This document shows positions 1-47,975 of a stretch of 47,975 nucleotides of DNA, piece by piece. Within the stretch, counting starts at the first letter, position 1, and each line of letters begins with the position of its first letter. The stretch lies in NCBI GenBank assembly GCA_022510765.1, contig JAFLSU010000003.1:69508-117482 (forward strand), given 5' to 3'. The notes beneath the pieces were generated by a model. That model saw nothing but the letters and a program-made list of their open reading frames with translations. It searched no databases and was not told the origin of the DNA. Source of the stretch: Christensenellaceae bacterium. Lineage in GTDB: Bacteria; Bacillota; Clostridia; Christensenellales; CAG-138. The translations under genes were made by a program, and so were the position numbers.

Positions 1-2115
1 CGCAAGCATGGGAAGCCCAAATACTATTCCAACCGATAATGCAAGAAGTATAGCGATATTGCATACTCCACGTCTCAAGTTATCGAATATCTTGTACTTT
101 GAAAGTGCGTCTAAGTTCCTTCCAAGCGAACCAAACATAAACGGAATGAGCTGGAAATCGCCCCGCAGCCAACGATGGCGGCGTTTATACCATGCGGCAT
201 AGGTCGATGGCTCGCCGTCATAGAGTACAACATCATTCGCAAAAGCCGCTCTGCTGAGACAGCCCTCAAGCATATCATGGCTAAGGACGGTGTTATCGGG
301 TATCGCCCCATTTAGTGCTCGTGCAAAAGCATGAATATCGATTATTCCTTTCCCGCCGAAACAGCCCTCATTAAACACATCCTGATAGAAATCCGATACG
401 CTCATGCTGTATGTATTCATTCCCGGTTCTCCGCTCACAAGGCTTGCAAACCTGCTCGCCGCCGCTGAGCGTGAGGTCGAGGCCATGCGGGGTGCTATCA
501 CGGTGTAGCCGTATATCGGCCTGCTTCCACCGTCATATACAGGACGATTCAGCGGATGAGCAGCGGTGCCGATGAGCTTTTTTAATGCGCCAGCTGGCAT
601 TACGGTATCGGCATCAAGCACCGTGAGGTATTGGAAATCCCTGCTTAGAGTAGGAGCATTGCTGATAAATTCGGATGAATCATTGTTTAGAAGATAAGCA
701 ATCAGCGCTTCAATAGCGCCGCGCTTGCGTTCCCTGCCCATGTAAAGCCCGTCCTTGGGATTAAAAATTCTTTTCCGATGCAGATAATGAAACCTATCGC
801 CCTCCTCGCAAGGATATTTTTTGTTAAGTTCCGCTATCCGACGTTCGGCAAGAGAGAGCAATTGGGTATCTCCGTCCTTTTCCTCCGTAGGAGAATCGGG
901 AAAATCTCCGAGTACTGCAAATTCCGTATTATCCAATCGTCCAGCAAGATAATGCGTCTCTAAATTTAATACCGCGCCCTCGACGGATTCGCTTGAAGTA
1001 ATCAGTACAGGCACGCATACAAGCGTGCGGTTTTCACTGCCCACGCCGAAATCGAGTGAAAGCCTTGGCAATGGCTTTGGTTTTACAATCGTGGTCATGA
1101 GACTAATTATTACTGTGCTTACGATTGCCGACACCGGCAGAACGCTGAATATCACGGAAATGATGCTTTCATAACCGAAAGGGATAAGTGCGAGCGCGGT
1201 AAGCAAGACCTGAACTCCTATCAGGATCGCCGTCTTACTTCCGTTTTTTAGACTTTGGATATGCTTATCCGGACGCAGCGTATGCACAAGTTCGCAGAAT
1301 CCCTCCGCAATTAGGTAGCAGCCAACATGCGCTCGTCTCCCCTCCCCTGATTTTGCAAGCTTTACCGCAGCGGCGGCAACCGCAGTTTCAGGTACTTTGC
1401 AGAGCTTTGCAATCTTTGCTGCGGCATTCAGATACATGGCGCGGCAAGTAAGATCCATTTCTTTATATATTGGATCGTTTGCCAATGATGCATCCGTTTG
1501 ATTTAGCGCAAGGATTGCCTCGTTCATGTCGGCATCACCAAGTCGCGACGCACTTTGCATCAGGCTGCGCAAAAACCTGGCGCATTCGCCGTCATCGGGG
1601 CTTTCAAAATCCGTAGAACTTCCTTTTGTTATGCATCTGCACATACCCTCAAGCAGTGCAAGCCTCAGCATATCGGGCACAAGTGCGATCTCTTCGGTTG
1701 TAAGCGGATTTCTTTGCTGATACTCCGTAAAAAAAACTGTCACTGAGTTAACATCAACAACGCCGTTCCGCACGCGAACAAGCTCTCTTGCAAGCGCATA
1801 AATACGCGGATAAAACATCCATTTCCCGGAGGCAAGCCTCGGAAGTCTAGTCTCGCGCAGTCCGTCAAATGCATCAAAAGCAAGCTTAAGCTGCTTTTCA
1901 ATGGCATAAAACTCATTCACGAAAATATCGCCGTAGAGTGGTCTGTCTTCATTCGCAACAGCAAGCTTGTATTGCCTGCGATACTCCGAAGATAGTCTCG
2001 TTCCGATTCGGCGCACCTCAGCCGCACCGATCCTCCTGAGCGAACCGTTTGTCTTAACGGGCAATTCTCCCAATTCGCGAGCAGTATTTATCAGTTCCGT
2101 TTCAACCTCTTGCAC
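1..2115 (-). CDS. Cyclic beta-1,2-glucan synthase-type glycosyltransferase (GT84), N-terminal 705 residues
   Basis: Left-truncated gene; 705 codons are open from a GTG at 2115 to the window edge. An in-frame TAA lies just upstream, so GTG is the earliest start, with a weak AAGGACGG ahead of it. Residues 60-290 match the helical N-terminal part of NdvB/ChvB proteins (YPRIYALARELV at 102-113). Hydrophobic segments lie at about 296-342 and 685-705. Residues 360-680 are the GT84 glycosyltransferase: DAD at 501-503, SHD at 612-614 and RHRW at 646-649 correspond to the acidic and Q/RxxRW motifs of processive GT-A enzymes. Family members are very large (about 2,800 residues), make beta-1,2-glucan from UDP-glucose at the membrane and carry C-terminal GH94-type domains. 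Those domains would lie outside this window. The gene starts 50 bp after the DUF5665 gene and may be cotranscribed with the division genes. Family call is strong; the product in this organism is inferred. Confidence 0.85.
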   Translation of the reverse strand, partial: MQEVETELINTARELGELPVKTNGSLRRIGAAEVRRIGTRLSSEYRRQYKLAVANEDRPLYGDIFVNEFYAIEKQLKLAFDAFDGLRETRLPRLASGKWMFYPRIYALARELVRVRNGVVDVNSVTVFFTEYQQRNPLTTEEIALVPDMLRLALLEGMCRCITKGSSTDFESPDDGECARFLRSLMQSASRLGDADMNEAILALNQTDASLANDPIYKEMDLTCRAMYLNAAAKIAKLCKVPETAVAAAAVKLAKSGEGRRAHVGCYLIAEGFCELVHTLRPDKHIQSLKNGSKTAILIGVQVLLTALALIPFGYESIISVIFSVLPVSAIVSTVIISLMTTIVKPKPLPRLSLDFGVGSENRTLVCVPVLITSSESVEGAVLNLETHYLAGRLDNTEFAVLGDFPDSPTEEKDGDTQLLSLAERRIAELNKKYPCEEGDRFHYLHRKRIFNPKDGLYMGRERKRGAIEALIAYLLNNDSSEFISNAPTLSRDFQYLTVLDADTVMPAGALKKLIGTAAHPLNRPVYDGGSRPIYGYTVIAPRMASTSRSAAASRFASLVSGEPGMNTYSMSVSDFYQDVFNEGCFGGKGIIDIHAFARALNGAIPDNTVLSHDMLEGCLSRAAFANDVVLYDGEPSTYAAWYKRRHRWLRGDFQLIPFMFGSLGRNLDALSKYKIFDNLRRGVCNIAILLALSVGIVFGLPMLA

Positions 2116-2165
2116 GATATTTTTCCGTCCTTATCCCAACCCGTTCGACAAAAGTGTCATCTGGG

Positions 2166-2480
2166 TTATTTTTTTGATTCAATGATATTTATTATGTCCG
2201 AAATGAAATCCGCAATATACGGCAGATTGCTCATCGCAAGCGCATGAAGAATATAAATTGCGATAGCGCCCAGTATCGTGACGCCGATCGCTGAACCCAA
2301 TCCCTTCATCAAACCCACGAGAAACGATCGGCGAAGTATGCGCCTTTCATCCGAGGCATACTGGACATACTCATAAAAATGTGAGCGTTTAAGACTATCC
2401 TCGATCGACAAAACAACTTTTTCGACGTTGGACAGTCTGCTTTTCATATTATTTTCATCACGCTGTCTGCGCTTTCCCAT
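2166..2480 (-). CDS. DUF5665-family small membrane protein
   Basis: A protein of about 104 residues with a charged, probably helical N-terminal half (SRLSNVEKVVLSIEDSL) and one strong hydrophobic segment near the C-terminus (GLGSAIGVTILGAIAIYIL), followed by an amphipathic tail. The pattern RRSFLVGLMKGLGSAIG resembles DUF5665 proteins of Firmicutes, whose function I do not know. The start is uncertain: no good ribosome binding site is visible. ATG 2480 is chosen, but ATG 2447 or TTG 2510 are possible. It lies between the DivIVA-domain gene and the glucan synthase gene on the same strand. Confidence 0.6.
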   Translation of the reverse strand: MGKRRQRDENNMKSRLSNVEKVVLSIEDSLKRSHFYEYVQYASDERRILRRSFLVGLMKGLGSAIGVTILGAIAIYILHALAMSNLPYIADFISDIINIIESKK

Positions 2481-2694
2481 ATCGTATAGGATGATTGAAA
2501 ACGAATACAATTATGCGAAATTTGCAGAAAAAGCCTTAAAATTCATGCGTTCAAAAAGCTTACCAGATATGAAAAATAACGTACCTTAAACCATTAAAAA
2601 TCGTGTATCAAATTACAAAAGTAAGTATAGCGTAAATTTAAAACTGTTTCATTTCCACAAATATGCGGCATGCTCCTGCATCAAGCGATAAGTC

Positions 2695-2916
2695 TTATTT
2701 TTCGTTGTTCTGCAATTTTTTAATTTCTTCGCCTTCTTTATCATTGGCATCCGTTTTCTCCATCAGCTGTTCAAGGCGAAAAGTAAGAACGTCGATTTCA
2801 TTATGAAGTCGGTCAAACTCCCTTATCACCTCATCAAGAAAAAGGTCGACCTCTGCAACATCATAACCCACGAATGCATGAGGGAATTCTTTATTTATAA
2901 CATCATCTCTGTTCAT
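2695..2916 (-). CDS. Short DivIVA-domain protein
   Basis: A 73-residue protein that is essentially only the N-terminal DivIVA/GpsB membrane-binding domain: DDVINKEFPHAFVGYDVAEVD followed by FLDEVIREFDRLHNEI, which then runs into a coiled coil and a charged tail. Full DivIVA proteins continue with a long coiled coil that is missing here, so the protein is about half the usual size or less. The start at 2916 is preferred over an upstream in-frame ATG because AGGAG sits 7 bases before it. As in the Bacillus ylm cluster, it follows ylmE and sepF, which supports a role at the septum or poles. The ylmG and ylmH genes that usually intervene are absent. Confidence 0.8.
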   Translation of the reverse strand: MNRDDVINKEFPHAFVGYDVAEVDLFLDEVIREFDRLHNEIDVLTFRLEQLMEKTDANDKEGEEIKKLQNNEK

Positions 2917-2982
2917 AGGTGATTCTCCTTCATTTATTTGTGCATACATACCGTTCTTCCATGCTTATAAGATGCGCACGCC

Positions 2983-3023
2983 GCCGAAGTCGAGGGGGCA
3001 TCAAGCCCCTCCCGATATTCGGC
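2983..3023 (-). other. Two-tier hairpin between sepF and the DivIVA-domain gene
   Basis: Outer arms GCCGAA (2983-2988) and TTCGGC (3018-3023) enclose inner arms GAGGGG and CCCCTC around a short loop. Transcribed from the minus strand it would form a GC-rich hairpin just after the sepF stop. No T-run follows, so it is not a standard terminator; an mRNA-stability or partial attenuation element is possible. Confidence 0.45.
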
Positions 3024-3046
3024 ACATACTTTTCGCGGCACCACGA

Positions 3047-3484
3047 TCACTCCCTAAATCCGTCGGAGTTACCGATAACATCATAGTTTGCGGGCGCAAC
3101 TAAGAAAATTCTTGATGAGACCTTATAAACCTTGCCGTCCACGGCATAGCACGCGCCGGACATGAAATCCAATATGCGCTGCGCGGTTTCGACCTCGATC
3201 TGCTCCATGTTAACGATAACTGGCTTACGGCCCTTGAGGTTATCGATGATGTTCTGCGTATCCTCGTAGCTTACGGGACGATAGACTATCATCTTATTGC
3301 CGCCTATTCCCGGAAGGCTAACAACATTTCCGCTCTGGATGATGTTGCTGCGTTTCGGGCGTTTTTGGATTGCGGACTCGGGAGAAGATTCACTGAAATC
3401 CTCCGCATAGTCCATCTGCTCAAGCTCGACATTTTCTTCGTCGATGCAGAGGTAATCCAAAAGCTTTTGTATAACCTTTGCCAT
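3047..3484 (-). CDS. sepF: Cell division protein SepF
   Basis: A 145-residue protein starting MAKVIQKLLDYLC; the amphipathic N-terminal helix is expected to bind membrane. A charged linker leads to the SepF core, about residues 65-140 (MIVYRPVSYEDTQNIIDNL, PVIVNMEQIE, RILDFMSGACYAVDG, IFLVAP). In Firmicutes SepF binds the FtsZ C-terminal tail, bundles filaments and tethers the Z-ring. The start at 3484 has GGAGG 8 bases upstream; the frame is open further upstream but without a ribosome binding site or family similarity. The usual ylmE-sepF order is kept, although 223 bp separate the two genes. Confidence 0.93.
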   Translation of the reverse strand: MAKVIQKLLDYLCIDEENVELEQMDYAEDFSESSPESAIQKRPKRSNIIQSGNVVSLPGIGGNKMIVYRPVSYEDTQNIIDNLKGRKPVIVNMEQIEVETAQRILDFMSGACYAVDGKVYKVSSRIFLVAPANYDVIGNSDGFRE

Positions 3485-3534
3485 TTTTAATTCCTCCAAT
3501 TCTTTAAATAAACTTGGATTCGGCTTCGTGATAA

Positions 3535-3553
3535 TACGATCTAATTGATCGTA
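3535..3553. promoter_or_regulatory. Inverted repeat upstream of sepF
   Basis: TACGATC and GATCGTA form a perfect 7-bp inverted repeat around a 5-base centre, 51-69 bp before the sepF start. A TATTAT hexamer overlaps its promoter-proximal edge on the minus strand, but no good -35 box is visible. It could be an operator or a small leader hairpin. Confidence 0.3.
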
Positions 3554-3707
3554 AGGCACAAAACCGTTGAACTGTTGGCACTTGGAGAAACGAAGCGGTG
3601 ACAACTCCGCTCAACTGCCGCCAGCTTTAAACCTCATGGTCTCAAGCCTGAAAGGTAGATGCGACACTGTGTATATGTATCGCCGCACCCTGCTGCGCAA
3701 ACTCCCT

Positions 3708-4436
3708 CTAAAGGGCGTATCTGCGTGCGCCAAAGATTGCGGAACCAACCCGCACCATCGTCGCGCCCTCCGCTACGGCAGCTTTATAATCCCCGCTCAT
3801 ACCCATTGAAAGATCGTTCATGTCGATATTAGGAAGCTTCAGCTCCTTCATCTTCAAAAAAAGCTCATTCATCCGTGCGAAATATGGCCTTGCTTCATCC
3901 TCGTTGCCCGCCGGAGGTATGCACATCAGCCCTTCAACATGGATATTGGGTAGTGCGGAAATTGACTCAAGTAATGTTCGGAGCGCGCCGGGGGCAATCC
4001 CCGCCTTCTGCTCCTCGTTTCCGATATTGACTTCGATCAATACCCTTTGGATAAGACCCGCTTTGCATGCGATCCTGTTGATCTCGGAAACGAGCGGCTC
4101 TCTGTCCACGGACTGGATCACATCTGCCCTGCCAATTAGGTATTTAACTTTATTGGTCTGGAGCGTACCGATAAAATGCCTTGCAACACCGCATTGGGAG
4201 AAAAAGTCGAATTTATCGACCAATTCCTGCGCTCGGTTTTCACCGACATCGGTAAGCCCAGCTTCTATTGCAGGCAATATCCGCTCCGTTTCGACAAACT
4301 TGGTCACGCCGATGAGGCGAACACTTCCCTCAGCCCTTCCCGCCTTGTATGCAGATTCTGCAATGCCGTCGCATATGCGCAAATAATTTGACCTTATTAT
4401 TTCTTTTTCAAACTTATTTTTTTCTTCTGTATCCAA
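3708..4436 (-). CDS. yggS: YggS/YlmE-family pyridoxal phosphate-binding protein
   Basis: A 242-residue protein of the PLP-homeostasis family (YggS, YlmE, PLPBP). These are alanine-racemase-fold TIM barrels that bind PLP without known catalysis. Visible family motifs are GVTKF with the PLP lysine at K46, HFIGTLQTNK, EVNIGNE, GLMCIPP and MSMGMSGDY, with the phosphate-binding VRVGSAIFG near the end. The start is TTG at 4436 with a strong GGGGGTGAG 4 bases away. It overlaps the end of the HlyD-like gene by 40 bp, so the two are probably translationally coupled. It ends in TAG. Confidence 0.92.
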   Translation of the reverse strand: MDTEEKNKFEKEIIRSNYLRICDGIAESAYKAGRAEGSVRLIGVTKFVETERILPAIEAGLTDVGENRAQELVDKFDFFSQCGVARHFIGTLQTNKVKYLIGRADVIQSVDREPLVSEINRIACKAGLIQRVLIEVNIGNEEQKAGIAPGALRTLLESISALPNIHVEGLMCIPPAGNEDEARPYFARMNELFLKMKELKLPNIDMNDLSMGMSGDYKAAVAEGATMVRVGSAIFGARRYAL

Positions 4437-5614
4437 TATCTCACCCCCGCAACGATTGCCTGCTCGTCAGGATTCTTAACACGGATGATCGCGCTGTCCC
4501 CATCCGCAGAGAGCACATCGATTTCAGCCTTTTTCTTGCCCTCGCTGTACATAAGCTCGATATAGCGCTGTCCATTCTCGATAGTGATCCCATCAAGCTT
4601 GACTTCGATGCCGCTCGCATCGTATTTTACCTTAACTTTTACAGTGCGAACATTTATAAGCTCACCCAACTCCTGATTGATTCTGAGAACATTTATTGCT
4701 GAACTGCCGCTTATCATGGGTTCAAGCGCCGTTGCTGCGAACTGCCCGTAGCCTGCAACATCAATGCTGTAGCTCATTCCCTGCACGGTGCGTAGCGCTT
4801 GATGGGCCGGTGTGAGGAATACGCAGTACCAATGCGAAGTATCCACCACTCTATAGGCAAGGTTTTCCGCCTCCGTGGTCCACTCGACCGCTCCTTTACC
4901 CTTGATCACCGAAGTGATCAGGTCGCTCGTCATTATTGAAAGCTTGTCCTCGTTAAGCGCGTTCTCGTAATCGTCAAAATAAAAACTTATTGTTCCGGCG
5001 ATCTCGTTTACAATACTGCTGCGCCATGTGCTTATCAACGCTTCCTTCTCCTGTTTTGTCTTGTAAAGTGCGCGAAGCGTCTCCGTCTCCTGCAAGGTAT
5101 TTCTGAGATATTCGCCACGTTCGGTAAGCGCCAATTTTAATTCGATCTCAAGCTGTGCAACCTCGTCCGTATTTCCATTCATGACCGCTTCTGCGATCTG
5201 ACTCTCCAAAGCATCCACCGCTTGATTGTAGCCGTTGAGTACCGAATCTCGCGTTTCGCCAAGCTGCTCAAGCTGTGCAGCATAGATTTCTCGCTCGGTC
5301 TGCTGTAGAGACAGCATGAGTTCATCATTGTAGCCACGCTTGTACACATCCATTACATGCGTACCCGCATCCGCATACTTGCCTTCTCTTACAAAATAAT
5401 CCGCGCGGTCAAAACTATCGGTCGTAACGGCCTTTTCGCTTCGAACTATTACAGCGTCATAATTGTAATCAACGCTTATATATCCGCTGTCGGTTATAGC
5501 TTCGCTTCCGCGCAAGAATAAAGCCAAGAGCAGTATCACGATAACCACCGCCATTGCTACGATAGCTATCAAAAATTTGGTATTTCCTCTTCTTCTGCGC
5601 TTAGCTATTATCAT
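4397..5614 (-). CDS. HlyD-like single-pass membrane protein
   Basis: A 405-residue protein with a basic N-terminus (KRRRRG), one transmembrane helix at about 13-34 and a long extracytoplasmic part. Residues about 90-200 are predicted coiled coil rich in E, Q and L; the C-terminal half looks beta-rich, including a barrel-like stretch ending in VRYWIQKKK. This layout matches the HlyD/RND adaptor-like proteins often found beside ylmE-sepF in Clostridia. No exporter ATPase lies nearby, so a role as a transport adaptor is not supported; an envelope or division role is inference. It overlaps the dUTPase-like gene by 14 bp and yggS by 40 bp. Confidence 0.65.
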   Translation of the reverse strand: MIIAKRRRRGNTKFLIAIVAMAVVIVILLLALFLRGSEAITDSGYISVDYNYDAVIVRSEKAVTTDSFDRADYFVREGKYADAGTHVMDVYKRGYNDELMLSLQQTEREIYAAQLEQLGETRDSVLNGYNQAVDALESQIAEAVMNGNTDEVAQLEIELKLALTERGEYLRNTLQETETLRALYKTKQEKEALISTWRSSIVNEIAGTISFYFDDYENALNEDKLSIMTSDLITSVIKGKGAVEWTTEAENLAYRVVDTSHWYCVFLTPAHQALRTVQGMSYSIDVAGYGQFAATALEPMISGSSAINVLRINQELGELINVRTVKVKVKYDASGIEVKLDGITIENGQRYIELMYSEGKKKAEIDVLSADGDSAIIRVKNPDEQAIVAGVRYWIQKKKISLKKK

Positions 5615-5969
5615 CGCTCACCTCGTATCCCTTTTTCTCGCTTCGACCGTACTGCCTGTCAAAATTTTCCTTATTTTTAACAACGTATCCTTCAAACAGG
5701 CCTTCCGCGTTAAGCCCTGCCCTTATGCACATGCTTATGAAAAAGTGCAGTATATCCACAAGCTCTCCCTGCAAAGCGGCGGTATCCAGAGGCTTTTTGT
5801 TCTTCCACCATTTAAAGTTTACTTCATCAAGAACCTCGCTAAGCTCGCTCAGCATTGCAAGAACCTCTTTCTGCATCCATTCCTCCGTGGTAAAGTCAAG
5901 ATGCCTCCTTGATGCAATATCCTCATCGAGAAGCCGCTGCATTTCAAAAATTCTATCGAGCTTGTCCAT
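5601..5969 (-). CDS. dUTPase_2/MazG-like all-alpha NTP pyrophosphatase
   Basis: A 122-residue all-helical protein. MDKLDRIFEMQRLLDEDI, then EVLAMLSELSEVLDE (E-x2-E motif), FKWWKNKKPLD and ELVDILHFFISMC (E-x2-D motif) give the two metal-binding pairs of dimeric dUTPases. The proteins hydrolyse dUTP/dUDP or related nucleotides with Mg2+. The start at 5969 is chosen because GGGAGAAG lies upstream and family similarity begins there. It is shorter than typical phage dUTPase_2 proteins, so a broader MazG-like substrate range is possible. It overlaps the HlyD-like gene by 14 bp and sits about 50 bp after the M16 peptidase gene. Confidence 0.8.
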   Translation of the reverse strand: MDKLDRIFEMQRLLDEDIASRRHLDFTTEEWMQKEVLAMLSELSEVLDEVNFKWWKNKKPLDTAALQGELVDILHFFISMCIRAGLNAEGLFEGYVVKNKENFDRQYGRSEKKGYEVSDDNS

Positions 5970-6016
5970 GTATTTCTTCTCCCATTGTACTATTATCAAT
6001 CCGCCGGACGCTTCTG

Positions 6017-7282
6017 TCAAGCGCCAAAAATAAGCTTATTCAGTTCATCCTCGTATTTCGCTACCTTTCCGACAAAAACTGCGGTCATATTGTCAAAATC
6101 ACAGATCGTGGGAAGGATGCTCATTACGTCATCAAGCGTAACGGAATTGATCTTAGCGAGTATCTCATCATCGGAGAGGTATTTGCTGCCAAGAAGCTCC
6201 GATCTGCCTATTGCCGATGAATGCGCAGAGGTATTCTCCCTGCCGAGCAAGTACCCTGTTCGCATTTGGTTTTTACTGCGTTCAAGCTCGTCTAAGGTTA
6301 TGCCGTTTCTCGCTATATTCTTGAATTCTTGAAGCATCAGTTCGGTAACGGCAAGCGTCTGCTTTTCACCCGTCCCCGCATAAAGCGTGAAATATCCGGT
6401 AGTATTATAAAACGAGGGTGCGGAATAGACCGAATACGCCAAACCCTTCTTTTCCCTTATGCTTTGGAAAAGACGTGAACTCATGCTTCCGCCGATGGCA
6501 TTGTTCAGCATATACAGCGGATACTGCCCTTCCGTCTCGTTTGCAAAGCCATTGAATCCAAGGCAAATATGCGCCTGCTCAACATCCTTTTCTATGAGCC
6601 TTAGCTTGCGTCCGCCGCTCGGTCTGCCGTAGCTTATCTTCGCGTTCTGCGCATGACCTCCGATCGAGAATACTCGCGCAGCCACCTCGGTGAACTGCTC
6701 GGGATCAAAATGCCCCGCTGCGGATATGACCATATTGTCCGGGCGATACAGTCTATCCATATATGCGGTCAAATCCCTGCGCTTGAATGCGTTTACGCTC
6801 TCCTCCGTGCCGAGAACAGGGTCTGCAAGAGGATCGCCCTCAAAGAAGGTCTGGCAAAGCGTTTCATGAGCGAGATCCTCCGGCGAATCCTGATTCATTG
6901 CGATCTCCTCGCATACTACGCCCTTTTCGTTCTCAATATCGGCCTCATCCAGTTTGGAGTTGCAGATGAGATCCGCTAAAATCTCAAGCGCACGAGGGAT
7001 ATTCTCATCCAACACCTTTACATAGAAGCAGGTGCACTCCTTGGAGGTGAATGCATTGAGATTGCCGCCTATAGCGTCGATCTCCTCCGCTATGCGTGCA
7101 GCGGATCTACCCTCGGTGCCTTTGAAAAGCATATGCTCTATAAAATGCGCCGCACCGCTTTCCGCAGAATTTTCGTAAATTGAGCCTGCGCCGATCCATA
7201 CTCCGATGGAAACGGAGCGGTAATTATCCATTGTTTCGCCGACTATGCGCAACCCGTTTGGTAATGTATTCCTGAAAACCAT
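6017..7282 (-). CDS. M16-family zinc peptidase (MlpA/YmxG type)
   Basis: A 421-residue single M16 unit of about normal length for the processing-peptidase-like YmxG/MlpA group. The inverted zinc motif HFIEH is present with the distal glutamate in ENEKGVVCEEI. The C-terminal half carries the family pattern GLAYSVYSAPSFYNTTGYF. The start MVFRNTLPNG at 7282 has AAGGA 6 bases upstream, better than the ATG six bases earlier. In Bacillus the order is pnpA-ylxY-mlpA; here the ylxY-like gene again lies directly upstream, so the pairing is conserved. Substrate unknown; no signal peptide, so it is probably cytoplasmic. Confidence 0.9.
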   Translation of the reverse strand: MVFRNTLPNGLRIVGETMDNYRSVSIGVWIGAGSIYENSAESGAAHFIEHMLFKGTEGRSAARIAEEIDAIGGNLNAFTSKECTCFYVKVLDENIPRALEILADLICNSKLDEADIENEKGVVCEEIAMNQDSPEDLAHETLCQTFFEGDPLADPVLGTEESVNAFKRRDLTAYMDRLYRPDNMVISAAGHFDPEQFTEVAARVFSIGGHAQNAKISYGRPSGGRKLRLIEKDVEQAHICLGFNGFANETEGQYPLYMLNNAIGGSMSSRLFQSIREKKGLAYSVYSAPSFYNTTGYFTLYAGTGEKQTLAVTELMLQEFKNIARNGITLDELERSKNQMRTGYLLGRENTSAHSSAIGRSELLGSKYLSDDEILAKINSVTLDDVMSILPTICDFDNMTAVFVGKVAKYEDELNKLIFGA

Positions 7283-7360
7283 GTTCATTCCTTCGTTCAC
7301 CGTTCTTTCTGCGAGAAGGACGCGCGTTCCCAAATGCGTTTTCGGGAGCAGCCATCATTC

Positions 7361-8053
7361 TCAACTATATATTGTACTGCTTACAGAGGCAACCGTCAAC
7401 CCCTCGGAGGCTAAATAATCCAATATATCCGGAAGCGCCTGCGCAAAGGCAGCGGTCGGGGACACAAGCAGTATATCCCCGCCGTTAGTGTTGCCAATTA
7501 CCCTGGTAAGTATGTCATTTGCCGTTCCGTTTGCACAAACAAGATCCAGCGTACACATCACAGGCGTTAAGTCAAACTGCGCTGCGGCCCTTGCGCAAAT
7601 GCTCGAATTTCGCCCAGAGCAGCAGAATAGCTGCGGCGCGCTCCCGGTCACGCTCTTTATCGCATTGATCGAGCGTTTAAGATCGCTTTTTATTGATGAA
7701 AGACCACCCTCCAACGTTGGCGAATAACCAAGAGTCGCTATCTCGTGGCCTTCCGCCGCCATGCGTGAAAGCATTCCACCGTTCCTTTCCGCCCATTCGC
7801 CGCTGACGGCGAAAGTAATGCGCAGGTCTCTTTCCTTAAGCAAATCGAGTATCGAGGGTATCGCCGCCGCATCCCATGTTACGGTACATTGCAATGCCAC
7901 ACAGTCCTTACTGCTGCCTTTATAAATAGGAAGTCCCGAAGTGGCGACCGCATCCATCGCATACGGTGAAACCAAGGTCAGATAAAGCCCCGCGATGATG
8001 ACCGCAAGGACGATGTTTACATACAGCGCCGCACTTTTCTTTTTTTTATTCAT
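7361..8053 (-). CDS. YlxY-like polysaccharide deacetylase homologue, probably inactive
   Basis: A 230-residue protein with a signal-anchor helix at about 10-30 and a NodB-type fold (IPSILDLLKERDLRITFAVS, then EWAERNGGMLSRMAAEGHEIA). The usual TFDDG metal-binding motif aligns with QCTVTW at 55-60, so the catalytic Asp is Thr57. The usual NHTYSH motif aligns with TLGYSP at 107-112, so both metal-ligand histidines are Leu108 and Pro112. All three metal ligands are therefore missing and deacetylation is unlikely; carbohydrate binding or a structural role is inference. The gene precedes the M16 peptidase as in Bacillus. Start 8053 is chosen over 8071; each has its own GAGGT site. Confidence 0.8.
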   Translation of the reverse strand: MNKKKKSAALYVNIVLAVIIAGLYLTLVSPYAMDAVATSGLPIYKGSSKDCVALQCTVTWDAAAIPSILDLLKERDLRITFAVSGEWAERNGGMLSRMAAEGHEIATLGYSPTLEGGLSSIKSDLKRSINAIKSVTGSAPQLFCCSGRNSSICARAAAQFDLTPVMCTLDLVCANGTANDILTRVIGNTNGGDILLVSPTAAFAQALPDILDYLASEGLTVASVSSTIYS

Positions 8054-8086
8054 GTTCGTACCTCTAATCATATTCGTACCTCACAA
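8051..8086 (-). repeat. 18-bp tandem duplication of ribosome binding site plus start codon
   Basis: Two adjacent 18-bp units each contain GAGGTACGAA followed by an ATG (start codons at 8071 and 8053, in frame with each other). They differ at a few positions only. The duplication gives the deacetylase-like gene two equivalent start sites six codons apart. Confidence 0.6.
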
Positions 8087-8157
8087 TTCTCTGTGCTTTC
8101 TTAAACCTATGCTGATAGCATTCCAAAAATGAAACGACGAAACAGGTAAAACCATGT

Positions 8158-8187
8158 GTATAAACCCATGCATACGGGGGCAAGCTA
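8158..8187 (+). promoter_or_regulatory. Candidate sigma-F/sigma-G promoter for the spoIIQ-like gene
   Basis: GTATA at 8158-8162 and GGGCAAGCTA at 8178-8187 are separated by 15 bp. This fits the forespore consensus (GYATA, 15-16 bp, GGnnAnAnT) with one mismatch in the -10 element. Bacillus spoIIQ is transcribed by sigma-F, so the position fits; it ends about 39 bp before the start codon. Confidence 0.4.
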
Positions 8188-8225
8188 TATGCAAGAATTT
8201 TACAGCTATGAAAGGATGAACCCCC

Positions 8226-9029
8226 ATGGATAAAAAATCCGAACATAAATGGCGAATGAAGCAGCTACGTCTGCGCTCCAACATCTTTCTGCGCAAAAAC
8301 GGCCTTTACCTTGCGGTGATAGGCAGCCTTGCGGCGCTTGGTGCGGCAGCAGTGTTCATCTTCACCTCCGGCGAGGACATCCCCGATGAACCCGTCAACC
8401 TGCCCAACGACCAGCATCTTTCGGACGTGCAGACGCCCGGCGTCATACAAACGCCCGGTATACCCCACAAAACCGCCGATCCATCTTTAAACATCCCCCC
8501 TGATAACACCCTTGTACCCGATGCGACGGTCACACCGGTGTCATCAGGGACTCCCATGCCTGACTTTACACCGTTCCCGGAGCTTACAGCGGAGCCGGGC
8601 GCAATGCAGCAGAACCTGCAATCGCCCGTTGACGGAAGCATAATAAGAGTGTTTGCTATTAATTCGCTGATCTATTCGGAAACTCTACAGCAATGGATGA
8701 CGCACTCTGGCGTTGATATCGCTTCTCCCAAAGGAAGCGAAGTTCATGCCGTGCTTGACGGGCGCATAGAAAACATATACACGGATGATATGCTCGGCGT
8801 TACCGTCGTGATAAGCCACGAAAACGGAATGATGAGCGTATACGCCAACCTCAGCGAAGATCTGCCCGTAAACATCGGAGACACGGTTTCGGAGCGCGAT
8901 GTCATAGGGTGCATAGGCGATACCGCGATAAGCGAATGCGCCGAGGTAAGCCACCTTCATTTCGAGATCATTGTGAACGGTACGCCCATAGATCCGCAGA
9001 GCCTTATCGTATTCAAAAAAGAGGAATAG
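8226..9029 (+). CDS. spoIIQ: SpoIIQ-like M23 (LytM) family protein
   Basis: A 267-residue bitopic protein: cytoplasmic basic N-terminus, transmembrane helix at about 26-47, a Pro/Thr-rich linker (60-130) and a LytM domain at about 135-262. The zinc ligands appear intact: H160 and D164 in THSGVDI, and HLH at 243-245. The Clostridia-type SpoIIQ keeps these residues, whereas the Bacillus protein lost one. In sporulating cells SpoIIQ from the forespore pairs with SpoIIIAH of the mother cell to hold the engulfing membranes together and build the feeding channel. SpoIIIAH is not in the window. Start has AAGGATG upstream. A generic M23 endopeptidase is the alternative, but the single-pass layout and the forespore-like promoter favour SpoIIQ. 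Ends in TAG. Confidence 0.8.
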   Translation: MDKKSEHKWRMKQLRLRSNIFLRKNGLYLAVIGSLAALGAAAVFIFTSGEDIPDEPVNLPNDQHLSDVQTPGVIQTPGIPHKTADPSLNIPPDNTLVPDATVTPVSSGTPMPDFTPFPELTAEPGAMQQNLQSPVDGSIIRVFAINSLIYSETLQQWMTHSGVDIASPKGSEVHAVLDGRIENIYTDDMLGVTVVISHENGMMSVYANLSEDLPVNIGDTVSERDVIGCIGDTAISECAEVSHLHFEIIVNGTPIDPQSLIVFKKEE

Positions 9030-9098
9030 ACAGGCTCGTTATTTATTGTCAAAACCCGTTACCTCCATTAAATCGGAAAACGGTGTAATTCGAATTCG

Positions 9099-9137
9099 CA
9101 GGGTCAATTTACGAGTTCACCTACAAAATTCACCCTG
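9099..9137. other. 12-bp imperfect inverted repeat after spoIIQ
   Basis: CAGGGTCAATTT (9099-9110) and AAATTCACCCTG (9126-9137) pair with one mismatch around a 15-base loop. TTCACC also recurs within about 50 bp. No T-run follows. Function unknown. Confidence 0.35.
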
Positions 9138-9166
9138 TGACGTTAAATCAATGAAGTTCACCGTAT

Positions 9167-9196
9167 GGGCGGAGGATCTATTCCCCGCCCTTTCCG
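9167..9196 (+). terminator. Probable intrinsic terminator after spoIIQ
   Basis: GGGCGG (9167-9172) pairs with CCGCCC (9185-9190); the stem extends inward with one mismatch to a TCTA loop, and TTT follows directly. The short T-run makes it a moderate candidate. It separates spoIIQ from the mazG promoter. Confidence 0.5.
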
Positions 9197-9222
9197 ATAT
9201 TTACAAGTTTCGGATTTTTCTG

Positions 9223-9251
9223 TTGCATTGCTAACCTTTCGAAATTATAAT
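9223..9251 (+). promoter_or_regulatory. Sigma-A-type promoter of mazG
   Basis: TTGCAT (9223-9228), 17-bp spacer, TATAAT (9246-9251). The -10 is a perfect consensus. Transcription would start near 9258, about 48 bp before the mazG start codon. Confidence 0.7.
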
Positions 9252-9269
9252 GTAACCGATCAGATCACA

Positions 9270-9290
9270 AATGCTGTGCAGAACAGCATT
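9270..9290 (+). promoter_or_regulatory. Leader hairpin next to the mazG ribosome binding site
   Basis: AATGCTGT and ACAGCATT form a perfect 8-bp stem around a 5-base loop. It lies just after the predicted transcription start and abuts the AGAAGGA ribosome binding site at 9291-9297. It could act as an operator (palindromic DNA) or as an RNA hairpin that influences translation or mRNA stability. Confidence 0.5.
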
Positions 9291-9305
9291 AGAAGGAAGT
9301 ACCAA

Positions 9306-10793
9306 ATGAAACGCATAACCATAATACCGCTTGCGACGCCCGAAACCATGACCACCGAGGTGCGTTCAGCAATCGCGGAATGCACAATGCTGTATTTTCA
9401 AACTGAAAAGCATCCCTGCGCTGCGCCCGCCGTGCTCTTACGACAGGAATCGAAGGCTCTTCCGTATCAAACAATGGATGACTTGTACGACGAATGTGAA
9501 GATTTCGATCAATTGAATGAACGCATTGCTTCTCGCCTTACCTCCGACGAGAAAACGGACGATATTGGCTATGCCGTCCTCGGAAGAGGGGTAAGCCCGG
9601 AACTAATGCGAGAGATCAGGAAGAAAGCGTCGGTGCGGGGCTTTGGTATTAGAGTTCTCGCTTCACAGGGCTTTGCTGAATCCGCTCTTGCCTATGCGGT
9701 CTCTTGCGGAATTATTGAAGGCTCTACCGAGTACAACGTTCGTTCCGCGCGTTCCTTGACTCATGCAGATACCTCGGTTCCACTTGCGATAGAGGAGATC
9801 GATACGCTGCTTCGAGCTGGCGAAGTCAAGCTCACGCTTTCGGATTATTATCCCGACGAACATGATGTGCTGCTTTTTACTTTGAACGGCAGCGCACACT
9901 ATGATTCTGACTGCGTTCGGAGACTTCCGCTATACAAGCTCGATTACCCCGAAAACGCCTATAGGTTTGACGCAGCCACCGTAATGATCGTCCCGCCTTG
10001 CGGACTCATGGAGCGCTCGCGCCATGGACTGTCCGGATTAATGGAAGTAATGCATCGCCTGCGCGCGCCTGGCGGCTGTCCATGGGATGCCGAACAAACG
10101 CACGAAAGCCTGCGTTCTTCTTTGATCGAGGAAGCATACGAGGTTCTCGACGCGATCGACCGTAAAGACACGATTGCGCTCGAAGAAGAGCTTGGGGATC
10201 TGCTGCTGCAGATAGTGTTCCATGCGGCGATTGAACAAGAGCGCTCCGAGTTCACCATGCGCGATGTCACAACCGGAATAGTAAATAAGCTTATTTATCG
10301 CCATCCCCATGTGTTCGGCAGCGTCAAAGTAAACGGTGCCGATGATGTGTTGTATAATTGGGAGAACCTGAAGCAAAAGGAAAAAAGCCAATCCACGGTC
10401 GCAGATGCCATGCACGCGGTTCCCGCCTCATTCCCATCGCTCATACGCAGCTATAAGATACAAAAAAAGGCTGCTCATGTTGGTTTTGACTGGGGTTCCG
10501 CCCTTGAAGCGCTTCCAAAGGTCGAAGAGGAAGCTGCCGAGGTTCGTGACGCCATTATTTCCGGTGATGCGGCCGCGATCAATGAGGAGATCGGAGATCT
10601 GCTATTTGCATGCGTAAATGTTTCAAGGCTGATGAAAGTGGATCCTGAGCTGGCCCTCAAGAGCGCGACCGAAAAATTCATGTCCCGATTCATCCGAATG
10701 GAGCAGTTAATGCTTTCTGAAGGCAGGAAAATTGGCTCAATGAGCCTTTCAGAGATGGACTTATACTGGGAAAGGATAAAAAAGGAGCTTTAA
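9306..10793 (+). CDS. mazG: YabN-type protein: methylase-like domain fused to MazG NTP pyrophosphatase
   Basis: A 495-residue protein. Residues about 240-495 are a MazG nucleoside triphosphate pyrophosphohydrolase (LRAPGGCPWDAEQTHESL, then E276-x2-E279 and E295-x2-D298), with a second MazG-like repeat after about residue 385. MazG clears non-canonical or damaged NTPs. Residues 1-232 correspond to the tetrapyrrole-methylase-like domain of Bacillus YabN (KLTLSDYYPDEHDVLLFT, IVPP at the end), but its SAM-binding parts are altered: the N-terminal glycine loop reads IIPLATPE and the usual YAVPGHP reads YAVLGRG. That domain is probably not a methylase. Start 9306 has AAGGA upstream. HU follows about 160 bp downstream, as is common in Firmicutes. 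Confidence 0.9.
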   Translation: MKRITIIPLATPETMTTEVRSAIAECTMLYFQTEKHPCAAPAVLLRQESKALPYQTMDDLYDECEDFDQLNERIASRLTSDEKTDDIGYAVLGRGVSPELMREIRKKASVRGFGIRVLASQGFAESALAYAVSCGIIEGSTEYNVRSARSLTHADTSVPLAIEEIDTLLRAGEVKLTLSDYYPDEHDVLLFTLNGSAHYDSDCVRRLPLYKLDYPENAYRFDAATVMIVPPCGLMERSRHGLSGLMEVMHRLRAPGGCPWDAEQTHESLRSSLIEEAYEVLDAIDRKDTIALEEELGDLLLQIVFHAAIEQERSEFTMRDVTTGIVNKLIYRHPHVFGSVKVNGADDVLYNWENLKQKEKSQSTVADAMHAVPASFPSLIRSYKIQKKAAHVGFDWGSALEALPKVEEEAAEVRDAIISGDAAAINEEIGDLLFACVNVSRLMKVDPELALKSATEKFMSRFIRMEQLMLSEGRKIGSMSLSEMDLYWERIKKEL

Positions 10794-10952
10794 AATCGCG
10801 AAAAAGCTCAAAATATACCATATTGCTATTGTGTTTTTTGAGTATTGCTGTTAAAATATTAGCCACTGCAATTCAGGGATAATTGTCCTTACGGCAGAAC
10901 ACCGCAGAATTGCTGAAATATTTATGATAATATTATTATGGAGGAACATACG

Positions 10953-11231
10953 ATGAATAAGGCACAGCTCATTGCAGATTTAGCAGGCCAAGGCAAGCTA
11001 TCTCGCAGGGATGCAGATCACGCAGTGAATACCATCTTCAAACTCATGATCGATGAGCTTGAGAGGGGTGAAAAGGTTCAGATCGTCGGCTTCGGTTGCT
11101 TTGAAGTTCGCACGCGGCCCGCAAGGAGGGGACGCAATCCCATGACCGGTGAGTCTATCGATATAGATGAAAGCCGCTCTGTGGCGTTTAGGCCCGGCAA
11201 ATCCCTGAAGGAAGCAATGGACAGGAAATAA
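10953..11231 (+). CDS. hup: HU-family DNA-binding protein
   Basis: A 92-residue histone-like protein of normal length. MNKAQLIADLA, then GFGCFEVRTRPARRGRNP (the DNA-embracing beta arm) and the closing VAFRPGKSLKEAM are diagnostic. HU homodimers bend and compact DNA and act in the nucleoid. The start is the ATG at 10953, 8 bases after GGAGG; the in-frame ATG 15 bases earlier overlaps that site and is rejected. It lies after mazG on the same strand; the 159-bp gap is AT-rich and may hold a separate promoter, but none is clear enough to call. Confidence 0.95.
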   Translation: MNKAQLIADLAGQGKLSRRDADHAVNTIFKLMIDELERGEKVQIVGFGCFEVRTRPARRGRNPMTGESIDIDESRSVAFRPGKSLKEAMDRK

Positions 11232-11308
11232 TTCATTTTCGATTTGATTATTTTCATTGCATTATCCATTTCCTCATAAATTGGGTTCCCCTAATTTCGA
11301 TAAATGAC

Positions 11309-11336
11309 TTGATTTATTGAGATTTAGTGATAAAAT
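11309..11336 (+). promoter_or_regulatory. Sigma-A-type promoter of the ferredoxin gene
   Basis: TTGATT (11309-11314), 16-bp spacer, TAAAAT (11331-11336), about 52 bp before the ferredoxin start codon. Confidence 0.55.
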
Positions 11337-11388
11337 TAGCTTGATTGCAGCATGGCTGCTTCAACATCACATTCAGGAGGTAACAACA

Positions 11389-11559
11389 ATGGCTTATCGT
11401 ATTACTGACGCTTGCATCGCATGCGGCGCATGTGCAGCTGATTGCCCAGTAGGCGCAATCTCAGAGGGTGATGGCAAGTACGAGATCGATCCCGATACCT
11501 GCATTGAGTGCGGCCTTTGTGCAGGCACCTGCCCGGTAGCTGCCCCCACCAACGACTAA
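11389..11559 (+). CDS. 2[4Fe-4S] ferredoxin, clostridial type
   Basis: A 56-residue protein with two complete cluster motifs, CIACGACAADCP and CIECGLCAGTCP, matching the classic clostridial bacterial ferredoxin in length and spacing. It is a small soluble low-potential electron carrier, typical of anaerobes using pyruvate:ferredoxin oxidoreductase and hydrogenase. AGGAGG lies 8 bases before the ATG. It has its own promoter and a strong terminator, so it appears to be a single-gene transcript. The start is well supported because the motif begins within the first ten residues. Confidence 0.95.
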   Translation: MAYRITDACIACGACAADCPVGAISEGDGKYEIDPDTCIECGLCAGTCPVAAPTND

Positions 11560-11579
11560 TCCGTTTTTAGTAACCAAAA

Positions 11580-11607
11580 GGGATGGCCTTTGACCATCCC
11601 ATTTTTG
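11580..11607 (+). terminator. Intrinsic terminator after ferredoxin (possibly bidirectional)
   Basis: GGGATGG and CCATCCC form a perfect 7-bp stem, loop CCTTTGA, followed by ATTTTTG. AAAA precedes the left arm, so it could also serve the convergent radC-like gene. Confidence 0.85.
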
Positions 11608-11720
11608 TTTACGCACGTTTTTAAACTAACATGACCTTTTTCAGTGTATTTCTTTGATTCGACTATAAAACGCAGATAGGCTATGCCGATACAGTTTTCC
11701 TCATACCGATTTTCGTTAAT

Positions 11721-13265
11721 TTATGCGGAGAAGGTTTCCCTTGCCTCATTCGAATCCTTTTGATTCTGAACGGACTGCCGCTGCGAATCATATCCGCTCA
11801 ATTCGGAATTTGGATATATCATTTGTTTTTCATATTTTCGTATTATAGCATAGCATTTCGGGAAGGAAACGATGATATGATCAAGCAGTTTCACATCCAT
11901 ATTTAAAAGAATGCTCTGTACTCGTTCGGTGTTGTTTATGTCGCTTACTGACGGAAGGTGATTTCCCGAGGGATGATTATGTGCAAGCACTATTGCGGTT
12001 GCGCTGTGCTCAAGGGCGATCTCAACAATCCGCCTTGGCAAAAACGGTACTTCACCGGGCGTACCCCTGCTTATCATCTCGTAATGCAACACCTTATTGG
12101 TTTCATTAAGGCAAACTATGAAAACATGCTCATCTTTTGATTTTGATAGCAGATAAAAGCAAAACATTATCACATCGTCTATGCTGTCAAGCGATTTGCC
12201 AACGAGCCGCAGACGCTTAGAAAACATGCCTATATCGTTCGTGAGACACAGAAGCGTTGCGGCGTTTTGTGAAAGTCCAAATTTTATCAGTTCATTATAG
12301 CTTGCATTTATAACGCCGTGTAGCGACCCAAACTTTGCAATTAGCTTTTGTGCGGAAGGGTTAGCGTCACTCCTTGTCGCATAAGAAAGCAATAATTCAA
12401 GCGCCTCATTCTCATTAAATCCTGCAAGGCCATTCTTTATATAGGCATCTCTCAGTCTCGCTATTTTACTGCGCGCCGACTCACGTTCATTTAATTGGAA
12501 GATATTATTATCTGCACATTGATGTTGTACATGAGAAAGCTGCGAAATGCGTCCGTTCGATTTGTAATTCGGATAAATCATTTCTTTTTCGTAGCTTCGC
12601 ATGATAGCATAACATTTGTGATTAGAAACAATAATATGCTCACGCAGTTCCACACCTACTTCTAAAAGAGAACTCTGTACGCGCTTGGTATTGCCTATGT
12701 CATCTGGCAATGGAAGATGATTTCCAGATAAGTGATTATGGGCAAGCACTATTGCGGTTGCCCCATTAGCAAGCGCGATCTCCGCTATACGCCTTGGTGT
12801 AATCGCCGCTTCACCCGACGTGCCTCTGAGTGCAATCTCGTGATGCAGTATCTTCCCGACCGCATTAAGACAAACGATGCAAACACGCCTGTCCTTATAC
12901 TCATGTAATGCGTCGAAACAAAACTCCATAGCGTTATCGGTAGTGGTTAATGACTTGTCAATGAACCGAAATTGATCGAAAAACTCGCCAATTTCATTTA
13001 TCATGCGAATAAACGCTGCGGTATTCTCCGAGCGACCGGACTTTGTAAGTTCATTGTGGCTTGCATTAAGGACATCGTAAAGTGATCCGAATTTATCAAT
13101 AAGCTTGTGTGCAATAGGATTGGTATCCTGCCTCGGTATAGCATAGAAAAGCAATAATTCAAGCGCCTGATGCTCATGAAATCCATCAAGCCCCTTCTTT
13201 AAGTAAGTATCCTTCAGTCGTTTCCTATGTCCGCTGTGAACACCATCTTCTTTGCCGCCGCTCAT
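11721..13265 (-). CDS. Tandem double RadC-like protein (two JAB/MPN units)
   Basis: A 514-residue protein made of two complete RadC-like units, residues about 10-232 and 262-486, offset by about 253 residues. Each has a helix-hairpin-helix-like N-terminal part (QALELLLFYAIPRQDTNP and EALELLLSYATRSDANP) and a JAB metallo domain. H-x-H-x10-D is kept in both: H176/H178/D189 and H429/H431/D442. HNHLSG in unit 1 replaces the standard HNHPSG of unit 2. Family RadC proteins are about 220-240 residues with one unit. RadC function is unsettled; the fold suggests a metal-dependent hydrolase, and no repair role is proven. The units differ clearly, so the duplication is not recent. ATG at 13265 with a short AAGG site. 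It lies just downstream of the aldolase gene (28 bp). Confidence 0.85.
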   Translation of the reverse strand: MSGGKEDGVHSGHRKRLKDTYLKKGLDGFHEHQALELLLFYAIPRQDTNPIAHKLIDKFGSLYDVLNASHNELTKSGRSENTAAFIRMINEIGEFFDQFRFIDKSLTTTDNAMEFCFDALHEYKDRRVCIVCLNAVGKILHHEIALRGTSGEAAITPRRIAEIALANGATAIVLAHNHLSGNHLPLPDDIGNTKRVQSSLLEVGVELREHIIVSNHKCYAIMRSYEKEMIYPNYKSNGRISQLSHVQHQCADNNIFQLNERESARSKIARLRDAYIKNGLAGFNENEALELLLSYATRSDANPSAQKLIAKFGSLHGVINASYNELIKFGLSQNAATLLCLTNDIGMFSKRLRLVGKSLDSIDDVIMFCFYLLSKSKDEHVFIVCLNETNKVLHYEMISRGTPGEVPFLPRRIVEIALEHSATAIVLAHNHPSGNHLPSVSDINNTERVQSILLNMDVKLLDHIIVSFPKCYAIIRKYEKQMIYPNSELSGYDSQRQSVQNQKDSNEARETFSA

Positions 13266-13293
13266 AAAACCTTAAACCCTATCACGCTTACTT

Positions 13294-13941
13294 TTAATCA
13301 TTTTTCTGCATCGATCTGTTACTGTACTCCCGGGCAATCCGCTCAATTTCAGAAAAACGCCCATCCGCTATCATATCCGTCTTGAAAAGCCCAGAGCTTA
13401 TTCCAAAAGCGCAGGCACCAGCAGCGGCAAAATCCGCAAGATTGCTAAGCGTTATACCTGCGACCGCAGCAAGCCTGATGTTCGGAAGCGGCGAGCGCAG
13501 GGCTTTAAAATACTTGGCTCCAAGAAGTCCAGCGGGAAACACCTTAACTATATCCGCTCCAAGCTTATGTGCCGTCACTATCTCCGTGGGGGTCATTGCT
13601 CCCGGTATCGAAACGAGTCCCAGTTTCTTCGTGGCTGATATGATCTCCTGATCGGTATTCGGAGAAACGATATACGAAGCACCGCATGAATGAGCGCATT
13701 CAAGCTGTTCAAGCGTAAGCACCGTCCCCGCTCCGATTGCCATGCGTCCATAGAATCGTTCAGAAAGAGCTTTGATCGAATCAGCGGTCATCTCCAACCC
13801 CTTATCCTGCTCAAAAGTTACCTCAACGGCGCGTATTCCTGCTCTATAGAGTGCCTCAACGGAGCCAATCAGGTTTTCATTATAATTACCTCGCGATATA
13901 GCGATGATCTTTGTATCAAGAATTGTACTTAATGCATCCAT
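13294..13941 (-). CDS. eda: KDPG/KHG aldolase
   Basis: A 215-residue class I aldolase (2-keto-3-deoxy-6-phosphogluconate / 4-hydroxy-2-oxoglutarate). It would cleave KDPG to pyruvate and glyceraldehyde 3-phosphate, often in hexuronate catabolism. Motifs: AVEVTFE, GAGTVL, SPNTD, the Schiff-base lysine K133 in DIVKVFPAG, PGAMTPTE, and AVAGITLSN. No KDG kinase or uronate genes are near, so the pathway is not shown here. Start choice: ATG 13941 is used; ATG 13953 is in frame, and both lie close to AAAGGA and GGGA sequences. The gene follows trmL by about 40 bp on the same strand. Confidence 0.9.
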   Translation of the reverse strand: MDALSTILDTKIIAISRGNYNENLIGSVEALYRAGIRAVEVTFEQDKGLEMTADSIKALSERFYGRMAIGAGTVLTLEQLECAHSCGASYIVSPNTDQEIISATKKLGLVSIPGAMTPTEIVTAHKLGADIVKVFPAGLLGAKYFKALRSPLPNIRLAAVAGITLSNLADFAAAGACAFGISSGLFKTDMIADGRFSEIERIAREYSNRSMQKND

Positions 13942-13981
13942 GTCGATTCCCATTCCTTTTGCTTCAAATATATCATTATTG

Positions 13982-14443
13982 TCATTCAAGTCCACTAAAC
14001 CCATTCTGTCTTAAGGCCTCATATACTACTATCGCGACCGAATTTGACAAATTGAGCGATCTTAACTGCGGACGCATCGGTATGCGGATAGCGTCCCTAC
14101 TTCTCCGCGAGAGCAACTCCGCCCCCAGCCCTGCCGTCTCCTTGCCGAAAACGAGGAAATCACCCGGATGAAATTCCGTCTCAGCATAACTCTTTGTTGC
14201 ATGAGTGGAGAGCAGCCAAAACCTTGCATTGGGATAGCATGTTTCCAGTTCCTCAAAGCTATCGTAATAGCTTATCTCAAGTTCTCCCCAATAATCAAGT
14301 CCCGCGCGCTTTAAATATCTGTCATCCACCGAAAACCCCAGCGGACGCACAAGATGCAGCTTGCAGCCTGTAACAGCGCAAGTTCTTGATATATTACCCG
14401 TATTCTGTGGTATTTCAGGCTGTACCAAAACTATGTTAAACAT
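13982..14443 (-). CDS. trmL: tRNA (cytidine/uridine-34-2'-O)-methyltransferase TrmL
   Basis: A 153-residue SPOUT (trefoil-knot) methyltransferase of normal TrmL length. Motifs: NIVLVQPEIPQNTGNISRTC, LHLVRPLGF, RAGLDYWG, FGKETAGLG and IPMRPQLRSLNLSNSVAIV with the C-terminal YEALRQNGF. It uses SAM to methylate the ribose of wobble position 34 in tRNA-Leu isoacceptors. It reads from an ATG at 14443 and lies between the aldolase and the sugar-nucleotide gene, separated from the latter by a hairpin terminator. Confidence 0.95.
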   Translation of the reverse strand: MFNIVLVQPEIPQNTGNISRTCAVTGCKLHLVRPLGFSVDDRYLKRAGLDYWGELEISYYDSFEELETCYPNARFWLLSTHATKSYAETEFHPGDFLVFGKETAGLGAELLSRRSRDAIRIPMRPQLRSLNLSNSVAIVVYEALRQNGFSGLE

Positions 14444-14462
14444 AGTTATATTTTATCAGTTG

Positions 14463-14510
14463 TTAAAAAATAATCAAGAGCCTGTGGCGGCAAATTTTCC
14501 GCACAGGCTC
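14463..14510 (-). terminator. Hairpin terminator after the sugar nucleotidyltransferase gene
   Basis: GAGCCTGTG (14478-14486) pairs perfectly with CACAGGCTC (14502-14510), extended by CGG/CCG inside. On the minus strand TTGATTATTTTTT follows. It lies between the stop at 14549 and trmL. Confidence 0.65.
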
Positions 14511-14548
14511 AAATTCGATACAGATTCGCCTTACTCCATATTCAGGCA

Positions 14549-17038
14549 TTACTTATTCTCGCTGCTCTTACCATCGCGAATGCTGTTCAGCTTATCAACA
14601 TAGATGTCGCATAGTTCCTTGGCATATTCGCTGTCGGTACTGCCCGAGATCACCCTGAATGTTGCCGTCGTTCCGCCGCTTGGGCGCACAACTACCCAAC
14701 CTGTATCATATTTCAGTCGAATTCCATCGATTAGCTCCCGATCGGCCTGTTTATCGCCCTCGGCAAGGGTACGAAGCATACGCCCCATATCCCGCCATGA
14801 GGCTCGGACGGTCTTCTCCGCGCTGTACACGATGGGAAGCTCCCCGATGCGGCGTTTCAATTCTCCTCTCGCGAATATTTCGCAAAGCTTGATAATTGCC
14901 GCTTCAGGCTCACACAGAGGCGCATAATACGCGTTTGCCGTCTGAGCAGCGCGCCGCAGGCTTGATTTTTCTTCGGGAGCGAAGCTTATTTCAACGCCCT
15001 TTGCCTTGATTGCGTTGCGATAGGATTCCGGCATGGTTACCGGAAGAACGATACGCTCAAGCCCTCTGTTTTCCGCAGCTTCAATGACAATGGCAGTATC
15101 GATCATCTGCTCCCCTGCTATCTCTCCTCCGACCGCCAGACTAAGCATTCCGTTCTTGTCATACGAGATTACGAGCGTATCCTCATCCCTTGCAGGTATG
15201 AGGCGCGTTGAATTGGTAACGGTTTCGACATTCCAATTTAGTTGCAGCATGACCCTGCTCACGCTGCGCGCAAGCTGCTCATCCGCAGTAATTCTGAGCG
15301 TCTTCGGATTCTTTCGCAACAGATCGGAATCAACGCTTCTTATAAGCCTATGCTCATACGCATCGCCCAAACCATTATGCTGTGTTATGATCCCAAGTTC
15401 CTTATCCACGGAAGGGAGACGTTCGCCAAATACAAACGCGTTCTTTATACTGCGCATGGTATCCGGCGCTGCCTCGATACCGTCTTCGGAATATACCGTA
15501 ATCACTGCGCCTCGAGCATCCGTCCCGCTGATATAGATGCCTCCGCAGCATCCAGACTGCGAAACAGTGTATGCAAATGGAGATTTACTCATTGGATTTA
15601 TCACCAGTGCGTCAATGCCCTGCGACGCAATGCCTGAAATTATCGAGTATTTAAGCATCACAGCGACCTGGCTGCCGTCCGTGCATACGGCAAGCTTTTT
15701 AGGTGCGCTGAACAAGCTTGCAAACGATGCGCCGACGCGCAGAGCAGCTTCGGGGGTGAGTTGGTTATCCGCGTAACCCGTTATCCTGCTTCCGTCGATC
15801 GAAATTCGTCTTGTTGAATTGCCCCACATGATATTATCGCGACACTTTACCCCGCCTTCGATCTCCTTATGCGGCCAGATCGATACGTTCGGCATTACCG
15901 ACACGCCTATTCCTATATGGGTTGCCGCACCAACGGTGCTTCCCTCGTAAAGACAGGCCCTTTCATCGATATGAGCGTCCTCGCATACGACCGCTCCTCG
16001 TATCTCAGTATTGCTCCTAATATGCACGTTTTCAAAAATTATAGAGCGTTTAAGCCCCGATCCGTATTCGATTATCGAATTGCTTCCGATAACGGTGTAG
16101 GGTTCGATGCATACCCCATCGCCGATCACGGTGCCGCTTCCGATATAGCATGGCGGTATCAGCTTTGCCCGACCAGATATGTTGGCATTCGGTTCAACAA
16201 ATACGCCGCCGAAATCCCGTGCAATGCAGGTGCTGTGTCCATGCTCTCGTTCCGATACCTGATCGTTTCCCAATTCGTGTTCGCCACCTTGACTGTCCTT
16301 ATCACCGGAAGCCCTAAAGGCATCGAGAACACATTTACCATCCAGCATATCGCGCTGCGCCCTGCGATACTCGGATATATCACCAATATCGCACCAATAG
16401 CCCTCCATACGATAACCGTGGATCTTGATTCCTTCGGACATGAGTTTCGGGAACAAGTCCTTGGAAAAATCGAAATCCGTGTCCTTGGGGATCATATTCA
16501 GCACTTGCGGCTCGATAATATAGATTCCCGTATTGGCAAAATCACTGAAAACCCGATTCCGCTCCGGTTTTTCTATAAATCGAGTGATCATTCCGTCATC
16601 GTCAAGAAGCGCTACGCCATACTCCGTGGGATCATCGACCTTTTTAAGAACTATTGTGACAGCCGCACCGCTCTCAACATGGGACTTTTCGGCATCCTCT
16701 ATGTCAATATCGGTTATTCCGTCCCCGCTCAATACAAGAACCCTTTCGTTTGCCTCCCCAATGGCCTCCCGAACGCTGCCGGCAGTGCCAAGTTTCCTTC
16801 CGGGATCAGAATACTGCACGCGTATTCCCCATGCGCTTCCGTCCCCGATGTGATTTTTAATCACGTCGCCCATATAATTTAAAGTGTATACCGCTTCCCT
16901 TATTCCATGCTTCTTGATTAGATCCATCGTGTAATCAACAATTGGACGATTCAGCACCGGAACCATGGGCTTTGGCATCGTGCAGGTGATGGGGCGCAGG
17001 CGCTTGCCCTCGCCTCCCGCCATAATGATCGCTTTCAT
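14549..17038 (-). CDS. Three-domain sugar-1-phosphate nucleotidyltransferase / phosphohexomutase-like protein
   Basis: An 829-residue protein. Residues 1-235 are a nucleotidyltransferase (MAGGEGKRLRPIT, MPKPM, LSGDGITDID, EYGVAL, FIEKPE, NTGIYI), intact. Residues about 275-385 form a left-handed beta-helix of hexapeptide repeats (IPPCYIGSGTVIGDGVCI). Residues about 395-829 have the phosphoglucomutase/phosphomannomutase layout, but the expected TASHNP phosphoserine loop and DGDxDR metal loop are not recognisable (GGIYISGTDARG; ISYDKNGM). This architecture is known as mannose-1-phosphate guanylyltransferase/phosphomutase-like; the substrate is not decided by sequence. It could supply activated sugar to the glycosyltransferases in the window (inference). 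ATG 17038 is the start, since MKAIIMAGG is the family N-terminus; AAAGGCGG lies 11 bases upstream inside a hairpin. Confidence 0.85.
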   Translation of the reverse strand: MKAIIMAGGEGKRLRPITCTMPKPMVPVLNRPIVDYTMDLIKKHGIREAVYTLNYMGDVIKNHIGDGSAWGIRVQYSDPGRKLGTAGSVREAIGEANERVLVLSGDGITDIDIEDAEKSHVESGAAVTIVLKKVDDPTEYGVALLDDDGMITRFIEKPERNRVFSDFANTGIYIIEPQVLNMIPKDTDFDFSKDLFPKLMSEGIKIHGYRMEGYWCDIGDISEYRRAQRDMLDGKCVLDAFRASGDKDSQGGEHELGNDQVSEREHGHSTCIARDFGGVFVEPNANISGRAKLIPPCYIGSGTVIGDGVCIEPYTVIGSNSIIEYGSGLKRSIIFENVHIRSNTEIRGAVVCEDAHIDERACLYEGSTVGAATHIGIGVSVMPNVSIWPHKEIEGGVKCRDNIMWGNSTRRISIDGSRITGYADNQLTPEAALRVGASFASLFSAPKKLAVCTDGSQVAVMLKYSIISGIASQGIDALVINPMSKSPFAYTVSQSGCCGGIYISGTDARGAVITVYSEDGIEAAPDTMRSIKNAFVFGERLPSVDKELGIITQHNGLGDAYEHRLIRSVDSDLLRKNPKTLRITADEQLARSVSRVMLQLNWNVETVTNSTRLIPARDEDTLVISYDKNGMLSLAVGGEIAGEQMIDTAIVIEAAENRGLERIVLPVTMPESYRNAIKAKGVEISFAPEEKSSLRRAAQTANAYYAPLCEPEAAIIKLCEIFARGELKRRIGELPIVYSAEKTVRASWRDMGRMLRTLAEGDKQADRELIDGIRLKYDTGWVVVRPSGGTTATFRVISGSTDSEYAKELCDIYVDKLNSIRDGKSSENK

Positions 17039-17079
17039 AAAAAATAATACCGCCTTTCGTAAAGAAATTGCGGTATTAT
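17039..17079 (-). terminator. Terminator-like hairpin that contains the downstream ribosome binding site
   Basis: ATAATACCGC and GCGGTATTAT form a perfect 10-bp stem on the minus strand, with CTTT-ACG-AAAG as an inner hairpin, and a run of six T follows. The T-run ends two bases or fewer before the ATG at 17038. The AAAGGCGG site of that gene spans the inner arm and right arm. The element follows the sleB-like stop by 25 bp. Confidence 0.75.
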
Positions 17080-17103
17080 CATTTGAGTTTTCAAGCGATG
17101 TAA

Positions 17104-18162
17104 TTAGAAGAAATTTATTCCATAAAAGTAACAATTTCCTTCAATGGTAGCATAATAGCGGGTGTAGCTGTACCATGTCTTGCCAAGAGATGTTGCTCGA
17201 TAAAACAAAACCTTTTTAGGCAAGGTGCTGCCATGAGTGGAAAAGACATATTGTGCTGCTGCCATCGCGGTAGAATTGGGGGTAATGGATTCAAGATAGG
17301 ACTTGCTGTATCCAAATTGCCCCGATTGAAACAGTACGCCGGACACGGTATCTGGGAAACGCCCGGATTTATTCAATACACGATTCAGTACTATGCTCGC
17401 AATCGCGCGACAGCCAACATAGGTGCTTCCATTGCCCTCAACATGAACCAGTGCTGCAACGAGTCGGATCTCCTGATCCGTAAACTGTCCGGGTTCAACC
17501 GTATACATGGGTGGATTGGGTGGAGTGGTCGGACTGGGCGGACTGGATGGCTTTGGCGTGGCCGTCGGCGCAGGAGTCGGAAGATAACCAATCGTTATAT
17601 ACGGCCTTGCAATGTAGCCCTCCTGCTTGTTGATCTCAACTCGGTACCATTCAGAAGTCTTGCCCGTAATAAAAAGCTCGGTACCCTCTCTGCATACCCT
17701 TATTATCTCCGCCTCGGTCGACGGTCCGTTTCGGAAGTTAACAAAGACTTCGTTGATATATCCAGGAACATAGTTCACATCAGCGATCGGCTCTTCCGTA
17801 GGCGACGGTTCGGCACTCAGTGTGGGCAGCGGTGCCTCGATCACATCGATCACCGGTTCCTCCGTTGCCTCAGGGGTCGACTCGGACGTTTGCGCCGCGC
17901 CAGGAGCATCGATTGGATAAGTTGGGAAATCAATTAACTCGTTTGTTGGAGCAGCGTCGGGTACGTTAACGTTCGGAACTTCGGTTTCATTGGATAACGG
18001 AATCGGCGTATCCGTATATGCAGATACCGTCATCCGCGTCTCGTCGCCGTCCGGGTCATCCGCATCGGTCGCGGATATAGTCGAACAGCCCATGCCGGCA
18101 GCACTGCATAACACAAGCAGCGCCGCCATAATTATTGTAAGCAGGCTCTTATATTTATTCAT
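17104..18162 (-). CDS. Secreted SH3 and SleB-like cell-wall hydrolase
   Basis: A 352-residue exported protein: signal sequence or lipoprotein-like leader at 1-26 (cysteine after AAGMG, weak lipobox), an acidic Pro/Thr-rich linker (35-125), a bacterial SH3 domain at about 130-192 (VNFRNGPSTEAEIIRVC, GTELFI, WYRVEI, GYIARPYI), a second proline-rich linker and a Hydrolase_2 domain at about 225-350 (EIRLVAALVHVEGNG, AIASIVLNRVLN, FQSGQFGYS). Hydrolase_2 enzymes such as SleB and CwlJ cut peptidoglycan as lytic transglycosylases, often the spore cortex at germination. The SH3 domain suggests wall binding; whether this enzyme works on spores or vegetative wall is open. AAGGAGG lies 8 bases before ATG 18162. 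It follows hslU by 48 bp. Confidence 0.85.
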   Translation of the reverse strand: MNKYKSLLTIIMAALLVLCSAAGMGCSTISATDADDPDGDETRMTVSAYTDTPIPLSNETEVPNVNVPDAAPTNELIDFPTYPIDAPGAAQTSESTPEATEEPVIDVIEAPLPTLSAEPSPTEEPIADVNYVPGYINEVFVNFRNGPSTEAEIIRVCREGTELFITGKTSEWYRVEINKQEGYIARPYITIGYLPTPAPTATPKPSSPPSPTTPPNPPMYTVEPGQFTDQEIRLVAALVHVEGNGSTYVGCRAIASIVLNRVLNKSGRFPDTVSGVLFQSGQFGYSKSYLESITPNSTAMAAAQYVFSTHGSTLPKKVLFYRATSLGKTWYSYTRYYATIEGNCYFYGINFF

Positions 18163-18210
18163 AGCTTGCTTCCTCCTTAGGAAAATTATCCCGCAGGAAC
18201 AGTATCCCTC

Positions 18211-19620
<1,410 letters not shown>

Positions 19621-19624
19621 ATCA

Positions 19625-20158
19625 TTACACCTCCTCAACGATAATGTTGGAATTCGTGTACACGCAAATTTCGGAGGCAATAATAAGCCCCTTTTGTACG
19701 ATTTCCCTTGCGGAAAGCTCGGTATTTTGCTTGAGCGCCCTTGCGGCCGCGAGGGCGTACATTCCACCGCTTCCGATTGCAGCGATGCCATCATCCGGCT
19801 CTATGACCTCGCCCGTGCCCGACACTATGAGAAGTTCGGTATCGTCCGCGCATATAAGCAATGCTTCAAGCTTACGCATGACCTTATCGTTCCGCCAATC
19901 CTTGGCAAGCTCGACGGCGGCTCTGCGTAGACTGCCACCATGCTCCGTAAGCTTTGCTTCAAACCTATCGCCAAGGGTGAAGGCATCGGCAACCGAGCCT
20001 GCAAAACCAATAACGACCTTATCGTTATATATCCTGCGCACTTTGCGCGCTGTGTGTTTCATTATGGTTGCTTCTCCGAGCGTGACCTGCCCATCGCCCG
20101 CAACCGCGCATTTGCCGTCCTTTCTTACGGCAAGAATCGTCGTTCCTCTCAATTCCAT
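19625..20158 (-). CDS. hslV: HslV (ClpQ) peptidase of the HslUV protease
   Basis: A 177-residue N-terminal nucleophile hydrolase. [11 protein letters not shown] contains the catalytic threonine (TT at 6-7) that becomes N-terminal after processing. Conserved [49 protein letters not shown] and ICVYTN are intact. It forms a dodecameric chamber that degrades proteins unfolded by HslU. It overlaps the trmFO end by 10 bp. Bacillus places xerC/codV between trmFO and hslV; that gene is absent here. Confidence 0.96.
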
Positions 20159-21459
20159 ATTAGTTCCTCGCTTAATTCATCTATTATGCCAAGCGCACGT
20201 TCGGACAGCGCAAGGTAACGCCTTAGCTTGTCCTTGGGCGCATCAGCAAGCGCTTCCATTATTCCGAAATTGATATTCATCGGCTGGAAGCTGTTTCCAT
20301 TATATTCACTCACATAGTGTGCCAATGCTCCGATTGCGGTCTTTCGTGAAAAATCCACAGGCGGAAGCCCCCTGAGCCTCCTCCCCATGCTAAGACCTGC
20401 CACAAAACCGCTCGACGCACTTTCGATATAACCTTCAACACCAGTCATCTGTCCGGCGAAGAAGAGATTTCTCCGATCACGCAGCGAATAGTCGGGAGCA
20501 AGGTGCTTTGGGGACTGTAAAAACGAATTTCGATGCATAACGCCGTAGCGCATATACTCCGCGTTCTCAAGTCCGGGGATCATTCCGAAGACCCGACGCT
20601 GCTCGCCAAATTTCAGATTTGTCTGGAACCCAACGATATTGAACAGCGTACCTTCGGCATTATCCTGTCTGAGCTGTACGACCGCAAATGGCTTTTTCCC
20701 ATCGCTTGCCGTGCAGTCCTTAAACCCTACGGGCTTCAACGGCCCATAAGCAAGCGTAAGATCTCCTCGCTTTGCCATTATCTCAACCGGCATACAGCCT
20801 TCAAACACATTCAGCGTTTCGAACTCGTGAAGCTCTGCCGTCTCCGCAGTCACAAGCGCCCTTATGAACGAGAAGTATTCCAATCTCGTCATAGGACAGT
20901 TAAGATAGTCGCTGCCCCGATCATATCGTGAGGCTCTAAATATTTTGCTCATGTCGAGCGACTCGAGCGTAACTATTGGTGCGGCAGCATCGTAAAAATG
21001 CATACTCTCACCCAAAATCCGCTCGATCCGCTGCATCAGCTTGCCATCGGTAAGCGGGCCTGTTGCGATTATGACGTCACCATCTGGAATTGACTCGACC
21101 CGCTCGTGAATTAGTTCGATATGCGGGTCATTCTCTATCCTCCGGGTGACTGCTTCGGAAAACAGGGTTCGATCAACAGCAAGTGCGCCTCCCGCCGGAA
21201 CCCTCGTAGCATCCGCGCACTCCATAACAAGAGAGCCGAGCCTGCGCAATTCTTCCTTAAGCAGTCCCACAGCATTGTCTGGCTTATCGGAACGCAGGGA
21301 ATTTGAGCATACAAGCTCACAAAGCAAATCGGATTTGTGAGCAGGCGAATGCTGGATCGGTTTCATCTCGTACAGCCGAACATCGATCCCCATTCTCGCC
21401 AGGGTGTATGCGGCCTCACAGCCCGCAAGCCCCGCTCCTATCACAGTAACCTTTGCCAT
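20149..21459 (-). CDS. trmFO: Methylenetetrahydrofolate-tRNA-(uracil-54-C5)-methyltransferase TrmFO
   Basis: A 436-residue flavoprotein. The dinucleotide-binding [15 protein letters not shown] begins at residue 8; [53 protein letters not shown] and [16 protein letters not shown] are family motifs, including catalytic cysteines. It forms m5U54 in tRNA using methylene-THF and FADH2. It is flanked by topA and hslV in the order conserved in Firmicutes. AAGGGAG lies upstream of ATG 21459. The gap to topA is 118 bp and holds a short repeat array. Confidence 0.96.
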
Positions 21460-21478
21460 TGGAATCCGCTCCCTTCAC

Positions 21479-21561
21479 GCAGTTTGGCGCGTCATTTTCG
21501 CAGTTTGACGCATTCTTTCCGCGGTTTGACTTGTTGAAGTCTGACTTTCCGCAGTTTGACG
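21479..21561 (-). repeat. Four copies of an 11-bp core, spaced 21, 21 and 30 bp
   Basis: GCAGTTTGGCG, GCAGTTTGACG, GCGGTTTGACT and GCAGTTTGACG begin at 21479, 21500, 21521 and 21551. All spacings are multiples of three. Read on the minus strand in the topA frame beyond its TAG, the array gives SNC-, SNR-, SNC- and PNC-type heptads. Confidence 0.75.
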
Positions 21562-21577
21562 GCTCATCGCTCCTCCG

Positions 21578-23692
21578 CTACTGCTCCTTTTCGCTGCCTT
21601 CCTTTTCCCTTGCCTTGCGAAGTACAAAACCGCACTCCGGGTCGGAGCATATTGTGTAGCGACCTCTCGGCCCCATTTTTTGAACGAGCATCTTCCCGCA
21701 TTTCGGGCATTTCTCGTTCAAAGGCATATCCCATGATACAAAATCGCAGTCGGGATACCGTTCGCAGCCGTAGAAAAAGTTTTTCTTCTTGCCCCTGCGC
21801 TTTATAATATCGGCTCCGCATTTAGGGCATTTGACGCCGATTTTTTCAATGATCGCCTTGGTATTTTGGCATTCCGGATAATTTGGACAGGCAAGGAATT
21901 TCCCAAATCTTCCAACCTTATACACCATCATTGCGCCGCATTTATCGCAGGGGATATCAGATACTTCGTCCTTGATTTCTACCCTCTCCACCTCGGAAAA
22001 AGCCTTATCAAGGGATGAAGCAAACGGGCCATAGAAATCATAAACTACATTCTGCCAGCGCTCATTGCCCTCCTCGACAGAATCCAGGCGTTTTTCCATA
22101 TCCGCGGTGAATTTTACATTGACGATGCTGTCGAAATTATCCTCCATGAGCTTGTTTACGATAAAGCCAAGCTCCGTGGGAATAAGCTGCTTTTTCTCCC
22201 TATCCACATATCCCCTGTCAATAATAGTGGAGATCGTAGGTGAATATGTGCTTGGGCGACCAATGCCAAGTTCCTCCAGAGTCTTTACAAGCGATGCCTC
22301 CGTATAGCGCGGGGGAGGTTCAGTAAAATTCTGCTTCGGAGTTATGCCGTTAAACTTCGGCGTTTCCCCCACCTCCATAGCGGGCAGGGTTTTGTTGTTT
22401 CCGATCCCCTCTTCATCCTCTCCCATACTATATACGGCGGTAAATCCGTCGAACAGCCTTTTAGTTCCGTTTGCACGATAGGTGCAGACCTCGTCCCCAT
22501 CGGTATCGATCGTTACCGTCGTGGTTTCAAAGACCGCATCGCTCATCTGGCTTGCAATGAAACGCTCATAGATGAGCTTATAGAGCTTATACTGACCCGC
22601 ATCAAGAGAGCCTTTAAGCATTGCAGGAGTAAGATCAACGTTTGTTGGACGAATCGCCTCGTGTGCATCCTGAGCGCTTGCTCGACCCTTGTACACATTT
22701 GGTTTTTGAGGAACATACTTTGTTCCGAAAGTTTTTCCGATAAACTCGCGAGCAGCGTTTTGTGCTTCGGTCGAGATGCGAACGGAGTCGGTACGCATAT
22801 AGGTGATGAGACCTACGCTGCCGATGCCCGGGATCTCGACACCCTCATAAAGCTGTTGTGCGCAAAGCATCGTGCGCTTCGGCGGCATACTCGCCCTGTT
22901 GGATGCGTCCTGAAGCATGCTGCTGGTCGTATACGGTGCTGGAGCATGGCGGTTTTTCGCTGCAACTTTGACGTCTTTGACGATGTACTTTGCACCATCG
23001 CTCAGCTTTACAACATGCATAGCCTCAGCTTCGGAATTAAGCTCGGCTTTCTTTCCGTCAAATCCATAAAACTTAGCATCGAAGCTTTTTTTGACATGAC
23101 TGAGTTTTACGCTGATCGTCCAATACTCCTTTGGAACAAAATCAAGTATTTCCCGCTCTCTGTCGCAGATTATTTTTGTTGCTACGGACTGCACCCTGCC
23201 TGCGGAGAGACCCCGCCGCACCTTTGACCATAGCAGAGGGCTGAGCTTATACCCCATGAGCCTGTCGAGTACGCGTCGTGCCTGCTGTGCATCGACAAGA
23301 CTTTTATCGATGACGCGTGGAGATTCCACCGCCTTTTTTATAACATTCTTAGTTATTTCATTGAAAACGACCCTGCATGGTTCGTTCTCATCCATCTTGA
23401 GCAAATGAGCAAGATGCCATGAAATCGCCTCACCCTCTCTGTCAGGGTCGGTTGCAAGCACAATATGCTTTGCCGCCTTGGCTTCTTTCCGTATTTTGTC
23501 GATAACCTCACCTCTGCCGCGCAAAGTGATGTACTTTGGAGCAAAATCATTATCGACATCGACGCCCAACTGGCTTTTGGGAAGATCCCTGACATGCCCG
23601 TTGGAAGCTATTACCTTATATTTTGAACCGAGATACTTTTCAATCGTCTTTGCCTTTGAAGGCGACTCTACGATGATCAACGTATCCGCCAT
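21578..23692 (-). CDS. topA: DNA topoisomerase I (type IA)
   Basis: A 704-residue enzyme that relaxes negative supercoils. N-terminal Toprim: LIIVESPSKAKTIEKYL with catalytic Glu, and ATDPDREGEA. The active-site tyrosine is in GLITYMRTDSVR at about residue 300. LGIGRPSTYSPTI is the domain IV motif. The C-terminus has three four-cysteine zinc ribbons beginning near CDKCG, CPKCG and CPKCG. It ends in TAG; the same frame stays open afterwards through a repeat array (see the finding). Gene order dprA-topA-trmFO-hslV matches Firmicutes. Translation signal is GAAGGGAATGG before ATG 23692. Confidence 0.97.
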   Translation of the reverse strand: MADTLIIVESPSKAKTIEKYLGSKYKVIASNGHVRDLPKSQLGVDVDNDFAPKYITLRGRGEVIDKIRKEAKAAKHIVLATDPDREGEAISWHLAHLLKMDENEPCRVVFNEITKNVIKKAVESPRVIDKSLVDAQQARRVLDRLMGYKLSPLLWSKVRRGLSAGRVQSVATKIICDREREILDFVPKEYWTISVKLSHVKKSFDAKFYGFDGKKAELNSEAEAMHVVKLSDGAKYIVKDVKVAAKNRHAPAPYTTSSMLQDASNRASMPPKRTMLCAQQLYEGVEIPGIGSVGLITYMRTDSVRISTEAQNAAREFIGKTFGTKYVPQKPNVYKGRASAQDAHEAIRPTNVDLTPAMLKGSLDAGQYKLYKLIYERFIASQMSDAVFETTTVTIDTDGDEVCTYRANGTKRLFDGFTAVYSMGEDEEGIGNNKTLPAMEVGETPKFNGITPKQNFTEPPPRYTEASLVKTLEELGIGRPSTYSPTISTIIDRGYVDREKKQLIPTELGFIVNKLMEDNFDSIVNVKFTADMEKRLDSVEEGNERWQNVVYDFYGPFASSLDKAFSEVERVEIKDEVSDIPCDKCGAMMVYKVGRFGKFLACPNYPECQNTKAIIEKIGVKCPKCGADIIKRRGKKKNFFYGCERYPDCDFVSWDMPLNEKCPKCGKMLVQKMGPRGRYTICSDPECGFVLRKAREKEGSEKEQ

Positions 23693-23782
23693 ATTTTACC
23701 ATTCCCTTCTTTCAAAAATCCCAACAAAGCTCCAATTTGCTGGTTTTTCGAATGTACAAAATACATCGGCGGTTCAACCGCA

Positions 23783-23811
23783 TTATTATGTTATTATTGA
23801 GGCAAAAGCAA
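23783..23811 (-). promoter_or_regulatory. Candidate sigma-A promoter of topA
   Basis: On the minus strand TTGCTT (23806-23811), 17-bp spacer, TAATAA (23783-23788). Downstream in the leader, GCGGTT-C-AACCGC (23769-23781) and ATGTA-N5-TACAT (23752-23766) are small perfect inverted repeats that could form hairpins. Confidence 0.4.
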
Positions 23812-23901
23812 ATTACTATGAGCTCCGTTCAGCGGTCTCATCAAATTTGCAATCGACCTAACTTCTGTGCATTATGCCTGCTTTTCCCCAAACATTCTGC
23901 A

Positions 23902-25029
23902 TTATTCCACAACATATACCCTTCCGGGCAGTTGCCTTATTAAACCCGAAAATTCCATTTCTGTCAAGTATAGATTTAAATTTTCGACCGACAAGCCCGA
24001 TAATTCGGTTAATTCATCAATGTTTTTCTCACCGTGTTCAATCAACCCGTACAACTTTTTGCCCGTTTCGTCCAACTTCAAGAGCGGATCGACACCGGCC
24101 TTCTCACCTTTTACCTTAGACGAATCTGGCTCGATTCCATAATGGGACAGCACATCCTCAACATCAAAAACGGCATGTGCCATTCCCATTCGAATAAGCC
24201 TGTTAGTCCCAACGCTCATCCGGTCGGTTATGCGTCCCGGTATCGCAAACAAAGTTCGATTCTGATCGAGCGCCGCGTTAGCGGTTATGGATGTTCCGCT
24301 TCTCTCACCTGCTTCAACGACCAGCACTCCTTCGCTCATTCCGCTCATTATGCGGTTGCGCAGTGGGAATGAACCTTTTGTTGCATGTGAATACGGCAGC
24401 ATTTCGCTGATGACTATGCCTCTGTCCAAGATCTGCTCCATAATCGAACGTGTGTAGTCATGCTTTTCTACACAAACGCCCTGTCCAAGAACCGCGATAG
24501 TAGGAAGCGGATTGCCCCTTGCAGCCAGTGCTCCTTTTGCAGCAAACGCGTCGCATCCGTATGCAAGCCCCGACACTATGGTCATACCGTTCTCGGCAAG
24601 CACCTTTCCGAACAAGGTCGCCATCTTTTCACCGTACTCGGTACAATGTCTGGTTCCGATTATAGTAAACGGCAATTTGCACGAATTATCAAGTTTCTTT
24701 CCCCTACAATACAGTACGAGGGGAGGATCGTAGATTTCTTTGAGCAGTTTAGGATAATCATCACTATCATAGGTTACAGCATAGACATCTCGTTTTTCGA
24801 AGTTTGAAATAAAGTCATTTATAAAATCATCCGAAGCGCAATATTTGAGTTTTTGTCTCGTATCTCGTCGCATCGGAGCGAGGTACCTCATGTTTCCGTT
24901 CGAGACATCTTCATAAAGCTCCTCTATATTGTATTCATAATATCGAATCAATTCATTTGCCAGCCTGGGCTTACATTCAAACACTATGCTCAACCATATA
25001 TAAAGCTTGTCCTTTTTCGTATAGTTCAT
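23902..25029 (-). CDS. dprA: DNA-processing protein DprA
   Basis: A 375-residue protein: N-terminal helical/SAM-like part, Rossmann-like DprA core at about 100-310 (FTIIGTRHCTEYGEKMA, IVSGLAYGCD, TIAVLGQGV, ISEMLPY, FPLRNRIMSGMSEGVLVVEAG, RSGTSITANAA) and a C-terminal winged helix. DprA loads RecA on incoming single-stranded DNA in transformation. A usual AH in the GIDxxAH motif reads AA here, a minor change. It overlaps comM by ATGA (start 25029), so translation is coupled. Other competence genes are not in view. Confidence 0.94.
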   Translation of the reverse strand: MNYTKKDKLYIWLSIVFECKPRLANELIRYYEYNIEELYEDVSNGNMRYLAPMRRDTRQKLKYCASDDFINDFISNFEKRDVYAVTYDSDDYPKLLKEIYDPPLVLYCRGKKLDNSCKLPFTIIGTRHCTEYGEKMATLFGKVLAENGMTIVSGLAYGCDAFAAKGALAARGNPLPTIAVLGQGVCVEKHDYTRSIMEQILDRGIVISEMLPYSHATKGSFPLRNRIMSGMSEGVLVVEAGERSGTSITANAALDQNRTLFAIPGRITDRMSVGTNRLIRMGMAHAVFDVEDVLSHYGIEPDSSKVKGEKAGVDPLLKLDETGKKLYGLIEHGEKNIDELTELSGLSVENLNLYLTEMEFSGLIRQLPGRVYVVE

Positions 25030-26558
25030 ACATTCCCCCAATATTTTGCATCAAGCGATCGATATTGCAATGCCTCTGCAACGCAGAGTTTGGTTATTTT
25101 TTCCTCGTTAGATAGATCAGCTATCGTCCTTGCGACCTTTATTACCCGATTATATGCTCGTGCGGATAGATGAAGCCTGTTAAATGAAAGCTTGAGCAGC
25201 TCCTCCGCATCATCGTTCATGATGCAATACTTCTTGATCAAACGTGAAGAAAGCTGCGAATTATAGAAGATCCCCTCGCTATAATAGCGCTCCCTTTGAA
25301 TTCTTCTTGCATCCTCCACTCTCGCACGAATCGACGCTGAGCTTTCAGCCTCCTGTTTGGAAACAAGCTCATCGTAGGCAACCTCGGTCATCTCGACATG
25401 AAGGTCTATCCTGTCCAGCATTGGCCCGCTGATACGATTTCGATAGCGCTCCACCTGATAGCGATTACAACGGCATTGATTGACCCGCGAACCGAAATTT
25501 CCGCATGGACAAGGATTCATCGCCGCAACAAGCATGAAATCAGCCGGGTATTCCGCCTTAGCTGCCGCACGGGTAATGGTCACAATACCATCCTCAAGCG
25601 GCTGCCTGAGGGACTCAAGGACGGCTTTTGAAAACTCAGGAAATTCATCTAAAAATAGTACACCGTAGTGCGCAAGGCTGATTTCGCCCGGAAGCGCCTT
25701 TGAACCTCCGCCAACCAAAGCAGGGATGGACGCAGAATGGTGCGGTGCGCGGAACGGACGCTCCGTAACGATGCCCTTTTTGCCCCTGAGTATGCCTGCA
25801 ACTGAATGGATCTTAGTTATCTCAAGCGCTTCCTCGTTTGAAAGCTCAGGCAATATTGATGGAATGCTTCTTGCAAGCATGGTCTTGCCCGAGCCGGGTG
25901 TGCCTATCAAAAGAATGTTGTGACTTCCGGCAACCGCAACTTCCGCAGCGCGTTTTGCTGCCTGCTGACCCTTTATCATCGAAAAATCATTATCATAATA
26001 ACGCTCCATTCGATTCCAATCGGTATATATCTGCGGTTGTATCTCAATCATCTCACGCAGAAAAAACACCGCGTCCGTAAGACATTTTATTGGGATAACG
26101 GTTGCATCCTTAATGCACGCAGCTTCCTCCGCATTCTCGGCCGGAAGTATTATCTGTTTGTAACCGCGTGAGCATGCGTCTATTACCATCGGCAGAACAC
26201 CGTTCACACCTCTTACGGTGCCGTCGAGCGCGAGTTCTCCAATCATCAACCAGCTTTCTACGGCAGCTCGATTGATTTCTCCGTTCGCAGCGAGTATGCC
26301 TATCGCAATTGGAAGATCATAGACCGAGCCTTCCTTTCGTACATCGGCAGGGGCGAGATTGACAACTATCCTGACGTTCGGAAAGTTGAACCCGGAATTG
26401 ATTATCGCAGAGCGCACACGCTCCTTGGATTCCTTGACTGCATTGTCCGGTAAACCAACGGTCTCGTAGCCGGCAACGCCAAAACCAATATCCGTTTCGA
26501 CCGTCACAGGGTATCCGTTGATTCCCATCAAACCATAGCTCATTATTCGTGCAAGCAT
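25026..26558 (-). CDS. comM: YifB/ComM-family AAA+ ATPase (Mg chelatase-like)
   Basis: A 510-residue protein of standard length: N-terminal Lon-protease-like domain (VTVETDIGFGVAGYETVGLPD, KESKERVRSAI), Mg-chelatase AAA+ core with Walker A GTPGSGKTMLAR, HSVAG, FRAPHHSASIPALVGGG, Walker B LFLDEFPEF, and the C-terminal zinc-like NPCPCGNFGS plus CRC. Gram-negative ComM is a branch-migration helicase acting in transformation; the Firmicute homologues are less studied. AAAGGAGGG precedes ATG 26558. It is placed with dprA, which fits a DNA-uptake or recombination role. Confidence 0.94.
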   Translation of the reverse strand: MLARIMSYGLMGINGYPVTVETDIGFGVAGYETVGLPDNAVKESKERVRSAIINSGFNFPNVRIVVNLAPADVRKEGSVYDLPIAIGILAANGEINRAAVESWLMIGELALDGTVRGVNGVLPMVIDACSRGYKQIILPAENAEEAACIKDATVIPIKCLTDAVFFLREMIEIQPQIYTDWNRMERYYDNDFSMIKGQQAAKRAAEVAVAGSHNILLIGTPGSGKTMLARSIPSILPELSNEEALEITKIHSVAGILRGKKGIVTERPFRAPHHSASIPALVGGGSKALPGEISLAHYGVLFLDEFPEFSKAVLESLRQPLEDGIVTITRAAAKAEYPADFMLVAAMNPCPCGNFGSRVNQCRCNRYQVERYRNRISGPMLDRIDLHVEMTEVAYDELVSKQEAESSASIRARVEDARRIQRERYYSEGIFYNSQLSSRLIKKYCIMNDDAEELLKLSFNRLHLSARAYNRVIKVARTIADLSNEEKITKLCVAEALQYRSLDAKYWGNV

Positions 26559-26583
26559 ATTCTACCCTCCTTTCGTTTGTATA

Positions 26584-26626
26584 GAAAATGTTTACCGGGC
26601 GAAACAATTTCTTGCCGCGCCCGGTA
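26584..26626 (-). terminator. Terminator after gtrA
   Basis: TACCGGGCG (26593-26601) and CGCCCGGTA (26618-26626) form a perfect 9-bp GC-rich stem; on the minus strand AACATTTTC follows. It separates the gtrA cassette from comM. Confidence 0.6.
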
Positions 26627-26644
26627 GCTGTTGATCAACTTGCA

Positions 26645-27133
26645 TTATTGTTTAACAGCGCCCGCTTTCGTGCTCGCCTTGAACACGAAAAGCTTGTTAC
26701 CCACAAAGTTAATTATTATACAAATACAGGTCGAAACCAGCATGCAAGCCCGTTCGCCATCAATGAGTTTTTTGAACCATTCCGGTATGCCTGTCGTCAT
26801 CCACCAATCATCAAGATGCATTAAGTTTTTAAACAGACTCATAAGTCCCAGAGAAATCAACAAAACGACCAAATTAACGATGATGAAACTTATGATTTCG
26901 CGCGCGTCCTTTCTGCGTTCCTCTTTAAAGGTCCATCTGCTGTTAAGCAGGTAACTATTGGCAACTCCTAAGCAATAACCAACTACCTTGGCAACATAGT
27001 ACCAGTGAAAGATCGCGTTGAGAACTAGGCTCACTACGAAGTCAATTATGGTGTTGCTTGCTCCCACGAGGGCAAATTTTATGAGTTGAATAAAGCTCTT
27101 TTTTCCGTTTGTGAGTTTCTTTGCGTTCTCCAT
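26645..27133 (-). CDS. GtrA-family flippase-like membrane protein
   Basis: A 162-residue protein with four hydrophobic segments and a GtrA-type start (FIQLIKFALVGASNTIIDFVVS) followed by GYCLGVANSYLLNSRWTF and a last segment IINFVGNKLFVF. GtrA proteins are thought to help move polyprenyl-phosphate sugars across the membrane. It lies downstream of a PMT-type mannosyltransferase and another GT-C enzyme, which use such donors, so a role in supplying lipid-linked sugar is plausible inference. AGGA lies 10 bases before ATG 27133. Confidence 0.88.
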   Translation of the reverse strand: MENAKKLTNGKKSFIQLIKFALVGASNTIIDFVVSLVLNAIFHWYYVAKVVGYCLGVANSYLLNSRWTFKEERRKDAREIISFIIVNLVVLLISLGLMSLFKNLMHLDDWWMTTGIPEWFKKLIDGERACMLVSTCICIIINFVGNKLFVFKASTKAGAVKQ

Positions 27134-27163
27134 TGTCTTTTAATTCCTGCATTGAACTTACTC

Positions 27164-27202
27164 CTCCTCTGCAGATGGCTCTTTAGACCACCCGCAGAGG
27201 AG
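27164..27202 (-). promoter_or_regulatory. Leader hairpin ahead of gtrA
   Basis: CTCCTCTGC (27164-27172) and GCAGAGGAG (27194-27202) are perfect 9-bp arms; a smaller stem GGTGG/CCATC can form in the loop. No T-run follows. It lies 31 bp before the gtrA start, so it could act on mRNA processing or translation. Confidence 0.45.
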
Positions 27203-27234
27203 CAAACATAATTACGCAATAATTGAGATATTCC

Positions 27235-27280
27235 GCTTATGAAACACCGTACGCTTAAACGCGAAACGTTGTTCATAAGC
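27235..27280 (-). other. Second inverted repeat between the PMT gene and gtrA
   Basis: GCTTATGAA (27235-27243) and TTCATAAGC (27272-27280) are perfect 9-bp arms around a 28-base loop. It begins 14 bp past the PMT stop. It may be a weak terminator or a processing site between the two genes. Confidence 0.4.
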
Positions 27281-27293
27281 AAACTTCATATCA

Positions 27294-30041
27294 TCACTGA
27301 TGCCAGATTCCGCGGAACGTCCATGTGGGCAGCCATTGCAGAGCATCAATGTAGTTTCTGCTTACCTGAATACCGCTGATTACCGGATAGAATACTGCGA
27401 ACAGCACGATCGCGAGTCCGAGCCAGATCCACTTGACTTTGGGCAAGAACTTTGCAGATCCATTCAACTCGATACCGAGCTCCTTGGGTCCATAATAGTA
27501 TTTATCCTCATAAATCTTGAGAACATAGACGCTTACAAGGATTATGAGCGGCACTGTCGCAAAATAGTGATATATGAATACGCATCTTGAAATCAGCATC
27601 CAGGGCAGCATCGCGCTCGCGAGACACATCATGAAGAAGAATGCTTCGGTATTCAATTTAATTTTATTTCGCAACAGCATTATAAAGAATGCAACCGTTC
27701 CGACGAAGCATACCCACCATACCGCAGGATTACCGAACGACGATATGGTGCCGTATTGAGTTGTGTCCGGATTATTTCCGCCAGAATAGAACCATATCGG
27801 GCGATTGCTCAGAGGCCATTCGTACCATGCGGATTGATATGTGTGGGTCGAGTCAAGACCGCTATGGTAATTGTACATGTATTTCTGATTATCCAATACA
27901 CCCTGCAAGTATGCTTTCACGGTTTCACCAACGGTGAGTACGTTTTTGGGAGCCTCCTCGCCATAGACCAATTCACCGCTTAAATACATCTCATTCAGCT
28001 TGGCATTCTCCGCTTTCTGCTTCCACTCGGCAGTCCAATATGGGCGATACGAAGCGCAGTAAATTATCGCAGGTATTACGACAAAGAACAGCGCTGCCCA
28101 AAGGCAAGTCTTAAAGAACCTTGGTTTGAACTCTTTGGCGTTCTGAACCGCAGGCTCCTGCTGCTCGGCCTTTGTTAGTTTTGCCTTCTTTATCTTTTCC
28201 GCCTTGATCCACATTACGATCATCTTTCCAAAAAACATGACCGCAAGTGCTGCTCCGGTATAGATGCAGATCCATTTGCTTGCACAGCCGATACCGAAGA
28301 ACAGTCCGGAAAGGAACAGTGGTTTCAGGTTATCCTTCAAGCTGTCGCCAAGATCCATCTTGATAAACTTATACATGTAATACGTCATGCAGAGATTGAA
28401 GAACACGCCGTAAACATCGATCGTTGATATCCTCGTCTGAGCAAAATGCATGAAATCGAACGCGAACAATGCCGTTGCAAGCAGCGCAAGCTCTGAACGC
28501 TTGAACATGCGTTTGCCGAAAGCATACATGACAGGCAGCATCGCCACGCCGAACAGTGCACCCATTATACGCCAGCCAAACGGATTCATGCCGATGATCG
28601 CAATTCCGATCGAAATAATTATCTTGCCGAGCGGCGGATGCGAAATCTCATATACACTCAGGTTGTGCAAATGCTCGTATGCGGTTCTTGCGTGATACAG
28701 CTCATCAAAATACATGCCGTTCATGTAATTGGGATACTCAGGGATAGTATCCTGCTCATCTATCGCGGCAAGTCCGCTCTCGTGGGTTACACGAGGGGTG
28801 ATCGTCTTACCATCGACGCCAATGAATGCGATTTCGTTCAGCCAGACCTTGCCCTTTGTGACTGTGAGGGTGATACTCCTCGTGGTAACATTGGAGAGTC
28901 CGCCCATCGAAATGATATGCCAGCGATACATCTGACCATATTTTTGCTCGACCGTGGTGCTCTTTCCGTCAGCACTCGTGAGAGTGTAGGTGGCTCCCTC
29001 TGCGATGCCGCCATCCTCCCAGATGTTCCTGATGGTGACATCCTGATCAAACTCAAACGTTATCGTATCGCCGACCGTTCCCATCCAATAATTCTCCGGA
29101 GACTTCGTGGAACCGAGGTTTGTCACGGCGAACACCGCATAAATAGCCGTCAGCACGCAGACAAAAATCCAATCCTTTTTGGTGTAGTGAAGCTTGGTAT
29201 CCGTCTTTTTGGGAATCAGAGGCTTGACATCGAAGAACCTCGGCGCAAGTTCCTCCGGTGACGGTTTGAGCTGCACCTTGCGCGTCTTGTCACGTTTCTT
29301 CTCGTACCAAAGCAAGCAGTAGATAGCAATTGGAGCGAGTACATAAACGAATATCATGATGACAGCCATCTTAGTTCTGCTGTCAACCTCCAACTGCTCC
29401 GATTCGGTAAGCGGCTTGGAATCGTTATTATTGTTACTATTATTGTTATTATTGTTATTGCCCGAGCTGCTGCCGGCAAAGAAGTTGACGATATCTCCGC
29501 TGTGTGAACTGAGCTTCTCTACAACAAAGCCGTCAAACCATGCTTTGCCCATGCTGTCCGCGCTGAATCCGCCCAAGCGGCAACCGATCTCTATCTCGGT
29601 TTGATCGCTTCCGGTTCTTCCGACAAGCTCGACCCTTGTCCAACCATTGGTGCCGAGCAGCGCGTCGGTTCGAAGAACAATATTCTCAAAGGCTATGTTT
29701 GCACCCGCGCCACCGCTGACGTTCTCCGTCTTGATGTAGCATGAAAGCCTATAGATGGTATTTGCCTCTACGCTGGCTTTCTGCGTTAAATGAACATCGT
29801 TGGACGAAACGCTGTTCAGACATACGACCTTACCACGCTCCGAATCGTTCTCCATGGAGATTGAAGACGTGATCCCATCGTTAATGTATGCTGCAAACGT
29901 CCATCCGGCGGGCAGACCTTCGGCTCCGATGATTTCAAAATCGCCATTTTTGATCAGGTTCTCGCCATCGGCAAATGCAATACCGATGGGTATGCATATT
30001 ACGAGCAGGGCGATCAACAGAGTTGAAATAATCCTTTTCAT
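27294..30041 (-). CDS. PMT-type (GT39) mannosyltransferase with extracellular N-terminal domains
   Basis: A 915-residue membrane protein. A signal peptide (1-24) leads to a carbohydrate-binding-like beta-sandwich at about 27-178 (ENLIKNGDFE to AWFDGFVVEKL), an Asn/Ser linker at about 195-208, a first helix at about 226-246, a second at about 290-308, a second beta domain at about 320-415 and then the PMT core. FDELYHARTAYEHL at about 445 and SHPPLGK at about 468 are the catalytic PMT motifs, followed by many membrane helices. Bacterial PMTs transfer mannose from polyprenyl-phosphate-mannose to secreted proteins. Start is ATG 30041, seven bases after GAGG. Acceptor is unknown. Such proteins with added N-terminal domains are reported in Clostridia. 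Confidence 0.88.
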   Translation of the reverse strand: MKRIISTLLIALLVICIPIGIAFADGENLIKNGDFEIIGAEGLPAGWTFAAYINDGITSSISMENDSERGKVVCLNSVSSNDVHLTQKASVEANTIYRLSCYIKTENVSGGAGANIAFENIVLRTDALLGTNGWTRVELVGRTGSDQTEIEIGCRLGGFSADSMGKAWFDGFVVEKLSSHSGDIVNFFAGSSSGNNNNNNNSNNNNDSKPLTESEQLEVDSRTKMAVIMIFVYVLAPIAIYCLLWYEKKRDKTRKVQLKPSPEELAPRFFDVKPLIPKKTDTKLHYTKKDWIFVCVLTAIYAVFAVTNLGSTKSPENYWMGTVGDTITFEFDQDVTIRNIWEDGGIAEGATYTLTSADGKSTTVEQKYGQMYRWHIISMGGLSNVTTRSITLTVTKGKVWLNEIAFIGVDGKTITPRVTHESGLAAIDEQDTIPEYPNYMNGMYFDELYHARTAYEHLHNLSVYEISHPPLGKIIISIGIAIIGMNPFGWRIMGALFGVAMLPVMYAFGKRMFKRSELALLATALFAFDFMHFAQTRISTIDVYGVFFNLCMTYYMYKFIKMDLGDSLKDNLKPLFLSGLFFGIGCASKWICIYTGAALAVMFFGKMIVMWIKAEKIKKAKLTKAEQQEPAVQNAKEFKPRFFKTCLWAALFFVVIPAIIYCASYRPYWTAEWKQKAENAKLNEMYLSGELVYGEEAPKNVLTVGETVKAYLQGVLDNQKYMYNYHSGLDSTHTYQSAWYEWPLSNRPIWFYSGGNNPDTTQYGTISSFGNPAVWWVCFVGTVAFFIMLLRNKIKLNTEAFFFMMCLASAMLPWMLISRCVFIYHYFATVPLIILVSVYVLKIYEDKYYYGPKELGIELNGSAKFLPKVKWIWLGLAIVLFAVFYPVISGIQVSRNYIDALQWLPTWTFRGIWHQ
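29424..29460. repeat. AAT/AAC triplet tract encoding a poly-Asn linker
   Basis: A run of TTATTATTG-type triplets (AAC/AAT on the minus strand) encodes about a dozen Asn with one Ser between the N-terminal sugar-binding-like domain and the first membrane helix of the PMT protein. Such triplet tracts can vary in length between strains without shifting the frame. Confidence 0.75.
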
Positions 30042-30133
30042 CACTTTACCTCATATCAAGGAGCACGGCTCCCGGTGTTGAATTATCATTAAGATACCTT
30101 TTATTTCAAAAAGATATCAGTTTTTTATTCGCT

Positions 30134-30167
30134 TGCCGTATCCATCGGCATGCCGTGTTCATCGGCA
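30134..30167. repeat. Two tandem 17-bp units TGCCG-N7-CGGCA
   Basis: Units at 30134-30150 and 30151-30167 each are a short inverted repeat. They lie between the GT-C gene stop (30196) and the PMT start, followed on the minus strand by an AT-rich stretch. The CATCGGCAT core also occurs in the 15-bp repeats at 32986. Confidence 0.6.
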
Positions 30168-30195
30168 GCGGCCTCGCTTAATGGAAGGCATTCCG

Positions 30196-31695
30196 TCACG
30201 AAACCTGCTCATTTTCCTCCCCATCCTTGGGGAGTTCTTCATAGGCTCTGCCTTCAAAGACATCACCTGTGAGCTTATCGCAGATCATTATCCTCACGAC
30301 CGTATAGGTAAACAGCGCAAACAGCAAAACGTTTGCAAGCGAGCACCAAAACACGATCCTCTCGTCCCAATACAAGTGCAAGTCGAACAGCCTGCTGTAT
30401 TCAAATGCTGCAAGGCAGTTGACAAGAAGCGTTGCGCCGTATCCAATGAACATCCACAGAAGCCGCTTGTCCTGATAAAACAGATACGCAGCAATAAGGA
30501 GGAGCAGCACGGGGAATAAGTAGCGCTCATGCATATAATGTCCGAGGGTGAAAAGGGCCGTAAACATATACGCCGTTGCAAGCGGCAGCGCTCCCTGGTG
30601 CTTCTTGCGCCCGATAAGATAAAGAATGAAACTGAAACCAACGGAGAATATCATGCCTATCGTACCTACTTGACCGAAATTCAAACCGAGAATCGCAGTT
30701 TGGCTGATTGATGTCCAGTTCTTGCCAAACAATGTGTAGATGTTATATGCGTTGACCGATGCATATTTATAGGATGTAGCGGTGCCCAGATACTTCTCAT
30801 AGATGATCTGATACCACGGCATTGACTCGGTCGCAAAGGGTATTGCCGCAACGATTATAAGAATGCAAGCGCATGCGACTGCAATGACCGTTTTAATCAG
30901 GCGCTTTCCTCTTGCATCATTGCATTCATATTGCGTATTCTTAAAGAAATCATCATCAAAAATATATAAAATGTAGGCAATCGCAAGCAGCGGGCCTGCC
31001 ATAAGTGCTTGCGGCTTCATAAGTATCGCAAAGCCATAAACAATTCCGCCAAGTATTGGTTTGTTTGAACCGAGAAGTAAGATAGAACCAAGCAGCAGAA
31101 CGGACAGAATTTGATCTATCTGTCCCCAACCTCCCGAAATGTACATCGAAACCGGGTTCAGCGCAACCAACGCCATGATAAGGAATGAAGGCATAAAGCG
31201 GAGCTTTTTCCTTGCAAGCCTATAGATCATGTATGCGGCCGCAAGATCGGCGATGATCGATGGAAGCTTGATTAGTGCTACATATGCATAATTGTATGAA
31301 CCGTCTGCGACACGGACGCTAAGCCCAAAGAGTCTTGCTATCTTTGACATTAAACCGAGTATGTACATGTATCCCGGCGGGTAATCGGCAAAGCTTGATG
31401 AGTAAAAATCTTTAACGCCATACACAGCAATTCTATCACCCCACGCCGTAAAGCAGCTAATATCGGTTCCGTGTCCAACTATCTGATACGAAAGCACGAA
31501 CCTGAGCACAAACGCAGCTATAAGCAACCACACAACGAGAAAGCGATTTTCCCCATCCCTTGCGCAGTTATTCAGGTAGGCATTTTTTTTGCTCATGCCT
31601 GAATAGAAAATGTAGATAAACAGGTATGCGATTGAAGCAAGAATTGCCGCGGAGAGAATTTGTCCGGTCGGGAATTCGCTTGGCATATACAGCAT
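30196..31695 (-). CDS. GT-C fold polytopic glycosyltransferase (GT39/GT87-like)
   Basis: A 499-residue protein with about eleven hydrophobic segments. The first extracytoplasmic loop holds HGTDISCFTAWGDRIA and FADYPPGYMYILG (residues about 73-112), the acidic and DYPPG motifs of polyprenyl-phosphate-hexose-dependent GT-C enzymes. NPVSMYISGGWGQID is another family pattern. Substrate unknown. It is the first gene of the glycosylation cassette and likely cotranscribed with the PMT gene 154 bp downstream. AAGGAGG lies 8 bases before ATG 31695. Confidence 0.85.
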   Translation of the reverse strand: MLYMPSEFPTGQILSAAILASIAYLFIYIFYSGMSKKNAYLNNCARDGENRFLVVWLLIAAFVLRFVLSYQIVGHGTDISCFTAWGDRIAVYGVKDFYSSSFADYPPGYMYILGLMSKIARLFGLSVRVADGSYNYAYVALIKLPSIIADLAAAYMIYRLARKKLRFMPSFLIMALVALNPVSMYISGGWGQIDQILSVLLLGSILLLGSNKPILGGIVYGFAILMKPQALMAGPLLAIAYILYIFDDDFFKNTQYECNDARGKRLIKTVIAVACACILIIVAAIPFATESMPWYQIIYEKYLGTATSYKYASVNAYNIYTLFGKNWTSISQTAILGLNFGQVGTIGMIFSVGFSFILYLIGRKKHQGALPLATAYMFTALFTLGHYMHERYLFPVLLLLIAAYLFYQDKRLLWMFIGYGATLLVNCLAAFEYSRLFDLHLYWDERIVFWCSLANVLLFALFTYTVVRIMICDKLTGDVFEGRAYEELPKDGEENEQVS

Positions 31696-31763
31696 GATCC
31701 TATCCTCCTTCCGACCGTACCCCGATCGAATCCATCGATGCGATTATGGGCACACGTCTGCAT

Positions 31764-31792
31764 TATTTAGTATTTTAACATATTTCATCCAA
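31764..31792 (-). promoter_or_regulatory. Candidate sigma-A promoter of the glycosylation cassette
   Basis: On the minus strand TTGGAT (31787-31792), 17-bp spacer, TAAATA (31764-31769), about 69 bp before the GT-C start codon. Moderate match. Confidence 0.4.
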
Positions 31793-31895
31793 GAAATGAA
31801 CCCCTGTACCCATAAATAAGTCACTTTCCGTGCATAAATTGAGTTTTGAGGGGAAATATTGTTGGTATATTTTGCGATCCGGCAATTTCGATTCT

Positions 31896-32279
31896 CTATA
31901 TGCCCGCATAATATGCGTTGATAATATGAGTTACCTGTAGCGATTTTAAATTGACTTCGATAATATCGTATCTGAACACCACTCTGCTAAGTCTGCTTGC
32001 CGCTATATAATACCTTGATGCAGCAATAATATTTTTTCGCTTTCTGTAATCAACGCTGGCCATTGGGCGTATACCATCGAAGCTTCTTCTTGCCTTTACT
32101 TCAACAAATGCAACCGTATTTCCCTTTCGGACTATAAGGTCTATTTCCTTATGCCCTATGCGATAATTCCTTTCGAGCAGACGATAACCATGAAATCTAA
32201 GGTACCAAAGCGCGATACGTTCGCCTCTTAAACCATCCCTTTGCGTTTTGCTTCCGTTCCTTAGATTAAGTGTGCTCAT
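31896..32279 (-). CDS. yraN: YraN/UPF0102 endonuclease-fold protein
   Basis: A 127-residue protein with the restriction-endonuclease-like core: RGERIALWYLRFHGY, LERNYRIGHKEIDLIVRKG and VAFVEVKARRS hold the E-x(n)-D-x(n)-E-x-K residues expected for metal binding. Function unproven; it commonly follows rnhB, as here, separated by 10 bp. ATG 32279 with AGGG upstream. Ends in TAG. Confidence 0.9.
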   Translation of the reverse strand: MSTLNLRNGSKTQRDGLRGERIALWYLRFHGYRLLERNYRIGHKEIDLIVRKGNTVAFVEVKARRSFDGIRPMASVDYRKRKNIIAASRYYIAASRLSRVVFRYDIIEVNLKSLQVTHIINAYYAGI

Positions 32280-32289
32280 ATGCTAATCC

Positions 32290-32913
32290 CTAAATAAAAT
32301 TCTTAATAAATGTGCTTCGATGTATCTCGCATGGCCCAAACTCCCCAAGCGCAGAGATATGCTGCTTTGTGCCGTAGCCTTTGTTCTTTTCAAAACCATA
32401 TTGTGGGTGTTTTTTAGCCATGCTGACCATGTATCTGTCCCTTTCGACCTTTGCGATGATGCTTGCAGCCGCAATGGAATAGCAAAGCGCATCGCCATGT
32501 ACGATGGGGTATTGTTTTGACGGAATATCCAGCTCCTTAACGGCATCGATAAATACGTGATCGCACGGATACTTCATGCTCGAATACGCCTGAACAAACG
32601 CTTTTTTTGTAGCCTGAAGGATGTTTATTTCATCGATCGTATCCTGCCATACCCAGCCCGAACTCCATGCAATCGCTTTTTTGGTGATTTCATCATAAAG
32701 ACGCTCTCTCTTTTTTTCGCTTAGCTTTTTTGAATCGTTTACACCCTCTATCAAACAGTCTGCGGGCAGAATTACGCATGCTGCAACGACCGGCCCTGCA
32801 AGCGGCCCTCTTCCAACTTCATCCATCCCCGCAACGAGAATACCCCGATCCCAAAAGGGGCGTTCATATTTCGTCATAATTTCGAGTCGGACACGCTCAT
32901 CAATTTTCGGCAT
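32290..32913 (-). CDS. rnhB: Ribonuclease HII
   Basis: A 207-residue enzyme with the catalytic D31/E32 in GMDEVGRGPLAGPV, D123 in FIDAV and D141 in HGDALCYSIAAASIIAKV. It cuts the RNA strand of RNA-DNA hybrids, including single ribonucleotides in DNA. It overlaps rbgA by 14 bp, and GGGAG lies 6 bases before its ATG, so it is coupled. Ends in TAG. Confidence 0.97.
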   Translation of the reverse strand: MPKIDERVRLEIMTKYERPFWDRGILVAGMDEVGRGPLAGPVVAACVILPADCLIEGVNDSKKLSEKKRERLYDEITKKAIAWSSGWVWQDTIDEINILQATKKAFVQAYSSMKYPCDHVFIDAVKELDIPSKQYPIVHGDALCYSIAAASIIAKVERDRYMVSMAKKHPQYGFEKNKGYGTKQHISALGEFGPCEIHRSTFIKNFI

Positions 32914-33901
32914 GGTAGTCTCCCGATAGTTCCATGTTTGCGCTGCCTACATCGCCCTCGCGTTTAATATCCGAATTATTCCGCACATCGGCATCCCGTA
33001 CATCGGCATCCCGAACATCGGCATCCCGAACATCGGGAGGGGCATTGAAATCATCCTCGGGATTTTCAAGCGCTACGGCAGCAATTTTGCCTGCACGGTA
33101 TTCATCAAGCACTATTCTTGCGCCGCGCTCGGTATCAAACACGCCGCCGGAAAGAATGAATCCCCGGCTCATGCAGACACCGTCAAGCAGTTCCTCGGGT
33201 GTAGACATATTTTGATTAAGCTTTTTATACCGTGCAATAAGCTGTTCAGGGCAGATCTGCATCAGATCATAGAGCAGCAGTGCTGCCAATTCTTCGACAT
33301 CAAGAACGTCGTCCCTGATCGAGCCGATGTATGCCAAGTGCTTTGCAAGCAGCTCGTTGTCAAGCTTGCCCCAGAGCAGACCCGGCGTATCGAGCAGTTC
33401 AAGATAATCGGAAACCTTGACCCATTGCTTGCTCCTTGTAACACCGGGGCGATCCCCAACCTGAGCCTTGGCCGTCCCCGCTATGCGGTTTATAAATGTG
33501 GACTTGCCAACATTAGGAATACCCACGACCATTGCTCGAACGATTTTATTTATTCCCTTTTCACGGAAACGCCTGACCTTCTCTTCAGCTGTGCGGTTGA
33601 TGAGCGCAAGCGCCGCTTTTCGCGTTGAAGGCATGGTCGAAACGAGTTCGATAGCGTTTATGCCGGATTCCCTGAACTTATTTATCCATGCCTTATTCTG
33701 TGCCTTTGAGGAAAGATCGCTCTTATTCAGAATGATGACACGAAGTTTATTCTTAAACAACTCTTCAAAATCCGGATTGCGGCATGCGATCGGCGCACGG
33801 GCGTCGACGATTTCAATGACCATATCAACAAGCTTTATATTGTCCGCAAGCATACGCCGCGCTTTTGCCATATGGCCCGGATACCAGTTGATCGTTTGCA
33901 T
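32900..33901 (-). CDS. rbgA: Ribosome biogenesis GTPase RbgA (YlqF)
   Basis: A 333-residue circularly permuted GTPase. Start MQTINWYPGHMAKARRML, G4 NKSD at about 63, G1 GIPNVGKST at about 131, G2/G3 parts DRPGVTRS and LLDTPGLLW, then the RNA-binding C-terminal helical domain. It assists late 50S assembly. The C-terminal tail after about residue 280 is additional, with the pentapeptide repeat DVRDA encoded by a 15-bp DNA repeat. GGAGG lies 6 bases before ATG 33901. The Bacillus order rplS-rbgA-rnhB is kept. Confidence 0.95.
   Translation of the reverse strand: MQTINWYPGHMAKARRMLADNIKLVDMVIEIVDARAPIACRNPDFEELFKNKLRVIILNKSDLSSKAQNKAWINKFRESGINAIELVSTMPSTRKAALALINRTAEEKVRRFREKGINKIVRAMVVGIPNVGKSTFINRIAGTAKAQVGDRPGVTRSKQWVKVSDYLELLDTPGLLWGKLDNELLAKHLAYIGSIRDDVLDVEELAALLLYDLMQICPEQLIARYKKLNQNMSTPEELLDGVCMSRGFILSGGVFDTERGARIVLDEYRAGKIAAVALENPEDDFNAPPDVRDADVRDADVRDADVRNNSDIKREGDVGSANMELSGDYHAEN
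32986..33036. repeat. 15-bp tandem repeat in the rbgA C-terminal tail
   Basis: Three full units (32986-33000, 33001-33015, 33016-33030) plus a partial fourth of CATCGGCATCCCGNA. They encode DVRDA repeats and keep frame, so length changes would only alter the tail. Confidence 0.85.
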
Positions 33902-34021
33902 AATTACCTCCAAATTGCCATCATTTTCACAAGCAGAGTTATTATCCTAAGCTCACAGGATAAAAGCTTCCAAAGTACATGAAATCGAAGCTTTTCATTG
34001 GAATCATTCCTCAGCAGGATT

Positions 34022-34060
34022 CAAAAAATCAGCCCCCCATGCAGCAAAGGCGCGGGGGGC
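34022..34060 (-). terminator. Intrinsic terminator after rplS
   Basis: GCCCCCC (34032-34038) and GGGGGGC (34054-34060) form a perfect GC stem; on the minus strand TGATTTTTT follows. It marks the end of the operon that begins at ylxM and separates it from rbgA. Confidence 0.85.
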
Positions 34061-34087
34061 GCATGGAGCTGATGCCCCATTCTTAGA

Positions 34088-34441
34088 TTACTTGGTGACG
34101 ATGCGTTCCTTGATCTTAGCAGCCTTACCGGTTCTCTCACGGAGGTAGTACAGCTTAGCCCTGCGAACAACGCCGTGACGGACGACCTCAATGCGGCCGA
34201 TACGGGGGCTGTTGTAAGGGAAGGTCCTCTCAACACCAACACCATAGCTGATACGACGGACGGTGAAGGACTTGCGGATGCCGCCGCCCTGCATCTTGAT
34301 TACGATACCTTCGAAATTCTGAAGCCTCTCGCGGTTGCCTTCTACAACCTTTACATAAACACGAACCGTGTCACCGATTTCGAGCTTCGGAAGATCCGTG
34401 CGAAGCTGTTCTTTTTCGAGTTCTCTGATGATGTCTGACAT
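34088..34441 (-). CDS. rplS: 50S ribosomal protein L19
   Basis: A 117-residue protein of standard length. [18 protein letters not shown], then [45 protein letters not shown] and [20 protein letters not shown] are diagnostic. It sits at the 30S-50S interface. AAAAGGAG lies 7 bases before the ATG at 34441. It has its own promoter after trmD and a strong terminator. Confidence 0.98.
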
Positions 34442-34508
34442 AGTAATCTCCTTTTTACAGATGTTCTTAGCCGACGTGCGACCAGCGGACCACCCAATTA
34501 TCCGTAGT

Positions 34509-34537
34509 ATTTTACCACGTTTTTTACCATATTTCAA
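34509..34537 (-). promoter_or_regulatory. Sigma-A-type promoter of rplS
   Basis: On the minus strand TTGAAA (34532-34537), 17-bp spacer, TAAAAT (34509-34514). It gives a leader of about 60 bases that is GC-rich and may fold, as L19 leaders do in many Firmicutes. Confidence 0.55.
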
Positions 34538-34564
34538 GTAGTAAATATCCAAATTTCAGGATGT

Positions 34565-35302
34565 TTACGATATATTTTGCGTGCTTTTCACGCTCTCCAA
34601 AAACTTTTTATCCTTTTCGTCAAGGGAAGCCCTTTCAAGAAGATCAGGGCGCATTCGTAAGGTTTTGAGAAGTGACTGCTCTCTGCGCCAACGTTTGATC
34701 TCTGCATGGTTTCCGTTCAACAAGACCTCGGGAACATCCCGTCCCCTAAACGATGAGGGTCTGGTGTACTGCGGATATTCAAGCAGTCCCTGCCCTGAGA
34801 AGCTCTCATCCTCCGTGGAGTCCGCACTTCCAAGGACATTTGGAATGAACCTCGACACGCAGTCTATGAGCACCATTGCCGGAAGCTCGCCGCCCGTAAG
34901 CACATAATCTCCTATGGATATTTCATCGTCCATAAGCTCCATTACCCGCTCGTCGATCCCCTCGTAATGTCCGGCGAGGATCAACAGATGCTCCTCTTTA
35001 GCAAGCTCCATTGCGATTTCGGGCGACAAAACCCTCCCCCGAGGGGACATCATTATACAGCGTGCGGACGAATTACCCTTGACATGCTCAATGCAGTCAA
35101 AAATCGGCTGTGCCATCATAACCATGCCGGCACCGCCTCCGAACGGATAATCATCCGCATTTCGATGCTTATTTAATGAATAATCACGGATGTTATGGGT
35201 ATGAAATTCGAGTATCCCCTTGGATTCAGCTCGTCCAAGTATGCTTGATGAAAGCACGTTTTCAAACATTTCGGGGAAAAGGGTAAGAATATCAATCTTC
35301 AA
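34565..35302 (-). CDS. trmD: tRNA (guanine-37-N1)-methyltransferase TrmD
   Basis: A 245-residue SPOUT methyltransferase. KIDILTLFPEMFENVLSSSI, DDYPFGGGAGMVM, ILAGHYEGIDERVME and SIGDYVLTGGELPAMVLIDC (SAM-binding knot) are intact. It places m1G37 in tRNA to prevent frameshifting. The start is TTG 35302, nine bases after GGAGG; it overlaps rimM by 11 bp. No ATG in this frame fits both homology and the ribosome binding site. Confidence 0.96.
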   Translation of the reverse strand: MKIDILTLFPEMFENVLSSSILGRAESKGILEFHTHNIRDYSLNKHRNADDYPFGGGAGMVMMAQPIFDCIEHVKGNSSARCIMMSPRGRVLSPEIAMELAKEEHLLILAGHYEGIDERVMELMDDEISIGDYVLTGGELPAMVLIDCVSRFIPNVLGSADSTEDESFSGQGLLEYPQYTRPSSFRGRDVPEVLLNGNHAEIKRWRREQSLLKTLRMRPDLLERASLDEKDKKFLESVKSTQNIS

Positions 35303-35813
35303 ATAACCCGACCTCCGAAAGCACGTCTGCATCGAGTACAATGCGCTTATTCACTGTATCAACGGTATGGAGCAGCCGCTTTAACGCTGGCACGGACAGA
35401 TGTCTACTGCCCTTTATAACGTAGACATCGTTAGCATTGGTCTCATAGACATCGACCATCTCACCAAGCTCGGTTCCGTCCGTTGATTCAACCTTGCAGC
35501 CAATCAGGTCACTAATGAAGTATGTACCTTCCGGCAGCTTTACTGCGTTGGCCCTATCCACGCAAAGGTACTTATCGCGCAGCTTCTCCGCGTCATCCAT
35601 CGTTTCAACTCCGCTGAGCTTTACTATTACGGAATTCTCGGATGACGCTTTGGCGTTCTCAACATCTATAGGAAGATAGATTCCCTCGCTGCTTTCAATG
35701 AATGCAGCCTTAAGGGTTTTAAACCTCCGAACATCGTCGGTCAGGGGCAGAAGCTTAAGCTCTCCCCTGACGCCATGCGGACGTAAAAACAGACCAATTC
35801 GGAAATAGTCCAT
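35292..35813 (-). CDS. rimM: 16S rRNA processing protein RimM
   Basis: A 173-residue two-domain protein: the N-terminal barrel starts FRIGLFLRPHGVRGELKLLPLTD and the C-terminal PRC-barrel holds GTYFISDLIGCKVES, VYETNANDVYVIK and LSVPALKRLL. It binds ribosomal protein S19 and matures the 30S head. The start codon is ATG 35813, overlapping khpA; no clear ribosome binding site, so coupling is likely. TTG 35819 is an alternative. Confidence 0.94.
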   Translation of the reverse strand: MDYFRIGLFLRPHGVRGELKLLPLTDDVRRFKTLKAAFIESSEGIYLPIDVENAKASSENSVIVKLSGVETMDDAEKLRDKYLCVDRANAVKLPEGTYFISDLIGCKVESTDGTELGEMVDVYETNANDVYVIKGSRHLSVPALKRLLHTVDTVNKRIVLDADVLSEVGLFED

Positions 35814-35815
35814 GA

Positions 35816-36079
35816 TCAAAGAATGTCAACAGTGTACTTTCTGTCGCTTTTGAGGGATGCGGCTCTGACGACCGTGCGGATCGCCTTGGCGATCCTCCCC
35901 TGCTTGCCAATAACTTTGCCCATATCGTCCTTGGCAACGGAAAGCTCGATGGTAACTTCCCCCTCGCCTTCCTTTACGACAACCTTGACTTCGTTGGGTT
36001 CATCAACAAGGCTTCTTGCAATGTACTCAACAAGAACAGCCATGCTGTCGACATTTACCTCATTAAGCTCCTCGCTCAT
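35816..36079 (-). CDS. khpA: KH-domain RNA-binding protein KhpA (YlqC)
   Basis: An 87-residue small KH protein. VLVEYIARSLVDEP leads into VTIELSVAKDDMGKVIGKQGRIAKAIRTVVRAA with the GKQG loop of KH domains. In Firmicutes KhpA dimerises with KhpB and affects RNA and cell elongation. Its ATG overlaps the rpsP stop as TGATG. An internal ATG at 36043 aligns with the usual family start and is an alternative, with a GAGG farther away. Confidence 0.94.
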   Translation of the reverse strand: MSEELNEVNVDSMAVLVEYIARSLVDEPNEVKVVVKEGEGEVTIELSVAKDDMGKVIGKQGRIAKAIRTVVRAASLKSDRKYTVDIL

Positions 36080-36321
36080 CAGTCAATAACGCCGTTTTTC
36101 TTGAACAGACCGCGAACGGTTTCCGTGGGCTGCGCACCGTTCTTTATCCAAGTCTTAGCCTTTTCGGCATCGACGGACACCTCTGCGGGATTGGTGAGAG
36201 GATTGTAATAACCAATTTCCTCAACGAAAGCGCCATCACGGGGGGCGCGGGAATCAGCAACAACGATACGATAGAAGGGAGCCTTCTTTGCGCCCATCCT
36301 GCGAAGTCTGATCTTAAGCAT
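36079..36321 (-). CDS. rpsP: 30S ribosomal protein S16
   Basis: An 80-residue protein. [35 protein letters not shown] and [14 protein letters not shown] are diagnostic for S16. AGGAGG lies 7 bases before ATG 36321; the frame is open upstream but without homology. It follows ffh by 110 bp in the operon. Confidence 0.98.
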
Positions 36322-36431
36322 AATATTTCCTCCTGAAAGTATATGGGTATTTATCTCCAAAACGGTTGCCCGTAATTGGCATTATTATTTTTCACTCAAA
36401 ATGCGGCAAGCCATCAAGTGAAAACTGATAA

Positions 36432-37769
36432 TTACAGTCCAAAGAAGCCTTTACGCTTTCCAAAGCGTTTCCGACCCTTGCCCGTGAAGTGTTTCATGAG
36501 CTGGCGGGACTGTTCAAACTGCTTAAGCAGTCTGTTTACCTCCTGAACGCTGGTCCCGCTGCCGGCGGCAATGCGCTTTTTACGACTTGCATTCAGTATT
36601 TCCGGTTTGCGGCGCTCTTTAGGCGTCATCGATCTTATGATGGCCTCCATGCGCCCTGTAGCCTTTTGATCTATCTGAACATCCTTGAGCTTGCTTGTGT
36701 CAACGCCCGGCATCATACCGAGTATTTCCTCCATGGAGCCCATGTTCTTCATCTGCTGGAACTGCTCCAAGAAGTCCTCAAGGTTGAAATCATCGTTTTT
36801 GATTTTTTGAGTAAGCTCGACAGCCTTCTTTTCATCAAATGCACGCTCCGCCTTCTCGATCAGCGTGAGCACATCGCCCATGCCAAGTATGCGCGAGGAC
36901 ATGCGATCCGGATAGAACGGCTCTATATCCGTCAGCTTTTCGCCGATGCCGGAGAATTTTATGGGCTTACCCGTCACCGAACGGACGGACAGCGCAGCAC
37001 CGCCCCTCGTATCGCCGTCGAGCTTAGTGAGTATGACACCTGTAAGCTCAAGCTTTTCGTTGAAGGTCTTGGCAACATTTACGGCATCCTGGCCGGTCAT
37101 AGCATCGACGACCAACAACACCTCTGTCGGGTTCGTCTCCTCCTTGACTGCGGCGATCTCGTCCATCATGCGCTCGTCTATATGAAGGCGACCGGCGGTG
37201 TCGATAATGACGACATCCAAAAAATTGCGCTCTGCGTGCTGAATGGCCTCTCGAGCCGTTTTGACCGGATCTTGCGTTCCGCGTTCAAAGACGGGGACTC
37301 CGACCTTTTCGCCTACCACCTGAAGCTGTGTGATAGCGGCGGGGCGGTAGATGTCGCAAGCAACGAGCAGGGGCTTTTTGCTCTGCGTTTTATTAAGATA
37401 CGCTGCAAGCTTTCCCGCCATAGTGGTCTTACCTGCGCCCTGCAATCCGGCAAGCAGGATCACCGCAGGCTTCCTTGGGCCAAAGTCAAGCCTTGTGACC
37501 GAACCGCCCATGAGATTGGTAAGCTCCTCATTTACGATCTTGATGATCTGCTGTGACGGGGTCAGGCTTTCAAGAACCTCCGCGCCCACTGCTCGAGCCG
37601 AAACGGAGTTTACAAAGGATTTGACGACCGTGAAGTTGACATCCGCCTCCAACAGTGCGAGTTTGACTTCACGCATTGCCTCCTTGACCTCTTTTTCGGT
37701 CAGCTTGCCCTTATTGCCAAGCTTTTTAAAGATATTTTGGAGTTTTGAAGAAAGTCCCTCAAACGCCAT
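36432..37769 (-). CDS. ffh: Signal recognition particle protein Ffh
   Basis: A 445-residue GTPase. N domain 1-90, G domain with GLQGAGKTT, DIYRPAA, DTAGRLH and TKLDGDTRGG, and M domain from about 300 with a methionine-rich groove (MGMMP type residues in FQQMKNMGSMEEILGMMPG), then SGTSVQEVNRLLKQFEQ that binds SRP RNA. It targets nascent membrane proteins with FtsY, which is encoded about 8 kb away in the same window. It overlaps ylxM by 11 bp. The SRP RNA gene is not in view. Confidence 0.97.
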   Translation of the reverse strand: MAFEGLSSKLQNIFKKLGNKGKLTEKEVKEAMREVKLALLEADVNFTVVKSFVNSVSARAVGAEVLESLTPSQQIIKIVNEELTNLMGGSVTRLDFGPRKPAVILLAGLQGAGKTTMAGKLAAYLNKTQSKKPLLVACDIYRPAAITQLQVVGEKVGVPVFERGTQDPVKTAREAIQHAERNFLDVVIIDTAGRLHIDERMMDEIAAVKEETNPTEVLLVVDAMTGQDAVNVAKTFNEKLELTGVILTKLDGDTRGGAALSVRSVTGKPIKFSGIGEKLTDIEPFYPDRMSSRILGMGDVLTLIEKAERAFDEKKAVELTQKIKNDDFNLEDFLEQFQQMKNMGSMEEILGMMPGVDTSKLKDVQIDQKATGRMEAIIRSMTPKERRKPEILNASRKKRIAAGSGTSVQEVNRLLKQFEQSRQLMKHFTGKGRKRFGKRKGFFGL

Positions 37770-38115
37770 CGTTGCCCTCCATTATCCCAGTTAATTCTTT
37801 TAGCAGCAGGTTGATTTTTCTATATTCGGCGCAATCCGCATTGCAATGCGAAACTTCATCCGCCATTTGCGCAACAAGCTCCAGCATTCGCCTGTCCCTT
37901 TTGACAAGGCCAAGCTTTTGCTCCATATCGTAAAGCTGCTTTTCGCCCCTTAGCAGTGCATCCCTAACGCCCTGTCTGGAAATACCCTTTTCTTCAGCGA
38001 TTTCGCTCAAAGAATAATCCTCGTCCGTGCTCATGGTGATCAACTCCAGTTGATTATCGGTCAGGAACGCTCCGTAATAATCTATCAGCAGGCTCAATTC
38101 AAGTTTGTCATGCAT
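37759..38115 (-). CDS. ylxM: YlxM-family helix-turn-helix protein
   Basis: A 118-residue protein with a sigma-70 region 4-like helix-turn-helix (YSLSEIAEEKGISRQGVRDAL) preceded by LLIDYYGAFLTDNQLELI. YlxM accompanies ffh in Firmicutes and can modulate SRP GTPases. ATG 38115 with GGAG about 13-15 bases upstream. It is the first gene of a long operon behind a strong promoter. Confidence 0.93.
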   Translation of the reverse strand: MHDKLELSLLIDYYGAFLTDNQLELITMSTDEDYSLSEIAEEKGISRQGVRDALLRGEKQLYDMEQKLGLVKRDRRMLELVAQMADEVSHCNADCAEYRKINLLLKELTGIMEGNDGV

Positions 38116-38148
38116 ATCCGCACTTTACTCCTCTCCTGTCGCCTATCC

Positions 38149-38178
38149 TTTAAACATGTTTAAATGCTTTTAAACATG
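38149..38178. promoter_or_regulatory. 16-bp perfect palindrome plus half site in the ylxM-ffh leader
   Basis: TTTAAACATGTTTAAA at 38149-38164 is fully self-complementary. A second copy of its first ten bases, TTTAAACATG, follows at 38169-38178. They lie 34-63 bp ahead of the ylxM ATG, downstream of the promoter. A repressor operator or leader hairpin is possible. Confidence 0.5.
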
Positions 38179-38226
38179 CGGACACAGTCCTGCATCTATC
38201 GGTATAATCCTAAAATCCGCAGGTGC

Positions 38227-38248
38227 TGTAAAGGGCTTAAGCTTTACA
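38227..38248 (-). other. Inverted repeat at the ylxM-ffh transcription start
   Basis: TGTAAAG (38227-38233) and CTTTACA (38242-38248) are perfect 7-bp arms around 8 bases. It lies just past the -10 box, at the predicted 5' end of the transcript, so it could be an operator or a 5' stabilising hairpin. Confidence 0.4.
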
Positions 38249-38256
38249 CCGAAATC

Positions 38257-38284
38257 ATTATATGCATTTTTATTGTTTTGTCAA
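38257..38284 (-). promoter_or_regulatory. Strong sigma-A promoter of the ylxM-ffh-rpsP-khpA-rimM-trmD operon
   Basis: On the minus strand TTGACA (38279-38284), 16-bp spacer, TATAAT (38257-38262): both boxes are perfect consensus. The leader to the ylxM ATG is about 135 bases. The opposite strand drives plsX from a separate promoter about 175 bp away. The rest of the 378-bp gap between ylxM and plsX (38285-38450) contains only a weak inverted repeat AAAGTAA/TTACTTT at 38378-38406. Confidence 0.8.
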
Positions 38285-38453
38285 GCATTATGATCGATCT
38301 TTTAAAATATATTGTTAATGGTGCATAATGCAGCGGCTGCCCAATGCCGCGACGAATTTTCAAGCCTGTGAATTAGCAAAGTAAGTTCCACTGTGAAATT
38401 TACTTTGGGAATGGACTGAATTCTCATGCCGTGAAGGACTTTGTCGCATGGAA

Positions 38454-38482
38454 TTGAAAAATGTTAAAGAATCAATTATAAT
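38454..38482 (+). promoter_or_regulatory. Sigma-A promoter of plsX
   Basis: TTGAAA (38454-38459), 17-bp spacer, TATAAT (38477-38482), about 29 bp before the plsX start codon. Confidence 0.75.
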
Positions 38483-38511
38483 AGTGAAATCCGATGATTG
38501 GAGGTCTACAT

Positions 38512-39528
38512 ATGATCTTTGCCATAGACGCATTCGGCGGTGACAATGCTCCTTCTGCCGTCATCGAGGGCTGCATGCTTGCCATGCAAAAGAATCCCGA
38601 TTTCAGTATCATACTTACAGGCGATGAATCCACCATTCGGGATGAACTGATAAAGCATACCTACGACTCTGCACGCGTCAGTATCGTTCACGCACCCGAC
38701 GTGATCGACTGCAATGAACAGCCCACAATTGCCGTAAGGCGTAAAAAGGAAAGCTCCATAGTAAAAGCTCTGCGTCTCGTTGCGGATGGGCATGCGGACT
38801 GTTTTATATCCGCCGGCAATACGGGAGCTATGCTTGCGGGCGCGACATTGATAGTAAAGCGCATTCCTGGAGTAAAGCGCCCCGCGCTTGCGCCCATCCT
38901 GCCCACGCTTCAAGGTCCGGTCATGCTCATCGATTGCGGCGCAAACGCCGATTGCAGACCCGAGTACCTGAAACAATTCGCCTATATGGGTACCGCCTAC
39001 ATGAAAAACGTTATCGAGATTGAAAATCCAAGGGTCGGACTCATCAATAACGGAAGCGAAGAAGGCAAGGGGAACGAGCTTACTAAGGCTTCATATTCAT
39101 TATTAAAAGAATCCGACGGCATCAATTTCATTGGTAACTGCGAGCCGAGGGATATAATGAGCGGCGATTATGATGTACTCGTATGCGATGGCTTTGTTGG
39201 CAATGCGATACTTAAAACTTTAGAAGGAACGTTTTTTACCCTGCTCAAAATGCTTAAAACCGAGCTTATGAGCGGTACCGTATCAAAGCTCGGCGCAGTC
39301 ATGAGCAAGGGTGCGTTTAAAACGCTGAAATCACGATTGGATTATAAGGAATATGGAGGCGCTCCTCTGCTTGGCATTAACGGAGGTATTATAAAGGCTC
39401 ACGGCAGCAGCGACGCAAAAGCATTTGCATCGGCTATCGACCAGGCGATCAAACTTGTATCGGGCGACGTGACAGGCAAGATTGCTTCCGCTATCGCGGC
39501 TAATCCGATCGATTGGGAGGAGTTGTAA
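38512..39528 (+). CDS. plsX: Phosphate acyltransferase PlsX
   Basis: A 338-residue enzyme. FAIDAFGGDNAPSAVIEGCM opens the protein; ADCFISAGNTGAMLAGAT, LPTLQGPVMLIDCGAN, VGLINNGSEEGKG and GDYDVLVCDGFVGNAILKTLEG are family motifs. It forms acyl-phosphate from acyl-ACP for phospholipid synthesis with PlsY. GGAGG lies 7 bases before ATG 38512; an ATG 18 bases upstream overlaps that site and is rejected. Next to acpP, as is usual, but no fab genes intervene. Confidence 0.96.
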   Translation: MIFAIDAFGGDNAPSAVIEGCMLAMQKNPDFSIILTGDESTIRDELIKHTYDSARVSIVHAPDVIDCNEQPTIAVRRKKESSIVKALRLVADGHADCFISAGNTGAMLAGATLIVKRIPGVKRPALAPILPTLQGPVMLIDCGANADCRPEYLKQFAYMGTAYMKNVIEIENPRVGLINNGSEEGKGNELTKASYSLLKESDGINFIGNCEPRDIMSGDYDVLVCDGFVGNAILKTLEGTFFTLLKMLKTELMSGTVSKLGAVMSKGAFKTLKSRLDYKEYGGAPLLGINGGIIKAHGSSDAKAFASAIDQAIKLVSGDVTGKIASAIAANPIDWEEL

Positions 39529-39622
39529 TTATCGTTTGAGTTTTATTCCTGCACCACGTTTCATTTTGATGAAGTCATGTCAATGCATTTTCCCCCCAAT
39601 GCGGAGAGCATTCAAAAATGAA

Positions 39623-39651
39623 TTGACAGCTAGCATACATTGAAGTAGAAT
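39623..39651 (+). promoter_or_regulatory. Sigma-A promoter of acpP
   Basis: TTGACA (39623-39628), 17-bp spacer, TAGAAT (39646-39651), about 35 bp before the acpP start codon. acpP therefore seems to be transcribed separately from plsX. Confidence 0.7.
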
Positions 39652-39686
39652 AATACAAAAATTAAATATCCGAAGGGAGAAGAATC

Positions 39687-39914
39687 ATGCTTACCGAGGT
39701 ACAGAAAAGTATTGCTGCCCAGCTTAATATCTCAATCGACACAGTCAAAGTCGATTCACGCCTTATAGAGGATTTGCGCGCTGATTCGCTTGATATAGTC
39801 GAACTTGTGATGGGACTTGAGGAACGTTATAACATCGAGATCCCCGACGAGGATCTAGTAACTATTAAGACCGTCGGCGATGTCGTTAACTATATTGAAT
39901 CCAAGTTAAAGTAG
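39687..39914 (+). CDS. acpP: Acyl carrier protein
   Basis: A 75-residue acidic four-helix protein. The phosphopantetheine serine is in the ADSLDIVELVM motif. The length is canonical and the stop is TAG followed by a terminator, which shows that TAG is a normal stop codon in this organism. It carries acyl chains for fatty-acid and phospholipid synthesis, as needed by PlsX. Good site AAGGGAG before the ATG. Confidence 0.98.
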   Translation: MLTEVQKSIAAQLNISIDTVKVDSRLIEDLRADSLDIVELVMGLEERYNIEIPDEDLVTIKTVGDVVNYIESKLK

Positions 39915-39928
39915 CCGAATCTTCTATT

Positions 39929-39957
39929 CCCACATCATGCTTGATGTGGGCTTTTGG
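39929..39957 (+). terminator. Intrinsic terminator after acpP
   Basis: CCCACATCA and TGATGTGGG form a perfect 9-bp stem with a TGCT loop, then CTTTTGG. A short T-run, but the stem is strong. Confidence 0.8.
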
Positions 39958-39958
39958 T

Positions 39959-39989
39959 GTATTCAATTGAATACATACTAAACTATAAT
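39959..39989 (+). promoter_or_regulatory. 16-bp perfect palindrome and -10 box ahead of rnc-smc-ftsY
   Basis: GTATTCAATTGAATAC at 39959-39974 is fully self-complementary. TATAAT at 39984-39989 is a perfect -10; the matching -35 position (39961-39966) lies inside the palindrome and is weak (ATTCAA). A palindrome over the -35 is typical of an operator; this is inference. Confidence 0.4.
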
Positions 39990-40007
39990 GGGGATCAAAC
40001 TAACACA

Positions 40008-40715
40008 ATGACAAATCAACGCATTGCCGAATTGAACGAATTGATGGCAAAGCTCAGCTACAGCTTCACCGACCCAAGTATCCTGAACACCGCGCTTACG
40101 CATTCTTCATTCGTAAATGGTGAAAATCGTGCAAGCGTTCATAATGAGCGCATGGAATTTCTGGGTGATGCTGTACTTGAGCTTTGTGTAAGCGAATATC
40201 TTTATTTAAATTATCCTAAAATGAACGAGGGCATGATGACGAGAACCCGCTCGCGAGCCGTATATGAACCCGCGCTTTATGAGGTTGCGCAGAATTTCGA
40301 GCTTGGCAAGTATCTTCTTTTGAGCCATGGAGAAGAGAATACCGGCGGACGCGAAAAGCCTTCGATCCTCTCCGATGCGCTTGAGGCGGTCATCGGTGCA
40401 ATGTACCTTGATGGCGGGGTTGATTGCGCTAAAACATTCATTCTGGGATTTGTTAAACAGAGCATTGAGGAAGCCATTAAAAGCGTTTCAGCAAAGGATT
40501 ATAAAACGCTTTTGCAAGAATATGTTCAGCACACGCGTCAGGGAAATCTTGAATACACCGTCATCGGCATCAATGGCCCCGATCATAAGCGCGTGTTCAC
40601 CATGCAGGTCAGCATAGGCGGAGTCGTCTACGGTTTTGGGGACGGCGGAACCAAGCAAGAGGCCGGACAGAACGCCGCGAAAGCCACGCTCGAGCTACTA
40701 AGCCAGCCCGTTTAA
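40008..40715 (+). CDS. rnc: Ribonuclease III
   Basis: A 235-residue enzyme: catalytic domain with the signature NERMEFLGDAVLEL and DALEAVIGAMYLDGG (metal-binding E and D residues), and a C-terminal double-stranded RNA-binding domain from about residue 160 (DYKTLLQEYVQ, GTKQEAGQNAAKATLELL). It cuts double-stranded RNA in rRNA precursors. The start is uncertain: ATG 40008 has a distant GGGGAT, and ATG 40044 has no site. The rnc-smc-ftsY order is conserved. Confidence 0.95.
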   Translation: MTNQRIAELNELMAKLSYSFTDPSILNTALTHSSFVNGENRASVHNERMEFLGDAVLELCVSEYLYLNYPKMNEGMMTRTRSRAVYEPALYEVAQNFELGKYLLLSHGEENTGGREKPSILSDALEAVIGAMYLDGGVDCAKTFILGFVKQSIEEAIKSVSAKDYKTLLQEYVQHTRQGNLEYTVIGINGPDHKRVFTMQVSIGGVVYGFGDGGTKQEAGQNAAKATLELLSQPV

Positions 40716-40729
40716 AGGAATCCGCTTTA

Positions 40730-43700
40730 ATGCAGTTAACTAAGTTAGAAATTAATGGATTTAAGTCATTTGCAAAGCGTACCGAGCTGATTTTTGAGTC
40801 CGGTATCACAGGCATACTCGGCCCAAACGGATGCGGCAAGAGCAATATTTCCGATGCATTCCGCTTTGTATTGGGTGAGCAAAGCGCAAGGGCGCTGCGC
40901 GGCAAAAAAGTTGAAGATTTTATCTTTGGCGGCACCGAAAAGCGTCGTCCTCTGTCATACTGTGAGGTCGCGATGCATTTTGACAACTCCGATGGCGGGC
41001 TGCTCTCTCCCTATACCGAGGTAGTCGTTTCAAGGAGAGCATACCGCTCCGGCGAAAGCGAGTATTTCATAAATAACTCCCCTTGCAGACTTAAGGATAT
41101 AAACGAGCTTTTCCGCGATACCGGCATAGGTAAGGACGGTTATTCCATCATCGGACAGGGACGCGTTGGAGAAATACTGTCCGACCGTTCAAACGACAGG
41201 CGTGAGGTTTTCGAGGAAGCAGCAGGAGTTATGAAGTACCGCTCGCGTAAGGAGGAAGCCGAGCGCAAGCTTGCGAATACGACTAAGAATCTGCTTCGTC
41301 TTGATGACATCATGCGTGAACTCGAAGCACGGCTTGAGCCGCTAAGAGTGCAAAGTGAAAAAGCGATAGAGTACTTTAAACTCCGTGAAGAGTTGCGCGA
41401 CATCGAGATCAATTTGTTTTTATATCAATATGATAAATCGACCGAACGCATAAAGCAGCTTTCCGAAGCCATCACCCAATTTGATTCAGCAATCGAGCAG
41501 GCTGATGCCGAAGAGCGCGCATATTCTGCTGGTTGCTCCGAGGCTGAGGATCTCGAACGCCGTTTGTCGGTCTCCATAAGCGAAACTTCACAAAACCTTG
41601 TAACTCTTTCCACTGCCGTTGAATCGGGCGCAGGCAATGAAAAGCTTATTGCCGAGCGCATTTCAGCATTAAAAAAGGATATTGAGCGCCGTCTTTTGGA
41701 AATTAAACGGCTCAGTGCCATTATCGAGAATAACGCTGCCCGTAAGGAAGAATTGGACAAGCTGCTTGCTTCAACCGAGACGGGAAACATTCAGCTTGAG
41801 CATGAATTGGAGTCTGCGGCTTCAAGTCTTGCCGCACTCGAGGCCGAGATAAACGAAAAAGAGGAACTGTTTGAAGATCAGAAGCAATCCATGATGGATG
41901 CCATGAACCAGCTTGCGGATGCCAAGAGCCGCATTTCACGCCTTGAAGCCATGCGCACCTCCCTGACCCGAAGACAGGACGAGATAGCGAATGAACGTAA
42001 AGAGTTTGAAGTTGAATCGTTAAAACTTGAAGCGGAGCTTTCGGAGGAAGAATCCGCTGTAAATGACATTAAAGCCGAGCAGACCGCGATTGAGATCACG
42101 AAGAGTGCGTCGATAAAAAAAGCAAACGATATAAATCAAAAAATATATTCAGCCTCAATGATCCTTCGAAAGGCGGAGGATGAATTGAACGCTATACGCT
42201 CCCGAACCAAGGTTTTGGTCGAAATGAAGCGCGCTCACGAGGGGTATTATGCAAGCGTGCGCAGGCTGCTGAATGACGCTGAGCGCAACCCTCAGCTTAA
42301 AGCCCGAATACACGGCGTTGTCGCCGAGCTTATGTCCGTCCCATCGGAATACGAGACAGCTATTGAAATGTCGCTTGGCGCGGCGCTTCAGAACATAGTT
42401 GTTCCAACGGAGCAGGATGCAAAGGCCATTATCAGCTATCTGCGTGAACGCGACTACGGCAGAGCAACTCTCCTGCCTGTAAGCGCAATGCGTTCGCGGC
42501 TGCTAACTCGTGATGAACTCGACTGCTCACGCATTGACGGCTGTTTCGGTGTGGCTTCGGACTTGGTCGGATATTCCCCCGCCTATCGAAACGTCATTGA
42601 AAACCTTCTTGGGCGCACAGTAATCGTGCGTGATATTGATGTCGGAATTCAAATAAACCGCAGATCGAAATCTGCATTTCGTATAGCGACGCTTAAGGGC
42701 GATATTATGAATCCCGGCGGCAGCATGACGGGCGGCAGCGTACAAAAACGGGAGTTCAGCCTGCTCGGGCGTGAGCGTGAAATTGAAGAACTGGCTATCA
42801 ACGAACAAGCCGTCATCGACCGAACGGATGAGATAAAAAAGCAGCTTGAAACGCTTCGAAGTGAGCTTGACCGAGCGAATGCGGGCGTCTCAGAGTACGC
42901 CGATGCACTCCGAAAATGCGAGGTTCTGCTTGCCTCTCACTCGGAAAAGGCAGATATTATAAAAAAATATGCTGAAAAGAACCGTGAACAGCTCATTCGT
43001 CTTGACTTGGAAAGCAGCCGAATAACGGATGCTATATCCGATATCGATGTCGAACGTAGCGAAGCCGAAGCTGCGGAGAGCAGTATAAGCCGAGGTAATG
43101 ACGTAACCAATGATGATATTAAGCGAACCCGTGAAGAATTGAATGCGCTTCGAAGCAGACTTCAGGAGGCAAATGACGAGAGTGCGCGTTTAAAGGTGCA
43201 GCTCATGGCGGCTACCAAGGAGCAGAGCGCCGTAAATGCAGATCTTGTACGTATCGACCGAGAGACGGAATCCTATAAAGCCGGCATAAAATCCGAGTTG
43301 AATGCCATTAACGAGGCTGAACGGAATATCGCTTCCCTTGATGCCGAGCAGTCGAAGATCATGTCTAAGCTGAGCTTTGATCGCAAACAGTTCGATACCA
43401 TAAGCGATGAGCTACGCCTGCTTGAGGAGGAGCGAGCGCAGCGTCTTCATTCGCTTGACGAGCTGCGCGTAAAGCGCGATAATATAACCAACCAATTAAG
43501 CGAAATGCGTGAACGCAGGCATCGCAGCGAATTGAACCTGAATCGCTTGCAGATCGATCTTAATAATCTTTGCGACAGCATATGGAAGGATTACGAACTT
43601 ACCTATGATAATGCGCAGAGTTTTCGCCGTGACATTGCGGTGACGCAGACGCATATCCGCGTTGACGAGCTTCGCAAGGCAATCAGGTCGCTTGGTGAAG

Positions 43701-44290
43701 TAAACACCTCCTCCGTCGAGGATTATCGCGAGGTTAAGGAGCGATACGATGATCTAAGCGTGCAATGCAATGATCTTCGCAAAGCGGAAGCTGATCTAAA
43801 TGAGCTGATCGCAAAGCTCACCGTCACGATGGAAAATGAATTCCGTGAGCAATTTGCACTGATCCAGCAGAATTTCAGCCAAACCTTTTCGGAGCTGTTC
43901 CACGGAGGGCGCGCTGAGCTTGTGCTTTCCGATAAAAGCGATGTTTTAAATTGCAATATCGATATCATTGCCCAGCCGCCCGGAAAACGTTTGCAGCTTC
44001 TTACCCTACTTTCGGGCGGTGAACAGGCGCTGACGGCGATCGCGCTGCTGTTTGCGATACTCAAGCTAAAGCCTGCCGCATTCTGCATATTGGACGAGAT
44101 CGACACCTCGCTTGATGAGGCGAATGTCGATAATTTTGCGGATTATCTTCGGGAATACTCTCGCGGAACACAGTTTATACTCATAACGCATCGCAAGGGC
44201 GCAATGGCCGTGTGCAATTCGCTCTACGGCGTTTCAATGGAAGAAAAGGGCGTTTCATCGCTTGTTTCAGCCAAATTCAACGACGCATAA
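40730..44290 (+). CDS. smc: Chromosome segregation protein SMC
   Basis: A 1186-residue protein of canonical length. N-terminal Walker A GPNGCGKSNI at about 32; long coiled coils (about 165-510 and 660-1010); a hinge at about 515-650 (RIHGVVAELMSVPSEYETAIEMSLGAALQNIV region); and a C-terminal head with signature LLSGGEQALTAIAL and Walker B FCILDEIDTSLD. With ScpA and ScpB it forms condensin and organises the chromosome. Start has AAAGGA, overlapping the rnc stop region with only 14 bp between them. Confidence 0.98.
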   Translation: MQLTKLEINGFKSFAKRTELIFESGITGILGPNGCGKSNISDAFRFVLGEQSARALRGKKVEDFIFGGTEKRRPLSYCEVAMHFDNSDGGLLSPYTEVVVSRRAYRSGESEYFINNSPCRLKDINELFRDTGIGKDGYSIIGQGRVGEILSDRSNDRREVFEEAAGVMKYRSRKEEAERKLANTTKNLLRLDDIMRELEARLEPLRVQSEKAIEYFKLREELRDIEINLFLYQYDKSTERIKQLSEAITQFDSAIEQADAEERAYSAGCSEAEDLERRLSVSISETSQNLVTLSTAVESGAGNEKLIAERISALKKDIERRLLEIKRLSAIIENNAARKEELDKLLASTETGNIQLEHELESAASSLAALEAEINEKEELFEDQKQSMMDAMNQLADAKSRISRLEAMRTSLTRRQDEIANERKEFEVESLKLEAELSEEESAVNDIKAEQTAIEITKSASIKKANDINQKIYSASMILRKAEDELNAIRSRTKVLVEMKRAHEGYYASVRRLLNDAERNPQLKARIHGVVAELMSVPSEYETAIEMSLGAALQNIVVPTEQDAKAIISYLRERDYGRATLLPVSAMRSRLLTRDELDCSRIDGCFGVASDLVGYSPAYRNVIENLLGRTVIVRDIDVGIQINRRSKSAFRIATLKGDIMNPGGSMTGGSVQKREFSLLGREREIEELAINEQAVIDRTDEIKKQLETLRSELDRANAGVSEYADALRKCEVLLASHSEKADIIKKYAEKNREQLIRLDLESSRITDAISDIDVERSEAEAAESSISRGNDVTNDDIKRTREELNALRSRLQEANDESARLKVQLMAATKEQSAVNADLVRIDRETESYKAGIKSELNAINEAERNIASLDAEQSKIMSKLSFDRKQFDTISDELRLLEEERAQRLHSLDELRVKRDNITNQLSEMRERRHRSELNLNRLQIDLNNLCDSIWKDYELTYDNAQSFRRDIAVTQTHIRVDELRKAIRSLGEVNTSSVEDYREVKERYDDLSVQCNDLRKAEADLNELIAKLTVTMENEFREQFALIQQNFSQTFSELFHGGRAELVLSDKSDVLNCNIDIIAQPPGKRLQLLTLLSGGEQALTAIALLFAILKLKPAAFCILDEIDTSLDEANVDNFADYLREYSRGTQFILITHRKGAMAVCNSLYGVSMEEKGVSSLVSAKFNDA

Positions 44291-44305
44291 CGGAGGATAA
44301 CTTAT

Positions 44306-45676
44306 ATGCCGATGTGGGAAATATTTAAAAGAGGTAAAAAGGACAAGAAGGATAAAAAAAATAAGAACGCGGTCGAGACTTCTTTGGCTCCGTCCGAAGC
44401 AACCGAAGTGTCATTGGTGTCGGATGAGCCAGGTGAGCACAGCAAGGACGAATCCTTTGCGCAGGCCGTTGCCGTTGAACCTATAGACTATGAGCCAGCT
44501 ATCGCTGCCGAATTGCCCGAAGAAGATTCATCGTTGTCTGACACTCGGGATGAGGCTCATGTTGCCGATATTCCCGCTCCAGAAACTTTCAAAGAGCCTA
44601 TTCCGGAAGGAACGGAGTACGTTATTGAGTCTACTCCCCTGATAGAAACACAAGCAGCCATTGAGTCTGATCTTAAGTTAGAAACGGAAGCCGTCATTGA
44701 ACCCGAATCCCTGGTGAAAACGGAAGCTGCCGTTGAACCCATGTTAGAGGATAAAGAAGTCCCAACGGAGCAAAAAAAGAAGGGACTGTTCGCAAAGCTC
44801 AAGGACGGTCTTAAAAAGACGCGAGATTCAATCCTTGGAAGCTTGTTTGTTGAGACTGGAGAAAAGATAGATGACGAGTTCTATGACGAGCTTGAAGAAG
44901 CGATGATCATCTCCGACATGGGCATGGCAACTACCGAGAAGCTGCTCTCACAGCTCCGCGCTGAGCTAAAATCGAAGGGCATATATACGCGAACCGAGGC
45001 CAAACAGGTAATGATAAGACTGCTTGCTGACTGTATGCGTCCTGAGGACAATTTCCTTGAACATGCCGATAAGGCCGTCATTTTGATAGTGGGCGTAAAC
45101 GGAGTTGGCAAAACCACCTCCATCGGTAAGCTTGCAGCGATGTATAAAGCTGAGGGTAGATCCGTCATGCTCGCGGCAGGTGATACCTTCCGCGCTGCTG
45201 CTGCAGAGCAGCTCACGATTTGGTCTGATCGCGCCGGAGTGCCTATAGTCAAGCACGGCGAGGGCGCCGATCCCGCTGCCGTTGTGTTCGATTCCATCGC
45301 CTCCTTCAAAGCAAGGAAATGCGATATGCTTATATGCGATACCGCAGGCAGGCTTCACAACAAGAAGAATCTTATGAGCGAGCTTTCCAAGATTCGCCGC
45401 GTGATCGAAAGGGAACTGCCCAACGTTCCTGTGGAGGTTCTGCTGGTGCTCGATGCCACTACCGGACAAAACGCCATCGCTCAAGCTAAGGTGTTCGGAG
45501 AAAACACCGGACTTACCGGTATTATCCTTACAAAACTTGACGGAACGGCCAAGGGCGGCGTTGTTGTTGCGGTCAAGGATGAGCTTGGGCTTCCGGTTCG
45601 GTATGTAGGAGTTGGCGAGGGAATCGATGATTTGCAGCCGTTCGATGCGGACGCGTTTGCAAATGCGTTATTATAA
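44306..45676 (+). CDS. ftsY: Signal recognition particle receptor FtsY
   Basis: A 456-residue GTPase. Residues 1-150 are a lysine-rich start ([12 protein letters not shown]) then a long acidic A region containing degenerate repeats of ETEAVIEPE type. The NG domain (about 160-456) has [60 protein letters not shown] and a C-terminal [14 protein letters not shown]. It docks SRP at the membrane. The A region is longer than in Bacillus FtsY. GGAGGATAAC lies before ATG 44306. Confidence 0.97.
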
Positions 45677-45705
45677 AATCTCTGTTGCAAATATTATATT
45701 ATTTT

Positions 45706-45757
45706 AAAAGAATGTCGATGACGGGAATTAGCCTCCAACGACATTCTTTTGGTTTTA
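45706..45757. terminator. Strong bidirectional terminator between ftsY and the phosphotransferase pseudogene
   Basis: AAAAGAATGTCG (45706-45717) and CGACATTCTTTT (45739-45750) are perfect 12-bp arms. A T-rich stretch (GGTTTTATG) follows on the plus strand and TTTTAAAATAAT on the minus strand, so it can serve both convergent units. Confidence 0.8.
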
Positions 45758-45763
45758 TGCAAT

Positions 45764-46771
45764 CTATTTGCTGATAAGAGTTTCAACCAGCCTAACCGCC
45801 TTTTCTCTACGAGCACCATCCTTTAAATACCGTACCATTTGACACACGTTCGGATACTGCTCCAAATCTACAATGCGCTTATAATACGGAAATAATCTGC
45901 TTTCCAAGGGATTAAGGCTGTAGTGTTTAAAAATCGATTTTAGCAATTCATTTTGATAATCATTCACTCTGTAAACGATTTCCTCAATATCCATAGTATC
46001 AAATTCATAATCTGAAGGGAACCAATTTGTTTCATTCAAAAAGCAGTTTATATTTACTTCCGTGCCCGAAAGATTAAAATCTATCAATCCCTTGAAGTGT
46101 CCGTTTTCTGAAAGTATGTTGGTTCCATTTAAGTCACCTTGATACACGCAGCGTGGGAGTGCCTTATAATCGGCACTTATTGCTTCTCGCGTTGTCTCAT
46201 CAAATCGCTTTACTCTAAGGGCAAGCTCATTATACCCCACCTTATTGAGAGTTTCTATAAGCGTTCTAACATTTTCCGCCTTCTCGTCAATATCGGTGTC
46301 GAGCGGCGCAAGGTCGATCAAACTCCACATTGAGTTCACGGAAGCAAGCTACACGTCCGAATAGCGTGCTGCCAAAATTCCAAGATGCTCAATAATTTCG
46401 GCTCTTTTAATGTCATTATTTCCCAGCTCATAATTCGCGAATTCCTCAGCATAGCAAATATATTTATGACCGTCTATCTCTTGATAGGTCGAATAACTGC
46501 CGTCCACCGTCCTTTGCAGCATGGGACAGTATACGCCAATAGCACTATACCTCTCAATTAGCCCTGCGATCTCCGCAAGACGCGCCTCTGTTATTGCAGC
46601 CTCTGTATTTATTTTAAGAACATACTTATTGTCAAGAATGCAGTTAATGCGTACATCTCCCTCACCATGGGACGAATCTATTGTATCAACGATTTCATTA
46701 AATTCAATGCCGAACCGTCTCGCGATTCGCTTGATATGATCGTCATTTATTCGTATGGTTAAGTCTTTCAT
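45764..46771 (-). pseudogene. Aminoglycoside/choline-type phosphotransferase, interrupted by an in-frame amber codon
   Basis: Reading from ATG 46771 (GGAG 9 bases upstream), the frame is open for 140 codons, hits TAG at 46351-46349, and continues in the same frame to 45764, for 335 codons in all. The two halves join into one protein-kinase-like phosphotransferase: VLKINTEAAITEARL nucleotide-binding part, then VYQGDLNGTNIL (His of the usual HGDLN is Gln), GLIDFN with the metal Asp. The frame is intact except for that one codon. Since acpP, rnhB and yceD use TAG as a normal stop, this is a nonsense pseudogene, or a recent mutation or assembly error. Function before loss: small-molecule phosphotransferase, substrate unknown. 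Confidence 0.75.
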
Positions 46772-46801
46772 ACGACATTTCTCCAAAAATTTATAGTAAC
46801 A

Positions 46802-46832
46802 GAAACAGGGCACATCCTTGTGGGTGCACCCT
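46802..46832 (-). terminator. Weak terminator after rpmF
   Basis: GGGCAC (46808-46813) and GTGCACCC (46824-46831) can pair with a small bulge; TGTTTCTG follows on the minus strand. A moderate candidate only. A further short palindrome AAGCAT-T-ATGCTT lies at 46874-46886 just after the rpmF stop. Confidence 0.4.
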
Positions 46833-46893
46833 CTATCTTAGCTTTGCCATCAGATTAAGATTTAGTTCGAATTAAGCATTATGCTTATTCCAA

Positions 46894-47079
46894 TTAGGCT
46901 TCTTCTTCCATCTTGATGATCTGCTCGCCATCGTAATAGCCGCAATGCCTGCAGACCCTGTGCGCCAGCTTCTTCTCGTGGCACTGAGGGCATTCTACGA
47001 TAGCGGGTACGCTGAGCTTCCAATTCGCCCTACGCTTGTCGCGCCTTGCTTTCGATGTTTTTCTCTTAGGTACTGCCAT
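46894..47079 (-). CDS. rpmF: 50S ribosomal protein L32
   Basis: A 61-residue protein: [19 protein letters not shown], then the zinc ribbon CPQC and CRHC with GYYDG between it and the tail. This is the cysteine-bearing (C+) L32 form. AGGAGG lies just before the ATG, inside the end of yceD, with the genes separated by 3 bp. Confidence 0.98.
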
Positions 47080-47082
47080 TTT

Positions 47083-47607
47083 CTACACCTCCTCTTCATC
47101 ATTAAGCAGTTGTGCGAGTTCTTCCAAGGAGGCAAAGTTGGCATTCTTTACCGTTCGTGAACACGAACACTGCGTTATATTCAAATCACAACCGCATTTG
47201 GGGCATATGCCCTTGCAGTCAGGTTTGCACTGACCATACATCGGTGCATTGAGGATAATCAAATCAAGAATCATCCCGTCAAGGTCGAGCACTTCGCCGC
47301 TGAACGGATAGCACTCAAGCTCGTCCGCCTCTTCTTCGGTGGCTTTGATAAAACGCTCCGAAAACTCGACGCTGAATGTCTGCTTGAATTCCTCGTTGCA
47401 TTTTGTGCAGTTCATAAGAAGCTCGGAGCTGAGCACGCCCGAAACATTGAAGCCTTCGCCATCGTAAAAATAGCTCAGGTCAATGCTTACCGGCATCGTA
47501 AACACGAGCATATGCCCATTCAAATCTATCGGGCCAATCTCAGGTTCAAGATGCCTGTTGGCGGTCTTACCTACCAACTTTAACTCCGCTGCTACATTCA
47601 GTTCCAC
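47083..47607 (-). CDS. yceD: YceD/DUF177-family protein
   Basis: A 174-residue protein. The core has GVLSSELLMNCTKCNEEFKQT (CxxC), LDLIILNAPMYGQCKPDCKG and CPKCGCDLN (paired cysteines), as in Firmicute DUF177 proteins encoded before rpmF. In some bacteria it affects rRNA metabolism; here only context supports this. The GTG start at 47607 follows GGAG by 6 bases and fits the promoter. It ends in TAG. Confidence 0.92.
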   Translation of the reverse strand: MELNVAAELKLVGKTANRHLEPEIGPIDLNGHMLVFTMPVSIDLSYFYDGEGFNVSGVLSSELLMNCTKCNEEFKQTFSVEFSERFIKATEEEADELECYPFSGEVLDLDGMILDLIILNAPMYGQCKPDCKGICPKCGCDLNITQCSCSRTVKNANFASLEELAQLLNDEEEV

Positions 47608-47647
47608 ACAATACTCCAATCTAACAGTACACAATGCAACCTATGGT

Positions 47648-47676
47648 ATTTTATATGTCAAAGGCGGCATTGTCAA
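47648..47676 (-). promoter_or_regulatory. Sigma-A promoter of yceD-rpmF
   Basis: On the minus strand TTGACA (47671-47676), 17-bp spacer, TAAAAT (47648-47653). The transcription start would be near 47641, 34 bases before the GTG at 47607. Confidence 0.75.
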
Positions 47677-47719
47677 CGGTTTTTCAAAACATTTAAAAAA
47701 TATAATGCAGGACGGATAG

Positions 47720-47762
47720 GCAAGCCCCGCTCTTTAAAGCAGTATTCCCAAACAGGGCTTGC
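47720..47762 (-). terminator. Hairpin after ackA
   Basis: GCAAGCCC (47720-47727) and GGGCTTGC (47755-47762) are perfect 8-bp arms. No T-run follows directly on the minus strand, so termination is uncertain. It lies between ackA and the yceD promoter. Confidence 0.4.
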
Positions 47763-47798
47763 GTTAACTCTAACTTAATGTGGAGTTTTTAACTTACA

Positions 47799-47975
47799 TT
47801 ACTTCCCTGCGAGCCTTGCTGTATCCCTTGCAATCATCATTTCCTCATCCGTAGGAATGACGAATACCTTCACCTTGCTCTCAGGCTTGCTGATTACGAT
47901 CTCTTCGCCGCGGGGGCTGTTAAGATTGTATTCAAAATCAACGTCCACACCGCAATAATAAAGTCCGGTCAGAAT
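47799..47975 (-). CDS. ackA: Acetate kinase, C-terminal 58 residues (right-truncated by the window)
   Basis: Only the end of the gene is in view; the frame is open to the window edge and stops with TAA at 47799. The final residues RGEEIVISKPESKVKVFVI and PTDEEMMIARDT match the acetate kinase C-terminus. It converts acetyl phosphate and ADP to acetate and ATP, consistent with fermentative metabolism. The ackA-yceD-rpmF order is common in Clostridia. Confidence 0.93.
   Translation of the reverse strand: MLTGLYYCGVDVDFEYNLNSPRGEEIVISKPESKVKVFVIPTDEEMMIARDTARLAGK

Follow-up and report, generated by a model that had tools for sequence, protein, structure and literature searches.

The closest described counterparts of the protein discussed here are the RadC proteins themselves and the eukaryotic-type pairs of MPN+ and MPN- subunits, in which the MPN- subunit is reported to bind and stimulate the MPN+ enzyme, as CSN6 does with CSN5 (PMC4140821). 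The JAMM motif that makes such a domain active is given in one account (PMC300881) as E...H-S/T-H-x7-S-x2-D and comprises metal ligands, a Glu for which acid-base catalysis is proposed, and a Ser suggested to stabilise the intermediate; according to the same account the Csn5 substitutions E56A and S128A abolish deneddylation. For the JAB domains of RadC it has been argued from domain context that they act on nucleic acids or nucleotides and not on peptides (PMC5512222, PMC3482391), and according to a review on DinG the folds nearest to a RadC-like domain are those of metalloproteases rather than nucleases (PMC11981726).

The window analysed here, a stretch of 47,975 nucleotides from the genome of a Christensenellaceae bacterium, contains a RadC gene that the initial annotation had described as two diverged RadC units in one frame. 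This description is borne out by a single minus-strand open reading frame of 514 amino acids with two PF04002 stretches, by an offset of 253 residues between the starts of the HxH motifs of the two units, and by 54% identity between the halves (247 aligned residues). The parts of the gene and its two upstream neighbours are the following:

11721 to 13265, minus strand: fused tandem RadC gene, 514 amino acids, two units in one frame (open reading frame and translation, two PF04002 stretches)
12966 to 13265, minus strand: N-domain of unit 1, residues 1-100, with H10, H13, R14, H32 and H53 (conservation over 33 family relatives; helices in the model)
12603 to 12947, minus strand: JAB domain of unit 1, residues 107-221, with H176, H178 and D189 kept, Arg126 in place of the JAMM Glu and Leu186 in place of the JAMM Ser (PF04002 match; residue counts over 113 relatives)
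12492 to 12581, minus strand: linker, residues 229-258, predicted to be disordered (pLDDT under 50; pairwise alignment)
12204 to 12491, minus strand: N-domain of unit 2, residues 259-354, with the five conserved His/Arg residues now A, K, I, N and Q (conservation; helices in the full-length model)
11850 to 12188, minus strand: JAB domain of unit 2, residues 360-472, with E379, H429, H431, S439 and D442 all kept (PF04002 match; residue counts)
13294 to 14004, minus strand: KDPG/KHG aldolase gene, upstream neighbour of the fused RadC gene (PF01081; also next to radC in 9 of 10 congeners)
13982 to 14443, minus strand: gene of a SpoU-family rRNA/tRNA methylase, here called trmL, overlapping the aldolase gene (PF00588; position shared by 9 of 10 congeners)

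In the profile search both units exceed the PF04002 cut-off of 22.1 bits (82.4 and 110.8 bits; whole-protein E 1.3e-55), and the fused RadC is the only PF04002 match in its genome. Both halves also match the full-length RadC models TIGR00608 and NF000642; the whole protein scores 210.6 and 240.4 bits against cut-offs of 133.85 and 180, respectively, and the halves alone remain below these cut-offs (97.2 and 117.8 bits for TIGR00608, 109.7 and 135.0 bits for NF000642). PF20582 (UPF0758_N / HhH) gives a sub-cut-off match to the N-part of unit 2 (13.5 bits, E 0.077) and no match in unit 1, the N-part being helical in the models. For the comparisons of the halves, unit 1 was taken as residues 1-248 and unit 2 as residues 249-514. 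On the DNA level, direct repeats (300 nt and 88 nt) are spaced by 759-762 nt, which is the repeat period of the gene. In the pairwise alignment the first part of the linker resembles the C-terminal tail of unit 2 itself, and since the linker thus begins as a copy of that tail, the duplicated stretch would have been nearly the whole gene, with the fusion point near its end. A terminator-like hairpin (window positions 11580-11600, both strands) lies between a ferredoxin-like gene and the RadC gene; the number of such hairpins in the region is not above that in shuffled sequences.

The fused gene belongs to an operon with the order trmL - KDPG aldolase - radC on one strand, and nine of the ten congeners carry these genes in identical order with a single radC. 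The tenth, the sister species G001, has one full radC elsewhere and three JAB-only paralogues, and its trmL and aldolase genes are followed by an open reading frame of 419 amino acids that we read by eye as glyA. An encoding by two genes in close relatives, which the initial annotation had raised as the alternative to a genuine fusion, is hence not found, since none of the congeners has two adjacent copies. Because the same gene order with a single radC is present in nine of the ten, the fused gene is the product of an in-place, lineage-specific tandem duplication and fusion of a single radC. When G001 and G009, a near-duplicate of G005, are left out of the comparison, the methylase is 74-82% identical to that of its relatives (congener mean among themselves 82.1%) and the aldolase 53-60% (mean 61.3%), whereas the RadC units share 35-44% identity with the RadC proteins of the congeners, for which the average is 58.8%. 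The methylase and the aldolase have therefore diverged about as they have among the congeners and RadC far more, which indicates that of the three genes RadC alone has sped up in this lineage.

In the trees, the two units and the RadC of G001 form a group (99/99; 100/99 without five long-branch rows) that under midpoint rooting is sister to the nine single-copy RadC proteins of the other congeners, units and congeners together being one group (95/81). A tree in which the units join these nine and G001 stays outside can be rejected (p-AU 0.02). The best tree joins unit 2 to the RadC of G001 (96/67), yet a clade of the two units is not rejected (p-AU 0.26), and G001 is a long branch. The trees fit vertical descent with a duplication in the line leading to the host genome and G001; by the p-AU of 0.26, this duplication may either predate or follow the divergence from G001. 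Lateral transfer or replacement of RadC is not favoured, as the grouping with G001 matches the topA+trmL tree of ten genomes, in which the host genome pairs with G001 as well (100/99).

The three JAB-only paralogues of G001 lie at loci L195, L196 and L197. Those at L195 and L196 have neighbours that by eye resemble phage genes, and these two loci share long DNA stretches. L197 contains, at 10754-11900, a CRISPR-like array with a repeat of about 33 nt and a period of 66-69 nt. Two of its inter-repeat stretches (11302-11337 and 11574-11608) are exact matches to positions 8540-8575 and 8930-8964 of L196, and would thus be apparent spacers against an element with a JAB-only gene in that very genome.

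But how rare is such a fusion? RadC is present in 93 of 103 genomes of the family, 352 of 396 of the order and 296 of 299 of the phylum. By frame length and match layout there is no other fused tandem in the 103 family genomes, the sole other frame above 500 amino acids (G044) containing one unit. In the order, 17 of the 396 genomes, the host genome included, have at least two matches at E 1e-15; in the other 16 these are separate genes, and no other fused tandem is found among the matches listed (about 150 places), where the long frames of G237, G390, G118 and G167 hold one unit each. Besides the host genome, 50 of the 299 phylum genomes have at least two matches at E 1e-12, and none has two in one frame; a second unit weaker than these thresholds in the order or the phylum would escape the search. 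From plasmids and phages, the best 15 of 2130 and the best 15 of 39 records span one unit each and contain no tandem, and the best 80 viral contigs have mostly JAB-only matches. Among 318 scanned loci, a frame with two HxH[PLT]..D motifs occurs only in L001, L002 and L017, all of which are this fused gene; 292 of the 318 carry the motif at least once in a frame longer than 90 amino acids. Finally, exact peptide patterns confirm no close relative of the double protein in the genome contig collection, and none of the papers listed from the PMC literature reports a tandem RadC. The earlier judgement that a RadC pseudo-dimer is unusual thus stands for the family and phylum genomes and for the matches listed from the order. 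A RadC match at G207:C10:89541-89885 reads through one in-frame TGA, and that gene may be broken.

The H-x-H-x10-D metal motif is kept in both units, as is seen in the translation and in the motif scan and as the initial annotation had stated. Its claim of two intact JAB sites does not survive, since unit 1 lacks both the JAMM Glu (Arg126) and the JAMM Ser (Leu186). Both sites looked intact at first because the pattern covers neither residue and so omits two of the five of the JAMM motif. Among the relatives, 112 of 113 have the Glu and all 113 the Ser, both of which lie outside the patterns used to fetch sequences and at both of which all 33 family rows agree. Unit 2 keeps the complete motif (E, H, H, S, D); in unit 1 only H, H and D are left. 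Unit 1 in addition has Leu179 where the HNHPSG motif has its Pro (conserved in 111 of 113 relatives, a count that is biased, as are all counts at these residues, by 80 rows fetched with the HNHPSG and D-x-NPxAH patterns), and in its N-part one Arg where all 113 relatives have V, I, L, M, A, F or C. Position 126 is the start of the first strand of the model (126-133), in keeping with the published placement of the Glu of RadC-like domains at the N-terminal end of their first strand (PMC11981726); the solved RadC structure 2qlc has a Glu at the aligned place. The residue counts leave out L013 (another type of RadC, from G006), L014-L016 (the JAB-only genes of G001) and the duplicate loci L018-L022 and L043. 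Taken together, the JAB domain of unit 1 is probably inactive; it may coordinate metal and would not be expected to act as a catalyst.

The N-domains differ in the reverse sense. Of five conserved residues, H10, H13, R14 and H53 (unit 1 numbering) are kept in 33 of 33 family relatives and H32 in 32 of 33; unit 1 has all five, and unit 2 has A, K, I, N and Q at these places. At columns at least 90% conserved in the 33 family relatives, unit 1 departs at one position in the N-part and five in the JAB domain and unit 2 at five and one (Fisher p = 0.08); at columns at least 80% conserved the departures are two and five for unit 1 and nine and two for unit 2 (p = 0.049). The same test gives p = 0.23 over the 113 relatives and p = 0.30 with genus-invariant columns only, for which L005, a near-duplicate of L004, was dropped as well. 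With p ranging from 0.049 to 0.30, the reciprocal pattern of loss, in the JAB domain of unit 1 versus the N-domain of unit 2, is therefore suggestive rather than significant. Moreover, the HxGHR motif marks a subgroup of RadC and not all RadC proteins, being absent from the second RadC of congener G006, so that its loss from unit 2 need not mean lost function. That second RadC, of a different type, is located at a contig end (G006:C44:6017-6271, L013). Split activities, which the initial annotation had offered as one possibility, come nearer to the evidence than two active sites, the catalytic residues being left in unit 2 alone and the conserved N-domain residues in unit 1 alone, although not with the two intact sites that it had assumed.

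Between the halves dN/dS is 0.21 (0.13 for the N-part and 0.27 to 0.32 for the JAB domain by two methods), at a dS of about 1.4, which is near saturation. In a crude simulation of unconstrained change (n=2000), no stop arose in 11.6%, 2.6%, 0.2% and 0% of the runs when the substitutions per site were set to 0.1, 0.2, 0.35 and 0.7, respectively; because any stop in unit 1 would cost the protein unit 2 as well, the simulation bears on the frame rather more than on unit 1. Both units are predicted to fold completely. AlphaFold models unit 1 with a mean pLDDT of 88.8 (62-sequence alignment) and the full protein, with an alignment that covered unit 1 only, at a pLDDT of 78.6 and a pTM of 0.60, as two complete units with a disordered linker at residues 229-258. 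The best solved match of the unit 1 model in Foldseek is 2qlc, the RadC of Chlorobium tepidum.

A related arrangement is found in genus g53 of another family (f28) of the same order, where 5 of 81 genomes contain adjacent two-gene RadC pairs (L228-L232, from G893, G902, G172, G221 and G427). Each of the five pairs combines a gene that has an intact JAMM motif and neither HxGHR nor the AH histidine with a partner that keeps HxGHR and AH; the JAMM Ser of the partner is lost in two of the five (to Thr and Asn) and its Glu is kept in all. These pairs are a partial parallel and the best support for a RadC pair with separable functions.

The fusion, its orthologous position, the residue losses and the maintained reading frame are directly observed. 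As their best explanation we propose that the fused RadC is a covalent pseudo-heterodimer with divided labour in the manner of the MPN+/MPN- pairs, a reading to which we assign a probability of about 0.45 and of which dimerisation and function are the parts that we infer. A single chromosomal radC would have been duplicated in tandem within the operon and the copies fused end to end, after which they would have decayed in complementary places, unit 1 in its JAB domain and unit 2 in its N-domain. Unit 2 would then supply the metal-dependent hydrolytic site, the only one of the protein, and unit 1 an N-domain and a catalytically silent JAB partner. The units would contact each other, and the N-domain of one would serve the active site of the other. 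We count in favour of the pseudo-heterodimer the two units in one frame, the gene order and the trees, the JAMM motif of unit 2 alone, the N-domain residues of unit 1 alone, the reported effects of the Csn5 substitutions and of MPN- subunits on their partners, the dN/dS of 0.21, the predicted folds and the g53 pairs; we count against it the weak Fisher p values, the less than universal HxGHR motif, the disordered linker with a pTM of 0.60 in a model whose alignment covered unit 1 only, the loss of the Ser in only two of the five g53 pairs and of the Glu in none, and the restriction to one species. The covalent RadC pseudo-dimer of the initial annotation is accordingly right in its anatomy, two units in one chain, and in its rarity, and wrong in its two intact sites.

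Could unit 1 instead be a passenger, a dead duplicate that slowly decays and is kept in frame ahead of a unit 2 that carries out the RadC function unaided? If unit 2 acted by itself, it should have retained the conserved N-domain residues that it is now without, and a dead copy sits poorly with a dN/dS of 0.21 between the halves and with the N-domain residues, the metal ligands and the confidently predicted fold that unit 1 retains. Then again, the catalytic residues of unit 1 are lost, RadC has diverged faster than its neighbours at the locus, and the open frame alone is no proof that unit 1 is used, as a stop or frameshift in it would remove unit 2 too. On balance we regard this explanation as somewhat unlikely. 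The retention of metal ligands in unit 1 together with the loss of Glu and Ser, and the strong divergence of both units from their relatives, might also mean that unit 1 has gained a new role, for instance as a non-hydrolytic binder of a ligand, of DNA or of a partner by way of its metal site, a role unrelated to the activity of unit 2; there is, however, no new domain or neighbour and no sign of a new function, which makes such a role distinctly improbable. Near to the view of the initial annotation is the proposal of two active JAB sites, with the fusion increasing gene dosage or tethering two similar enzymes to each other. The H-x-H-x10-D motif of each unit speaks for it, but unit 1 has neither the JAMM Glu nor the JAMM Ser, and alanine at either is reported to abolish Csn5 activity (PMC300881). 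A different mechanism may operate in unit 1, the chemistry of RadC not being established, and even so we consider two active sites very unlikely. That two copies or genes were wrongly joined in assembly, a concern which the initial annotation had voiced about the junction and which a draft genome in 58 contigs invites, is scarcely credible for diverged, 54%-identical and not near-identical copies joined in one open frame by a linker that begins as a copy of unit 2's tail, inside a 117-kb contig with orthologous gene order upstream, in a genome with no other RadC, and with both halves placed by the tree beside the RadC of the sister species. We take the gene to be genuine: a rare RadC fusion, specific to this lineage, in which one JAB domain is probably disabled.

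The pseudo-heterodimer can be extended to a more far-reaching suggestion, which we put forward as a doubtful one: that this RadC subfamily is an obligate dimer, the N-domain of one protomer serving the JAMM site of the other, and that the arrangement is here frozen in one chain, with one half donating the N-domain, the other the active site, and neither functional by itself. If true, nature would have dissected RadC in this gene, which would also be the bacterial counterpart, in a single chain, of the MPN+/MPN- pairs. RadC is widespread and poorly understood, and a variant that seemingly sorts N-domain and active site by half makes a vague question testable. Which half needs which domain, and does RadC act in trans as a dimer?

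Compared with the RadC family, as represented by 2qlc, each half of the fused protein is a complete unit of an N-part modelled as helical and a JAB domain, and the JAMM motif of unit 2 is full; the fused protein differs in having two units per chain, of which unit 1 is without the JAMM Glu and Ser and unit 2 without the conserved N-domain residues. With the single radC genes of its congeners it shares the orthologous position and the same neighbours, whereas their RadC is one unit that combines the N-domain and the JAMM residues. Like the g53 pairs it consists of tandem RadC copies of which only one has HxGHR and the AH histidine; different from it, those are separate genes in another family, in the opposite order, and never lose the Glu. 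Finally, the MPN+/MPN- pairs CSN5/CSN6 and Rpn11/Rpn8 are separate chains in large complexes that act on ubiquitin-like protein substrates, whereas here a RadC-type JAB protein forms one bacterial chain with a presumed contact between its units; like these pairs, the fused RadC combines one JAMM-competent with one JAMM-deficient MPN/JAB domain.
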